Shown one piece after another: positions 1 to 36,115 of a DNA stretch of 36,115 bases. Under the pieces are notes generated by a model. The model saw only the letters and a program-made list of their open reading frames with translations. It was not told where the DNA came from and did no database searches. The position numbers were made by a program, and so were the translations under genes. The DNA is from a virus: positions 1 to 36,115 of the IMG/VR virus record IMGVR_UViG_3300034980_000568. One strand, 5' to 3'. Positions within the stretch are counted from its first letter, which is position 1, and each line of letters starts with the position of its first letter.

Positions 1-1
1 T

Positions 2-28
2 GGGGATGATGTGAAGAAGTTTGGATAG
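2..28 (+). CDS. 3' end of an upstream gene (partial)
   Basis: Only the last eight codons and a TAG stop are inside the window (peptide end GDDVKKFG). Of the three forward frames this one stays open longest before a stop, and it ends 3 nt before the next start, as expected for a tightly packed phage operon. By analogy with T4 head gene order it could be the prohead protease or another head gene, but eight residues cannot identify it. Confidence 0.4.
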   Translation, partial: GDDVKKFG

Positions 29-31
29 AAA

Positions 32-442
32 ATGAATAAAAAAGAATTAAAGAAATTACTGAAGCCGCTCGTAAAAGAGTGTATACAGGAAGCCCTCATA
101 GAAGAGGGCCTCCTTTCTAATGTTGTGTCTGAGGTCGTAAAGGGCCTTGGAACACAGACTATTGTAGAGGCATCTTCGGTGGCCCCTCCCAAAGTACAGG
201 CGCCCCTCGTTCCTGAACCCCAAAATGTTAATCTCAAGCAGCATCGCAAGAAACTACTTGAGGCTATTAGTCGCGACTCTTTTAATGGGGTAGACTTATT
301 TGAGGGTACTGCCCCATTAACGAGGCACGAATCTTCTAACGCACCCCCCGGCGCCACAGACTTGGGTGATCCCAGGGATCCCGGTGTCGATATAAGTGGC
401 ATTCTTGGGAACTCCGCACACATCTTTGGTGCAATGAAATAA
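32..442 (+). CDS. Small head-region protein of unknown function
   Basis: This 136-residue protein begins with a basic and then amphipathic stretch (MNKKELKKLLKPLVKECIQE, followed by an acidic and hydrophobic helix to about residue 40), then a Pro/Val-rich linker at about residues 50-65, and a Gly/Asp/Pro-rich C-terminal part. The N-terminal helix resembles short proteins found near head assembly genes of marine T4-like phages, so a capsid or scaffold accessory role is plausible but not shown. The gene starts 3 nt after the upstream stop and is followed 5 nt later by the bS21-like gene, so the two are probably co-translated. No catalytic motif, signal peptide or membrane segment is visible. 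Confidence 0.7.
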   Translation: MNKKELKKLLKPLVKECIQEALIEEGLLSNVVSEVVKGLGTQTIVEASSVAPPKVQAPLVPEPQNVNLKQHRKKLLEAISRDSFNGVDLFEGTAPLTRHESSNAPPGATDLGDPRDPGVDISGILGNSAHIFGAMK

Positions 443-447
443 ATAAT

Positions 448-690
448 ATGAAGAAAAAATCAAACATCACAGTTACACCAAAACACAGGAACGAAAGACC
501 AGAGGCGATGATTCGAAGGTTTATTAAAAAAGCAAAGAAAGAGAGGATAGTGGATGAAGTTAGGGATCGCAAACACTATAAAAAACCTTCAGTCAAAAAG
601 AAAGTCAAGAGAGAAAGAGCACAGAGAGCAAGACTTCGTGAAGAGCGAAAAAGATTAAGGGCGCTAGAAAGACGGCGTAGAAAAAATTAA
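448..690 (+). CDS. rpsU: bS21-like ribosomal protein
   Basis: This 80-residue, strongly basic protein matches the small-subunit protein bS21. After a short N-terminal extension it has NERPEAMIRRF, matching the NEP...ALRRF start of the bacterial protein, then DEVRDRKHYKKPS, matching the EVRRREFYEKPT block, and then a long Arg/Lys helix (residues 50-80) with the typical high charge. Bacterial bS21 is about 70 residues and sits on the 30S platform beside the anti-Shine-Dalgarno of 16S rRNA, where it takes part in initiation. Phage copies of bS21 are known from aquatic phages. It probably enters host ribosomes and biases initiation toward phage messages; that role is inferred. It sits directly upstream of the structural genes. 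Confidence 0.85.
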   Translation: MKKKSNITVTPKHRNERPEAMIRRFIKKAKKERIVDEVRDRKHYKKPSVKKKVKRERAQRARLREERKRLRALERRRRKN

Positions 691-691
691 T

Positions 692-702
692 AACTATTTA
701 TA
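692..702 (+). promoter_or_regulatory. Candidate late promoter element, AACTATTTATA
   Basis: AACTATTTATA lies in the AT-rich gap after the bS21-like gene, with its C 39 nt before the ATG at 733. The same element recurs upstream of at least nine other structural units in this window, which is the reason for calling it. A clear ribosome binding site (AAGGAG) lies between it and the start codon. Confidence 0.55.
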
Positions 703-732
703 TTGTAAATCAAAATTTTAAGGAGTTTTATA

Positions 733-1128
733 ATGGCTGGAAGTTACAAACTAGCACCTGGATTAAATAACGTTGGTTCTTACCAAGTAAGCGGTAGACC
801 GTTCGTAACATCCTCGGTAAGCGCCGCCACCGCGACGTCGATTGACTTTGCGCAAGTCGCAAGGTGGTTTCAAATCATTAACAAATCAGCGAGCCCGGTT
901 AAGGTTGGATTCTCTGAAGTGGGAGTCGACGGAACAAACAATTTTGTGGTCGACGCGTCTGGCTCAAATGGCTATGGAATATCACCTGTATATGAGTTAA
1001 AAGTCTCCCAGGTATGGCTCAGCGGCAGTACTAACGTAGATCTCATTGCCGGGCTAACCGGGATCAATGCAGCATCCGCTGAAACAACAACAGGTCCAAA
1101 CTGGTCAGGTTCTGCAGGAGTAGGATAG
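733..1128 (+). CDS. Small virion structural protein (putative)
   Basis: This 131-residue protein starts at an ATG with AAGGAG 8 nt upstream. It is rich in Ser, Ala, Val and Gly with few charged residues. A central block (ARWFQIINKSASPVKVGFSE, about residues 43-62) reads as alternating beta strands, and the end is Gly/Ser-rich. This composition fits a small beta-rich virion component such as a decoration or fibre-associated protein. It heads the fibre cluster, lying 4 nt upstream of the first long fibre-like gene, and has its own CTATTTA element. No enzyme motif is visible. The structural role is inferred from composition and position. Confidence 0.65.
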   Translation: MAGSYKLAPGLNNVGSYQVSGRPFVTSSVSAATATSIDFAQVARWFQIINKSASPVKVGFSEVGVDGTNNFVVDASGSNGYGISPVYELKVSQVWLSGSTNVDLIAGLTGINAASAETTTGPNWSGSAGVG

Positions 1129-1132
1129 GCCC

Positions 1133-1819
1133 ATGGCAAACTTTGGCTGGGCATATGTAGATTGTACGGATGGCTCTGGTGCTCAAGCAGCAGGGCCGAC
1201 CGGTTCGGTTCAGTTCATAACTGGCAATAATGCCACTAGTGGCTCTGCCACGCTTGTGTTTCATACTGCGTCAGTATATACATACCATCCGAACACATTA
1301 GTCTTATCTGGAAACATGATTGTGACCGGCGCCATCAGCGCAAGCACCTATCACATCGAAAACATCGCCATAATTGATGCGACGGGGTCGACCAACTTTG
1401 GTAACAGTGACGATGACACACACATGAGAACTGGTAGCTTAGTTGTAGAGAGTGTAGCGGCAACAGTAATTTTTAGTGCAAGTGTGGCAACAAAACAAAC
1501 CTTTATTAAGGGCTTCGTTGGCAACTACGTTGGTAATGCGTCCTCCACCCACAACCTTTCGGCCAGTGATCACATTATGGGGTGTTCTATGAATAGCGCC
1601 CAGGTGGTTAGTATTCCCTCTGCGTCTATTTGTGGAGCCGGCGCAGTTTATATTATTAAAGACGAAGTAACATCCAGATCTGGCGCGAGCAACAGGATAA
1701 CCCTCACAGGCTCTCCCGGTGGTGCGCAGTTGTTTGATGGCGAAGGTACTTACATTTTAACTGGTACGATGCCGGCTATTAGTTTATATTCAAATGGAAC
1801 GAACTGGTTTGTCTTCTAG
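1133..1819 (+). CDS. Fibre-like structural protein with shared C-terminal module
   Basis: This 228-residue protein is beta-rich and Ser/Thr/Gly/Ala-rich. A middle part resembles a fibre shaft (residues about 50-120, ISASTYHIENIAIIDATGS). The C-terminal 80 residues carry a module shared with the next three proteins: a polar lead, YIIKDE, a variable strand region, and a closing ISLYSNGTNWFVF. This type of ending is common in phage tail or head fibre proteins, where C-terminal parts trimerise or bind receptor. It follows the upstream stop by 4 nt with only a weak ribosome site (AGGATAGG), so translation is probably coupled. Whether it decorates head, tail or baseplate cannot be told. Confidence 0.65.
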   Translation: MANFGWAYVDCTDGSGAQAAGPTGSVQFITGNNATSGSATLVFHTASVYTYHPNTLVLSGNMIVTGAISASTYHIENIAIIDATGSTNFGNSDDDTHMRTGSLVVESVAATVIFSASVATKQTFIKGFVGNYVGNASSTHNLSASDHIMGCSMNSAQVVSIPSASICGAGAVYIIKDEVTSRSGASNRITLTGSPGGAQLFDGEGTYILTGTMPAISLYSNGTNWFVF

Positions 1820-1840
1820 TTAATGAAGGAGGCACTGTAG

Positions 1841-2941
1841 GTGGCTTATAATAACCTCTCCGGAACCGTTTTTCTACCAGATGAACTGGTGACAAGACTA
1901 ACGCTCGCCAGCGGATCCATTATTTCTGGTAATCTGGATTACTCCAATGGCGAAAAGATCATTAATGTCCCGCGTATTTCGAATGCCGGCGATAACCGTC
2001 TTGTAACCAACCTAAACAATGATGCCAATACCTTTACTTGTGAATCAAATCTGACCTTTGACGGAAGCACATTTACCGTCACCGGAGATTTGACAGCCAG
2101 CGCCGGCGTTTCTGGTTCATCATTTCGAACCGGTCTCGCGGTATTGGACAGCACACATTTTTCTAGCTCTCTTAATGTCTCTGCGTCTGCCTTCTATGGC
2201 GACGGTAGCAAATTAACAGGAATATCCGCCGGCGGCTCTAGTGGCGGCATTTTCACCGAAATAAACTCTAGCAAGGCTTACACAACCAGTAGTTTACAAG
2301 TGGGCTCCACCGGCACACCCGCACATACGATGTCAGTAGAAGGTACATCTCTTCTGAGCGGCGCCGTCGACGTAGACGGTCATATCGTGCCCGTTACGGG
2401 GAATATATATGATCTAGGAAGCGCTGACAATCCATGGCGCAATTTATATGTTTCAAGCAGCACCATTTACTTTGGCGCCGATCAGTTGAGTGTTGCTGAC
2501 GATAATCTCAAGTTCGGCTCGGGGAGCACAACGAAAGGATTTGATGTCGGGTTCATGAATTTTAAAAACAATGGCATCTTCATGGATCCAGGGCGCCTCT
2601 TTAAATTAAGAGCCTATCAGATTCAGATGTTTGGTGGTATCGGGTATGTAAGAAGAGTGGTTGCTGCCGATTATATCATCCAAGATACAGACTATTTAGT
2701 TGGCATCCAGTCTGACACCTTGTCTGATTCTATTACGCTCACACTTCCTGACGCCGATGGCCTTTTGAATGGTCAAACGTTTGTCATCAAGGACGAGGGC
2801 GGCGCCGTCCACACTTACCCTGTTACTGTGTCGTGTACTGGGAGCGATACTATCGATGGGAAAAATGAAGTAATTTTAGAGTCACCCTATTCATCTATCT
2901 CGGTTTATTGTAACGGCATCAATAAGTACTTCATAACATAG
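1841..2941 (+). CDS. Fibre-like structural protein
   Basis: This 366-residue protein starts at GTG with a strong GAAGGAGG site 10 nt upstream. The N-terminus MAYNNLSG resembles that of the fourth fibre gene (MAYNVLKG), suggesting a common attachment segment. The central part has short beta repeats typical of fibres (LTFDGSTFTVTGDLTAS; ASAFYGDGSKLTGIS, the latter a motif widespread in fibre proteins). A segment near residues 190-210 (NIYDLGSADNPWRNLYVSSS) is also common in phage fibres that carry or precede intramolecular chaperones. The C-terminal 90 residues hold the shared module (VIKDEGG..., TIDGKNEVILESPYSSIS). It is probably a receptor-binding or appendage subunit. Confidence 0.7.
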   Translation: MAYNNLSGTVFLPDELVTRLTLASGSIISGNLDYSNGEKIINVPRISNAGDNRLVTNLNNDANTFTCESNLTFDGSTFTVTGDLTASAGVSGSSFRTGLAVLDSTHFSSSLNVSASAFYGDGSKLTGISAGGSSGGIFTEINSSKAYTTSSLQVGSTGTPAHTMSVEGTSLLSGAVDVDGHIVPVTGNIYDLGSADNPWRNLYVSSSTIYFGADQLSVADDNLKFGSGSTTKGFDVGFMNFKNNGIFMDPGRLFKLRAYQIQMFGGIGYVRRVVAADYIIQDTDYLVGIQSDTLSDSITLTLPDADGLLNGQTFVIKDEGGAVHTYPVTVSCTGSDTIDGKNEVILESPYSSISVYCNGINKYFIT

Positions 2942-2961
2942 GCGCCGTTTAACTCGCGTTA

Positions 2962-2972
2962 ATCTATTTAAG
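2962..2972 (+). promoter_or_regulatory. Candidate late promoter element (ATCTATTTAAG)
   Basis: A variant of the CTATTTA element lies 20 nt after the preceding stop and about 100 nt before the next start. This is the longest leader among the copies, and the intervening sequence can form a 10-bp stem starting 4 nt downstream of the element. Confidence 0.4.
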
Positions 2973-2975
2973 AGT

Positions 2976-3025
2976 GGACGAGAAGCCTATATGGTCCCAT
3001 CTGGGTCTGAATAATCTTCTTGTCC
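2976..3025 (+). other. Leader stem-loop upstream of the long fibre gene
   Basis: GGACGAGAAG (2976-2985) can pair with CTTCTTGTCC (3016-3025) over 10 bp with one G-T wobble, closing a 30-nt loop. If transcription starts just after the CTATTTA element at 2962, this stem would lie at the 5' end of the message, where it could protect the mRNA. It is not followed by a T-run, so it is not an intrinsic terminator. Confidence 0.4.
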
Positions 3026-3063
3026 GCCAAATATAAAACTTATAATATGGAGGGTTTTTAAAC

Positions 3064-4554
3064 ATGGCTTACAAATTTCAATTGGATTCCGCAATAATGA
3101 GCGGGTCCCTGACACAAGAAGGTACACTTCTAGTCAAAAATGATGCTGGCGCCACTCACGCTACAATCACCACAGCTGGAGCCATCTCTGGCTCCGGTCA
3201 AATCGATGGTGGCTCTCTGATGATCGGTAGGGCAGACAACCTGTTTGCTGTTACCGCACTTGGTGCTCTTACCACCCCAGCACTGGCCAGCCTTGACGGC
3301 GGTATTGATGTCAATGGCGACTTCGTAGTCAACACTGATGGTCAAGTTACCGCAGTCGGAGTTATTGCTGGTGGTGCTGTTTCTGCAGCCACGGCGGTAT
3401 CTGGTACTGGTCTTTTCTCTGCTGGTGCTGGTCTCGCTGCCGGTTTTGGTACCCAGTTCACAGTTTCTAACGCTGGTGTTATGGTTGCTGGAGCTTCCAC
3501 TCTTGGCGCAACAAGTGTTGTGTCTCTTGACGCCAACTCTGGTGGTATCACGGAAGCCGGCGCAATCGCCGGCGCCACCGACGTCGATGGCTCTGGTGAC
3601 CTTACAATGGGCACAATCACAATGCCCGGCTTTGAGGTTGATGCTGATGGTGATACTTCAGTCAAGTCGCTCTCTGGTTCTGGCGTGATTGAGGGTCTCA
3701 GCCTTAAGCTCGATAGCGTAGCTGTTACTTCTACCGCTGCCGAACTTAACCTTATGGATGGCGGTACTGCTCGCGGTACTAATGCCATAGCCAATGGCGA
3801 TGGTATTGTCACGAACGATGACGGAACCATGAGACAGACAACTGTACAGACATTCCAGACCTATTTCGATGCCAACTCTGTTGGTGGTGCCAATATCGTC
3901 ACAGTCGGTGCACTTAATGCTGGTTCTATTACCAGTGGCTTTTCTTCTATCGACGTAGGCGCGGGTGCAATTTCGACAACCGGTCTTGGAACTTTTGGAC
4001 AAGTCACTGCTACTGGCCTGTCGGGTACACTTCGTTACTCACTTGATGTTGAAGCTGACGGTGGTGTTGGGATGACCCCATTCCAAAACACTGCTAATGT
4101 AGCGGATATGAAGCTTAGTGCTTCTTTCCTTCCTGCAGCTGCAATAGCGGTTGCTACTGATCAACTCATGTTCTATGATGCTGATGGCTCTGTTAAAAGA
4201 GAGTCATTTGTCGATCTTGCTACTGCAATGGCTGGTGGTGGTATTACTGCTACCAACGGCGTACTTTCTACCGAAGGTGGCGCGGCCGATAGCATCGCCG
4301 ACGGTGGTACGTTGGCCGAAGGTTACAACTTCCTTACCGGTACCGACGGCGGTACCTTTACGTTACCTCAAGCTGTTGTTTCTGTTGACGCTGGTTCTAA
4401 AATTATTATTAAAAATAGTTCCGCCGGCCTTGCAACAATTAACACTTTTGCGGCTAACACTATTGATGGCGCTAGTTCAATCATTCTCGAATCACCGTAT
4501 GCTGCTGTTACCTTGGTATACAGCTCTACTTCTGGTTCTTGGGCTCTTGTATAA
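3064..4554 (+). CDS. Long fibre-like structural protein
   Basis: This 496-residue protein is very rich in Gly, Ala, Ser, Thr and Val, with repeated short strands (for example GAISGSGQIDGGSLMIG and GVIAGGAVSAATAVSGTG). TSTAAELNLMDGG (about residues 222-234) is a variant of the TAxELNxLDG motif seen in many tail fibres. The last 80 residues are the shared module (FTLPQAV..., IIIKNSS, TIDGASSIILESPYAAVTLV). The start has a good ribosome site (GGAGGG). Codon use is dominated by GGT, GCT, CTT and ACT, like the capsid gene and unlike the neighbouring fibres, which suggests a high-copy virion protein. An intrinsic terminator follows directly, so it ends a transcription unit. Confidence 0.7.
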   Translation: MAYKFQLDSAIMSGSLTQEGTLLVKNDAGATHATITTAGAISGSGQIDGGSLMIGRADNLFAVTALGALTTPALASLDGGIDVNGDFVVNTDGQVTAVGVIAGGAVSAATAVSGTGLFSAGAGLAAGFGTQFTVSNAGVMVAGASTLGATSVVSLDANSGGITEAGAIAGATDVDGSGDLTMGTITMPGFEVDADGDTSVKSLSGSGVIEGLSLKLDSVAVTSTAAELNLMDGGTARGTNAIANGDGIVTNDDGTMRQTTVQTFQTYFDANSVGGANIVTVGALNAGSITSGFSSIDVGAGAISTTGLGTFGQVTATGLSGTLRYSLDVEADGGVGMTPFQNTANVADMKLSASFLPAAAIAVATDQLMFYDADGSVKRESFVDLATAMAGGGITATNGVLSTEGGAADSIADGGTLAEGYNFLTGTDGGTFTLPQAVVSVDAGSKIIIKNSSAGLATINTFAANTIDGASSIILESPYAAVTLVYSSTSGSWALV

Positions 4555-4585
4555 TCAAACTTTTTCAACTTTTGTTGGAATCCTT

Positions 4586-4616
4586 GGATGCCTCCCTTGT
4601 GGGGGCATCCTTTTTT
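4586..4616 (+). terminator. Intrinsic terminator after the long fibre gene
   Basis: GGATGCC (4586-4592) pairs with GGCATCC (4604-4610), extended by a T-G and two C-G pairs, with a CTTGT loop. Six T residues follow immediately. Confidence 0.85.
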
Positions 4617-4621
4617 ATGAG

Positions 4622-4649
4622 ACTATTTAAATATATAATCCTATTTAAT
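4622..4649 (+). promoter_or_regulatory. Two tandem candidate late promoter elements
   Basis: ACTATTTAAAT (4622-4632) and CCTATTTAATA (4640-4650) lie directly after the terminator and 41 and 23 nt before the next ATG. The first copy has the commonest spacing. Confidence 0.5.
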
Positions 4650-4663
4650 ATGAAGGAAATAAT

Positions 4664-5818
4664 ATGGCTTATAATGTATTAAAAGGTGCTGTCGAGGGTT
4701 CCGTTGACCAGCATGCCGATCAGGAAATTAACGGAGTAAAAGTATTTAAAAATACAGTGAGTGCTAGCGCTTTCTACGATACGGACGACGGACTGCCTTG
4801 TATAACCGAAAAGAATGTTGCTGTTACTAGTTTGTCAAATATCACAAAAAACGGACTCATGGTCTATCGCGGTGATAAAGCCGCCAGTACTCATTATAAT
4901 TTGACGTTCGATGGGAATATCTTGCGCGCCCACAGCGCACATATAGACTCTTTAACTGGAAACGGCGCCGGCTTAAAGGGAGTACCAGCAGATCAACTGA
5001 GTGGAAAGCTCCCGGCATCTTTTATTGAGTTGGGCCCGGCTCTAATAAGCCACCGCGATTATTTAAAAATTAAAGTCTCTGATGGAGTAAAAACGTCAGA
5101 TGCCGGCCTTTCGGTTGCTTTGAGCGCTAATTCGGGCTTAGACTTTAAGAATGGAAATCTCACAATTAATCCACTGGGCTGCCCCAACGTGCAGGTCGCC
5201 GGCCAAAATATAGACGATAGGGATCTTATACTATTATATGATATTAGTGAAAAGCAATTAAAGCACACTACGTTTAAAAACATTTATGATGGCTTTTTAA
5301 ACACCCGAGTACCTAATGCGGAAGGAACGAAAAATTGTGTACAGTTCCGCGGACAGAGATCTTTCCAAGGCAACGAGGCTTTCACATTCGACCCGGAAAA
5401 TTCGACCCTCGCTATAACCGGCCGAACCAAGAGCGATGTAGTTGAAGTCTCATCTAAACTTGAGATTAACGGAAGAGTGGATATTAATGGTGCCCTATAC
5501 AAAAATATAGTATCTGTTGATAGTCGTGAATACTTTTTTAAAAAATCAGATAATACTGTGCTATTCGACACGAGTGAGAACGCAATTACTGCTATTCTAC
5601 CACCGGCTAGCGAGAGCCGCGGCAGAGTATTAACCATCAAGAAGGTAGCCCTGGCAGAAAACAAATTTAAGCTAAAGGGAAGCCACCGGCTTATCATAGC
5701 AGGAGACAATGACCTAATAGATTTTTCGAAAGAAGTGGCGATAACTTCAAACTATTCTTCCAGGGTACTCCATTCGGATGGTAACAAATGGTGGATTATA
5801 AACCGCTGCGGCACATAA
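4664..5818 (+). CDS. Fibre-like structural protein
   Basis: This 384-residue protein starts MAYNVLKG, similar to the protein at 1841. It has an ASAFYD segment near residue 30 and a middle region (LRAHSAHIDSLTGNGAGLKG) of the type found in fibre shafts. The C-terminal module is a diverged version of the shared one (AILPPASESRGRVLTIKK, then VAITSNYSSRVLHSDGNKWW). It ends in a Cys-containing tail (NRCGT). Codon use is AT-richer than in the gene before it. It is a monocistronic unit with its own promoter-like elements and ribosome site (GAAGGA). It is probably a fibre or appendage protein, and its place on the virion is unknown. Confidence 0.7.
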   Translation: MAYNVLKGAVEGSVDQHADQEINGVKVFKNTVSASAFYDTDDGLPCITEKNVAVTSLSNITKNGLMVYRGDKAASTHYNLTFDGNILRAHSAHIDSLTGNGAGLKGVPADQLSGKLPASFIELGPALISHRDYLKIKVSDGVKTSDAGLSVALSANSGLDFKNGNLTINPLGCPNVQVAGQNIDDRDLILLYDISEKQLKHTTFKNIYDGFLNTRVPNAEGTKNCVQFRGQRSFQGNEAFTFDPENSTLAITGRTKSDVVEVSSKLEINGRVDINGALYKNIVSVDSREYFFKKSDNTVLFDTSENAITAILPPASESRGRVLTIKKVALAENKFKLKGSHRLIIAGDNDLIDFSKEVAITSNYSSRVLHSDGNKWWIINRCGT

Positions 5819-5842
5819 TAAATGCTTTTTGTGAGCAAAACT

Positions 5843-5851
5843 ACTATTTAT
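5843..5851 (+). promoter_or_regulatory. Candidate late promoter element (ACTATTTAT)
   Basis: The element precedes the scaffold gene, with its C 39 nt before the ATG at 5883, the same spacing as the copy before 733. A GGGAGAG ribosome site lies between. Confidence 0.5.
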
Positions 5852-5882
5852 TTTGACTTATTAATAAATCGGGAGAGAATTT

Positions 5883-7154
5883 ATGTCCAGCATGCTTAGA
5901 GAGTCTATCGTCGACGCTAAAGCCCTGCGCGCCAGCGCGCTCAAGAATGCAGAATCGGTAGTGATTCAAAAGTACTCAGAAGAGGTAAAGAACACTTTGG
6001 AAAAACTCTTAGAGCAAGAAGAGGAGCCTGCACTAGATTTAGATGCGCCTCCTGAAATTGACGCAGCTATAGAACCTGCCATGTTCGAAGAAGAGCCGGC
6101 CGAAGAAGTAGAGGAAGTGGTTCAAGATCAAACCGATATCCCCTTCACTGCAACAAATGGCATGTCACAGCATGATGGTCAGAATTTAAAAGACCTACCC
6201 GGCTCAAGCGATAATGTGGAGGTCACTATTGATTTAGGCGCCCTCCAGGAAGCTTTGACAGAAATCAACGAAGAACTCGACAACAATGTTGAGATAGAAT
6301 TCAGCGCTGAAGAATTATCTGAAGTCTTCGACGACGAAGATGAACAAGAAACCGATCGCAAAGCTGCTGATGCAAGGAAAACTCCATGGTTTGATCGCAC
6401 AGATAAACAGCACGCCGCATCAACAGCGAAGCACAAGAAGGATAACCCCGGCGGGATCCCCAGAGGATCCGACTATGATCCCGAAACCGAAAAGCCCAAG
6501 CGGTATAAAGGTTCAAGCGATAGAATGCGCTCTCGTCTCGAAGAGGACGAAGAGGCCATTGAAGCAATGGTAGACGGTATTATGGAGAAGCTTACGGCCG
6601 ATATGGGCCCTGAGTTATCCGGCTGGGCTGGGCGCCCCGCATCGCAACTTGAGTATGAACAAGAAAAAGCCCTCGCAGCCGAAGCGGCTGACGAACCTGA
6701 CTCTTTGGAAGAAGAAGAAGAGGAAGATGAAAAACAAAATTTACAAGAATCCGATACTGTTAGCGAAAAGCTTACTGAAGAAAATAGTGAGCTTAAGCGA
6801 GAGTTGGAAAAATATCAATCTGTATTAGCAGAAGTTAAGGAAAATCTTTTTGAGGTCAACTTATCTAATGCTAGATTGCTTTACACGAACCGTGTATTAA
6901 GAAATACCTCCCTAAATGAGCGACAAAAAGATAAAATTGTCGAAGCGATTTCTAACGCAGGTTCTGTTTCGGAAGCGAAAACGATCTTTGAGACACTTCA
7001 AAGCACAGTGGAGGCTAGCACCAGGCATAGTCCAAAATCACTGAGCGAAGCGCTTGGTCGTCGGTCTTCCGTATTAACAGCGTCTCGTAAAGAGACTAAA
7101 ACTTCTCAAGATCCCTTTAGTGATCGCATGAGAAGACTTGCTGGAATTAAATGA
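5883..7154 (+). CDS. 22: Prohead core scaffold protein (T4 gp22-like)
   Basis: This 423-residue protein is very acidic, with Glu-rich stretches (for example a run of Glu near residue 280) and a predicted coiled coil at about residues 290-330. The C-terminal third carries the conserved gp22-type block: LSNARLLYTNRVLRNTSLNE, followed by RQKDKIVEAI and a SEAKTIFETLQSTV segment. It ends in a basic RMRRLAGIK. gp22 forms the internal scaffold on which the capsid assembles and is later degraded by the prohead protease. T4 gp22 is 269 residues, so this version is longer, mainly through an acidic insertion and a basic middle region (about residues 160-220). The major capsid gene follows 45 nt downstream, as in T4. 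Confidence 0.85.
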   Translation: MSSMLRESIVDAKALRASALKNAESVVIQKYSEEVKNTLEKLLEQEEEPALDLDAPPEIDAAIEPAMFEEEPAEEVEEVVQDQTDIPFTATNGMSQHDGQNLKDLPGSSDNVEVTIDLGALQEALTEINEELDNNVEIEFSAEELSEVFDDEDEQETDRKAADARKTPWFDRTDKQHAASTAKHKKDNPGGIPRGSDYDPETEKPKRYKGSSDRMRSRLEEDEEAIEAMVDGIMEKLTADMGPELSGWAGRPASQLEYEQEKALAAEAADEPDSLEEEEEEDEKQNLQESDTVSEKLTEENSELKRELEKYQSVLAEVKENLFEVNLSNARLLYTNRVLRNTSLNERQKDKIVEAISNAGSVSEAKTIFETLQSTVEASTRHSPKSLSEALGRRSSVLTASRKETKTSQDPFSDRMRRLAGIK

Positions 7155-7183
7155 CAAAACAAAAAATCATAATTTATAAAAAA

Positions 7184-7193
7184 AAGGAGGTGA
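7184..7193 (+). promoter_or_regulatory. Perfect extended Shine-Dalgarno of the capsid gene
   Basis: AAGGAGGTGA matches the 3' end of bacterial 16S rRNA over ten bases and ends 6 nt before the capsid ATG. It is the longest such match noticed in the window, fitting the most abundant phage protein. Confidence 0.8.
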
Positions 7194-7199
7194 TTTAAA

Positions 7200-9011
7200 A
7201 TGTCTAGTATTATCGAAAGATTGACCGAAGGAGTTGTCAATCGTGATATGCGAGCAGAAGGAAACGCTCTTTTCTCTAAGTGGGAAAAGACCGGTCTTCT
7301 TGAAGGTCTTGGCGGCGAATCTAAGCGTCAAAACATGGCTCGCTTGCTTGAAAACCAAGCTAAAGAACTACTTCGTGAGAGTTCAACCATGGCCGGTGGT
7401 GATGTTGAGGGCTTTGCAGCCGTCGCGTTCCCCATTGTACGCCGTGTTTTTGCAGGCTTGATCGCAAATGATCTTGTCTCAGTCCAACCAATGAGTTTGC
7501 CCTCGGGCCTCATTTTCTTCTTGGACTTTACTACGTCCGACCAATCCGGAGATGGATCTGATGGTCTTCCTCGCCTTGGATATGGCTCTACTGCAGAGTC
7601 TCTCTATGGTGGCGGAGTTATTGGGTCTAAACTGACCGGTGGTGTGCAGTTAACTGGTGATAACGCTGAGGCTGGTCCTTATGCGCTTAACAACGGTTAT
7701 GCTTCCACAACTGGTTCTGCAACTCTTGCGGCCGGCGGCCTCATCGTAGTTATGTCTGGTGCCGTTGGTGCCGCTGCGGGTACATTCCCACAGCAAAACG
7801 CAACCAACCAAGCTACCCTTAACAGCCTTTGCAGGTACGATCCGGATCTTTCCGGTGCGCTTGTTGCGGTCTGTGAAGTTACTGGTGCAACTGCCCTAGA
7901 TGAGCTTAACTTAGATAACCTCATCACAGTGACCTTGGGTGATTCTGATGATGATATCGACGCTAACGTTAAACTTATTCGTCGACTGACTCAAATATCT
8001 TCTGGCTCGACCGGCCGAGTTCCTTCCAATTCAAACTGGAAGATGACTCTCGTTTTTGCTCAGAAGTCTGGATCCGTTGTGTGGGATGATGGTGGTAGCG
8101 TCAGTATGATGTCTACTATTACCGCATCGGGTACCCCAATTAACATTACCTTCGCTACTGCAGATGACTTTGCGGCTGGTGGTGGTCTTGGTTCGATTGT
8201 TGGTACTACCGAGTGGGCTCTTGAAAACGAGTCACGCATCCCAGAGATCGACATTAAGGTCGATTCCGTGGCTGTCACCGCTCAAACCAAGAAGCTCAAG
8301 GCTAAGTGGACTCCGGAGTTAGGTCAAGACCTTAACGCCTACCACAACCTTGATGCGGAAGTCGAGTTGACCTCGATCCTTTCTGAGCAGATTGCTCTTG
8401 AAATCGATCGCGAGATTCTTGAGGACCTCATTCTTGGTGGAACTGCTGGTACTTATTACTGGTCACGTTCGCCCGGCCTTTTTGTCGAGCGTACTACTGG
8501 TAAGGAAGTTGGTGCATCTTCGGCTGCTCCCGACTTCACTGGTACCGTGTCTGAGTGGTACGAGACTCTCGTTGAAACTATCAACGATGTTTCGGCTCAA
8601 ATCCATCGTAAGACTCTTCGTGGTGGCGCTAACTATATTGTTTGCGGTCCCGAAGTTGCTAACATCCTTGAGTTCACTGCTGGTTTCCGTGCTTCCGTCA
8701 CTGCTGACGACGAGCGTGGTACCATTGGTGCAGTTAAGGTTGGTGCGCTTACCAAGAAGTTCGACGTATATGTCGATCCTTACTTCCCTCGGTCAGTGAT
8801 CCTCGTTGGGCGCCGCGGCTCCTCTTTCCTTGAAAGCGGATACGTGTATGCTCCATACGTCCCACTGCAAACCACTCCTACGATCTTCGGACCAGAAGAC
8901 TTCGTACCCCGCAAGGGAGTCATGACGCGTTATGCCAAGAAGATGGTGCGTCCTGATATGTACGGTGTTGTCGTTGTCCGCGGACTCCTTGGAGAATCCG
9001 GAGGTAGCTAG
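7200..9011 (+). CDS. 23: Major capsid protein (T4 gp23-like)
   Basis: This 603-residue protein is the precursor of the main shell subunit. Residues 1-60 form a charged N-terminal propeptide that ends LLRE. The L-x-E pattern matches the T4 prohead protease site, so cleavage after Glu60 is likely. Then comes the conserved block GFAAVAFPIVRRVFAGLIA, followed by VSVQPMSLPSGLIFFLDF (residues 71-110), as in gp23. A second conserved block (LKAKWTPELGQDLNAYHNLD, from about residue 366, then SEQIALEIDREIL) is also typical. A Gly/Ala-rich region at about 110-290 probably holds the variable insertion. T4 gp23 is 521 residues, so this one is longer. GGT/GCT/CTT codons dominate, and a terminator follows. 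Confidence 0.95.
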   Translation: MSSIIERLTEGVVNRDMRAEGNALFSKWEKTGLLEGLGGESKRQNMARLLENQAKELLRESSTMAGGDVEGFAAVAFPIVRRVFAGLIANDLVSVQPMSLPSGLIFFLDFTTSDQSGDGSDGLPRLGYGSTAESLYGGGVIGSKLTGGVQLTGDNAEAGPYALNNGYASTTGSATLAAGGLIVVMSGAVGAAAGTFPQQNATNQATLNSLCRYDPDLSGALVAVCEVTGATALDELNLDNLITVTLGDSDDDIDANVKLIRRLTQISSGSTGRVPSNSNWKMTLVFAQKSGSVVWDDGGSVSMMSTITASGTPINITFATADDFAAGGGLGSIVGTTEWALENESRIPEIDIKVDSVAVTAQTKKLKAKWTPELGQDLNAYHNLDAEVELTSILSEQIALEIDREILEDLILGGTAGTYYWSRSPGLFVERTTGKEVGASSAAPDFTGTVSEWYETLVETINDVSAQIHRKTLRGGANYIVCGPEVANILEFTAGFRASVTADDERGTIGAVKVGALTKKFDVYVDPYFPRSVILVGRRGSSFLESGYVYAPYVPLQTTPTIFGPEDFVPRKGVMTRYAKKMVRPDMYGVVVVRGLLGESGGS

Positions 9012-9045
9012 GCCACAATCTATATTGAATTGATATAGATGGGCC
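9011..9045 (+). other. Hairpin immediately after the capsid stop codon
   Basis: ATCTATAT (9018-9025) and ATATAGAT (9033-9040) are perfectly complementary around a 7-nt loop, and GGCC at each flank (9011-9014 and 9042-9045) can extend the structure. It lacks a T-run. It may act as a 3' mRNA stabiliser ahead of the true terminator. Confidence 0.45.
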
Positions 9046-9073
9046 AAAACTACGGCTAATCGTGACACAGAAA

Positions 9074-9108
9074 GCCCTCATCTTGAAAAAGGTGAGGGCC
9101 TTCTTCGT
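9074..9108 (+). terminator. Intrinsic terminator of the capsid gene
   Basis: An 11-bp stem, GCCCTCATCTT (9074-9084) with AAGGTGAGGGC (9089-9099), has a GAAA tetraloop and a T-rich tail (CTTCTTCGTTT). Confidence 0.85.
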
Positions 9109-9160
9109 TTAATAGACTACTTATGGCATGGTAGGTGAAAACACAAATTTATCCTATCGA

Positions 9161-9170
9161 ACCTATTATG
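9161..9170 (+). promoter_or_regulatory. Possible late promoter element, variant (ACCTATTATG)
   Basis: This is a diverged copy of the CTATTTA element, 41 nt upstream of the ATG at 9204, at the usual distance. A GGAGGG ribosome site lies between. It is weaker evidence than the exact copies. Confidence 0.3.
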
Positions 9171-9203
9171 TTTTGACATGATTACAAATGGAGGGTTTTA
9201 ACA

Positions 9204-9860
9204 ATGGGTGGAAAAAGAATAGGCTTGGCACGAACCCAAGCACTAATTGAGAATCTTAAAAGGGAATTGTCGATGAGCGGCAGCACACTGAAGGGTGCAA
9301 AATTCCGCGGCGATCTTAGCGTCGAAATGCAAGACTTATCAGGAGATGGCCTGCAATCTGGAAGTATCGCAAAACCGAGAACAATGATTCAGGATTTCGG
9401 TCACGAGGTGGTTACTACATATCAGATCGATCTTCAGAATCTGAGTGGTAGTTCTACCGCGGGAACTTGCATCGGTAAACACAATGCAACAACTGGTAGT
9501 GACTCTTACGCATACATGTTTCAGTGGGACACATCCACTAACGGGCTGTGTTACAAGATCGATCTTAACTGTATTGAAGCGCCAGTCGGCGGAGCAGCGA
9601 ATGCTGCATTCGTTTTGAGTTCTAGTACCTATGGTATCTATGAGCATGGAGATGTTCCGGCTGCGGATCCAACTGGCATCGTTGATTTCGATACCAACAT
9701 TTCCGGAAATCAAGTAATCAGTATGAAGACGCTTGATAACAGTCCGCCTAACGACGAGTATCTCTACCTTACTTGTCGCACCGGTACAGCCGCGGCAAGC
9801 GCTGGTCAGTATACTGCCGGCAAGCTTGTATTTAAATTCTATAGCTACAAAAGCTTCTAA
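9204..9860 (+). CDS. Putative virion structural protein
   Basis: This 218-residue protein begins MGGKRIGLARTQALIENLKR, a basic amphipathic helix that recalls the N-terminus of virion proteins encoded beside the capsid gene in aquatic T4-like phages. The rest (about residues 70-218) is beta-rich and low in charge, with a Gly/Ala/Ser-rich C-terminal half ending GKLVFKFYSYKSF. Its place between the capsid and neck genes, its own promoter-like element and its own terminator suggest an abundant capsid-associated protein, perhaps decoration. This is inference; no family can be named with certainty. Confidence 0.65.
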   Translation: MGGKRIGLARTQALIENLKRELSMSGSTLKGAKFRGDLSVEMQDLSGDGLQSGSIAKPRTMIQDFGHEVVTTYQIDLQNLSGSSTAGTCIGKHNATTGSDSYAYMFQWDTSTNGLCYKIDLNCIEAPVGGAANAAFVLSSSTYGIYEHGDVPAADPTGIVDFDTNISGNQVISMKTLDNSPPNDEYLYLTCRTGTAAASAGQYTAGKLVFKFYSYKSF

Positions 9861-9880
9861 TAACAGTACAACTTTTTACT

Positions 9881-9916
9881 GTGCCTCTCCTTTCAAAAGG
9901 AGGGGCACTTTCATTT
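9881..9916 (+). terminator. Intrinsic terminator
   Basis: A 13-bp stem, GTGCCTCTCCTTT (9881-9893) with AAAGGAGGGGCAC (9896-9908, one T-G pair), closes a 2-nt loop (breathing would give a larger one) and is followed by TTTCATTTT. Confidence 0.8.
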
Positions 9917-9971
9917 TGTGAATCTGTTGAAATTTTTCGTCCGCAAATTTTTAAGATTTTGTATTTATTAA

Positions 9972-9982
9972 AACTATTTATA
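9972..9982 (+). promoter_or_regulatory. Candidate late promoter element, AACTATTTATA
   Basis: This is an exact copy of the element at 692, with its C 29 nt before the ATG at 10003. An AAGGAG ribosome site lies between. Confidence 0.6.
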
Positions 9983-10002
9983 TGTAACCAAGGAGAACCC
10001 CC

Positions 10003-10242
10003 ATGAACCCACGTAGAAGATTAATGCTCAAGCGCCGAGACAGAGCAAAAGCAGAAGAGGCGGCTGTTGCAGTGCCGACGGCACCTGTAAAAAAAGCAGC
10101 CCCGAAGACTACGGAAGTTAAAGTTGCCCCAGCAAAAACTGAAAAAACAACCCCGAAAGAGGATGTTGCGGCGCCAAAACTAAAAAAAGCCCCGGTTAAG
10201 CCAGCGCTAAAAAAGAAGACAACTGCTAAGAAAAATAGCTAA
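10003..10242 (+). CDS. Lys/Ala/Pro-rich basic protein, histone-H1-like tail
   Basis: This 79-residue protein begins with an Arg-rich segment (MNPRRRLMLKRRDR) and continues as a low-complexity chain of Lys, Ala, Pro, Thr and Val (KKAAPKTTEVK, PKLKKAPVKPALKKKTTAKK). Composition and short KAAP/KAPVKP repeats resemble the C-terminal tail of histone H1 and bacterial H1-like proteins, which bind DNA through charge. There is no folded-domain signature. It lies between capsid and neck genes with its own CTATTTA element and is therefore probably made late. An internal DNA-condensing or head-packaged role is possible. A disordered assembly or RNA-binding role is equally open. Confidence 0.7.
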   Translation: MNPRRRLMLKRRDRAKAEEAAVAVPTAPVKKAAPKTTEVKVAPAKTEKTTPKEDVAAPKLKKAPVKPALKKKTTAKKNS

Positions 10243-10286
10243 TTTCTAAGTGCCGTCAAACATATGACTGAGCTTTGTACTTTTTA

Positions 10287-10297
10287 AACTATTTACA
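10287..10297 (+). promoter_or_regulatory. Candidate late promoter element, AACTATTTACA
   Basis: A near-exact copy lies with its C 26 nt before the GTG start at 10315 and a GGAGGG ribosome site between. It probably drives the neck gene group. Confidence 0.6.
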
Positions 10298-10314
10298 TAG
10301 TAGGAGGGTTTTTA

Positions 10315-11592
10315 GTGCCTGCGAACCTTAACCCTAAATCACAGACTAGCGCTATAATATTAACGTCTACCGGCTCGACAGACGCAGTGGCCGATGCTGT
10401 ACCTTTTGGTATGTACACCGGTTCGGCCGGCTTTATTAGCGGCGCATCGGCGCAGGTTGCATACACATATAAGAAGCTTGGCGGCGACGTTGTAGATATA
10501 GAGTTAACTCCGTCAAACGTTTACGCAGCATACGAAGAGGCTGTTTTAGAATATTCTTATATTGTCAATATGCATCAAGGAAAAAATGTGTTGTCCGATG
10601 CTCTTGGCAACACAACTGGCACGTTTGATCATAAAGGCGATTTAATTTCAGGCCCAGTAAGCGGCAACTTGAGGTATCCGCGCTTTCAAGTTAGCTACGC
10701 CAAGAAGATCGGCGACTCCATGGCAGCCCTTGGCGGCTTTGGTGGCACTCTTCCACAGTACTCTGCGTCTTTCCAACCAAAACCCAACGTCCAGGATTAT
10801 GATTTATATAGCATAATCAGCAGTTCTTCTGGAACCGGTACAAACGACCGCGGAGACACCGTTCCGTTTGCGGATAAAGTCGACGGCAAGAGAATTATTG
10901 TAACAAAAGTGTTTTATAAATCTCCCCGAGCAATGTGGCGATTTTACGGCTATTATGGCGGTATAAACACAGTTGGAAATGCCTCCACTTATGGCCAGTT
11001 TGCAGATGATTCAACTTTTGAAGTCATCCCAACATGGCAAAACAAGCTTCAGGCAATGATGTATGAAGATTCAATTTATACTCGAACCTCTCATTTCTCA
11101 TATGAGATCATCGATAACAAGCTTAGACTATATCCAAACCCAGCTAACTGGAATCCGTACGGAGACAAGGACAGAATGTGGGTGCGCTTCTATGTAGAGG
11201 ATTATGATGTGTTTACCGCCAATGCTGCATACTATGACGGTGTGGAGGGGGTAAACAACCTCAATACATTACCATTTGATAATCTTCCTTACAAAAATAT
11301 CAATTCTATCGGTAAACAGTGGATCAGGAAGTACTGTTTGGCGCTCTGTAAAGAGATGTTGGGCCAAATTAGGGGAAAATTCACTACAATCCCCATTCCG
11401 GGGGAGTCAGTAACTCTAAATCATAGTGAACTATTATCCCAGGCAAAAGAAGAACAACAACAGTTAAAAGATAAGCTAGCGGAGATGCTTAAGGAAGTAG
11501 AATACAAAGAGCTTGTCAAATATGATTCAGAATCGGCTGACGCAACTCAAAACATATTTAGAAATTCTCCTTTACCGATTTTTGTGGGGTGA
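10315..11592 (+). CDS. 13: Neck / head completion protein (T4 gp13-like)
   Basis: This 425-residue protein starts at GTG with AGGAGGG 8 nt upstream. Around residues 51-75 it has YKKLGGDVVDIELTP followed by an acidic helix (YAAYEEAVLEY), matching the gp13-type start of a structural domain that closes the head after packaging. Near residue 333 comes GKQWIRKYCLALCKEMLG, then TIPIPGESVTLN and a coiled-coil helix (SQAKEEQQQLKDKLAEML), which also fits gp13-family C-termini. T4 gp13 is about 309 residues, so this one is longer. The gp14-like and gp15-like genes follow directly, in the T4 order. The assignment rests on motif resemblance and synteny. Confidence 0.7.
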   Translation: MPANLNPKSQTSAIILTSTGSTDAVADAVPFGMYTGSAGFISGASAQVAYTYKKLGGDVVDIELTPSNVYAAYEEAVLEYSYIVNMHQGKNVLSDALGNTTGTFDHKGDLISGPVSGNLRYPRFQVSYAKKIGDSMAALGGFGGTLPQYSASFQPKPNVQDYDLYSIISSSSGTGTNDRGDTVPFADKVDGKRIIVTKVFYKSPRAMWRFYGYYGGINTVGNASTYGQFADDSTFEVIPTWQNKLQAMMYEDSIYTRTSHFSYEIIDNKLRLYPNPANWNPYGDKDRMWVRFYVEDYDVFTANAAYYDGVEGVNNLNTLPFDNLPYKNINSIGKQWIRKYCLALCKEMLGQIRGKFTTIPIPGESVTLNHSELLSQAKEEQQQLKDKLAEMLKEVEYKELVKYDSESADATQNIFRNSPLPIFVG

Positions 11593-11597
11593 TTTAG

Positions 11598-12086
11598 ATG
11601 TCAAACGAATGGGATAGGCCGGATCAACCCCCACCGCCGCTGTTTTTAGGAAAGAAAGAGCGTGATCTGGTTAAACAGGTTAACGACGAGCTAGTCGAGA
11701 AGGTAATAGGACAACAGATTCTATATTACCCTATTGACATAGACACTACTGATTTTCACGATTTGTATGGCGAGGCTGTTGAAAAAACATTCTTACCACC
11801 GGTGAGAATATATGCATTAGTAGAATTTAATGAAGAAACGACATCTTATATGCAAGGTGTTGGGACCGATTCTGATTCACTGGTCACAGTTCATTTTCAT
11901 AGAAGAAGATTGACGGAAGATCAGGATATGTTTGTAAGGCAGGGAGACTTTATTTTATATGGTAAAATATATTACGAGATAGTTAAGTTATCTCAACCTA
12001 AGAAACTCTTTGGACAAGTAAATCATAGTTTTGAGATTAGCGCCACATGCAAACGCGCAAGAAGAGGAACTTTCGATGCTACCTGA
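11598..12086 (+). CDS. 14: Neck protein (T4 gp14-like)
   Basis: This 162-residue protein has a Pro-rich start (RPDQPPPPLFLGKKERDLVK), then a domain with QQILYYPID, DLYGEAVEKTF and FVRQGDFILYGKIYYEIVKL. The order YYP, Y/FGE, P or Q-x-GD and YEI matches the pattern of gp14 neck proteins, which join gp13 to complete the head-tail connector. It is shorter than T4 gp14 (256 residues), lacking an N-terminal part. It lies 5 nt after the gp13-like gene and overlaps the gp15-like gene by 11 nt, so the three are probably translationally coupled. The call is moderate and depends partly on gene order. Confidence 0.6.
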   Translation: MSNEWDRPDQPPPPLFLGKKERDLVKQVNDELVEKVIGQQILYYPIDIDTTDFHDLYGEAVEKTFLPPVRIYALVEFNEETTSYMQGVGTDSDSLVTVHFHRRRLTEDQDMFVRQGDFILYGKIYYEIVKLSQPKKLFGQVNHSFEISATCKRARRGTFDAT

Positions 12087-12951
12087 TGATTTTGATTTCG
12101 CACAATTGCCCCCCAAGCAAAATAACTATACTTTAAAGGAAGTGGGGATGCTTTCTTCCACTATTGAGAGTATAGATTATGCCATAACTTCGTGGCTGAA
12201 AGAAGATCTTAGTTTGAGCGCGAGAACCAACACTGGCTTTTCTCAAGTTCCGGTATTTTGGCAAAGCCCCGAAAGATCCTTTCAGGTAAAGAGCGACAAA
12301 TCTCTTCGTGATGAGAATGGCGCAATCATTTTGCCTGTTATCAGTATTGAGCGCACTGCGATCACAAAAGATCCAAGTAGAAAGGGCGGATTTCAAGCTC
12401 ACCTGTTCTCAAATAAAAAAGATGGAAGATCGGGCAGAATAGTTATTGCCAAAAAAGTCAAACAGGATAAAACCCGAAACTTTGCCGTTGCTACCGGAAC
12501 AAGGACGAATTCGGGCGGTGTCCTTCAAAAATATTACCCAAGAATAAACCAAAGACTCGTTATCCAAACCTTGTCCATTCCGATACCGGTATATGTAAAT
12601 TTAGATTACAAAATTACTATCAATACGGAGTACCAACAACAGATGAACGATATAATGCAGCCATTCATGACTCGTACTGGGCAAATCAACTCCTTTTTAC
12701 TTAAAAGAAACGGCCACTTATACGAAGCGTTTATAGATCAAAACTTTTCCCACAACAACAACGTTGCGAATATGGACGAAGATTCCAGAAACTTTACAAC
12801 CGAGATTAGTATTAAAGTTTTGGGGTACTTGATAGGCGACGGACCAAATGACGATAGGCCTCTTGTGGAGGTTCAAGAAAACTTCGTAGAAATAACATAT
12901 CCAAGAGAGCAAGCGGTAGTTCCTGGCAATCCGTCACTTTTTGAAGGTTAA
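12076..12951 (+). CDS. 15: Tail completion / sheath stabiliser (T4 gp15-like)
   Basis: The start is set at ATG 12076 (291 residues), with AAGAGGAA 8 nt upstream. An in-frame ATG 45 nt earlier lies inside the gp14-like gene and lacks a ribosome site. The core at about residues 150-230 (YYPRINQRLVIQTLSIPIPV, then YKITINTEYQQQMNDIMQPF) follows the layout of T4 gp15: a PRIN...L segment, a strand pair, then a helix with QIVEQILPYF-like content. gp15 caps the completed tail and provides the head-binding end. Length is close to T4 gp15 (272 residues). It sits directly before the sheath gene. The T4 order would place terminase genes 16 and 17 here, and they are absent. Confidence 0.7.
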   Translation: MLPDDFDFAQLPPKQNNYTLKEVGMLSSTIESIDYAITSWLKEDLSLSARTNTGFSQVPVFWQSPERSFQVKSDKSLRDENGAIILPVISIERTAITKDPSRKGGFQAHLFSNKKDGRSGRIVIAKKVKQDKTRNFAVATGTRTNSGGVLQKYYPRINQRLVIQTLSIPIPVYVNLDYKITINTEYQQQMNDIMQPFMTRTGQINSFLLKRNGHLYEAFIDQNFSHNNNVANMDEDSRNFTTEISIKVLGYLIGDGPNDDRPLVEVQENFVEITYPREQAVVPGNPSLFEG

Positions 12952-12983
12952 ATTAGGAAGTGAGGCGTTAATTATAATTTCTC

Positions 12984-13003
12984 TTCATCCTTTTGAGGAT
13001 GAA
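12984..13003 (+). other. Hairpin before the sheath promoter element
   Basis: TTCATCCT (12984-12991) pairs with AGGATGAA (12996-13003) around a TTTG loop. No T-run follows on this strand, so it is at best a weak terminator or an RNA 3'-end stabiliser. It lies directly upstream of a CTATTTA element. Confidence 0.4.
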
Positions 13004-13004
13004 A

Positions 13005-13016
13005 ATACTATTTAAG
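13005..13016 (+). promoter_or_regulatory. Candidate late promoter element, ATACTATTTAAG
   Basis: The element lies with its C 64 nt upstream of the sheath ATG, just after a hairpin that may separate the neck and tail units. Confidence 0.5.
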
Positions 13017-13071
13017 TTATGATAAGTAAGTCCTTGAGACAAATTTTCATTTAAAGAGGAAAAAACACACA

Positions 13072-16000
13072 ATGTCAGTTAAGAATTTCAAATTTGTTTC
13101 TCCCGGAGTCTTTATCAATGAGATTGATAACTCCTTTATTCCGAGAAACCCCGAGACCATTGGACCGTGCGTCATCGGCCGCGCAGAACGCGGAATCGCG
13201 ATGACCCCAATTAAAGTCGAATCATATTCGCAGTTTGTCGAAATGTTCGGCGATACCGTTGGCGGAGCATCTGGTGGTGATATCTACAAGGATGGTAATT
13301 ACCAATCCCCCATGTACGGAACATTCGCTGCAAAAGCCTTCTTAAAATCAAATGTGGCGCCCCTTACCTATGTGCGCCTACTTGGACACCAAAATACCAA
13401 CAAAGACGGGACAACCGCATCTAAGGGTGGTTGGAAAACTTTAAATACAGGTATCGGCCTAGGCTCCACCTCCGCAGGCGGCGGCGCGATGGGTCTTTGG
13501 GTTATGAAATCCTCGTCCTTCTCAGGGTGCACAGAATACGGCGCAGCCTCTTCGGAATATTCTGCGACAGCGTCCTTGGCTGCAGTTTGGTACCTCGATG
13601 CTGGTATAATGGAATTATCTGGTACGCTGCTTAACATCAACGCGTCCGACAGCATGCCGACAATACAAGGCATGGGCAGCGCGATTTTATCTGATTCCAA
13701 TGGGCGCTTTACTGTTGTTCGCACCAATGGTGCCGGAGAGACAACAAAAACCGTCTTCAGCCTCGATGACAACGACCAGAGATATATCAGGAAAGTATTC
13801 AACACGAATCCTCAGCTTGACAAATCCGGTAGCTTCTATCCCGAATCAAGTGAACTTGATTACTGGCTTGGTGAAACTTACGATCAGGAGATGAGAGACG
13901 TCACTGACAATGCCCCGGCCCAAACGCTGATCGGCTGGACCGCCGGCTTGGCTCTTAGTAGCTCCATAGCCATCACCCCGGGCAGTATGCTCGGCATTAC
14001 CTCGAGAGAGGCCAGAACCAGTTGGTTTATCGGACAAGACCTCGGCGCCGCAACTGATTTCCAGCCAACTAATGCTCAAAAGTTATTCCGCCTAATTGGC
14101 CGCGGGCATGGCGAATATATTAATAAAAATATGAAGGTGTCGATTGAGAACATCCGACAGTCGAATAACTCTACTACTGATTATGGTACTTTCTCTGTTG
14201 TGCTTAGATTAATAAGCGATTCAGATAATAATGTTCAAATTGTTGAAAGATACGATAAGTGCAATTTAAATCCCGCATCTCCAAACTTCTTAGCTAGAAA
14301 GATCGGGGACAAATACTTGTCCTGGTCTGAGACCGAAAGGCGCGTTAAAGAATACGGAGAATACGATAACCAATCTAACTACGTTTATGTTCAGATGAAT
14401 TCAGATATTGAAGGCGGCGCTGCCGGCCTTGAAACACTCCTTCCCTTTGGGTTCTACGGACCCCCGAAGCTTAAAGATGGCCATGTATACATTACTGGAT
14501 CCATGAACGCCAACAACTTCGCCGGCGGAGCCGGCGGACTGTACCATATGTCGGGATCGAGATACATGAAAGTTAGCGGCTCTACCGGGACTACAATGGG
14601 CCTGGCTGTGGGTATCTATCCTTTCGCCGGCCAATCCGCGGAGTGCGGCGCCGGCTCCGGTGTCCGCAGTGACGTTGTTATTGCGATTTCTGGCGCCGTA
14701 TCAGCATCGGCCCCATCGGCCGCGACCACCGGCGGAGCAAACAGAGCATTCAAGATTCTCTGCAAGATGCCGGACATTAGGCTCCGATTGTCAGCCTCTG
14801 ATGGTGGTCTTTCAGATCCTACACGCGCATACTTCGGTATTGATACCGGCCGCACTTCGGGATCATCTACCTTCGACGCCAGCACAAAGATGGTTAATCG
14901 TCTTTTGTCTTTCGATATGGCTGATACAGACGATGCTGCAGCCGCTTCAATCGATGGGATTGACGGTTATGCATACATTTTCACACTCGACGACTTAGTC
15001 ACAGGAAGTGCCGGCGTGGCATTCTATCAGTCTGGCTCCAGAACACTTGGTACAAGTCATACCGCTGAAGCGGGCGACTACAAAGATATTCTTGAGCTTG
15101 GCTATGATTCTTTCACGAGCCCATTCTGGGGCGGCTTCGATGGTTGGAATATCCGGCTTCCAGATCCGGCTTATAACGGCGGCATGGCCGGCGGAGCCAC
15201 TGATCGTAAGAGTATGATCTTTAATACCTGGAAGAGAGCCATCGATACAGTTGCAGATCCAGAGTATGTGGATGTCAACATGATTGTCGCGCCCGGGCTG
15301 ACTAACACCCCGCTTACTGAGCACATTGTCAGTACGTGCGAAGATCGAGCCGATGCCATGACCATCATCGATCTTCCGAATGTGTACGTGCCAACTCACG
15401 AAGCATACTACGACGACAAAGCCAATAGAATCGCTAGCAGTCCAAAGGCTTCCGCCACTGCACTCAAGAATAGAAGGATCAACTCATCTTATGGCGCCAC
15501 TTTCTATCCCTGGGTTACTACTCGTGATGAAGTCACTGGCCAGAGCGTCTGGGTACCACCAAGCGTTGCCATGATGGGCGTTTTAGCTTCGTCTGAGCGT
15601 AAATCACAGCTTTGGTTTGCACCAGCGGGCTTCAACCGCGGCGGCCTTTCCGATGGCGCTGCTGGTATACCGGTGGTCAATGTTTCGGAGCGATTAACTT
15701 CGAAGCAACGCGATCTTCTTTACGAAGCCAATATTAATCCTATTGCCTCTTTCCCGTCTAGCGGGATCGTAGTATTCGGCCAGAAGACGCTTCAAGAGCG
15801 CACATCCGCGCTCGACAGAATCAATGTGAGAAGATTGGTTATCTACCTGAAGAAGCAGATCTCCGTCATCTCTACTAAAATCTTGTTTGAACAGAACGTC
15901 CAAGCTACATGGAATAGGTTTATCGCTCTTGTGGAACCCTTCTTACAAAACGTTAAGAGCAACTTCGGTATCTCGGATTATAGACTTATTCTTGACGAGA

Positions 16001-16131
16001 CTACTACAACCCCCGACCTTGTCGATCAAAACATCATGTATGCCAAGATTATGGTCAAGCCAGCCAGGGCGATAGAATTTATTGCGATTGACTTCGTAAT
16101 AGCTTCAACTGGTGCGTCATTTGATGACTAA
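13072..16131 (+). CDS. 18: Tail sheath protein (T4 gp18-like), unusually long
   Basis: This is the contractile sheath subunit. The N-terminus has the classic SPGVFINEIDNS strand (residues 10-21) and TIGPCVIGRAERG, which form the inter-subunit mesh. The C-terminal third, from about residue 690 (NIRLPDPA), carries conserved sheath features: VSERLTSKQRDLLYEANINP, LDRINVRRLVIYLKKQIS, and a final strand region (YAKIMVKPARAIEFIAIDF). The protein is 1019 residues against 659 for T4 gp18. The extra length lies in the middle (about 130-690), which is Gly/Ala/Ser-rich and probably forms surface-exposed insertion domains. A ribosome site (AGAGGA) precedes the start. The tube gene follows 39 nt later. 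Confidence 0.95.
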   Translation: MSVKNFKFVSPGVFINEIDNSFIPRNPETIGPCVIGRAERGIAMTPIKVESYSQFVEMFGDTVGGASGGDIYKDGNYQSPMYGTFAAKAFLKSNVAPLTYVRLLGHQNTNKDGTTASKGGWKTLNTGIGLGSTSAGGGAMGLWVMKSSSFSGCTEYGAASSEYSATASLAAVWYLDAGIMELSGTLLNINASDSMPTIQGMGSAILSDSNGRFTVVRTNGAGETTKTVFSLDDNDQRYIRKVFNTNPQLDKSGSFYPESSELDYWLGETYDQEMRDVTDNAPAQTLIGWTAGLALSSSIAITPGSMLGITSREARTSWFIGQDLGAATDFQPTNAQKLFRLIGRGHGEYINKNMKVSIENIRQSNNSTTDYGTFSVVLRLISDSDNNVQIVERYDKCNLNPASPNFLARKIGDKYLSWSETERRVKEYGEYDNQSNYVYVQMNSDIEGGAAGLETLLPFGFYGPPKLKDGHVYITGSMNANNFAGGAGGLYHMSGSRYMKVSGSTGTTMGLAVGIYPFAGQSAECGAGSGVRSDVVIAISGAVSASAPSAATTGGANRAFKILCKMPDIRLRLSASDGGLSDPTRAYFGIDTGRTSGSSTFDASTKMVNRLLSFDMADTDDAAAASIDGIDGYAYIFTLDDLVTGSAGVAFYQSGSRTLGTSHTAEAGDYKDILELGYDSFTSPFWGGFDGWNIRLPDPAYNGGMAGGATDRKSMIFNTWKRAIDTVADPEYVDVNMIVAPGLTNTPLTEHIVSTCEDRADAMTIIDLPNVYVPTHEAYYDDKANRIASSPKASATALKNRRINSSYGATFYPWVTTRDEVTGQSVWVPPSVAMMGVLASSERKSQLWFAPAGFNRGGLSDGAAGIPVVNVSERLTSKQRDLLYEANINPIASFPSSGIVVFGQKTLQERTSALDRINVRRLVIYLKKQISVISTKILFEQNVQATWNRFIALVEPFLQNVKSNFGISDYRLILDETTTTPDLVDQNIMYAKIMVKPARAIEFIAIDFVIASTGASFDD

Positions 16132-16142
16132 AAATAAATAAG

Positions 16143-16153
16143 AACTATATAAT
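16143..16153 (+). promoter_or_regulatory. Candidate promoter element, AACTATATAAT
   Basis: This variant of the recurring element includes a perfect TATAAT and has its C 26 nt before the tube ATG, the same spacing as the exact copies. It suggests that the recurring motif acts as a -10 box read on the + strand. Confidence 0.5.
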
Positions 16154-16170
16154 CATAAGGAGTTTTAAAA

Positions 16171-16761
16171 ATGCCATTCTGGTCAGAGAATTTTGGAGAG
16201 GGATCCGACCTCAAAGATCCAAAGCGTCAATTTAGATTTAAGGTAGAGTTTACGGGAATCCAGGCCCCCACCGGTGGCTCTATCTTGTGGTATGCAAAAA
16301 CTGCCACGAAACCATCTTTTACGGTCAACGCGGCCGAGCACGTTTATTTGAATCATAAGTTTTATTATCCTGGTGCTGTTACTTGGAATGATGTGAGTGT
16401 GACCCTTGTTGATCCTCGGGATCCCGACGTCGCTGCAACTCTTTCTGATATCGTAGAACTCTCAGGCTATAAGCCTCCCTCTGACCCATATTCTCTTGGA
16501 ACCATGTCGAAGGCTAAGGCTGCTGGTGCTCTGGGGTATGTGAACATCATTCAAATAGATGGTGATGGTAACGAAATTGAAAAGTGGACCCTTCATAATG
16601 CATTTATTGCTGACTTAAAGTATGGTGATCTAGCCTACGGCACAGATGATCTTGTAGAGTTAACTGTTGCTCTGAAATATGATTGGGCAGAACTTGATAG
16701 CAAGGGCGGTCCATCTCGAGCCACCGCCGGCGCCGGCAGCAGTGCATTTTTCAAGCAATAA
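16171..16761 (+). CDS. 19: Tail tube protein (T4 gp19-like)
   Basis: This 196-residue protein forms the inner tube of the contractile tail. It has a RQFRFKVEFTG strand near the start, KPSFTVNAAEHVYLNHKFYY, and WNDVSVTLVDPRDPDVA, all typical of gp19-like tube proteins, then a WTLHNAFIADLKYGDLAYG segment and TVALKYDWAEL at the end. Length is somewhat above T4 gp19 (163). The tail ends in a Gly/Ala-rich stretch. AAGGAG precedes the start. Position directly after the sheath gene confirms the call. Confidence 0.92.
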   Translation: MPFWSENFGEGSDLKDPKRQFRFKVEFTGIQAPTGGSILWYAKTATKPSFTVNAAEHVYLNHKFYYPGAVTWNDVSVTLVDPRDPDVAATLSDIVELSGYKPPSDPYSLGTMSKAKAAGALGYVNIIQIDGDGNEIEKWTLHNAFIADLKYGDLAYGTDDLVELTVALKYDWAELDSKGGPSRATAGAGSSAFFKQ

Positions 16762-16772
16762 AACATTACAAA

Positions 16773-16789
16773 AGCACCCGAAAGGTGCT
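16773..16789 (+). other. Short hairpin after the tube gene
   Basis: AGCACC (16773-16778) pairs with GGTGCT (16784-16789) around CGAAA. It has no T-run, and its 3' arm overlaps the following CTATAAT element. It may be a weak attenuator or a stabiliser. Confidence 0.4.
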
Positions 16790-16797
16790 ATAATAAA
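16787..16797 (+). promoter_or_regulatory. Candidate promoter element, GCTATAATAAA
   Basis: This CTAT-starting element contains a perfect TATAAT and lies with its C 35 nt before the TTG start at 16823. Confidence 0.4.
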
Positions 16798-16822
16798 TAA
16801 TATCTAGAAAACGAGGTGTATA

Positions 16823-17692
16823 TTGTCTAGAAACAGTGATAGAGTCGGGGGAGCCACCCAAAACCAGGATACGGGCCCCCCGCAACAAGTAATGCAGAAT
16901 AAGGAATCGAATGATTTTTCATTCATCGTTCCAACAGAGTTTGTCGATCTTCCCTCCAAGGGCTTATTTTACCCAGAGGGTCACCCACTTAAGGGTACTG
17001 ACACGATCGAAATTAAGCAAATGACAGCAAAGGAAGAGGATATGCTAACTTCTCGTTCCTTGCTCAAGAAAGGTGTGGCCTTAGAAAGAGTTATGCAAAG
17101 TCTTATCGTTGATAAAACTTTGGACCCTGAGTCTATTTTGGTAGGTGATCGAAACGCCATCCTTGTCGCGACCCGTATCGCAGCATATGGTAATGACTAC
17201 GTCACAAAGGTTGGTTGCCCATCGTGCGGAGAATCGCAGGAATATTCTTTTGATTTATTCAATGTGAACACAATAGAGGCCGACAGTTACGAGAAAATTC
17301 CAGAAGAAGTTACATTAACTGAAAACGGTACGTTTACCACAACACTTCCGCGAACTGAACTTGAAATTGAGTTTAGGCTTTTAAGCGGAAATGATGAGAA
17401 TAAGCAACTTAAGGGCATCGAAATGGATCGTAAGGCCCGAGGCCAACACGAAAAGAATGTTACAAGGCTTCTCTCCAATATAATTATTTCAGTGAATGGC
17501 AATCAAACAGCCCAAGCTATTAATTACGTTGTTGAAAATATCCCGTCCATCGACGCTAGGTACTTGCGAACGATTTACAAAGCAGTTAACCCAAATGTTG
17601 ATATGATACAACATTTTGAGTGCTCCGAATGTGATCACGAGCAAGAAATGGAGGTTCCGTTAACAGCGGACTTTTTTTGGCCTAAGTCCTGA
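16823..17692 (+). CDS. Zinc-binding baseplate hub assembly protein (T4 gp26/gp51 type)
   Basis: The start is TTG with ACGAGGTG upstream (289 residues). After a polar N-terminus it has FIVPTEFVDLPSKGLFYPEG (residues 35-53), MTAKEEDMLTSRSLLKKG and GDRNAILVATRIAAYGNDY, the hallmark blocks of the T4 base plate protein family that includes gp26 and gp51. CPSC (132-135) and CSEC (267-270) form a likely zinc site. In T4 these proteins help build the hub. Here the gene lies between tube and tape measure, the place usually held by the tail assembly chaperone. Its 3' end has a run of seven T (17672-17678), where a +1 or -2 shift would continue into the next reading frame. Confidence 0.8.
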   Translation: MSRNSDRVGGATQNQDTGPPQQVMQNKESNDFSFIVPTEFVDLPSKGLFYPEGHPLKGTDTIEIKQMTAKEEDMLTSRSLLKKGVALERVMQSLIVDKTLDPESILVGDRNAILVATRIAAYGNDYVTKVGCPSCGESQEYSFDLFNVNTIEADSYEKIPEEVTLTENGTFTTTLPRTELEIEFRLLSGNDENKQLKGIEMDRKARGQHEKNVTRLLSNIIISVNGNQTAQAINYVVENIPSIDARYLRTIYKAVNPNVDMIQHFECSECDHEQEMEVPLTADFFWPKS

Positions 17693-17696
17693 CTAC

Positions 17697-17936
17697 ATGG
17701 AGAGCATTTATGAGCAGTTCTTTTTCCTGAAATATGCAGGAGGCTGGTCGCTTTCAGAGGCTTATAATTTGCCGATCGGTCTTCGAGTTTGGTTCGTTAA
17801 AAGACTGGCGAAACAGCTGAAGGACGAGAAGGAAGCGATAGAGGAGGCACAGAAGAATTCTGGGTCATCGAGTTCACAAACACACACTTTATCCAAGAAT
17901 TCTCCAAAACCTCCATCATATAACAAAAAATACTGA
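17697..17936 (+). CDS. Small tail-assembly protein, possibly a frameshift extension
   Basis: This 79-residue protein (MESIYEQFFFLKYAGGWSLS..., then YNLPIGLRVWFVKRLAKQ) has a helical, hydrophobic first half and a Lys/Glu then Ser/Asn-rich disordered tail. No ribosome binding site is visible before its ATG, which lies 4 nt after the upstream stop. The reading frame stays open back to 17664, across the T7 run of the preceding gene. It may therefore be made by re-initiation or as the tail of a fused product, as with chaperone pairs in other tailed phages. Its position just before the tape measure supports a chaperone role. The function is inferred. Confidence 0.7.
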   Translation: MESIYEQFFFLKYAGGWSLSEAYNLPIGLRVWFVKRLAKQLKDEKEAIEEAQKNSGSSSSQTHTLSKNSPKPPSYNKKY

Positions 17937-17970
17937 AAAGACAAGGCAAGGATAAACCTTGTCTTTTTTT
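17936..17970 (+). terminator. Intrinsic terminator before the tape-measure gene
   Basis: GACAAGG (17940-17946) pairs with CCTTGTC (17957-17963), extended by A-T pairs from the preceding AAAA, and is followed by seven T residues. Confidence 0.88.
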
Positions 17971-17975
17971 ATATA

Positions 17976-17986
17976 AACTATTTATA
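17976..17986 (+). promoter_or_regulatory. Candidate late promoter element, AACTATTTATA
   Basis: This is an exact copy of the elements at 692 and 9972, directly after a terminator, with its C 28 nt before the tape-measure ATG. Its position between a terminator and a long operon argues strongly that it is a promoter. Confidence 0.65.
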
Positions 17987-18005
17987 ACCAAGAGGGTCTT
18001 TAAAC

Positions 18006-20798
18006 ATGGGTCGCGGAAGAGGCAAAAAGTATGGGAACCAATCAGCCCAAATGCAGATCCTCGAAGAGATCCGCGATGCGATAAAGGGCACCGCCGACGC
18101 CAAGGAAGCCAAAGCCGCCGGCCGGTCAATGGCCAGTCAGGAAAAGCGCGTCGAAGCTGCCAACAGGGCAGTTAAGCTCAAGGAGAGGGAATTAGAACTG
18201 CTTGGCCAAGAAGAGAAGCGTTTGAAAAAAATTGGAAATCTTATATCTGGCAATATCAAAACCTTCGAGAGCCAAAAAGAGGCCCAGGAGCGACTAAACG
18301 AACAGAAGAAAGCAGCCCTTGAATTAGAAAAGGCTATTGCTGAAGAAGAACTAGCTGGTATGAACCGCGGCGATGCCGGCTACAAAGAAAAAGCTGATGC
18401 AATTACAGATCTTGATGGTAAAATTGTCCAACACAATAAAACGTCAGTCCGGATGACGGAGGTTCTGGCCCAGAACGCGCACGGCTACAAGGATGCAATA
18501 CAATATATTCAGCAGTCCGCACTAATTTACGGAAAACATGATTTTGCGAATGTGCAAATGTTGACATCTTTTCGTAACTTGGCAAAGGCGATGATCTCGC
18601 CAACGGCTCTCTTCGAAGTCATGCGCGCCACAGTTGGCAGTTTAATAAACACTATGTTTGCGTTTACACTGCAAATCAATGTGCAAGAACACGCTATTAT
18701 GAGAGCAACTGGCGCTTCGAAAGCCAATGCGAAAGCAATGATGGCCAATGCACAACAGTTGGCTGCTTATGGAGTAGAAGCCAAGGATGTTACGGAAGCA
18801 GTCACCTCCCTAAGATCGGGTTTTCAAGATTTTACGTTTTATACAACCGAAGTCCAAGCTGAGATAAAAGATACATCTGTTCTTCTAAACCAACTTGGAG
18901 TTAGTTTCAATGATACCACGAAAGCAATGCAAATTATGGCCGTCACAATGGGCATGACCGGCACCTCTACTGCGGCCGCCGCCAGGGATCTGTCTGACTT
19001 TGCTCATACTATACAAGTAATCCCTTCAGAACTAATATCGAACTACGCCGCGGCCGGCGATAGTTTAGCTAAATTTGGAGATCGGAGTATAAGTGCATTC
19101 CAGGACCTAGCGATCCGCTCGAAGGTAACGACACTGGAAATCGAAAAAATGCTTCGAATGGTTGAGAAATTCGACACGTTTGAGGGCGCCGCCGAACAAG
19201 CCGGCAAGTTGAACGCCGCTTTGGGTGGAAACTTTGTGAATGCGATGGATCTGATGATGACGACAGACCCAGCCGAGCGATTTGACATGATTAGAGAGGC
19301 TATACTGAATACAGGCCTTACGTTTGACGACATGTCGTACTATCAGAGGAAATTCTTTACAGAAGCCGCAGGATTAGAATCTGTGGCAGATTTGGCGAAA
19401 GTGATGAGGGGGGATATCGATTCACTTGCTGATGGTACAATGCAGTCCTCGGATGCCTTTGAAAAACTAGCCGAAAGGACGAAGGCGGTACAGGATATAC
19501 AACAACGATTCAAAACTGCCCTGATGACGCTAATACCGGTCTTTGAACCGCTTATTGAAAATCTCGAGATCCTACTCAAAGATATGGACTCGCAAGAATT
19601 TAAAGATATGGCTGCAGATATCATGGAATCCGTACAGGGCATCGCGAAGGTTCTGATCATGATCATACCGCATATAGACACGATATTCTACACTATGGCT
19701 GCGGTCGGTGTCTCCAGAGGCACCCTGGGCCTGCTGGGAACGCTTAACAAGCTTAAAAGTCTTATTGGTGGCGCATTCGGCGGTGCCGGCTCGATGGCCA
19801 CCATGTTCGGAAACCTTAAAACCGCAATTGCCAACTATGGTACAGCAGCCTCAAGTGTTGCCAGCGCAGGCCCCGCAATAGCAGGCAGCATCGGTACAGT
19901 TTCGGACACCGTTGGCAATGTCGCAGACGCCGCAGGGCCCGCTAGCCAAGGAATGAACAGCCTGACCGGCAGTATGAACCAAGCCGGCCCCTCCGCCGCG
20001 GCTTCCGGCAAGAGTCTTATCCAATTGGGAGTTGCGGCTCTTCTAATGGGCGCTGGCATCGGCCTAGCCGCTTACGGTGTTAGTTTCCTTGTGGAGTCCT
20101 TCTCGGGTCTAGGAGACGCCGCATGGCCCGCTGTAGCTGGTATACTGGCCTTCGGAGTCGCTTTGGCTCTGTTTGCGTTCGGTATGTCATACTTAATGCC
20201 CGTTCTTGCCACCGGTTCTGCCGGCATTGGATTATTCGCCATGGTTGTGGGTGCATTGGCACTCAGCTTTGGTATCATCGCCGCGGCAATTGGCTATATG
20301 TCCAGTTCGTTGGGAGATATGTTCAAACAACTGAGTACAGAAAAATTGAGCAACTTCAAAGAAGTTATGGGTTATTTCGCAACAGGTACAGGAGGGGTTT
20401 CCACCGGCATAAAAACGGTGACAGAAAATATCGATCTGCTTGTTACTTCTTTAAACGCGATAACGACTGATAATATTACAGCGCTTGGTGATGCGATGTT
20501 ATCAATAAGCAGTGCAGCAGGCGCAGAGACCACAGGGCTTAAAAACGATATGACTGCAATAATGAATATGATCGACAATGTAAGTTTGCCCAAAATAAAT
20601 GCAACGACTGCACTCATCGGCGCGATTAAAGACGATGCAACGACTTCAGGTCCCGGCGGAAATAGCTTATTTCCAGGAACCTCTTCTTCTGCGAGTGAAA
20701 AAGTAGATGTTAAAGTATTTATTGGTAACGCAGAACTAAAATCTTATATAAGAACGGAAGTAAATGAACGTTTGGCCGAACTCGGACCAACGAATTAA
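18006..20798 (+). CDS. Tail tape measure protein
   Basis: This 930-residue protein sets tail length and fills the tube. Residues about 30-140 form a long charged coiled coil (KEAKAAGRSMASQEKRVEAA..., KLKERELELLGQEEKRLKK). The middle is helical, with Ala/Met-rich segments. A strongly hydrophobic region at about 671-775 (IQLGVAALLMGAGIGLAAYG, GILAFGVALALFAFGMSYL) is typical of tape measures that enter the host membrane on injection. The C-terminus (KVDVKVFIGNAELKSYIR) ends with a compact strand-helix unit. It follows the tube/chaperone genes, as in most tailed phages. At about 1.5 angstrom per residue the length suggests a tail near 140 nm; that figure is a rule-of-thumb estimate. Confidence 0.88.
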   Translation: MGRGRGKKYGNQSAQMQILEEIRDAIKGTADAKEAKAAGRSMASQEKRVEAANRAVKLKERELELLGQEEKRLKKIGNLISGNIKTFESQKEAQERLNEQKKAALELEKAIAEEELAGMNRGDAGYKEKADAITDLDGKIVQHNKTSVRMTEVLAQNAHGYKDAIQYIQQSALIYGKHDFANVQMLTSFRNLAKAMISPTALFEVMRATVGSLINTMFAFTLQINVQEHAIMRATGASKANAKAMMANAQQLAAYGVEAKDVTEAVTSLRSGFQDFTFYTTEVQAEIKDTSVLLNQLGVSFNDTTKAMQIMAVTMGMTGTSTAAAARDLSDFAHTIQVIPSELISNYAAAGDSLAKFGDRSISAFQDLAIRSKVTTLEIEKMLRMVEKFDTFEGAAEQAGKLNAALGGNFVNAMDLMMTTDPAERFDMIREAILNTGLTFDDMSYYQRKFFTEAAGLESVADLAKVMRGDIDSLADGTMQSSDAFEKLAERTKAVQDIQQRFKTALMTLIPVFEPLIENLEILLKDMDSQEFKDMAADIMESVQGIAKVLIMIIPHIDTIFYTMAAVGVSRGTLGLLGTLNKLKSLIGGAFGGAGSMATMFGNLKTAIANYGTAASSVASAGPAIAGSIGTVSDTVGNVADAAGPASQGMNSLTGSMNQAGPSAAASGKSLIQLGVAALLMGAGIGLAAYGVSFLVESFSGLGDAAWPAVAGILAFGVALALFAFGMSYLMPVLATGSAGIGLFAMVVGALALSFGIIAAAIGYMSSSLGDMFKQLSTEKLSNFKEVMGYFATGTGGVSTGIKTVTENIDLLVTSLNAITTDNITALGDAMLSISSAAGAETTGLKNDMTAIMNMIDNVSLPKINATTALIGAIKDDATTSGPGGNSLFPGTSSSASEKVDVKVFIGNAELKSYIRTEVNERLAELGPTN

Positions 20799-20812
20799 GG
20801 ATATTATAAACA

Positions 20813-22042
20813 ATGTCAGAATCAAATAAATTTAATGCCATAAAATACGCGCTTCCCATATTGGAAACACATGATGACTCCGGAGTTGACTCAACTGGCG
20901 CCCGATCTCAAATGGGCGCCGCCACCTACTCTCAATTCCCGGCAATCAGCGATGGAATCGCCAATAATGCCGAAACGGTGTTATCCTTCCAACATACCCC
21001 AAGTGGGCAGGACGTCTTCTTCAAGGCTTTTATAGATACTTTTACAGAAACGTACTCTTCAAACTTCAATGAGGAGATTGTATTCGGTCGCACCGATCCC
21101 ATAGTAACATTCAAGAATACGACTAAAAGAATAACGTTGTCCTGGAAAATCCCAGCAGAAACGGTTAGTGAGGCGTACGAAAACTTGAAAAAAGTTCAAA
21201 GCCTATCTCAATACCTGTATCCTTCCTATGTTTCAGTGTCGGATGCCCTCACCTTATCTCAAACGCCGCTCATTCGTTTAAAGGTCATGAATCTATTATC
21301 AAAAGTCAACCCCGGCAAAAGAGATCCTCAAAATGAGGCCCTGATGGGCTCAAACAATCATTTTGGAAAGCTGGCCTCTTATCGCTCCACAAACAGTTCC
21401 GATCAGGGCCTCTTAGGCGTTATAACCTCCATGAGCGTTGATCATAACTTAGGGAATTTAGATATCGGGGTTGTCCAGACTGCAACAAACACCATCTTAC
21501 CTAAAATGATATTTGTAAGTATTGATTTCATTGCTCTCCATGAGGAGACTTTGGGCTGGCAAAATGGTAAGTTTATGGCATCAAACTTTCCTTATAATAT
21601 AAGCGCCGTCGACGAGTTACCAGAGTCCGATCACGAAAAATATGGAATGGGAAACATACAAAAATATATGCAACTTGAAAATCTGAGGCGGAAAAGAGAG
21701 CAAAAAGAACAAGCATGCGCCAATATGCAAGCCTCTATGGAAAGGAATGCAGAAGATGCTAGAAATAGATATTCTGGCATGTTTGGAAAAAGGCGATTCA
21801 AGAGAGATCAAAATGTAGTAAGTCGCCTTGGAAATAAACAAAGAGACGGAAAAGAACTCTCGAAAAGGAAGCAGGCTAAGTTAAACGCACTTCGAGACAT
21901 TACATCAGGGCAGATGACGGAGATAGAGCCATCTTTACGCGCCAATGGATGCTACGATGACATGGCACCCCCCGAAGGTGGTGGCGCCATTGATGAATCC
22001 GGCAGCGACATCCTTCAATTTGGCGAAATCATTGAATTATAG
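20813..22042 (+). CDS. Baseplate / tail-tube-associated structural protein (putative)
   Basis: This 409-residue protein has a conserved-looking core: FGRTDPIVTFKNTTKRITLS, then IPAETVSEAYENLKKVQSLS and YPSYVSV...PLIRLKVMNLLSK (about residues 95-170). The pattern of acting on tube-like strands followed by an EA..NL helix and a YP motif recalls baseplate and tail-tube initiator proteins of myophages, but T4 gp48 or gp54 cannot be assigned by eye. The C-terminal part (about 275-375) is a charged coiled coil (ENLRRKREQKEQACANMQAS) ending in an acidic, Gly-rich tail. It lies 14 nt after the tape measure in one operon, which fits the tail-tip initiator position. Confidence 0.6.
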   Translation: MSESNKFNAIKYALPILETHDDSGVDSTGARSQMGAATYSQFPAISDGIANNAETVLSFQHTPSGQDVFFKAFIDTFTETYSSNFNEEIVFGRTDPIVTFKNTTKRITLSWKIPAETVSEAYENLKKVQSLSQYLYPSYVSVSDALTLSQTPLIRLKVMNLLSKVNPGKRDPQNEALMGSNNHFGKLASYRSTNSSDQGLLGVITSMSVDHNLGNLDIGVVQTATNTILPKMIFVSIDFIALHEETLGWQNGKFMASNFPYNISAVDELPESDHEKYGMGNIQKYMQLENLRRKREQKEQACANMQASMERNAEDARNRYSGMFGKRRFKRDQNVVSRLGNKQRDGKELSKRKQAKLNALRDITSGQMTEIEPSLRANGCYDDMAPPEGGGAIDESGSDILQFGEIIEL

Positions 22043-22059
22043 ACGGGAAGAAATAAACT

Positions 22060-22398
22060 ATGTCAAGATACAATAAAATAAAAGTTCTAAACAACTCCAA
22101 CGAATATTATCGATATTTACGTCAAAAACGTAACAATACGAAGAATATCGAACATTACGAGACTCCCATCTTGTTTCATCCAACTATCTCTGATCGGGCA
22201 TCGATTGAGGCCTCAGAGCATATTTGGAAAAATGGCGATCGCTTCTATAAACTTGCCCATCGTTTTTACGGGGACTCGTCTTATTGGTGGGTTATTGCAT
22301 GGTACAATGGCGCCCCAACCGAAGCTGATTTAGCGCCAGGCGACTTAATTACGATACCTTTTGAGTTAAATACAGCTTTAAACATATTAGGGGTGTAA
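22060..22398 (+). CDS. LysM-like small baseplate protein (gp53/gpX type)
   Basis: This 112-residue protein contains a LysM-like fold signature at about residues 55-102: IWKNGDRFYKLAHRFYGDSS, YWWVIAWYNG, and DLAPGDLITIP. Phage tail proteins with this pattern (P2 gpX type, and the N-terminal part of T4 gp53) dock onto the hub or central baseplate rather than onto peptidoglycan. The N-terminus (NEYYRYLRQKRN) is basic. It lies 17 nt after the preceding baseplate-type gene and 4 nt before the 1090-residue hub protein. The LysM-like call is fairly safe, and the exact baseplate role is inferred. Confidence 0.7.
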   Translation: MSRYNKIKVLNNSNEYYRYLRQKRNNTKNIEHYETPILFHPTISDRASIEASEHIWKNGDRFYKLAHRFYGDSSYWWVIAWYNGAPTEADLAPGDLITIPFELNTALNILGV

Positions 22399-22402
22399 TA
22401 AA

Positions 22403-25400
22403 TTGGGTGGCAAAGAAGATTGGATAGGGCGCCAGGAATCCGCTGGAAATAAGAATACTGCCGGCTGGGGTAAAGAGCACTACGACAGCTTTAATACAAG
22501 CTTGCAGGGCGTCGGACCAGCAGCTAGCAGATATAACAATGCCGCGGCAGCATACGATCAGGCGATGGCCAAGGCATATAACGGCTCAGAGAATTATGAT
22601 TCCGCCGATCTACTAAGCGATTCGTTTCTGAAGGTCAAGGTCGACCGCAAATATGAGGATATCGGCGAGCGCTCTGCCAATGTTAAAAATAGCATGGCGG
22701 AGATCGAAGATCTCAGCGCTACAGTAAAGTCCATAGGCCCAACAGACGATCTGTCCTCCAAAATAGCTGATATTGAAGCCTTCATGGTCGCGAATACTCC
22801 CGACCTCTCAATAGAAATGGCACAATGGTGCGAAGGCGCCATTCAACAACTGCGAGAACTCAGAGCTGCCAAGACAGAACTTAATAAGAATGTTAATGAC
22901 ATCATTGGATACAATAATAAGCTAAAAAAGGCCACCGATGCCGATAAGAAAGCCATCGATGCGGGAACCGCCTCCGCCGAGGCAGCCGCGGCTCAGGCAG
23001 CAGGAAGAGGCCTCAACGATGTCGCCGATGCCGTCCGCGCCAGTCAAGCTGCAACAACAGCCAAACGCCTTGCAGCGCTATCCGGCACCGGCAGCGTCTT
23101 TTCGGCTGCTGATTTACAAAATAATATCGGCGCCACTTTTCGCGAACAATGTATATTGCAGGCAAACATAATAAACCTAATGAGAATTAAGAGAAATGTG
23201 ATAGAAAGTGGCACTCCCCGAAGTATTCCTTACGCATCGGATGGCAGAAATAAGGCCCTCGATATTGAAGGGGAGCCATACGGGTTTATGAACAAATTGA
23301 CGCAGCCATCGACAACTGCAGCATTATTTACCCTTCCAAATACTATTCTGTCACAATTGCAGCCTTATATCAGGCTTTATAAGATTGGCTATGATGAAGA
23401 CGGCAAGGATGCGGTTGAAATACCAGTTGAATTTCCATCTCACTTTGGTCAAGAAACATCAAATATAACATCTCTTTTGAGAAATTCCAAAAGAAGAGGC
23501 CATGGCGTGGGATTAAAAAGTTTTAACTTTAGCTACGACGGATCCGATCCGTTTGCGGTAAAAAAGAGCATTAAAGCATCATTGGAAATTTTTGCTGCTT
23601 CTTTTGAAGAACTAATGCAAGATAGAGGTGGATATGCATACTCAGATCTTGCGCTAAAGACCGGAACGAGTCAAATGAGGTCCAAAGTAAAAGTGCGAAG
23701 CTCGTCCACTGAAGTTGATGACAATCTATCTAAACTGAATTTTAGATTGAAAGCTGTGGTGGGTTATTCTTATCCTAAATCTCTTGTTATACCGTCTGCC
23801 TCTGGATTAAGCGCCGAACAAGTAAAGAAGGCTATCTATAACAGTTTCGTTACACTAAACCTCACTCCAACGATCCACGAATTTAATTTTGATGATACGG
23901 GCAGGGTGGTTTTCAGAATTAACTATTTAGCATATATTGAAGACTATTTCGATCAAGCTTATTTTAACATTTTTTCTGATATTAGGGCTACAAAAAATAC
24001 TTTTCGACGAAGAATGATGGCAAAAGCGTTTAAGTATAACTGCCAAATAGATAAACTTAAAGTGCTAAAAGAACAAGAGAAAAAAGAAACCACGTTAGAG
24101 ATTAAAAACTCAATGCAGACGCTGCTCGGTGGCCTTTTTGAAGATGATAAAATATATGGGATTAATATTCCTTACGATGATCTCATGGAGGCGGCTCTAA
24201 ATCCCGCCTACGATCTTACAGCAGTAAAAGTGTTAAAAGAGCCTCCTCCCAGCGTGGCTAGCCCCGAAGGGGCAGTCGCAGAAGCGTCCGCCAATCCAGG
24301 CCCGGCTAGCGGCGCCGGCGCAGATCCGGCCGCCATCGATATCAAAAAGGCGAACCCCACGCAGAATTCCAACAGATACGAACAAATAGCTTTCTTTTAC
24401 TTAGATGACCTTATCGACATTGTATTGGGGAACATTGAGGAGTCCCTCTCCGAACAAGGATACCAAAAGGTGATCGCGGATCTCTTACAAGAGGGAATTC
24501 TGCCAGTTACGATAGGTTCTGCAGAAAAATTGAAGATCGCAAAGAACGAGGAGGCGATTAAAAGACTTAGGTTGGTACTGGGGCCCATCGAAATTAGAGA
24601 TCCTATGAATGCAGGCTCCTATACCCATGCATCATTGGGGGACATCCCAATATCAGCTAAATATTTCGTAGAATGGCTGACAGATAAAGTCTTGGCGAAA
24701 GGAAGGATATACTATTCTCTGAGTAAATTTATAAACGATTTCGTTAAGAACTATCTAAGAAACTTTTTGAATGATGATAAGTGTTATGGCCAGGCGACCA
24801 AACAGAGGATAACATTTTATAATGCCAACATAACCTCTTATCCGGATCATGGAGACTCCACGGTCGATGAAATAAGCAAACTTATTGCTGAGGGCGTGAC
24901 CACTTCTGATGGTTATTCTGGCCGCCTAAATATAAATATGGTTGAGAGTTCTGGGCTATTAAATGTCATGGGTAAAAGAGATAGCCCCGTTTCTATGATA
25001 GAGGGTCAAGAAATGAATTACATGGTGTTTTTTGCCGGCAGATCTCACCCGAGAGATAAACAACTGGGCGATGCGTTTGAAGATTCTCGCCGCGGCGTTT
25101 TTCATTATGTGTTAGGGAGGGATTCGGGAATTGTTAAAAACATCAAACTTGATCGCACAACAATGACCGGTTTAAAAGAGCTTCGCTTTGAACAGGAGGG
25201 CTTCGATGGCTTAGAACAATTACGTGAGGTCTACGATGTGCACATCGACACATTTGCTATGCCCACAGTGTTCCCGGGAACATATATTTTTGTTGATCCT
25301 CGAGGCTTTGCGCCCGAAACAAACCCCTACGATCCCTCCGCGGCAAATGGCGGCCCCATCGGCACAGAGGGAATTGAGCTTACGAAATACGGCATCGGCG

Positions 25401-25675
25401 GATATTTCATGGTAACCAAAGCTGAAACGAGACTCAGAGAAGGCTTCACGGAGACGTTAATTAGCGCAAAATGGGTGGCCGGCGTGGAATCAAACCCCAC
25501 CGAAGCCGGCACTGCCACGACAGAAATTTCTTCCAATCCTGCAGAAACGAAGGGCACTATAAAATGCACGATACCAAAAAGCGATGTAAATCCCGCCAAA
25601 AGAGGCATCCAACCGTCAGTGCCGCCTGATTCAGTTGGAACGAACCCCAAAGACAGCCCGGATCCTAACATCTAA
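22403..25675 (+). CDS. Large baseplate hub-type structural protein (putative)
   Basis: This 1090-residue protein starts at TTG with AGGGGTG upstream. Residues about 1-260 are helical and Ala-rich (coiled coil with AAAQAAGRGLNDVADAV). The region at 290-560 is mixed alpha/beta (LYKIGYDEDGKDAVEIPVEF, FNFSYDGSDPFAVKKSI). A low-complexity Ala/Pro/Gly linker lies near 610-650 (ANPGPASGAGADPAA). The C-terminal 350 residues contain GVFHYVLGRDSGIVKNIKLD, FEQEGFDGLEQLREVYDVHI and PGTYIFVDPRGFAP, then GIGGYFMVTKAETRL. These end blocks look like a tube- or hub-type beta domain. Position and size suggest a central hub or spike carrier. No lysozyme catalytic motif was recognised. Confidence 0.6.
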   Translation: MGGKEDWIGRQESAGNKNTAGWGKEHYDSFNTSLQGVGPAASRYNNAAAAYDQAMAKAYNGSENYDSADLLSDSFLKVKVDRKYEDIGERSANVKNSMAEIEDLSATVKSIGPTDDLSSKIADIEAFMVANTPDLSIEMAQWCEGAIQQLRELRAAKTELNKNVNDIIGYNNKLKKATDADKKAIDAGTASAEAAAAQAAGRGLNDVADAVRASQAATTAKRLAALSGTGSVFSAADLQNNIGATFREQCILQANIINLMRIKRNVIESGTPRSIPYASDGRNKALDIEGEPYGFMNKLTQPSTTAALFTLPNTILSQLQPYIRLYKIGYDEDGKDAVEIPVEFPSHFGQETSNITSLLRNSKRRGHGVGLKSFNFSYDGSDPFAVKKSIKASLEIFAASFEELMQDRGGYAYSDLALKTGTSQMRSKVKVRSSSTEVDDNLSKLNFRLKAVVGYSYPKSLVIPSASGLSAEQVKKAIYNSFVTLNLTPTIHEFNFDDTGRVVFRINYLAYIEDYFDQAYFNIFSDIRATKNTFRRRMMAKAFKYNCQIDKLKVLKEQEKKETTLEIKNSMQTLLGGLFEDDKIYGINIPYDDLMEAALNPAYDLTAVKVLKEPPPSVASPEGAVAEASANPGPASGAGADPAAIDIKKANPTQNSNRYEQIAFFYLDDLIDIVLGNIEESLSEQGYQKVIADLLQEGILPVTIGSAEKLKIAKNEEAIKRLRLVLGPIEIRDPMNAGSYTHASLGDIPISAKYFVEWLTDKVLAKGRIYYSLSKFINDFVKNYLRNFLNDDKCYGQATKQRITFYNANITSYPDHGDSTVDEISKLIAEGVTTSDGYSGRLNINMVESSGLLNVMGKRDSPVSMIEGQEMNYMVFFAGRSHPRDKQLGDAFEDSRRGVFHYVLGRDSGIVKNIKLDRTTMTGLKELRFEQEGFDGLEQLREVYDVHIDTFAMPTVFPGTYIFVDPRGFAPETNPYDPSAANGGPIGTEGIELTKYGIGGYFMVTKAETRLREGFTETLISAKWVAGVESNPTEAGTATTEISSNPAETKGTIKCTIPKSDVNPAKRGIQPSVPPDSVGTNPKDSPDPNI

Positions 25676-25710
25676 ACGATATGAACAAAAACACTACCAG
25701 GAGATTATAA

Positions 25711-26949
25711 ATGTCATACTTTTTTAAGGAAAACTCAATCGACGGCGCCAAAGATACTTACGAGAAGTCTCAGGTTTATAAACATCACCTCCAGGCGCCC
25801 ATGGCGGCACATAGCAACCTAATCGATTTTCAAAATGCAGAAAAATATTTGTATGGCAGAGTCTCTTATCGCTACGTCCCGATAGAGGTGGATTTAGTTA
25901 ATATACCACTGGTCACGCTAGCCGGTGGAACTCAAACTTCTAATATTCAAACACTCAGTTTCGTCGCTGATGCATTCTCTGATTTAAGGGCCCTGTTTGC
26001 GAAAAAATCGATGGATCCGGCATTTGATAAAGGTCACCCCCACCTGTCTACTCTAGACGCCGCTCAGGGATATGTGAGCCCACAAACCCTTTATAGTAAA
26101 CACTATGTTAGGTTACAAAACAGCATGATCCAGAGCTGCCGTGAAAATAATATTAGATTTGCCAATTTTGAGCAATTCTTAAGAAAAGCGCTGCCGATTA
26201 TCAAGCGCGCCACAAAAACGATTCCTTTTACTTATCCGGGGTTTATAAAAAGCAAGCATTGCGATGTACGAGTATCGGGTCTTGTGATTGAATTGGTGGC
26301 GGGCAAAGACTTTAACAATGATCGAGATAAGATAAATGATTTCGTAAAATCTCAAAATTGGCCCTTTTACTTAAATGCATGTGCAGCATGCGGCTTTTCC
26401 GTAGACGCATCAAACCCATGGCGCCTTGTTGCAGATATTGGCTCCTCGACAATGGTTGATTACGCACAGCGAGCAGTGGGCTGCGGTTTTAACACGACCC
26501 AAGAAATATTATCTTTTGGATATAAAGCTGCTCACATTCAATATTATGAAACGTTTGCAAACTCTTTTTTAATGCTCTATAATGCACTGAAACAAGAGTA
26601 TACCGACCCATATATGTGCTCCGACTTCACGCTAAGAAGCAGAGTGATAAAGCCTCCCGATTATTCTTTGAGTCAAATAACTTCTCACTATTTAACTGAT
26701 TTAAAGCTTTTTGATTTATATATGGAAATTCGAATTATAGAGGATGAAAACACCTATAGCGAAGGCGAAATAAAGCGCTTGAAGACCCGCGCACTGTCAA
26801 TTGCTCGATCGAACGGCATCGGCGCCGCCCTGAACGCCTTCGAAATTTTTGTTGGCCAAACATATGATTACAGTGGCTCCTTGACAGATCAGATACACCG
26901 TGTTAAGATAGTACAAGAAAGGGAGAAGGATGTACTTTCAGACACTTGA
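25711..26949 (+). CDS. Conserved phage protein of unknown function, probably virion-associated
   Basis: This 412-residue protein has FVKSQNWPFYLNACAACGFS and NPWRLVADIGSSTMVDYA in the middle, then a helical stretch (YKAAHIQYYETFANSFLMLY). Similar WPFYLNAC...PWRLVAD blocks occur in uncharacterised proteins beside tail genes of aquatic T4-like phages, from memory and not from a search. Four Cys residues (including CAAC) could bind metal. It follows the hub-type gene by 35 nt with AGGAG upstream, and its 3' end overlaps the DNA polymerase by 20 nt, linking structural and replication blocks. No function can be assigned. Confidence 0.55.
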   Translation: MSYFFKENSIDGAKDTYEKSQVYKHHLQAPMAAHSNLIDFQNAEKYLYGRVSYRYVPIEVDLVNIPLVTLAGGTQTSNIQTLSFVADAFSDLRALFAKKSMDPAFDKGHPHLSTLDAAQGYVSPQTLYSKHYVRLQNSMIQSCRENNIRFANFEQFLRKALPIIKRATKTIPFTYPGFIKSKHCDVRVSGLVIELVAGKDFNNDRDKINDFVKSQNWPFYLNACAACGFSVDASNPWRLVADIGSSTMVDYAQRAVGCGFNTTQEILSFGYKAAHIQYYETFANSFLMLYNALKQEYTDPYMCSDFTLRSRVIKPPDYSLSQITSHYLTDLKLFDLYMEIRIIEDENTYSEGEIKRLKTRALSIARSNGIGAALNAFEIFVGQTYDYSGSLTDQIHRVKIVQEREKDVLSDT

Positions 26950-28129
26950 CGATAAATCGGAATGTGTTGGTGTATATACGGATGGTAAGCTTCATTTTGA
27001 CGATATTCCGTCAAATTTGAAATATACGTGGAAATACACAGGCTCGATTAAAGAGGAAGACATTAAGTATGCCTGGATAGTAGCCCAAGGAGCAACACTT
27101 AGTGAAGTATGTCCGAAACATTTAAACCTCCGATTAGAAAAAAGCACAAAGAAAATGAATGCGTTCTATAAGTCTTTTAAGCTCGCAAAAATAAATTTAT
27201 TAGATCATTGCGTATTTGATTTAATCCCTCAAGATTCTTTAAAAGAGTTCTGTGAAATAAAAAATCAGATTACTCAACATGTATTAGAGAATTATGAGAT
27301 TCCCGCCAATTATGATTTCCTCAGCGGGGCCCACAAGATGGTTTATGACATCCGCGAACAAAAGGTTAATGCAGATATTCAGAATTGTAGAGGCGCCATG
27401 ACAAGAACAAATTTTAGACTTGGGATGAAAAAGATCATGCAAGGGTCGAAACACATTAATTATAATATTTTTGGAACCTCGACCGGTCGACTATCGACGG
27501 CGCCCCACTCTTTCCCGATTCTGACCATGAAAAAGGATTTTCGAAAATGTATAAAGCCCCATAACGATTGGTTTATTTCGTTCGACTATAACGGCGCCGA
27601 GGTACGGACTGTGCTGGCTCTCCTGGGCCTTCCCCAGCCAGAGGAAGATGTCCACCAATGGAACATGAAAAACATTTTTGATAAAAAATCTATTTCTCGG
27701 GCCCCGACCAGAGATGAAGCAAAGGTGCTATTTTTCGGCTGGTTATATAATCCGGACTCCGAGGTCATTAAGGGTAGTCTTTACGACAGGGATAAAATAG
27801 TCGATGAGCATTACTTTGATGGATATGTGCATACAATTTTTAATAGAAAAATAAAAGTTGACGAAAGAAGGGCCCTAAGTTATACTATCCAGAGTACAAC
27901 TTCGGATCTGGTGATAGAGAGAGCCATGGCACTCAAGAAAATGTTAAAAGGAAGGAAATCTTTTATATCTCACATAATGCATGATGAGGTGGTTATAGAT
28001 CTGTCTGACGAGGACAGATCGCTCCTATTGCAAGCAAAAGAAGAATTCGCACAGAACAGGCTCGGTACTTATAAAGTGAATGTGTCCGCCGGCCAAAATT
28101 ACTTTGATATGGAAGAGCTTAAAATATGA
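26930..28129 (+). CDS. Short family A DNA polymerase (no exonuclease domain)
   Basis: This 399-residue protein carries the family A catalytic core. GTSTGRLST (182-190) precedes motif A FISFDYNGAEVR, with Asp219 and Glu224 at the catalytic spacing. Motif B RDEAKVLFFGWLY has Arg261, Lys265 and Phe269, the last at the position of E. coli Pol I Tyr762. RRALSYTIQSTTSDLVIERA follows, and motif C is HDEVVID (351-357). T7 polymerase has 704 residues and Klenow 605; here only about 210 residues precede motif A and no exonuclease motif is visible. The start is ATG 26930 with AGGGAGAAGG upstream. It overlaps the previous gene and the next (ATGA). T4-like phages normally use a family B enzyme. Confidence 0.88.
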   Translation: MYFQTLDDKSECVGVYTDGKLHFDDIPSNLKYTWKYTGSIKEEDIKYAWIVAQGATLSEVCPKHLNLRLEKSTKKMNAFYKSFKLAKINLLDHCVFDLIPQDSLKEFCEIKNQITQHVLENYEIPANYDFLSGAHKMVYDIREQKVNADIQNCRGAMTRTNFRLGMKKIMQGSKHINYNIFGTSTGRLSTAPHSFPILTMKKDFRKCIKPHNDWFISFDYNGAEVRTVLALLGLPQPEEDVHQWNMKNIFDKKSISRAPTRDEAKVLFFGWLYNPDSEVIKGSLYDRDKIVDEHYFDGYVHTIFNRKIKVDERRALSYTIQSTTSDLVIERAMALKKMLKGRKSFISHIMHDEVVIDLSDEDRSLLLQAKEEFAQNRLGTYKVNVSAGQNYFDMEELKI

Positions 28130-28992
28130 TATCAATTATTGGCATTGGGAATGCCGGCTCAGAGATTGCTAACAAATTCTCTGAAATTCCGCAATATGAC
28201 ATTTATGTGTTGAACAGTAATGTCAAAAAAAATACAAAAAACAAATTTAAGTTGAAAAGCTACCCAACACCAGAGGAGTGTGAACAAAACATACCAAATC
28301 TCAATAAGTTCTTTTCCAATCTAAAGAATCGTACACAAGTGTTTATTATGGGGGCGTCACACAGTTCAAATTACACTCTTGGTATTCTAGAACAGATTAG
28401 AGATCGCGATATCGATGTTTTTTATATTAAGCCGGACACTACTCTGTTATCTGGCATTCCCCGACTAGTCGAAAATGCCACGTTTGGAATATTGCAGGAA
28501 TATGCTCGCTCCGGTCTTTTCCGTAGTTTTACTGTTTTTTCTAATGAGGCGATTGAGGACGCCCACCCGAATATTAATTTAAAATCATATTATGATACGC
28601 TGAACGAAACAATTTTCTCTACTGTACATTATTTGAATTATTTTGAGAACACAGAACCACATATTGGTAATATGGCAAGACCTAGTGAAATCAGCAAGAT
28701 ACGCACTGCGGGCATGTTAAATATGAAAAATCTTGAAGAAAAATGGCTTTATGAGCTTGACGTTCCCCGTGATCTGTGTTATTATATGTGTATAAATACA
28801 GAAAGATTAGAGAAAGAACCAGGCCTACATAAGCGCTTGGTCGACATTTTAAAGAAGAAGCCTAAGAATGCTTTTAGGAAAATTTCGTATTCAATTTACG
28901 AGACACCTTTACGAGACTTTGGGTTCTGCGTTGCCCACACTAACGTAGTACAAAACAACCAAACGACCCTTGACGAGCTTGATCAAGGGTGA
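28126..28992 (+). CDS. FtsZ/tubulin-like protein with degenerate nucleotide loop (tentative)
   Basis: This 288-residue protein starts inside the polymerase stop (ATGA) and follows the tubulin/FtsZ layout. MISIIGIGNAGSEIANKF (1-18) resembles the first strand and T1 loop of FtsZ. VFIMGASHSSN (72-82) sits where FtsZ has its GGGTGTG loop, but most glycines are lost. A strand and proline (DVFYIKP), an Ala-preceded helix and SFTVFSNEAIEDA (135-146) mirror the following FtsZ segments up to the conserved Asn, then YYDTLNETIFSTVHYL matches helix 6-7. PHIGNMARPSEISKIRTAG (178-196) matches the INVDFADV loop region. GTP binding may be lost. The alternative is a Rossmann protein, since GxGxxG also fits. 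Its place beside polymerase and SSB suggests a role in replication or intracellular organisation. Confidence 0.5.
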   Translation: MISIIGIGNAGSEIANKFSEIPQYDIYVLNSNVKKNTKNKFKLKSYPTPEECEQNIPNLNKFFSNLKNRTQVFIMGASHSSNYTLGILEQIRDRDIDVFYIKPDTTLLSGIPRLVENATFGILQEYARSGLFRSFTVFSNEAIEDAHPNINLKSYYDTLNETIFSTVHYLNYFENTEPHIGNMARPSEISKIRTAGMLNMKNLEEKWLYELDVPRDLCYYMCINTERLEKEPGLHKRLVDILKKKPKNAFRKISYSIYETPLRDFGFCVAHTNVVQNNQTTLDELDQG

Positions 28993-29000
28993 CACATTAG

Positions 29001-29021
29001 ATATCAAGGAAAGCTTGATAT
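29001..29021. repeat. Inverted repeat overlapping the SSB promoter
   Basis: ATATCAAG (29001-29008) and CTTGATAT (29014-29021) are perfect inverted copies around GAAAG. The right arm overlaps the extended -10 box at 29016-29024, which is the position of a repressor operator. It could alternatively be a coincidental hairpin. Confidence 0.5.
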
Positions 29022-29024
29022 ACT
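29016..29024 (+). promoter_or_regulatory. Extended -10 promoter for the ssDNA-binding protein
   Basis: TGATATACT is an extended -10 box (TGn then TATACT) 27 nt before the ATG at 29051. No good -35 box is visible. The identical nine bases occur in the promoter upstream of the helicase (34865-34873), and both are followed by TTAC or TTTAC. Confidence 0.55.
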
Positions 29025-29050
29025 TTACAAACAAACAGGAGAAAAAACTA

Positions 29051-29821
29051 ATGTCAATCAACATGGAACTAATGAGAAAGAAACTCGCCACCTTGCGCGG
29101 CGAGGGAAAAGATGGGGACTCCATCTTCTTCAAACCCGCAGAGGGAGACCAAGATATCCGGATCGTACCGACCAATGACGGCGATCCACTTAAGGAGCTA
29201 TATTTCCACTATAATGTGGGCGAGCACCGCGGCGGTATCTTGTGCCCAAAGCGCAATTATAGTGAACGATGCCCGATCTGCGATTTTGCATCATCAGTAT
29301 GGAAGGATAGTACGGCGAACAACGACGAAGAAGGCAAGAAGCTGGCAAAGTCACTGTTTGTGCGTGCACGCTACTTCTCACCGGTGGTACTTCGCGGCCG
29401 CGAGGCCGAGGGCATCAAGGTATATGGTTATGGCAAGAAGGCGTATGAACTTCTTCTCGGCTACATTCTTGATCCCGAATACGGCGACGTCACATCCGCC
29501 ACAGAGGGTACAGATATCACACTTACTTATACCAAGCCCACCACCCCGGGGGCATATCCACAGACAAACATGAAGATGAGACGAAACACTTCCGCACTTT
29601 TGGAAGATAGTGAGGCGATCCCTGCCCTCCTCGATCATATGCCTGACTTTTCGTCTCTCTTTGAAAGACGCACACCAGAGGAAATCGATTCTATTTTAGA
29701 CGAGCAACTGGTAGGCCCAAATTCAGCTGAGGCAATTTCTAATGAGACTACTGCGTATGGTAAAAGTAGCTCAGCCAGCGATGTGGACCGCGCTTTTAAC
29801 GAGCTTATGAATAGCAACTAG
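29051..29821 (+). CDS. 32: ssDNA-binding protein (T4 gp32-like)
   Basis: The start is set at ATG 29051 (257 residues) because AGGAG lies 9 nt upstream. An in-frame ATG at 28970 is inside the previous gene and upstream of the promoter. The N-terminus (MSINMELMRKKLATLRG) is the basic segment used for cooperative binding in gp32. HRGGILCPKRNYSERCPICD (59-78) supplies a likely zinc site, with Cys65, Cys74 and Cys77 and a His before them. VYGYGKKAYELL follows in the OB-fold region. The C-terminus (SDVDRAFNELMNSN) is short and only mildly acidic, compared with the longer acidic tail of T4 gp32 (301 residues). It coats single-stranded DNA for replication and recombination. Confidence 0.85.
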   Translation: MSINMELMRKKLATLRGEGKDGDSIFFKPAEGDQDIRIVPTNDGDPLKELYFHYNVGEHRGGILCPKRNYSERCPICDFASSVWKDSTANNDEEGKKLAKSLFVRARYFSPVVLRGREAEGIKVYGYGKKAYELLLGYILDPEYGDVTSATEGTDITLTYTKPTTPGAYPQTNMKMRRNTSALLEDSEAIPALLDHMPDFSSLFERRTPEEIDSILDEQLVGPNSAEAISNETTAYGKSSSASDVDRAFNELMNSN

Positions 29822-29833
29822 CGTTTGTCCGTG

Positions 29834-29868
29834 AAAAACCGATGGCAGAGCGGGGTAAATACTCTGCC
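29834..29868 (+). repeat. Direct repeat copy 1 (terminator-bearing)
   Basis: AAAAACCGATGGCAGAGCGG followed by GGTAAATACTCTGCC is an imperfect copy of 30168-30201. The two copies flank the small membrane-protein gene. Confidence 0.6.
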
Positions 29869-29878
29869 ACAATTTTCT
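29843..29878 (+). terminator. Terminator after the ssDNA-binding protein gene
   Basis: TGGCAGAG (29843-29850) pairs with CTCTGCCA (29862-29869) around an 11-nt loop. The tail (CAATTTTCT) is T-poor, so termination may be partial. Confidence 0.6.
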
Positions 29879-29899
29879 ATAAACAAAAAGGAGAATGTT

Positions 29900-30166
29900 A
29901 TGGAATGGTTAAAATCCCTATGGGCCCGATGGAAGGTTCAAGTTAGCATAGTGGGAGGCGTACTTATCGTCGCCACCGCATATGGGACCTGCTCAGTCGA
30001 ACCGCCCGCGGTATCTGACAACGGTGCAACAGGGGCTTCCCCGGCTATCAATGAGATCGTCGAGGTTTCTGCCACCACAGAGACAACCACCACTGGTGAT
30101 ACCACCACTGGAACCGCCACCACAACTGGCGATACCACAGGTACCACCACCACTACAAACGAGTAG
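29900..30166 (+). CDS. Small membrane-anchored Thr/Gly-rich protein
   Basis: The start is set at ATG 29900 (88 residues) with AAGGAG 6 nt upstream; an upstream in-frame ATG at 29825 would run through the terminator hairpin. A Trp/Lys/Arg-rich N-terminus (MEWLKSLWARWKVQ) is followed by one hydrophobic segment (SIVGGVLIVATAYGT, residues 16-30) and a Cys at 31. The rest is Ser/Thr/Asp-rich, with TTTGDTTTGT-type repeats. This predicts a single-pass inner-membrane protein with a disordered tail in the periplasm. The sequence before Cys31 is not a good lipobox. The gene is bounded by two copies of the same terminator, like an inserted accessory cassette. The function is unknown; envelope modification or exclusion are possibilities. 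Confidence 0.65.
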   Translation: MEWLKSLWARWKVQVSIVGGVLIVATAYGTCSVEPPAVSDNGATGASPAINEIVEVSATTETTTTGDTTTGTATTTGDTTGTTTTTNE

Positions 30167-30167
30167 T

Positions 30168-30201
30168 AAAAAGCCGCTGGCAGACCGGTAAAAAGTCTGC
30201 C
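30168..30201 (+). repeat. Direct repeat copy 2 (terminator-bearing)
   Basis: AAAAAGCCGCTGGCAGACCG followed by GTAAAAAGTCTGCC is an imperfect copy of 29834-29868, beginning 2 nt after the stop codon of the small membrane-protein gene. Confidence 0.6.
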
Positions 30202-30209
30202 GTTTTTTT
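30179..30209 (+). terminator. Intrinsic terminator after the small membrane-protein gene
   Basis: GGCAGAC (30179-30185) pairs with GTCTGCC (30195-30201) around a 9-nt loop and is followed by G and seven T. It is stronger than the related terminator at 29843. Confidence 0.85.
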
Positions 30210-30225
30210 ATTTTAAGAGGGTAGG

Positions 30226-31107
30226 ATGAAGCCATTATTTATGTGGGCCGGCGGTAAAACACGCCTGATCAAAAAATACAAAGAACAACATATCCTTCCA
30301 GACTCCTTTGATCGTTATATCGAACCCTTCCTTGGTGCCGGCGCGATGTTTATATGGGCATACACACAGAATCCCAATGCAACCTTCGTCCTGAACGATT
30401 CTAATGAATCTATTATGGCCATTTATACGGCTGTTAAAGAGGATTGCAGCGTTTTCATAGACCGTGTGGAGGATCTCTCAGTACAATATCTTCCACTTGA
30501 GAAGGCGGCAAGAAAGGCGTTCTACTATGATTTGAGAAGGCAGCATGCCTTTGATTACAAAAAGTGGTCATGCACCGATGAGGCGGCTACGTTATATTTC
30601 CTGATGAAAACAGGGTTCAACGGTATCTGGCAGCTTAATAAAAACACAGATGGTCGTTTTGGCACCCCCGCGGGCCTACTAAACCAGAAGGACAAAGTTT
30701 ACGACAAGGCAAACGTTTTAGAATGGGAAGAGGCTCTCAGGCGATGCATCCTCACCACTGGAGACTTCCGCGAGACGCTGAGCGCCGCCATCCCTAACTC
30801 ATATGTGTTCCTGGATCCTCCTTATCGCGGATCGTTCACACAGTATGGTGTTGATTTTGATGACGATTTACAAGAGTCTGTAATTAAGTTTTTAAATGAC
30901 TTGACAGCCAAGGGGGCACTTGTTATGATGTCTAATAGAGACATCGGGGATAACTTCTTCGAGTCTCGACAGGGCAATAATAAAATCATCTATTTTGATG
31001 TTACGTATACGGCAGGTCGTAGAAAGAAAAATGCCGATGGAACACATAGCGCCAAAAAGGCTAGAGAAATTCTAATGATAGGAGAAAAGAATGAATATTC
31101 AGACTAA
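30226..31107 (+). CDS. dam: DNA adenine methyltransferase (Dam / D12 class)
   Basis: This 293-residue protein is an N6-adenine methyltransferase. It has the N-terminal FMWAGGKTRLIKKY (residues 5-18), the S-adenosylmethionine loop IEPFLGAGAMF (32-42), the region FNGIWQLNKNTDGRFGTPAG (131-150), and the catalytic VFLDPPY (194-200). This order is that of the D12 class (Dam, DpnM, T4 Dam), most of which modify GATC. Length fits E. coli Dam (278). GATC and GGATCC are common in the window, so the genome does not avoid the site. It probably protects phage DNA from restriction or tags it; the target sequence is inferred. The GHKL ATPase gene overlaps its 3' end by 17 nt, pointing to joint expression. 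Confidence 0.9.
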   Translation: MKPLFMWAGGKTRLIKKYKEQHILPDSFDRYIEPFLGAGAMFIWAYTQNPNATFVLNDSNESIMAIYTAVKEDCSVFIDRVEDLSVQYLPLEKAARKAFYYDLRRQHAFDYKKWSCTDEAATLYFLMKTGFNGIWQLNKNTDGRFGTPAGLLNQKDKVYDKANVLEWEEALRRCILTTGDFRETLSAAIPNSYVFLDPPYRGSFTQYGVDFDDDLQESVIKFLNDLTAKGALVMMSNRDIGDNFFESRQGNNKIIYFDVTYTAGRRKKNADGTHSAKKAREILMIGEKNEYSD

Positions 31108-32704
31108 TATAAGAGAGAGAGAGGAAGTGCGCTTCGACACCACCCCGAATGCATCACAGCTGTATAACGTCGTGCTTCAGGGTTTTGGTTACTCTATGAA
31201 AGACGCCGTGTGCGATATCCAAGATAATTCAGTTGATGCCGGCGCAAAGAACGTTACTGTGGTGTTTGAGCAAGCCGCAGGCCAACAGAATAAAGAAACC
31301 GGCGGTGCGTATGTTCAAGCTATTTGGATTATTGATGATGGGTGCGGCATGAATAAAGAGCGCCTGCAAAAATCGTTCATTTTTTCTACAAAAGTTCCGC
31401 ATGCCGAAGGCTCTCTTGGGCATTTTGGAGCAGGAGGCTCGGCCGCATCTTTTTCTATTGCTGAAGATAAATATGTTCTCACAAAGGAGGCCAATGGCCA
31501 GCTATTGGTTGGAACTTTGAGCATAAACTCGTTCAATGAATCTGGTTCTTTTAAAGATACTGGAATGATGCGCGCAGCCAACGACACCGAAAAGGTCTTT
31601 TTTATGAAAGAACTAGGAATAAAAGAAAGTAATTTTGCTGGATGCCACGGTACCATAGTTGGGCTGACAAAGATTAACAAGAACCTAAACACAACAGCCC
31701 GGAAAGCTGCAACAGACTTACAAAAATACTGCGGCGAAGTTTATCATCAATATATATCTGAGGGTATCATCTTTAGAACAATTTTACGAAGGAATCACGA
31801 GGAGGATCTTATCAATGAAGTTGCCGCAGCCGACCCGCTCTTACATAATTATCCCGACAGTCTATCATACAAGCATTCAGAAAATCTTGAGTATGTAGAC
31901 TCGCAAGATAGAACTCATATTATCAATGTGCGCTATTCTATTCTAAACGCAACAGCGGGCAAAGGTGACTTAATTGAAAAGCAAGGAATTTATGTTAGCA
32001 GAAACAAGAGACAAATTGTCGCGCATTCAGCGCTCGGGGACTTGTGGAGAAAAAATTTGCAGACATGTCGTGCCGGCAGAATGGAAATCAATTTCCCAGA
32101 AAGCCTAAACGAAGACATGGGCCTAACTTCAATGAAAAACAAAGTCCGCCTAGATGAAGAGCTAAAGTCTTTTTTGAAACCCTATGTTAGTACCTTCAGA
32201 TCGAAGGTGACGAAGAGATCCACAACACCAAACAAGATCGCAAAAGAAATAGAGAAACAAGAAAAGGAGTCCGCCAAAAAGGTTGTCCAACATGGCGGTA
32301 CCCTGGGGGTGCCCGAGATCAGCGCTCCTGCTCCAACCGGTCGCCCAAACCCAGACGCCGGCCGCGGCTCAGATAAGAAAAAGCGCAAAAAGAAAGATCC
32401 AAATAATACTCGACGCCAATATGCAGATGTCAGCTTTGAGCACGTTAGTCCGAACATGCCCACCGATCACCCATGGTGGCATAAGGTCACAGACGATCTG
32501 ACTATCATTATTTGTATAAATGATGATCATCGGTTTGTTGTCGATCATTATACAGAAGGCACCGATGAGATGAAGACTGTGATTAGAAAATGGATGGTAG
32601 CAGATATACTCACTCAAATAGAATATCAAGATAATTCAACCAGCCGTTCTGTGATGGGTTCGTTTTATCGAAGAATCTCTGACATCCACAACTTGGGAAT
32701 ATAA
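31091..32704 (+). CDS. MORC/Hsp90-type GHKL ATPase
   Basis: This 537-residue protein opens with a GHKL ATPase domain. The N-box is CDIQDNSVDAGA (41-52), the G1 motif DDGCGM (82-87), and the lid motif GHFGAGGSAAS (110-120); GTIVGL lies further on. In this fold the catalytic residue is the Glu of ExxDN; here it is Asp42. The pattern resembles MORC, MutL and Hsp90 more than the type II topoisomerase subunit. Residues about 200-370 probably form the transducer domain (ending with QGIYVSRNKRQIV). A basic Lys/Arg linker follows (to about 435), then a C-terminal domain (FEHVSPNMPTDHPWWHKV). It overlaps the methylase gene by 17 nt, with AGGAG inside the methylase end. A DNA-clamping role is inferred. 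Confidence 0.75.
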   Translation: MNIQTNIREREEVRFDTTPNASQLYNVVLQGFGYSMKDAVCDIQDNSVDAGAKNVTVVFEQAAGQQNKETGGAYVQAIWIIDDGCGMNKERLQKSFIFSTKVPHAEGSLGHFGAGGSAASFSIAEDKYVLTKEANGQLLVGTLSINSFNESGSFKDTGMMRAANDTEKVFFMKELGIKESNFAGCHGTIVGLTKINKNLNTTARKAATDLQKYCGEVYHQYISEGIIFRTILRRNHEEDLINEVAAADPLLHNYPDSLSYKHSENLEYVDSQDRTHIINVRYSILNATAGKGDLIEKQGIYVSRNKRQIVAHSALGDLWRKNLQTCRAGRMEINFPESLNEDMGLTSMKNKVRLDEELKSFLKPYVSTFRSKVTKRSTTPNKIAKEIEKQEKESAKKVVQHGGTLGVPEISAPAPTGRPNPDAGRGSDKKKRKKKDPNNTRRQYADVSFEHVSPNMPTDHPWWHKVTDDLTIIICINDDHRFVVDHYTEGTDEMKTVIRKWMVADILTQIEYQDNSTSRSVMGSFYRRISDIHNLGI

Positions 32705-32716
32705 CAGGAGGAACCA

Positions 32717-33868
32717 ATGAGTAGAAAAACAAAAGAAATAAAGGCCGGCCGTGTCAACCTTAAGGATTTGATGAAGATCGTCAACAAGAAGGCCGGCCGA
32801 AACGTTGCCCATGATTTAACGGGCACAAACCCAACGTCGGTCAAGGAGTGGATCCCGACGGGATCCCGCTGGCTTGACTCTATTGTGTGCAAAGGGCAAG
32901 TAGCCGGAATACCAGTAGGTAAAGTAACAGAGATCGCCGGCCTTGAATCAACTGGAAAATCTTATATGGCCGCACAGATCGCCGCAAACGCCCAGAAACA
33001 GGGCAAGCTTATCGTTTACTTTGATTCCGAGTCTGCTATCGATCCAACCTTTTTGGAGCGCTCAGGATGCGATCTAGAGCGTTTAATGTATGTTCAGGCA
33101 TCATCTGTCGAGTTCGTGTTGGAAACGATTGAAGAGCTACTGGGTGCAACTGATGAACAATTAGTATTTATCTGGGACTCATTGGCATTTACGCCTTCTG
33201 TTTCGGATGTTGAGGGAGATTTCAACCCTCAGTCTTCGATGGCAGTGAAAGCCAGGATCTTAGCCAAGGGAATGTCGAAACTCGTAATTCCGATTGCAGA
33301 TAAGCAAGCAACATTTATTGTGCTAAATCAATTGAAAACTAATATCCCACAAGGGCCATTCGCACGCCAAATTGCAATGACGACGCCCTATATGACCCCG
33401 GGAGGCAAAGCGATGCATTATGCTTATTCACTCCGCATCTGGCTGACGGGCCGAAAGGCGAAATCCGCATTCATTGAGGATGATAAGGGCTTTCGTATCG
33501 GATCCGAGGTCAAGGTAAAGCTTGAGAAATCTCGGTTTGGAACACAAGGCAGAAACTGCGCCTTCCGGATCCTTTGGGGCACTGAGAACATAGGCATCAG
33601 GGACAAGGAAAGCTGGTTCGACGCGATCAAGGGTTCTGAATGTTTAACATCGGCCGGCGCATGGTATACCTTGAAGACATCTTCGGGTTATGAGAAAAAA
33701 TTCCAACCATCAAAGTGGACTGAGATAGTATCGTCCGATGAGGAGTTTAGAAATCACGTTATTGACATAATGGACGAAGAGATTGTCCAAAAGTTTGACA
33801 AGAGGGAGGGTGACGCTAGTTCTTATTATGAAGACCCAGAAGACCTATCAGTACCAATTAAGGAATAA
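32717..33868 (+). CDS. uvsX: UvsX/RecA-type recombinase
   Basis: This 383-residue protein catalyses strand exchange and supports recombination-dependent replication. It has Walker A GLESTGKS (75-82), the catalytic-side segment YFDSESAIDPTFLERSG (101-117), Walker B LVFIWDSL (149-156) with Asp154, and a DNA-binding loop region around residues 200-230 (LNQLKTNI, then TTPYMTPGGKAMHYA). Length matches T4 UvsX (391). The acidic C-terminus (about residues 345-383) is typical. AGGAGG precedes the ATG. It is followed at once by the 5'-3' exonuclease gene. No partner UvsY is visible in the window. Confidence 0.92.
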   Translation: MSRKTKEIKAGRVNLKDLMKIVNKKAGRNVAHDLTGTNPTSVKEWIPTGSRWLDSIVCKGQVAGIPVGKVTEIAGLESTGKSYMAAQIAANAQKQGKLIVYFDSESAIDPTFLERSGCDLERLMYVQASSVEFVLETIEELLGATDEQLVFIWDSLAFTPSVSDVEGDFNPQSSMAVKARILAKGMSKLVIPIADKQATFIVLNQLKTNIPQGPFARQIAMTTPYMTPGGKAMHYAYSLRIWLTGRKAKSAFIEDDKGFRIGSEVKVKLEKSRFGTQGRNCAFRILWGTENIGIRDKESWFDAIKGSECLTSAGAWYTLKTSSGYEKKFQPSKWTEIVSSDEEFRNHVIDIMDEEIVQKFDKREGDASSYYEDPEDLSVPIKE

Positions 33869-33869
33869 A

Positions 33870-34841
33870 ATGACACAAACCGATAAAAAGAGAGTCATCA
33901 TCATCGATGCACTTAATATGTTTCTTAGAGCATACATTGTTGATCCATCGCTTTCCACCAATGGCCAGCCCATGGGCGGAATAAAGGGATCCTTCAAGAT
34001 TCTACAAAAGCTCGTAAGGATGACGCGCCCTGACTCCATTGTGATTGTTTGGGATGGCCCAAACGGTTCACGCAAACGTAGAAGCATGGACAAGAATTAC
34101 AAAGCCGGCAGAAAGCCGATTAGACTCAATCGCGCCTTTAATAATTTAACAGAAGATGAAGAGGCCAGCAACCGAGTATGGCAACAAACCCGAACAATTG
34201 AGTATTTTAATGAGATGCCCATTATCCAGATTATGCTGCCGGAGGTGGAAGCGGATGACGTTATTGCACATGTGACACACCTGGATCATTACCGCGGCTG
34301 GCAAAAGGTCATTATCTCAAATGACAAAGATTTTTTGCAACTCTGTGACGAAGAAACGGTGTTATACCGGCCGACTGTAGATGAACTTATGAATACAAAG
34401 AGGATTATTGAGCACCATGGTGTTCATCCCACCAACATGGCCCTTGCGAGAGCTATAATCGGAGACTCATCGGACAATCTACCCGGCATCAAAGGAGCCG
34501 GCCCAGCCTCGGTTAAAAAGAGGTTATCCTTTTTATCTTCCGAGAAAGATTATACCGTCGATGAGGTTTTACAGTATTGTGAGCGCGCTAATTCGAAGCT
34601 CAAATTCTTCACAAATATTATAGACGGCCGATCGGTGATCGAACATAATTATAAAATGATGCAACTTTATTCACCGCAGCTTTCTGTGCAGTCAAAAGAC
34701 TTTGTTAAGGTTTCAATTGAAGATTTTGAGTGTGAATTCAACACCATAGAAGTTTATAGAAAAATGAGAAAAGATGGATTTGGAGAACTTAACTGGGAAG
34801 ATTTAAGAACAAATTTAAATAGAATTAGAATCGATTGCTGA
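33870..34841 (+). CDS. rnh: 5'-3' exonuclease / RNase H (T4 Rnh-like FEN)
   Basis: The start is set at ATG 33870 (323 residues), 1 nt after the UvsX stop, with AAGGA 5 nt upstream. An earlier in-frame ATG lies inside uvsX. The fold is a PIN-type FEN nuclease: VIIIDALNMFLRAY (Asp13), IVWDGP (Asp62), EVEADDVIAH (Asp129, Asp130), SNDKDFLQL (Asp152, Asp154), then the helix-hairpin unit GDSSDNLPGIKGAGPASVKK (199-217) with Asp199 and Asp202. T4 RNase H (305 residues) removes RNA primers and flaps on the lagging strand. All metal-binding acids expected of the family are present. It works with the helicase and SSB encoded nearby. Confidence 0.9.
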   Translation: MTQTDKKRVIIIDALNMFLRAYIVDPSLSTNGQPMGGIKGSFKILQKLVRMTRPDSIVIVWDGPNGSRKRRSMDKNYKAGRKPIRLNRAFNNLTEDEEASNRVWQQTRTIEYFNEMPIIQIMLPEVEADDVIAHVTHLDHYRGWQKVIISNDKDFLQLCDEETVLYRPTVDELMNTKRIIEHHGVHPTNMALARAIIGDSSDNLPGIKGAGPASVKKRLSFLSSEKDYTVDEVLQYCERANSKLKFFTNIIDGRSVIEHNYKMMQLYSPQLSVQSKDFVKVSIEDFECEFNTIEVYRKMRKDGFGELNWEDLRTNLNRIRIDC

Positions 34842-34845
34842 TTCC

Positions 34846-34873
34846 TTGACAATACGACAGATTGTGATATACT
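34846..34873 (+). promoter_or_regulatory. Sigma70-type promoter upstream of the helicase
   Basis: TTGACA (34846-34851), a 16-nt spacer, and TATACT (34868-34873) with an extended TG form a near-consensus promoter, 22 nt before the helicase start. ACAAT (34849-34853) and ATTGT (34861-34865) form an inverted repeat between the boxes, a possible operator. The -10 region is identical to that before the ssDNA-binding protein. Confidence 0.75.
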
Positions 34874-34895
34874 TACTAACACCAAAGGGGCTAAT

Positions 34896-36115
34896 TTGAG
34901 CACTATAGACACCAACTTTTCAAAGTTTGGGAAGATATTTCAAGAGGGCCTCGTCCAACTGATCTATGAAGATCGACCATACGCAGATCAAATAACAGAA
35001 GTGCTTGACCTTGGCTTCCTAGAGCTTGAATACTTGCGACTTTTCACTCAAAAGATCGTAACGTATCGAAAAAAGTACGGCACGCATCCGTCCGCCAACG
35101 CGGTAGCTTCTATTCTTAGCACCGAACTGGGGAAAGAAGATGAAGTACTCCAACAACAGGTCCGCGAATTTTTCACCAGAATATCAACAAATGATTTGAC
35201 TGACTCCTCGTATATCAAAGAACAATCTTTGGAATTTTGTAGAAAGCAAAATATTAAGGATGCAATGTTAAAGTCTGTTGATTTGCTCCAAAATTGTTCT
35301 TTTGATGAGATATCTAAAATCATTAATGATTCGCTCGTTCTCGGATCCGAAACAGACTTTGGGCACGATTATGTAGCTGACTTTGAAGCCAGATACCAAC
35401 CTAAATTTCGTAATCCAGTCTCGACCGGCTGGTCTGATATCGACGCCATAGTTGGAGGCGGTCTAGGAAAGAGTGAGCTTGGCGTCGTTATCGCACCCAC
35501 CGGCGCCGGAAAATCTATGGTGCTGGTGCATCTTGGTGCCCAAGCGATCCTTGAGGGCAAAACAGTTATCCACTACACCTTAGAATTACAAGATACAGTA
35601 GTCGCCAACCGGTATGATAGCTGTATTACCGGATATCCCTTATCCAACCTAATGGGATTTAAGGATGAGATACTTGAACAAGTTAAAGACGTTGAGGGTT
35701 CCTTGATCGTCAAGGAATATCCTACAAAATCCGCGTCGACTAACACGATAAAAACCCACCTCACAAAACTAATAAAGAGGGGAATGAAACCTGGAATGAT
35801 CATTGTGGATTATGCAGATCTCCTCAAGCCGGTGGTAACGAGAAAAGAGAAAAGAGCAGAACTTGAATCGATCTATGAAGAATTGAGAGGTCTCTCAACT
35901 GAGTTTCAATGTCCTATATGGACGGCCTCACAAACGAATCGGTCTGGATTAAATGCCGAAGTGATCACGATGGAACAAATCTCGGAAGCATTCAATAAAT
36001 GCTTTGTGGCAGATTTTATTATGTCTGTTTCCAGGACGATTGAAGATAAACAAAACAACACTGGTAAAATTTTTATTGCAAAAAATAGAAACGGACCAGA
36101 TGGAATGATATATAA
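34896..36115 (+). CDS. 41: Replicative DNA helicase (DnaB / T4 gp41-like), partial at window end
   Basis: The gene is open to the window end (406 codons seen; T4 gp41 has 475). The start is TTG 34896 with AAAGGGG 5 nt upstream; no ATG or GTG lies closer to the promoter in frame. The N-terminal 150 residues are helical. The RecA-like motor begins near residue 177 (TGWSDIDAIVGGGL), with Walker A APTGAGKS (200-207), catalytic YTLEL (227-231), Walker B MIIVDYADLL (301-310) and the Q-loop TASQTNRSG (343-351). SR at 379-380 and RNGPDG at 398-403 precede the likely arginine-finger region. It unwinds DNA at the phage fork, working with the RNase H and SSB encoded upstream. Confidence 0.9.
   Translation, partial: MSTIDTNFSKFGKIFQEGLVQLIYEDRPYADQITEVLDLGFLELEYLRLFTQKIVTYRKKYGTHPSANAVASILSTELGKEDEVLQQQVREFFTRISTNDLTDSSYIKEQSLEFCRKQNIKDAMLKSVDLLQNCSFDEISKIINDSLVLGSETDFGHDYVADFEARYQPKFRNPVSTGWSDIDAIVGGGLGKSELGVVIAPTGAGKSMVLVHLGAQAILEGKTVIHYTLELQDTVVANRYDSCITGYPLSNLMGFKDEILEQVKDVEGSLIVKEYPTKSASTNTIKTHLTKLIKRGMKPGMIIVDYADLLKPVVTRKEKRAELESIYEELRGLSTEFQCPIWTASQTNRSGLNAEVITMEQISEAFNKCFVADFIMSVSRTIEDKQNNTGKIFIAKNRNGPDGMIY

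Follow-up and report, generated by a model that had tools for sequence, protein, structure and literature searches.

The locus and its neighbours

The window, a 36,115-base uncultured virus record, runs from genes for a T4-type major capsid protein, tail sheath, tail tube and baseplate hub into replication genes, and its gene content is that of a contractile-tailed phage of the T4 superfamily. Within the replication block, between genes for a family A DNA polymerase (PolA) and a gp32-like single-strand DNA-binding protein (SSB), lies an open reading frame whose product we refer to as the degenerate protein (Table 1). Its ATG is embedded in an ATGA overlap with the polymerase stop at 28129. The SSB frame is listed from 28970, but its true start is probably an ATG near 29051. 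This gene order is strongly conserved, with PolA as the upstream neighbour at 190 of 207 testable loci and SSB as the downstream neighbour at all 220.

Table 1 Features of the replication block, of the degenerate protein and of the canonical tubulin gene in a related contig
Feature	Position	Strand	Remarks
Family A DNA polymerase (PolA)	26930..28129	+	Directly upstream of the degenerate tubulin gene
Degenerate protein, predicted tubulin fold	28126..28992	+	288 aa, ATG start
S1-T1-H1 (aa 2-16, ISIIGIGNAGSEIAN)	28129..28173	+	First nucleotide loop, partly kept; G8 invariant
T4 position (aa 76-82, GASHSSN)	28351..28371	+	Shorter loop in place of the GGGTGTG phosphate loop
S5 and start of T5 (aa 95-104)	28408..28437	+	P103 and D104 invariant
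S6 to N140 (aa 134-140)	28525..28545	+	N140 invariant (72/72)
Central helix H7 (aa 152-174)	28579..28647	+	Y156 (Y/F in 72/72), N160 (72/72)
T7 position (aa 178-191)	28657..28698	+	PHIGNMARPSE after H7; model has no H8
C-terminal tubulin-like domain (S7, hairpin strand, S8, H10, S9, S10), predicted	28699..28953	+	H9 missing
gp32-like SSB	28970..29821	+	Directly downstream; frame as listed
UvsX/RecA-like recombinase	32717..33868	+	Same replication block
Canonical FtsZ-like tubulin	L184:1303-2436		Contig IMGVR_UViG_3300025127_000013

Other genes of the block have features of their own. The polymerase is only 399 residues long and has hardly any relatives in phage records (four weak matches), and its exonuclease domain seems to be absent or located elsewhere. 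Upstream of it, 22403-25675 and 25711-26949 encode proteins of 1,090 and 412 residues, neither with a family match, which evolve fast (33-44% identity between relatives) yet keep their position. Right after SSB, 29825-30166 encodes a small protein, not assigned to any family, in which a single hydrophobic segment is accompanied by a long repeat tail rich in T and G. Between SSB and the recombinase there are also genes for a D12-class adenine methyltransferase (30226-31107) and an HATPase_c_3 MORC/Hsp90-like ATPase (31091-32704); both are absent from the same place in the relatives L018 and L275, and the two may be cargo with a role in methylation or defence.

A widespread family under purifying selection

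The degenerate protein has at least 543 relatives in uncultured viral contigs, plus further clades, and the phages that encode it are a widespread, uncultured group of large tailed phages. A tblastn search of 50,697 phage records returned no relative, and we found no published report of the family in the open-access literature. Neither this gene nor the canonical tubulin gene described below has a cellular relative in 84,980 prokaryote species genomes, and the search therefore gives no hint of the host. Both genes were likewise undetectable in the nearest cultured relatives by capsid (Flavobacterium phage immuto, Mel-JY01 and RM378), and patterns derived from Escherichia coli FtsZ found no match in the viral contigs.

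We aligned 165 distinct full-length relatives, which share 46-72% identity with the window protein; between members of the family, identity drops to 42%. The median dN/dS of the gene is approximately 0.07, indicating strong purifying selection. Together, the depth of this alignment, the low dN/dS and the fixed neighbour genes indicate that the motifs of the reading frame are more than chance.

A tubulin fold that sequence searches do not recognise

Searches of Pfam and PHROGs with the degenerate protein gave no significant match, the Pfam Tubulin profile (PF00091) does not recognise it, and neither the protein nor profiles of its family matched any PDB sequence significantly. Profile-profile comparison (hhalign) of the family with FtsZ, PhuZ and the canonical phage tubulin also remained below significance (E = 0.04-0.15, a deeper alignment included), and this check, which the sequence-only reading had suggested for FtsZ and PhuZ families, lent its tubulin proposal no support. 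The match to FtsZ was weak (E = 0.075), and its sole aligned stretch, S6-H6-H7, agrees with the register of the base contacts discussed below; the matches to PhuZ (E = 0.15 and 0.067) covered only S1-H1. The T1 loop of the degenerate protein aligned with T1 of PhuZ and of the canonical phage tubulin, again with weak scores. Since none of these comparisons is significant, the case for the fold rests on structure and residue mapping.

We built an AlphaFold2 model from 35 family sequences, which reached a pLDDT of 86.9 and a pTM of 0.87, although it is a single model from a moderately deep alignment. A Foldseek search of the PDB with this model gave 785 matches at E ≤ 1e-3, of which the best 50 were all TubZ, FtsZ or tubulin. 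The top match was TubZ (4ei7; E = 1e-12, TM = 0.65), and FtsZ structures (2vxy, 1fsz and 2r6r), with the same topology, reached a TM of up to 0.70. In a library of viral structures the best match was a phage FtsZ (A0A6J5RW92; E = 8e-13, TM = 0.71), and the first five matches were phage FtsZ/tubulin-like or unnamed proteins. The modelled elements follow the tubulin order, S1-H1-S2-S3-(short H3)-S4-H4-S5-H5-S6-H6-H7-S7-S8-H10-S9-S10, with H8 and H9 absent and a hairpin strand after S7, and they make up an N-terminal nucleotide domain, a central helix H7 and a C-terminal four-strand domain arranged as in the tubulin/FtsZ superfamily. On the strength of the model, we are nearly certain that the degenerate protein has the tubulin/FtsZ fold, and the tubulin/FtsZ-like identity that had been proposed from the letters alone is thus upheld by structure prediction and fold comparison.

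The same searches bear on whether the gene instead encodes an ordinary NAD(P)-binding Rossmann protein, for which the start of the chain, resembling GxGxxG, could be taken as a sign. When 30 family members were run against Pfam, the matches were mostly weak and of Rossmann type, none of them significant: F420_oxidored appeared in 7 of the 30 (best E = 0.039), as against one weak match to Tubulin (E = 0.1). The confident model, however, shows the central helix H7 and the C-terminal tubulin domain, and no Rossmann protein stands among the 50 best PDB matches; the first in the viral library, an epimerase (E = 1.6e-3, TM = 0.30), trails the best match there by nine orders of magnitude. The sequence-only reading had kept a Rossmann fold as a real alternative and had named a Rossmann match without any tubulin match as the outcome that would refute its own proposal; the opposite was obtained. 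A Rossmann identity is contradicted by the fold search and now very unlikely, and we give it hardly any weight.

The base pocket is kept and the phosphate machinery is lost

Motif conservation was counted in 72 non-redundant sequences (<85% identity), and residues were mapped onto tubulin and FtsZ by secondary structure and alignment, without superposition. The individual motifs picked out earlier all fall where the model would place them. The initial segment, ISIIGIGNAGSEIAN, occupies S1 (aa 2-7) and H1 (aa 8-16). The loop read as a degenerate counterpart of GGGTGTG is GASHSSN, between S4 (aa 69-75) and H4 (aa 79-89), for which the family consensus is G-[SA]-S-x-S-S-N, with G76 invariant (72/72) and S80 nearly so. 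The FtsZ-like order of strand-Pro, helix and strand-Asn corresponds to S5 (aa 95-102) followed by P103, a helix at aa 110-128, and S6 (aa 134-139) followed by N140. Finally, PHIGNMARPSE, suggested as a possible equivalent of INVDFADV, indeed follows H7 in the T7 position. There, G181 is invariant but no acid is (NxDxxD is lost), with E or D at position 188 in 63 of 72 sequences. The T4 signature GGGTG[TS]G is absent from the family, and its T3 has no glycine-rich loop.

The residues around S6 and H7 are preserved. We take N140, Y/F156 and N160 to be the positions of tubulin N206, Y224 and N228 and of E. coli FtsZ N165, F182 and N186, the residues that contact the guanine base in those proteins. 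The degenerate protein and the canonical phage tubulin (N222/Y239/N243) each contain a single conserved N...[YFW]xxx[ND] pattern at such spacing, and in both proteins it falls at the tubulin position. Composition alone would place a triad of this kind close to a given register with a probability of approximately 2%, so the triad supports the structural result and would be insufficient on its own.

The degenerate protein is likely to be a tubulin-fold pseudo-GTPase in which the base pocket is kept and the phosphate-binding and catalytic machinery is gone, the loss of GTPase activity being inferred; the motif analysis thereby supports the earlier description of a 'divergent or inactive member'. 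Because it fails the T4 signature, the T7 acid and PF00091, we do not file it as FtsZ, TubZ or PhuZ.

A second, canonical tubulin in the same phages

A Pfam Tubulin search of large related contigs revealed a second tubulin gene, encoding 378 residues and first found in a contig of 130,761 bases. Its product contains FVGVGGGGN (T1), AGGGGGTGSS (T4) and SFDSKD (T7, DxxD), scores above the Pfam Tubulin cut-off and has a match to FtsZ of known structure (E = 2.5e-10). The gene is present in at least 174 viral contigs, with identities of 89-100% for the best 80, and has a median dN/dS of 0.046. An AlphaFold2 model of this protein reached a pLDDT of only 42 (17 near-identical sequences), and only the order of strands and helices fits. 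The protein also has a conserved N-terminal extension of ~60 residues (NEFDFLPPAE...LLPENTAPSS), which is unusual for FtsZ.

Among 29 large contigs examined, all nine that span both sites carry both tubulin genes (G001, G011-G016, G021 and G026). The two lie on the same strand, 39-42 kb apart, with the canonical gene upstream of the degenerate one; in G012 (195,459 bases) the gene positions fit only with a circular or permuted genome. In contigs with a single tubulin gene, the expected place of the other, judged from coordinates, lies beyond the contig end. The nine contigs come from related viruses, some of them close, and are not nine independent events, so the co-occurrence partly reflects common descent. 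The window ends before the site of the canonical gene, and that its own genome carries one is inferred from relatives. The largest contigs (187-196 kb) suggest a genome size of ~190 kb.

The canonical gene follows a fused SbcD/SbcC-like gene and precedes terminase and portal, which places the virion-structure block between the two tubulin genes. The fused gene, directly upstream (L186:6810-10004), encodes 1,064 residues with metallophosphoesterase and SMC/SbcC domains, a single polypeptide with the functions of both gp47 and gp46. Between the two main clades the canonical tubulin is the most conserved of the genes compared, at 88% identity, followed by terminase and portal (69-79%), SSB and RecA (66-74%) and the degenerate tubulin (48-50%).

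The presence of a canonical tubulin matters for the idea that the degenerate protein forms filaments autonomously, as a divergent tubulin that binds GTP with an unusual T4 loop and polymerises without the canonical gene. The guanine-base triad and the glycines G8 (T1) and G76 are kept, and there are invariant residues in the elements that form both longitudinal faces in FtsZ and tubulin. Against this, the GGGTGTG and T3 glycine loops are gone, T7 has no invariant acid and H8 is not formed, and with a canonical tubulin encoded in the same genomes there is less need for the protein to act alone. We consider autonomous polymerisation unlikely, while keeping it among the possibilities.

A proposed two-part cytoskeleton

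The co-occurrence of the two genes suggests a two-part phage cytoskeleton. We prefer a reading, and give it an even chance, in which the degenerate protein serves the canonical phage tubulin filament as a partner or adaptor that does not hydrolyse GTP. Under this model, it may still bind guanine nucleotide through the base pocket, would lack the usual T4/T7 route of GTP hydrolysis, and would contact tubulin-like protofilaments through the faces that it has kept (H6/H7 start on one side, H7 end/H10 on the other), acting as a non-hydrolysing subunit, a cap or an adaptor; each of these steps is inferred. It might further link the canonical filament to replicating phage DNA or to the replisome, a tie that we propose because the gene sits between PolA and SSB. 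By analogy with PhuZ, such a two-tubulin cytoskeleton would position or organise replicating DNA. A role in organising replication, which the sequence-only reading had also raised, is plausible from gene context and has not been shown. The unequal evolution of the two proteins points to an adaptor or cap rather than to an obligate dimer of the α/β kind. Their partnership is itself inferred and not shown, the fact that the two genes are not adjacent speaks against it, and there is no direct evidence for interaction, polymerisation or nucleotide binding by the degenerate protein or for its lack of GTPase activity.

The same genomic context could be read without filaments. The degenerate protein might be a replisome protein that happens to have a tubulin fold, for example an accessory factor of the polymerase or SSB, as its place between them in an overlapping operon and a divergence like that of the polymerase would allow. 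However, Makarova and Koonin (PMC2875224) state that the tubulin-superfamily proteins characterised by then all form filaments, and a canonical tubulin co-occurs here, which leaves this account rather doubtful. A second proposal, also raised from the sequence, is that the protein acts as a decoy: it would bind the FtsZ of the host and block cell division, or redirect it, in the course of infection. A small tubulin-fold monomer without hydrolysis elements could, by inference, cap FtsZ protofilaments, and the fold match to FtsZ makes a decoy possible without supporting it directly; but the gene has a fixed place in the replication operon, flanked by PolA and SSB, and persists in a family whose members diverge to ~42% identity, which resembles core replication more than a host-takeover gene. 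We regard the decoy as improbable.

Returning to the partnership with the canonical tubulin, a more specific version, which we offer only tentatively as a possibility, is that the ultra-conserved GTPase tubulin and the non-hydrolysing tubulin of the replisome operon co-assemble asymmetrically, like the unequal α/β sites, and organise replication without a nucleus of the phiKZ type. Searches of five large contigs for phiKZ chimallin (gp54) found no match, which in the absence of a positive control is not proof that it is missing.

Comparison with known tubulin-like systems

TubZ of Bacillus plasmids (4ei7 and 2xka), the best structural match, is likewise a tubulin fold on an extrachromosomal DNA element, but shares 15% identity with the degenerate protein and is longer (382 residues in 4ei7, compared to 288). 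TubZ has intact GTPase loops and works with TubR and tubS. FtsZ has the base-binding asparagine and the aromatic/asparagine pair in the same register, whereas the degenerate protein has lost the T4 GGGTGTG, the T3 loop, the T7 acids, H8 and H9. PhuZ of the nucleus-forming jumbo phages is also a phage-encoded tubulin fold from large-genome myoviruses; unlike the degenerate protein, it retains a GGxGS-type T4, and phiKZ PhuZ is recognised by PF00091 (31.8 bits). The phages described here, in contrast to PhuZ phages, belong to the T4 superfamily by capsid and portal.

The canonical tubulin of the same phages shares lineage, superfamily and the N-Y-N base triad with the degenerate protein, but has GVGGGGN, GGGGGTGSS and FDSKD and passes the Pfam cut-off. 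Its only relative in phage records is gp138 of Bacillus phage G (JN638751 78686-79816; E = 4e-4), annotated as putative FtsZ-like and matching PF00091 at E = 4.7e-17. Highly diverged cellular families of the tubulin superfamily that coexist with canonical FtsZ in one genome have been described as FtsZl1 and FtsZl2; these keep T1 and T4, and in FtsZl1 the T6-H7 region and C-terminal domain are unrecognisable (PMC2875224). The degenerate protein, by contrast, retains S6-H7 and the C-terminal domain but has lost T4, and it is encoded by a phage.

Implications for phage cytoskeletons

Most of what is known of phage tubulins concerns nucleus-forming jumbo phages and one plasmid-prophage, each of which has been described with a single tubulin gene (PMC7950403). 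If our reading is true, phage cytoskeletons would also occur in a new and apparently common group, a T4-superfamily lineage of ~190 kb that has two tubulin-fold genes, of which one encodes a pseudo-GTPase invisible to sequence searches. The predictions are specific and cheap, since guanine-nucleotide binding, hydrolysis and co-assembly with the canonical partner can each be answered with yes or no. These phages would then offer a natural test of what a tubulin fold can do without hydrolysis.
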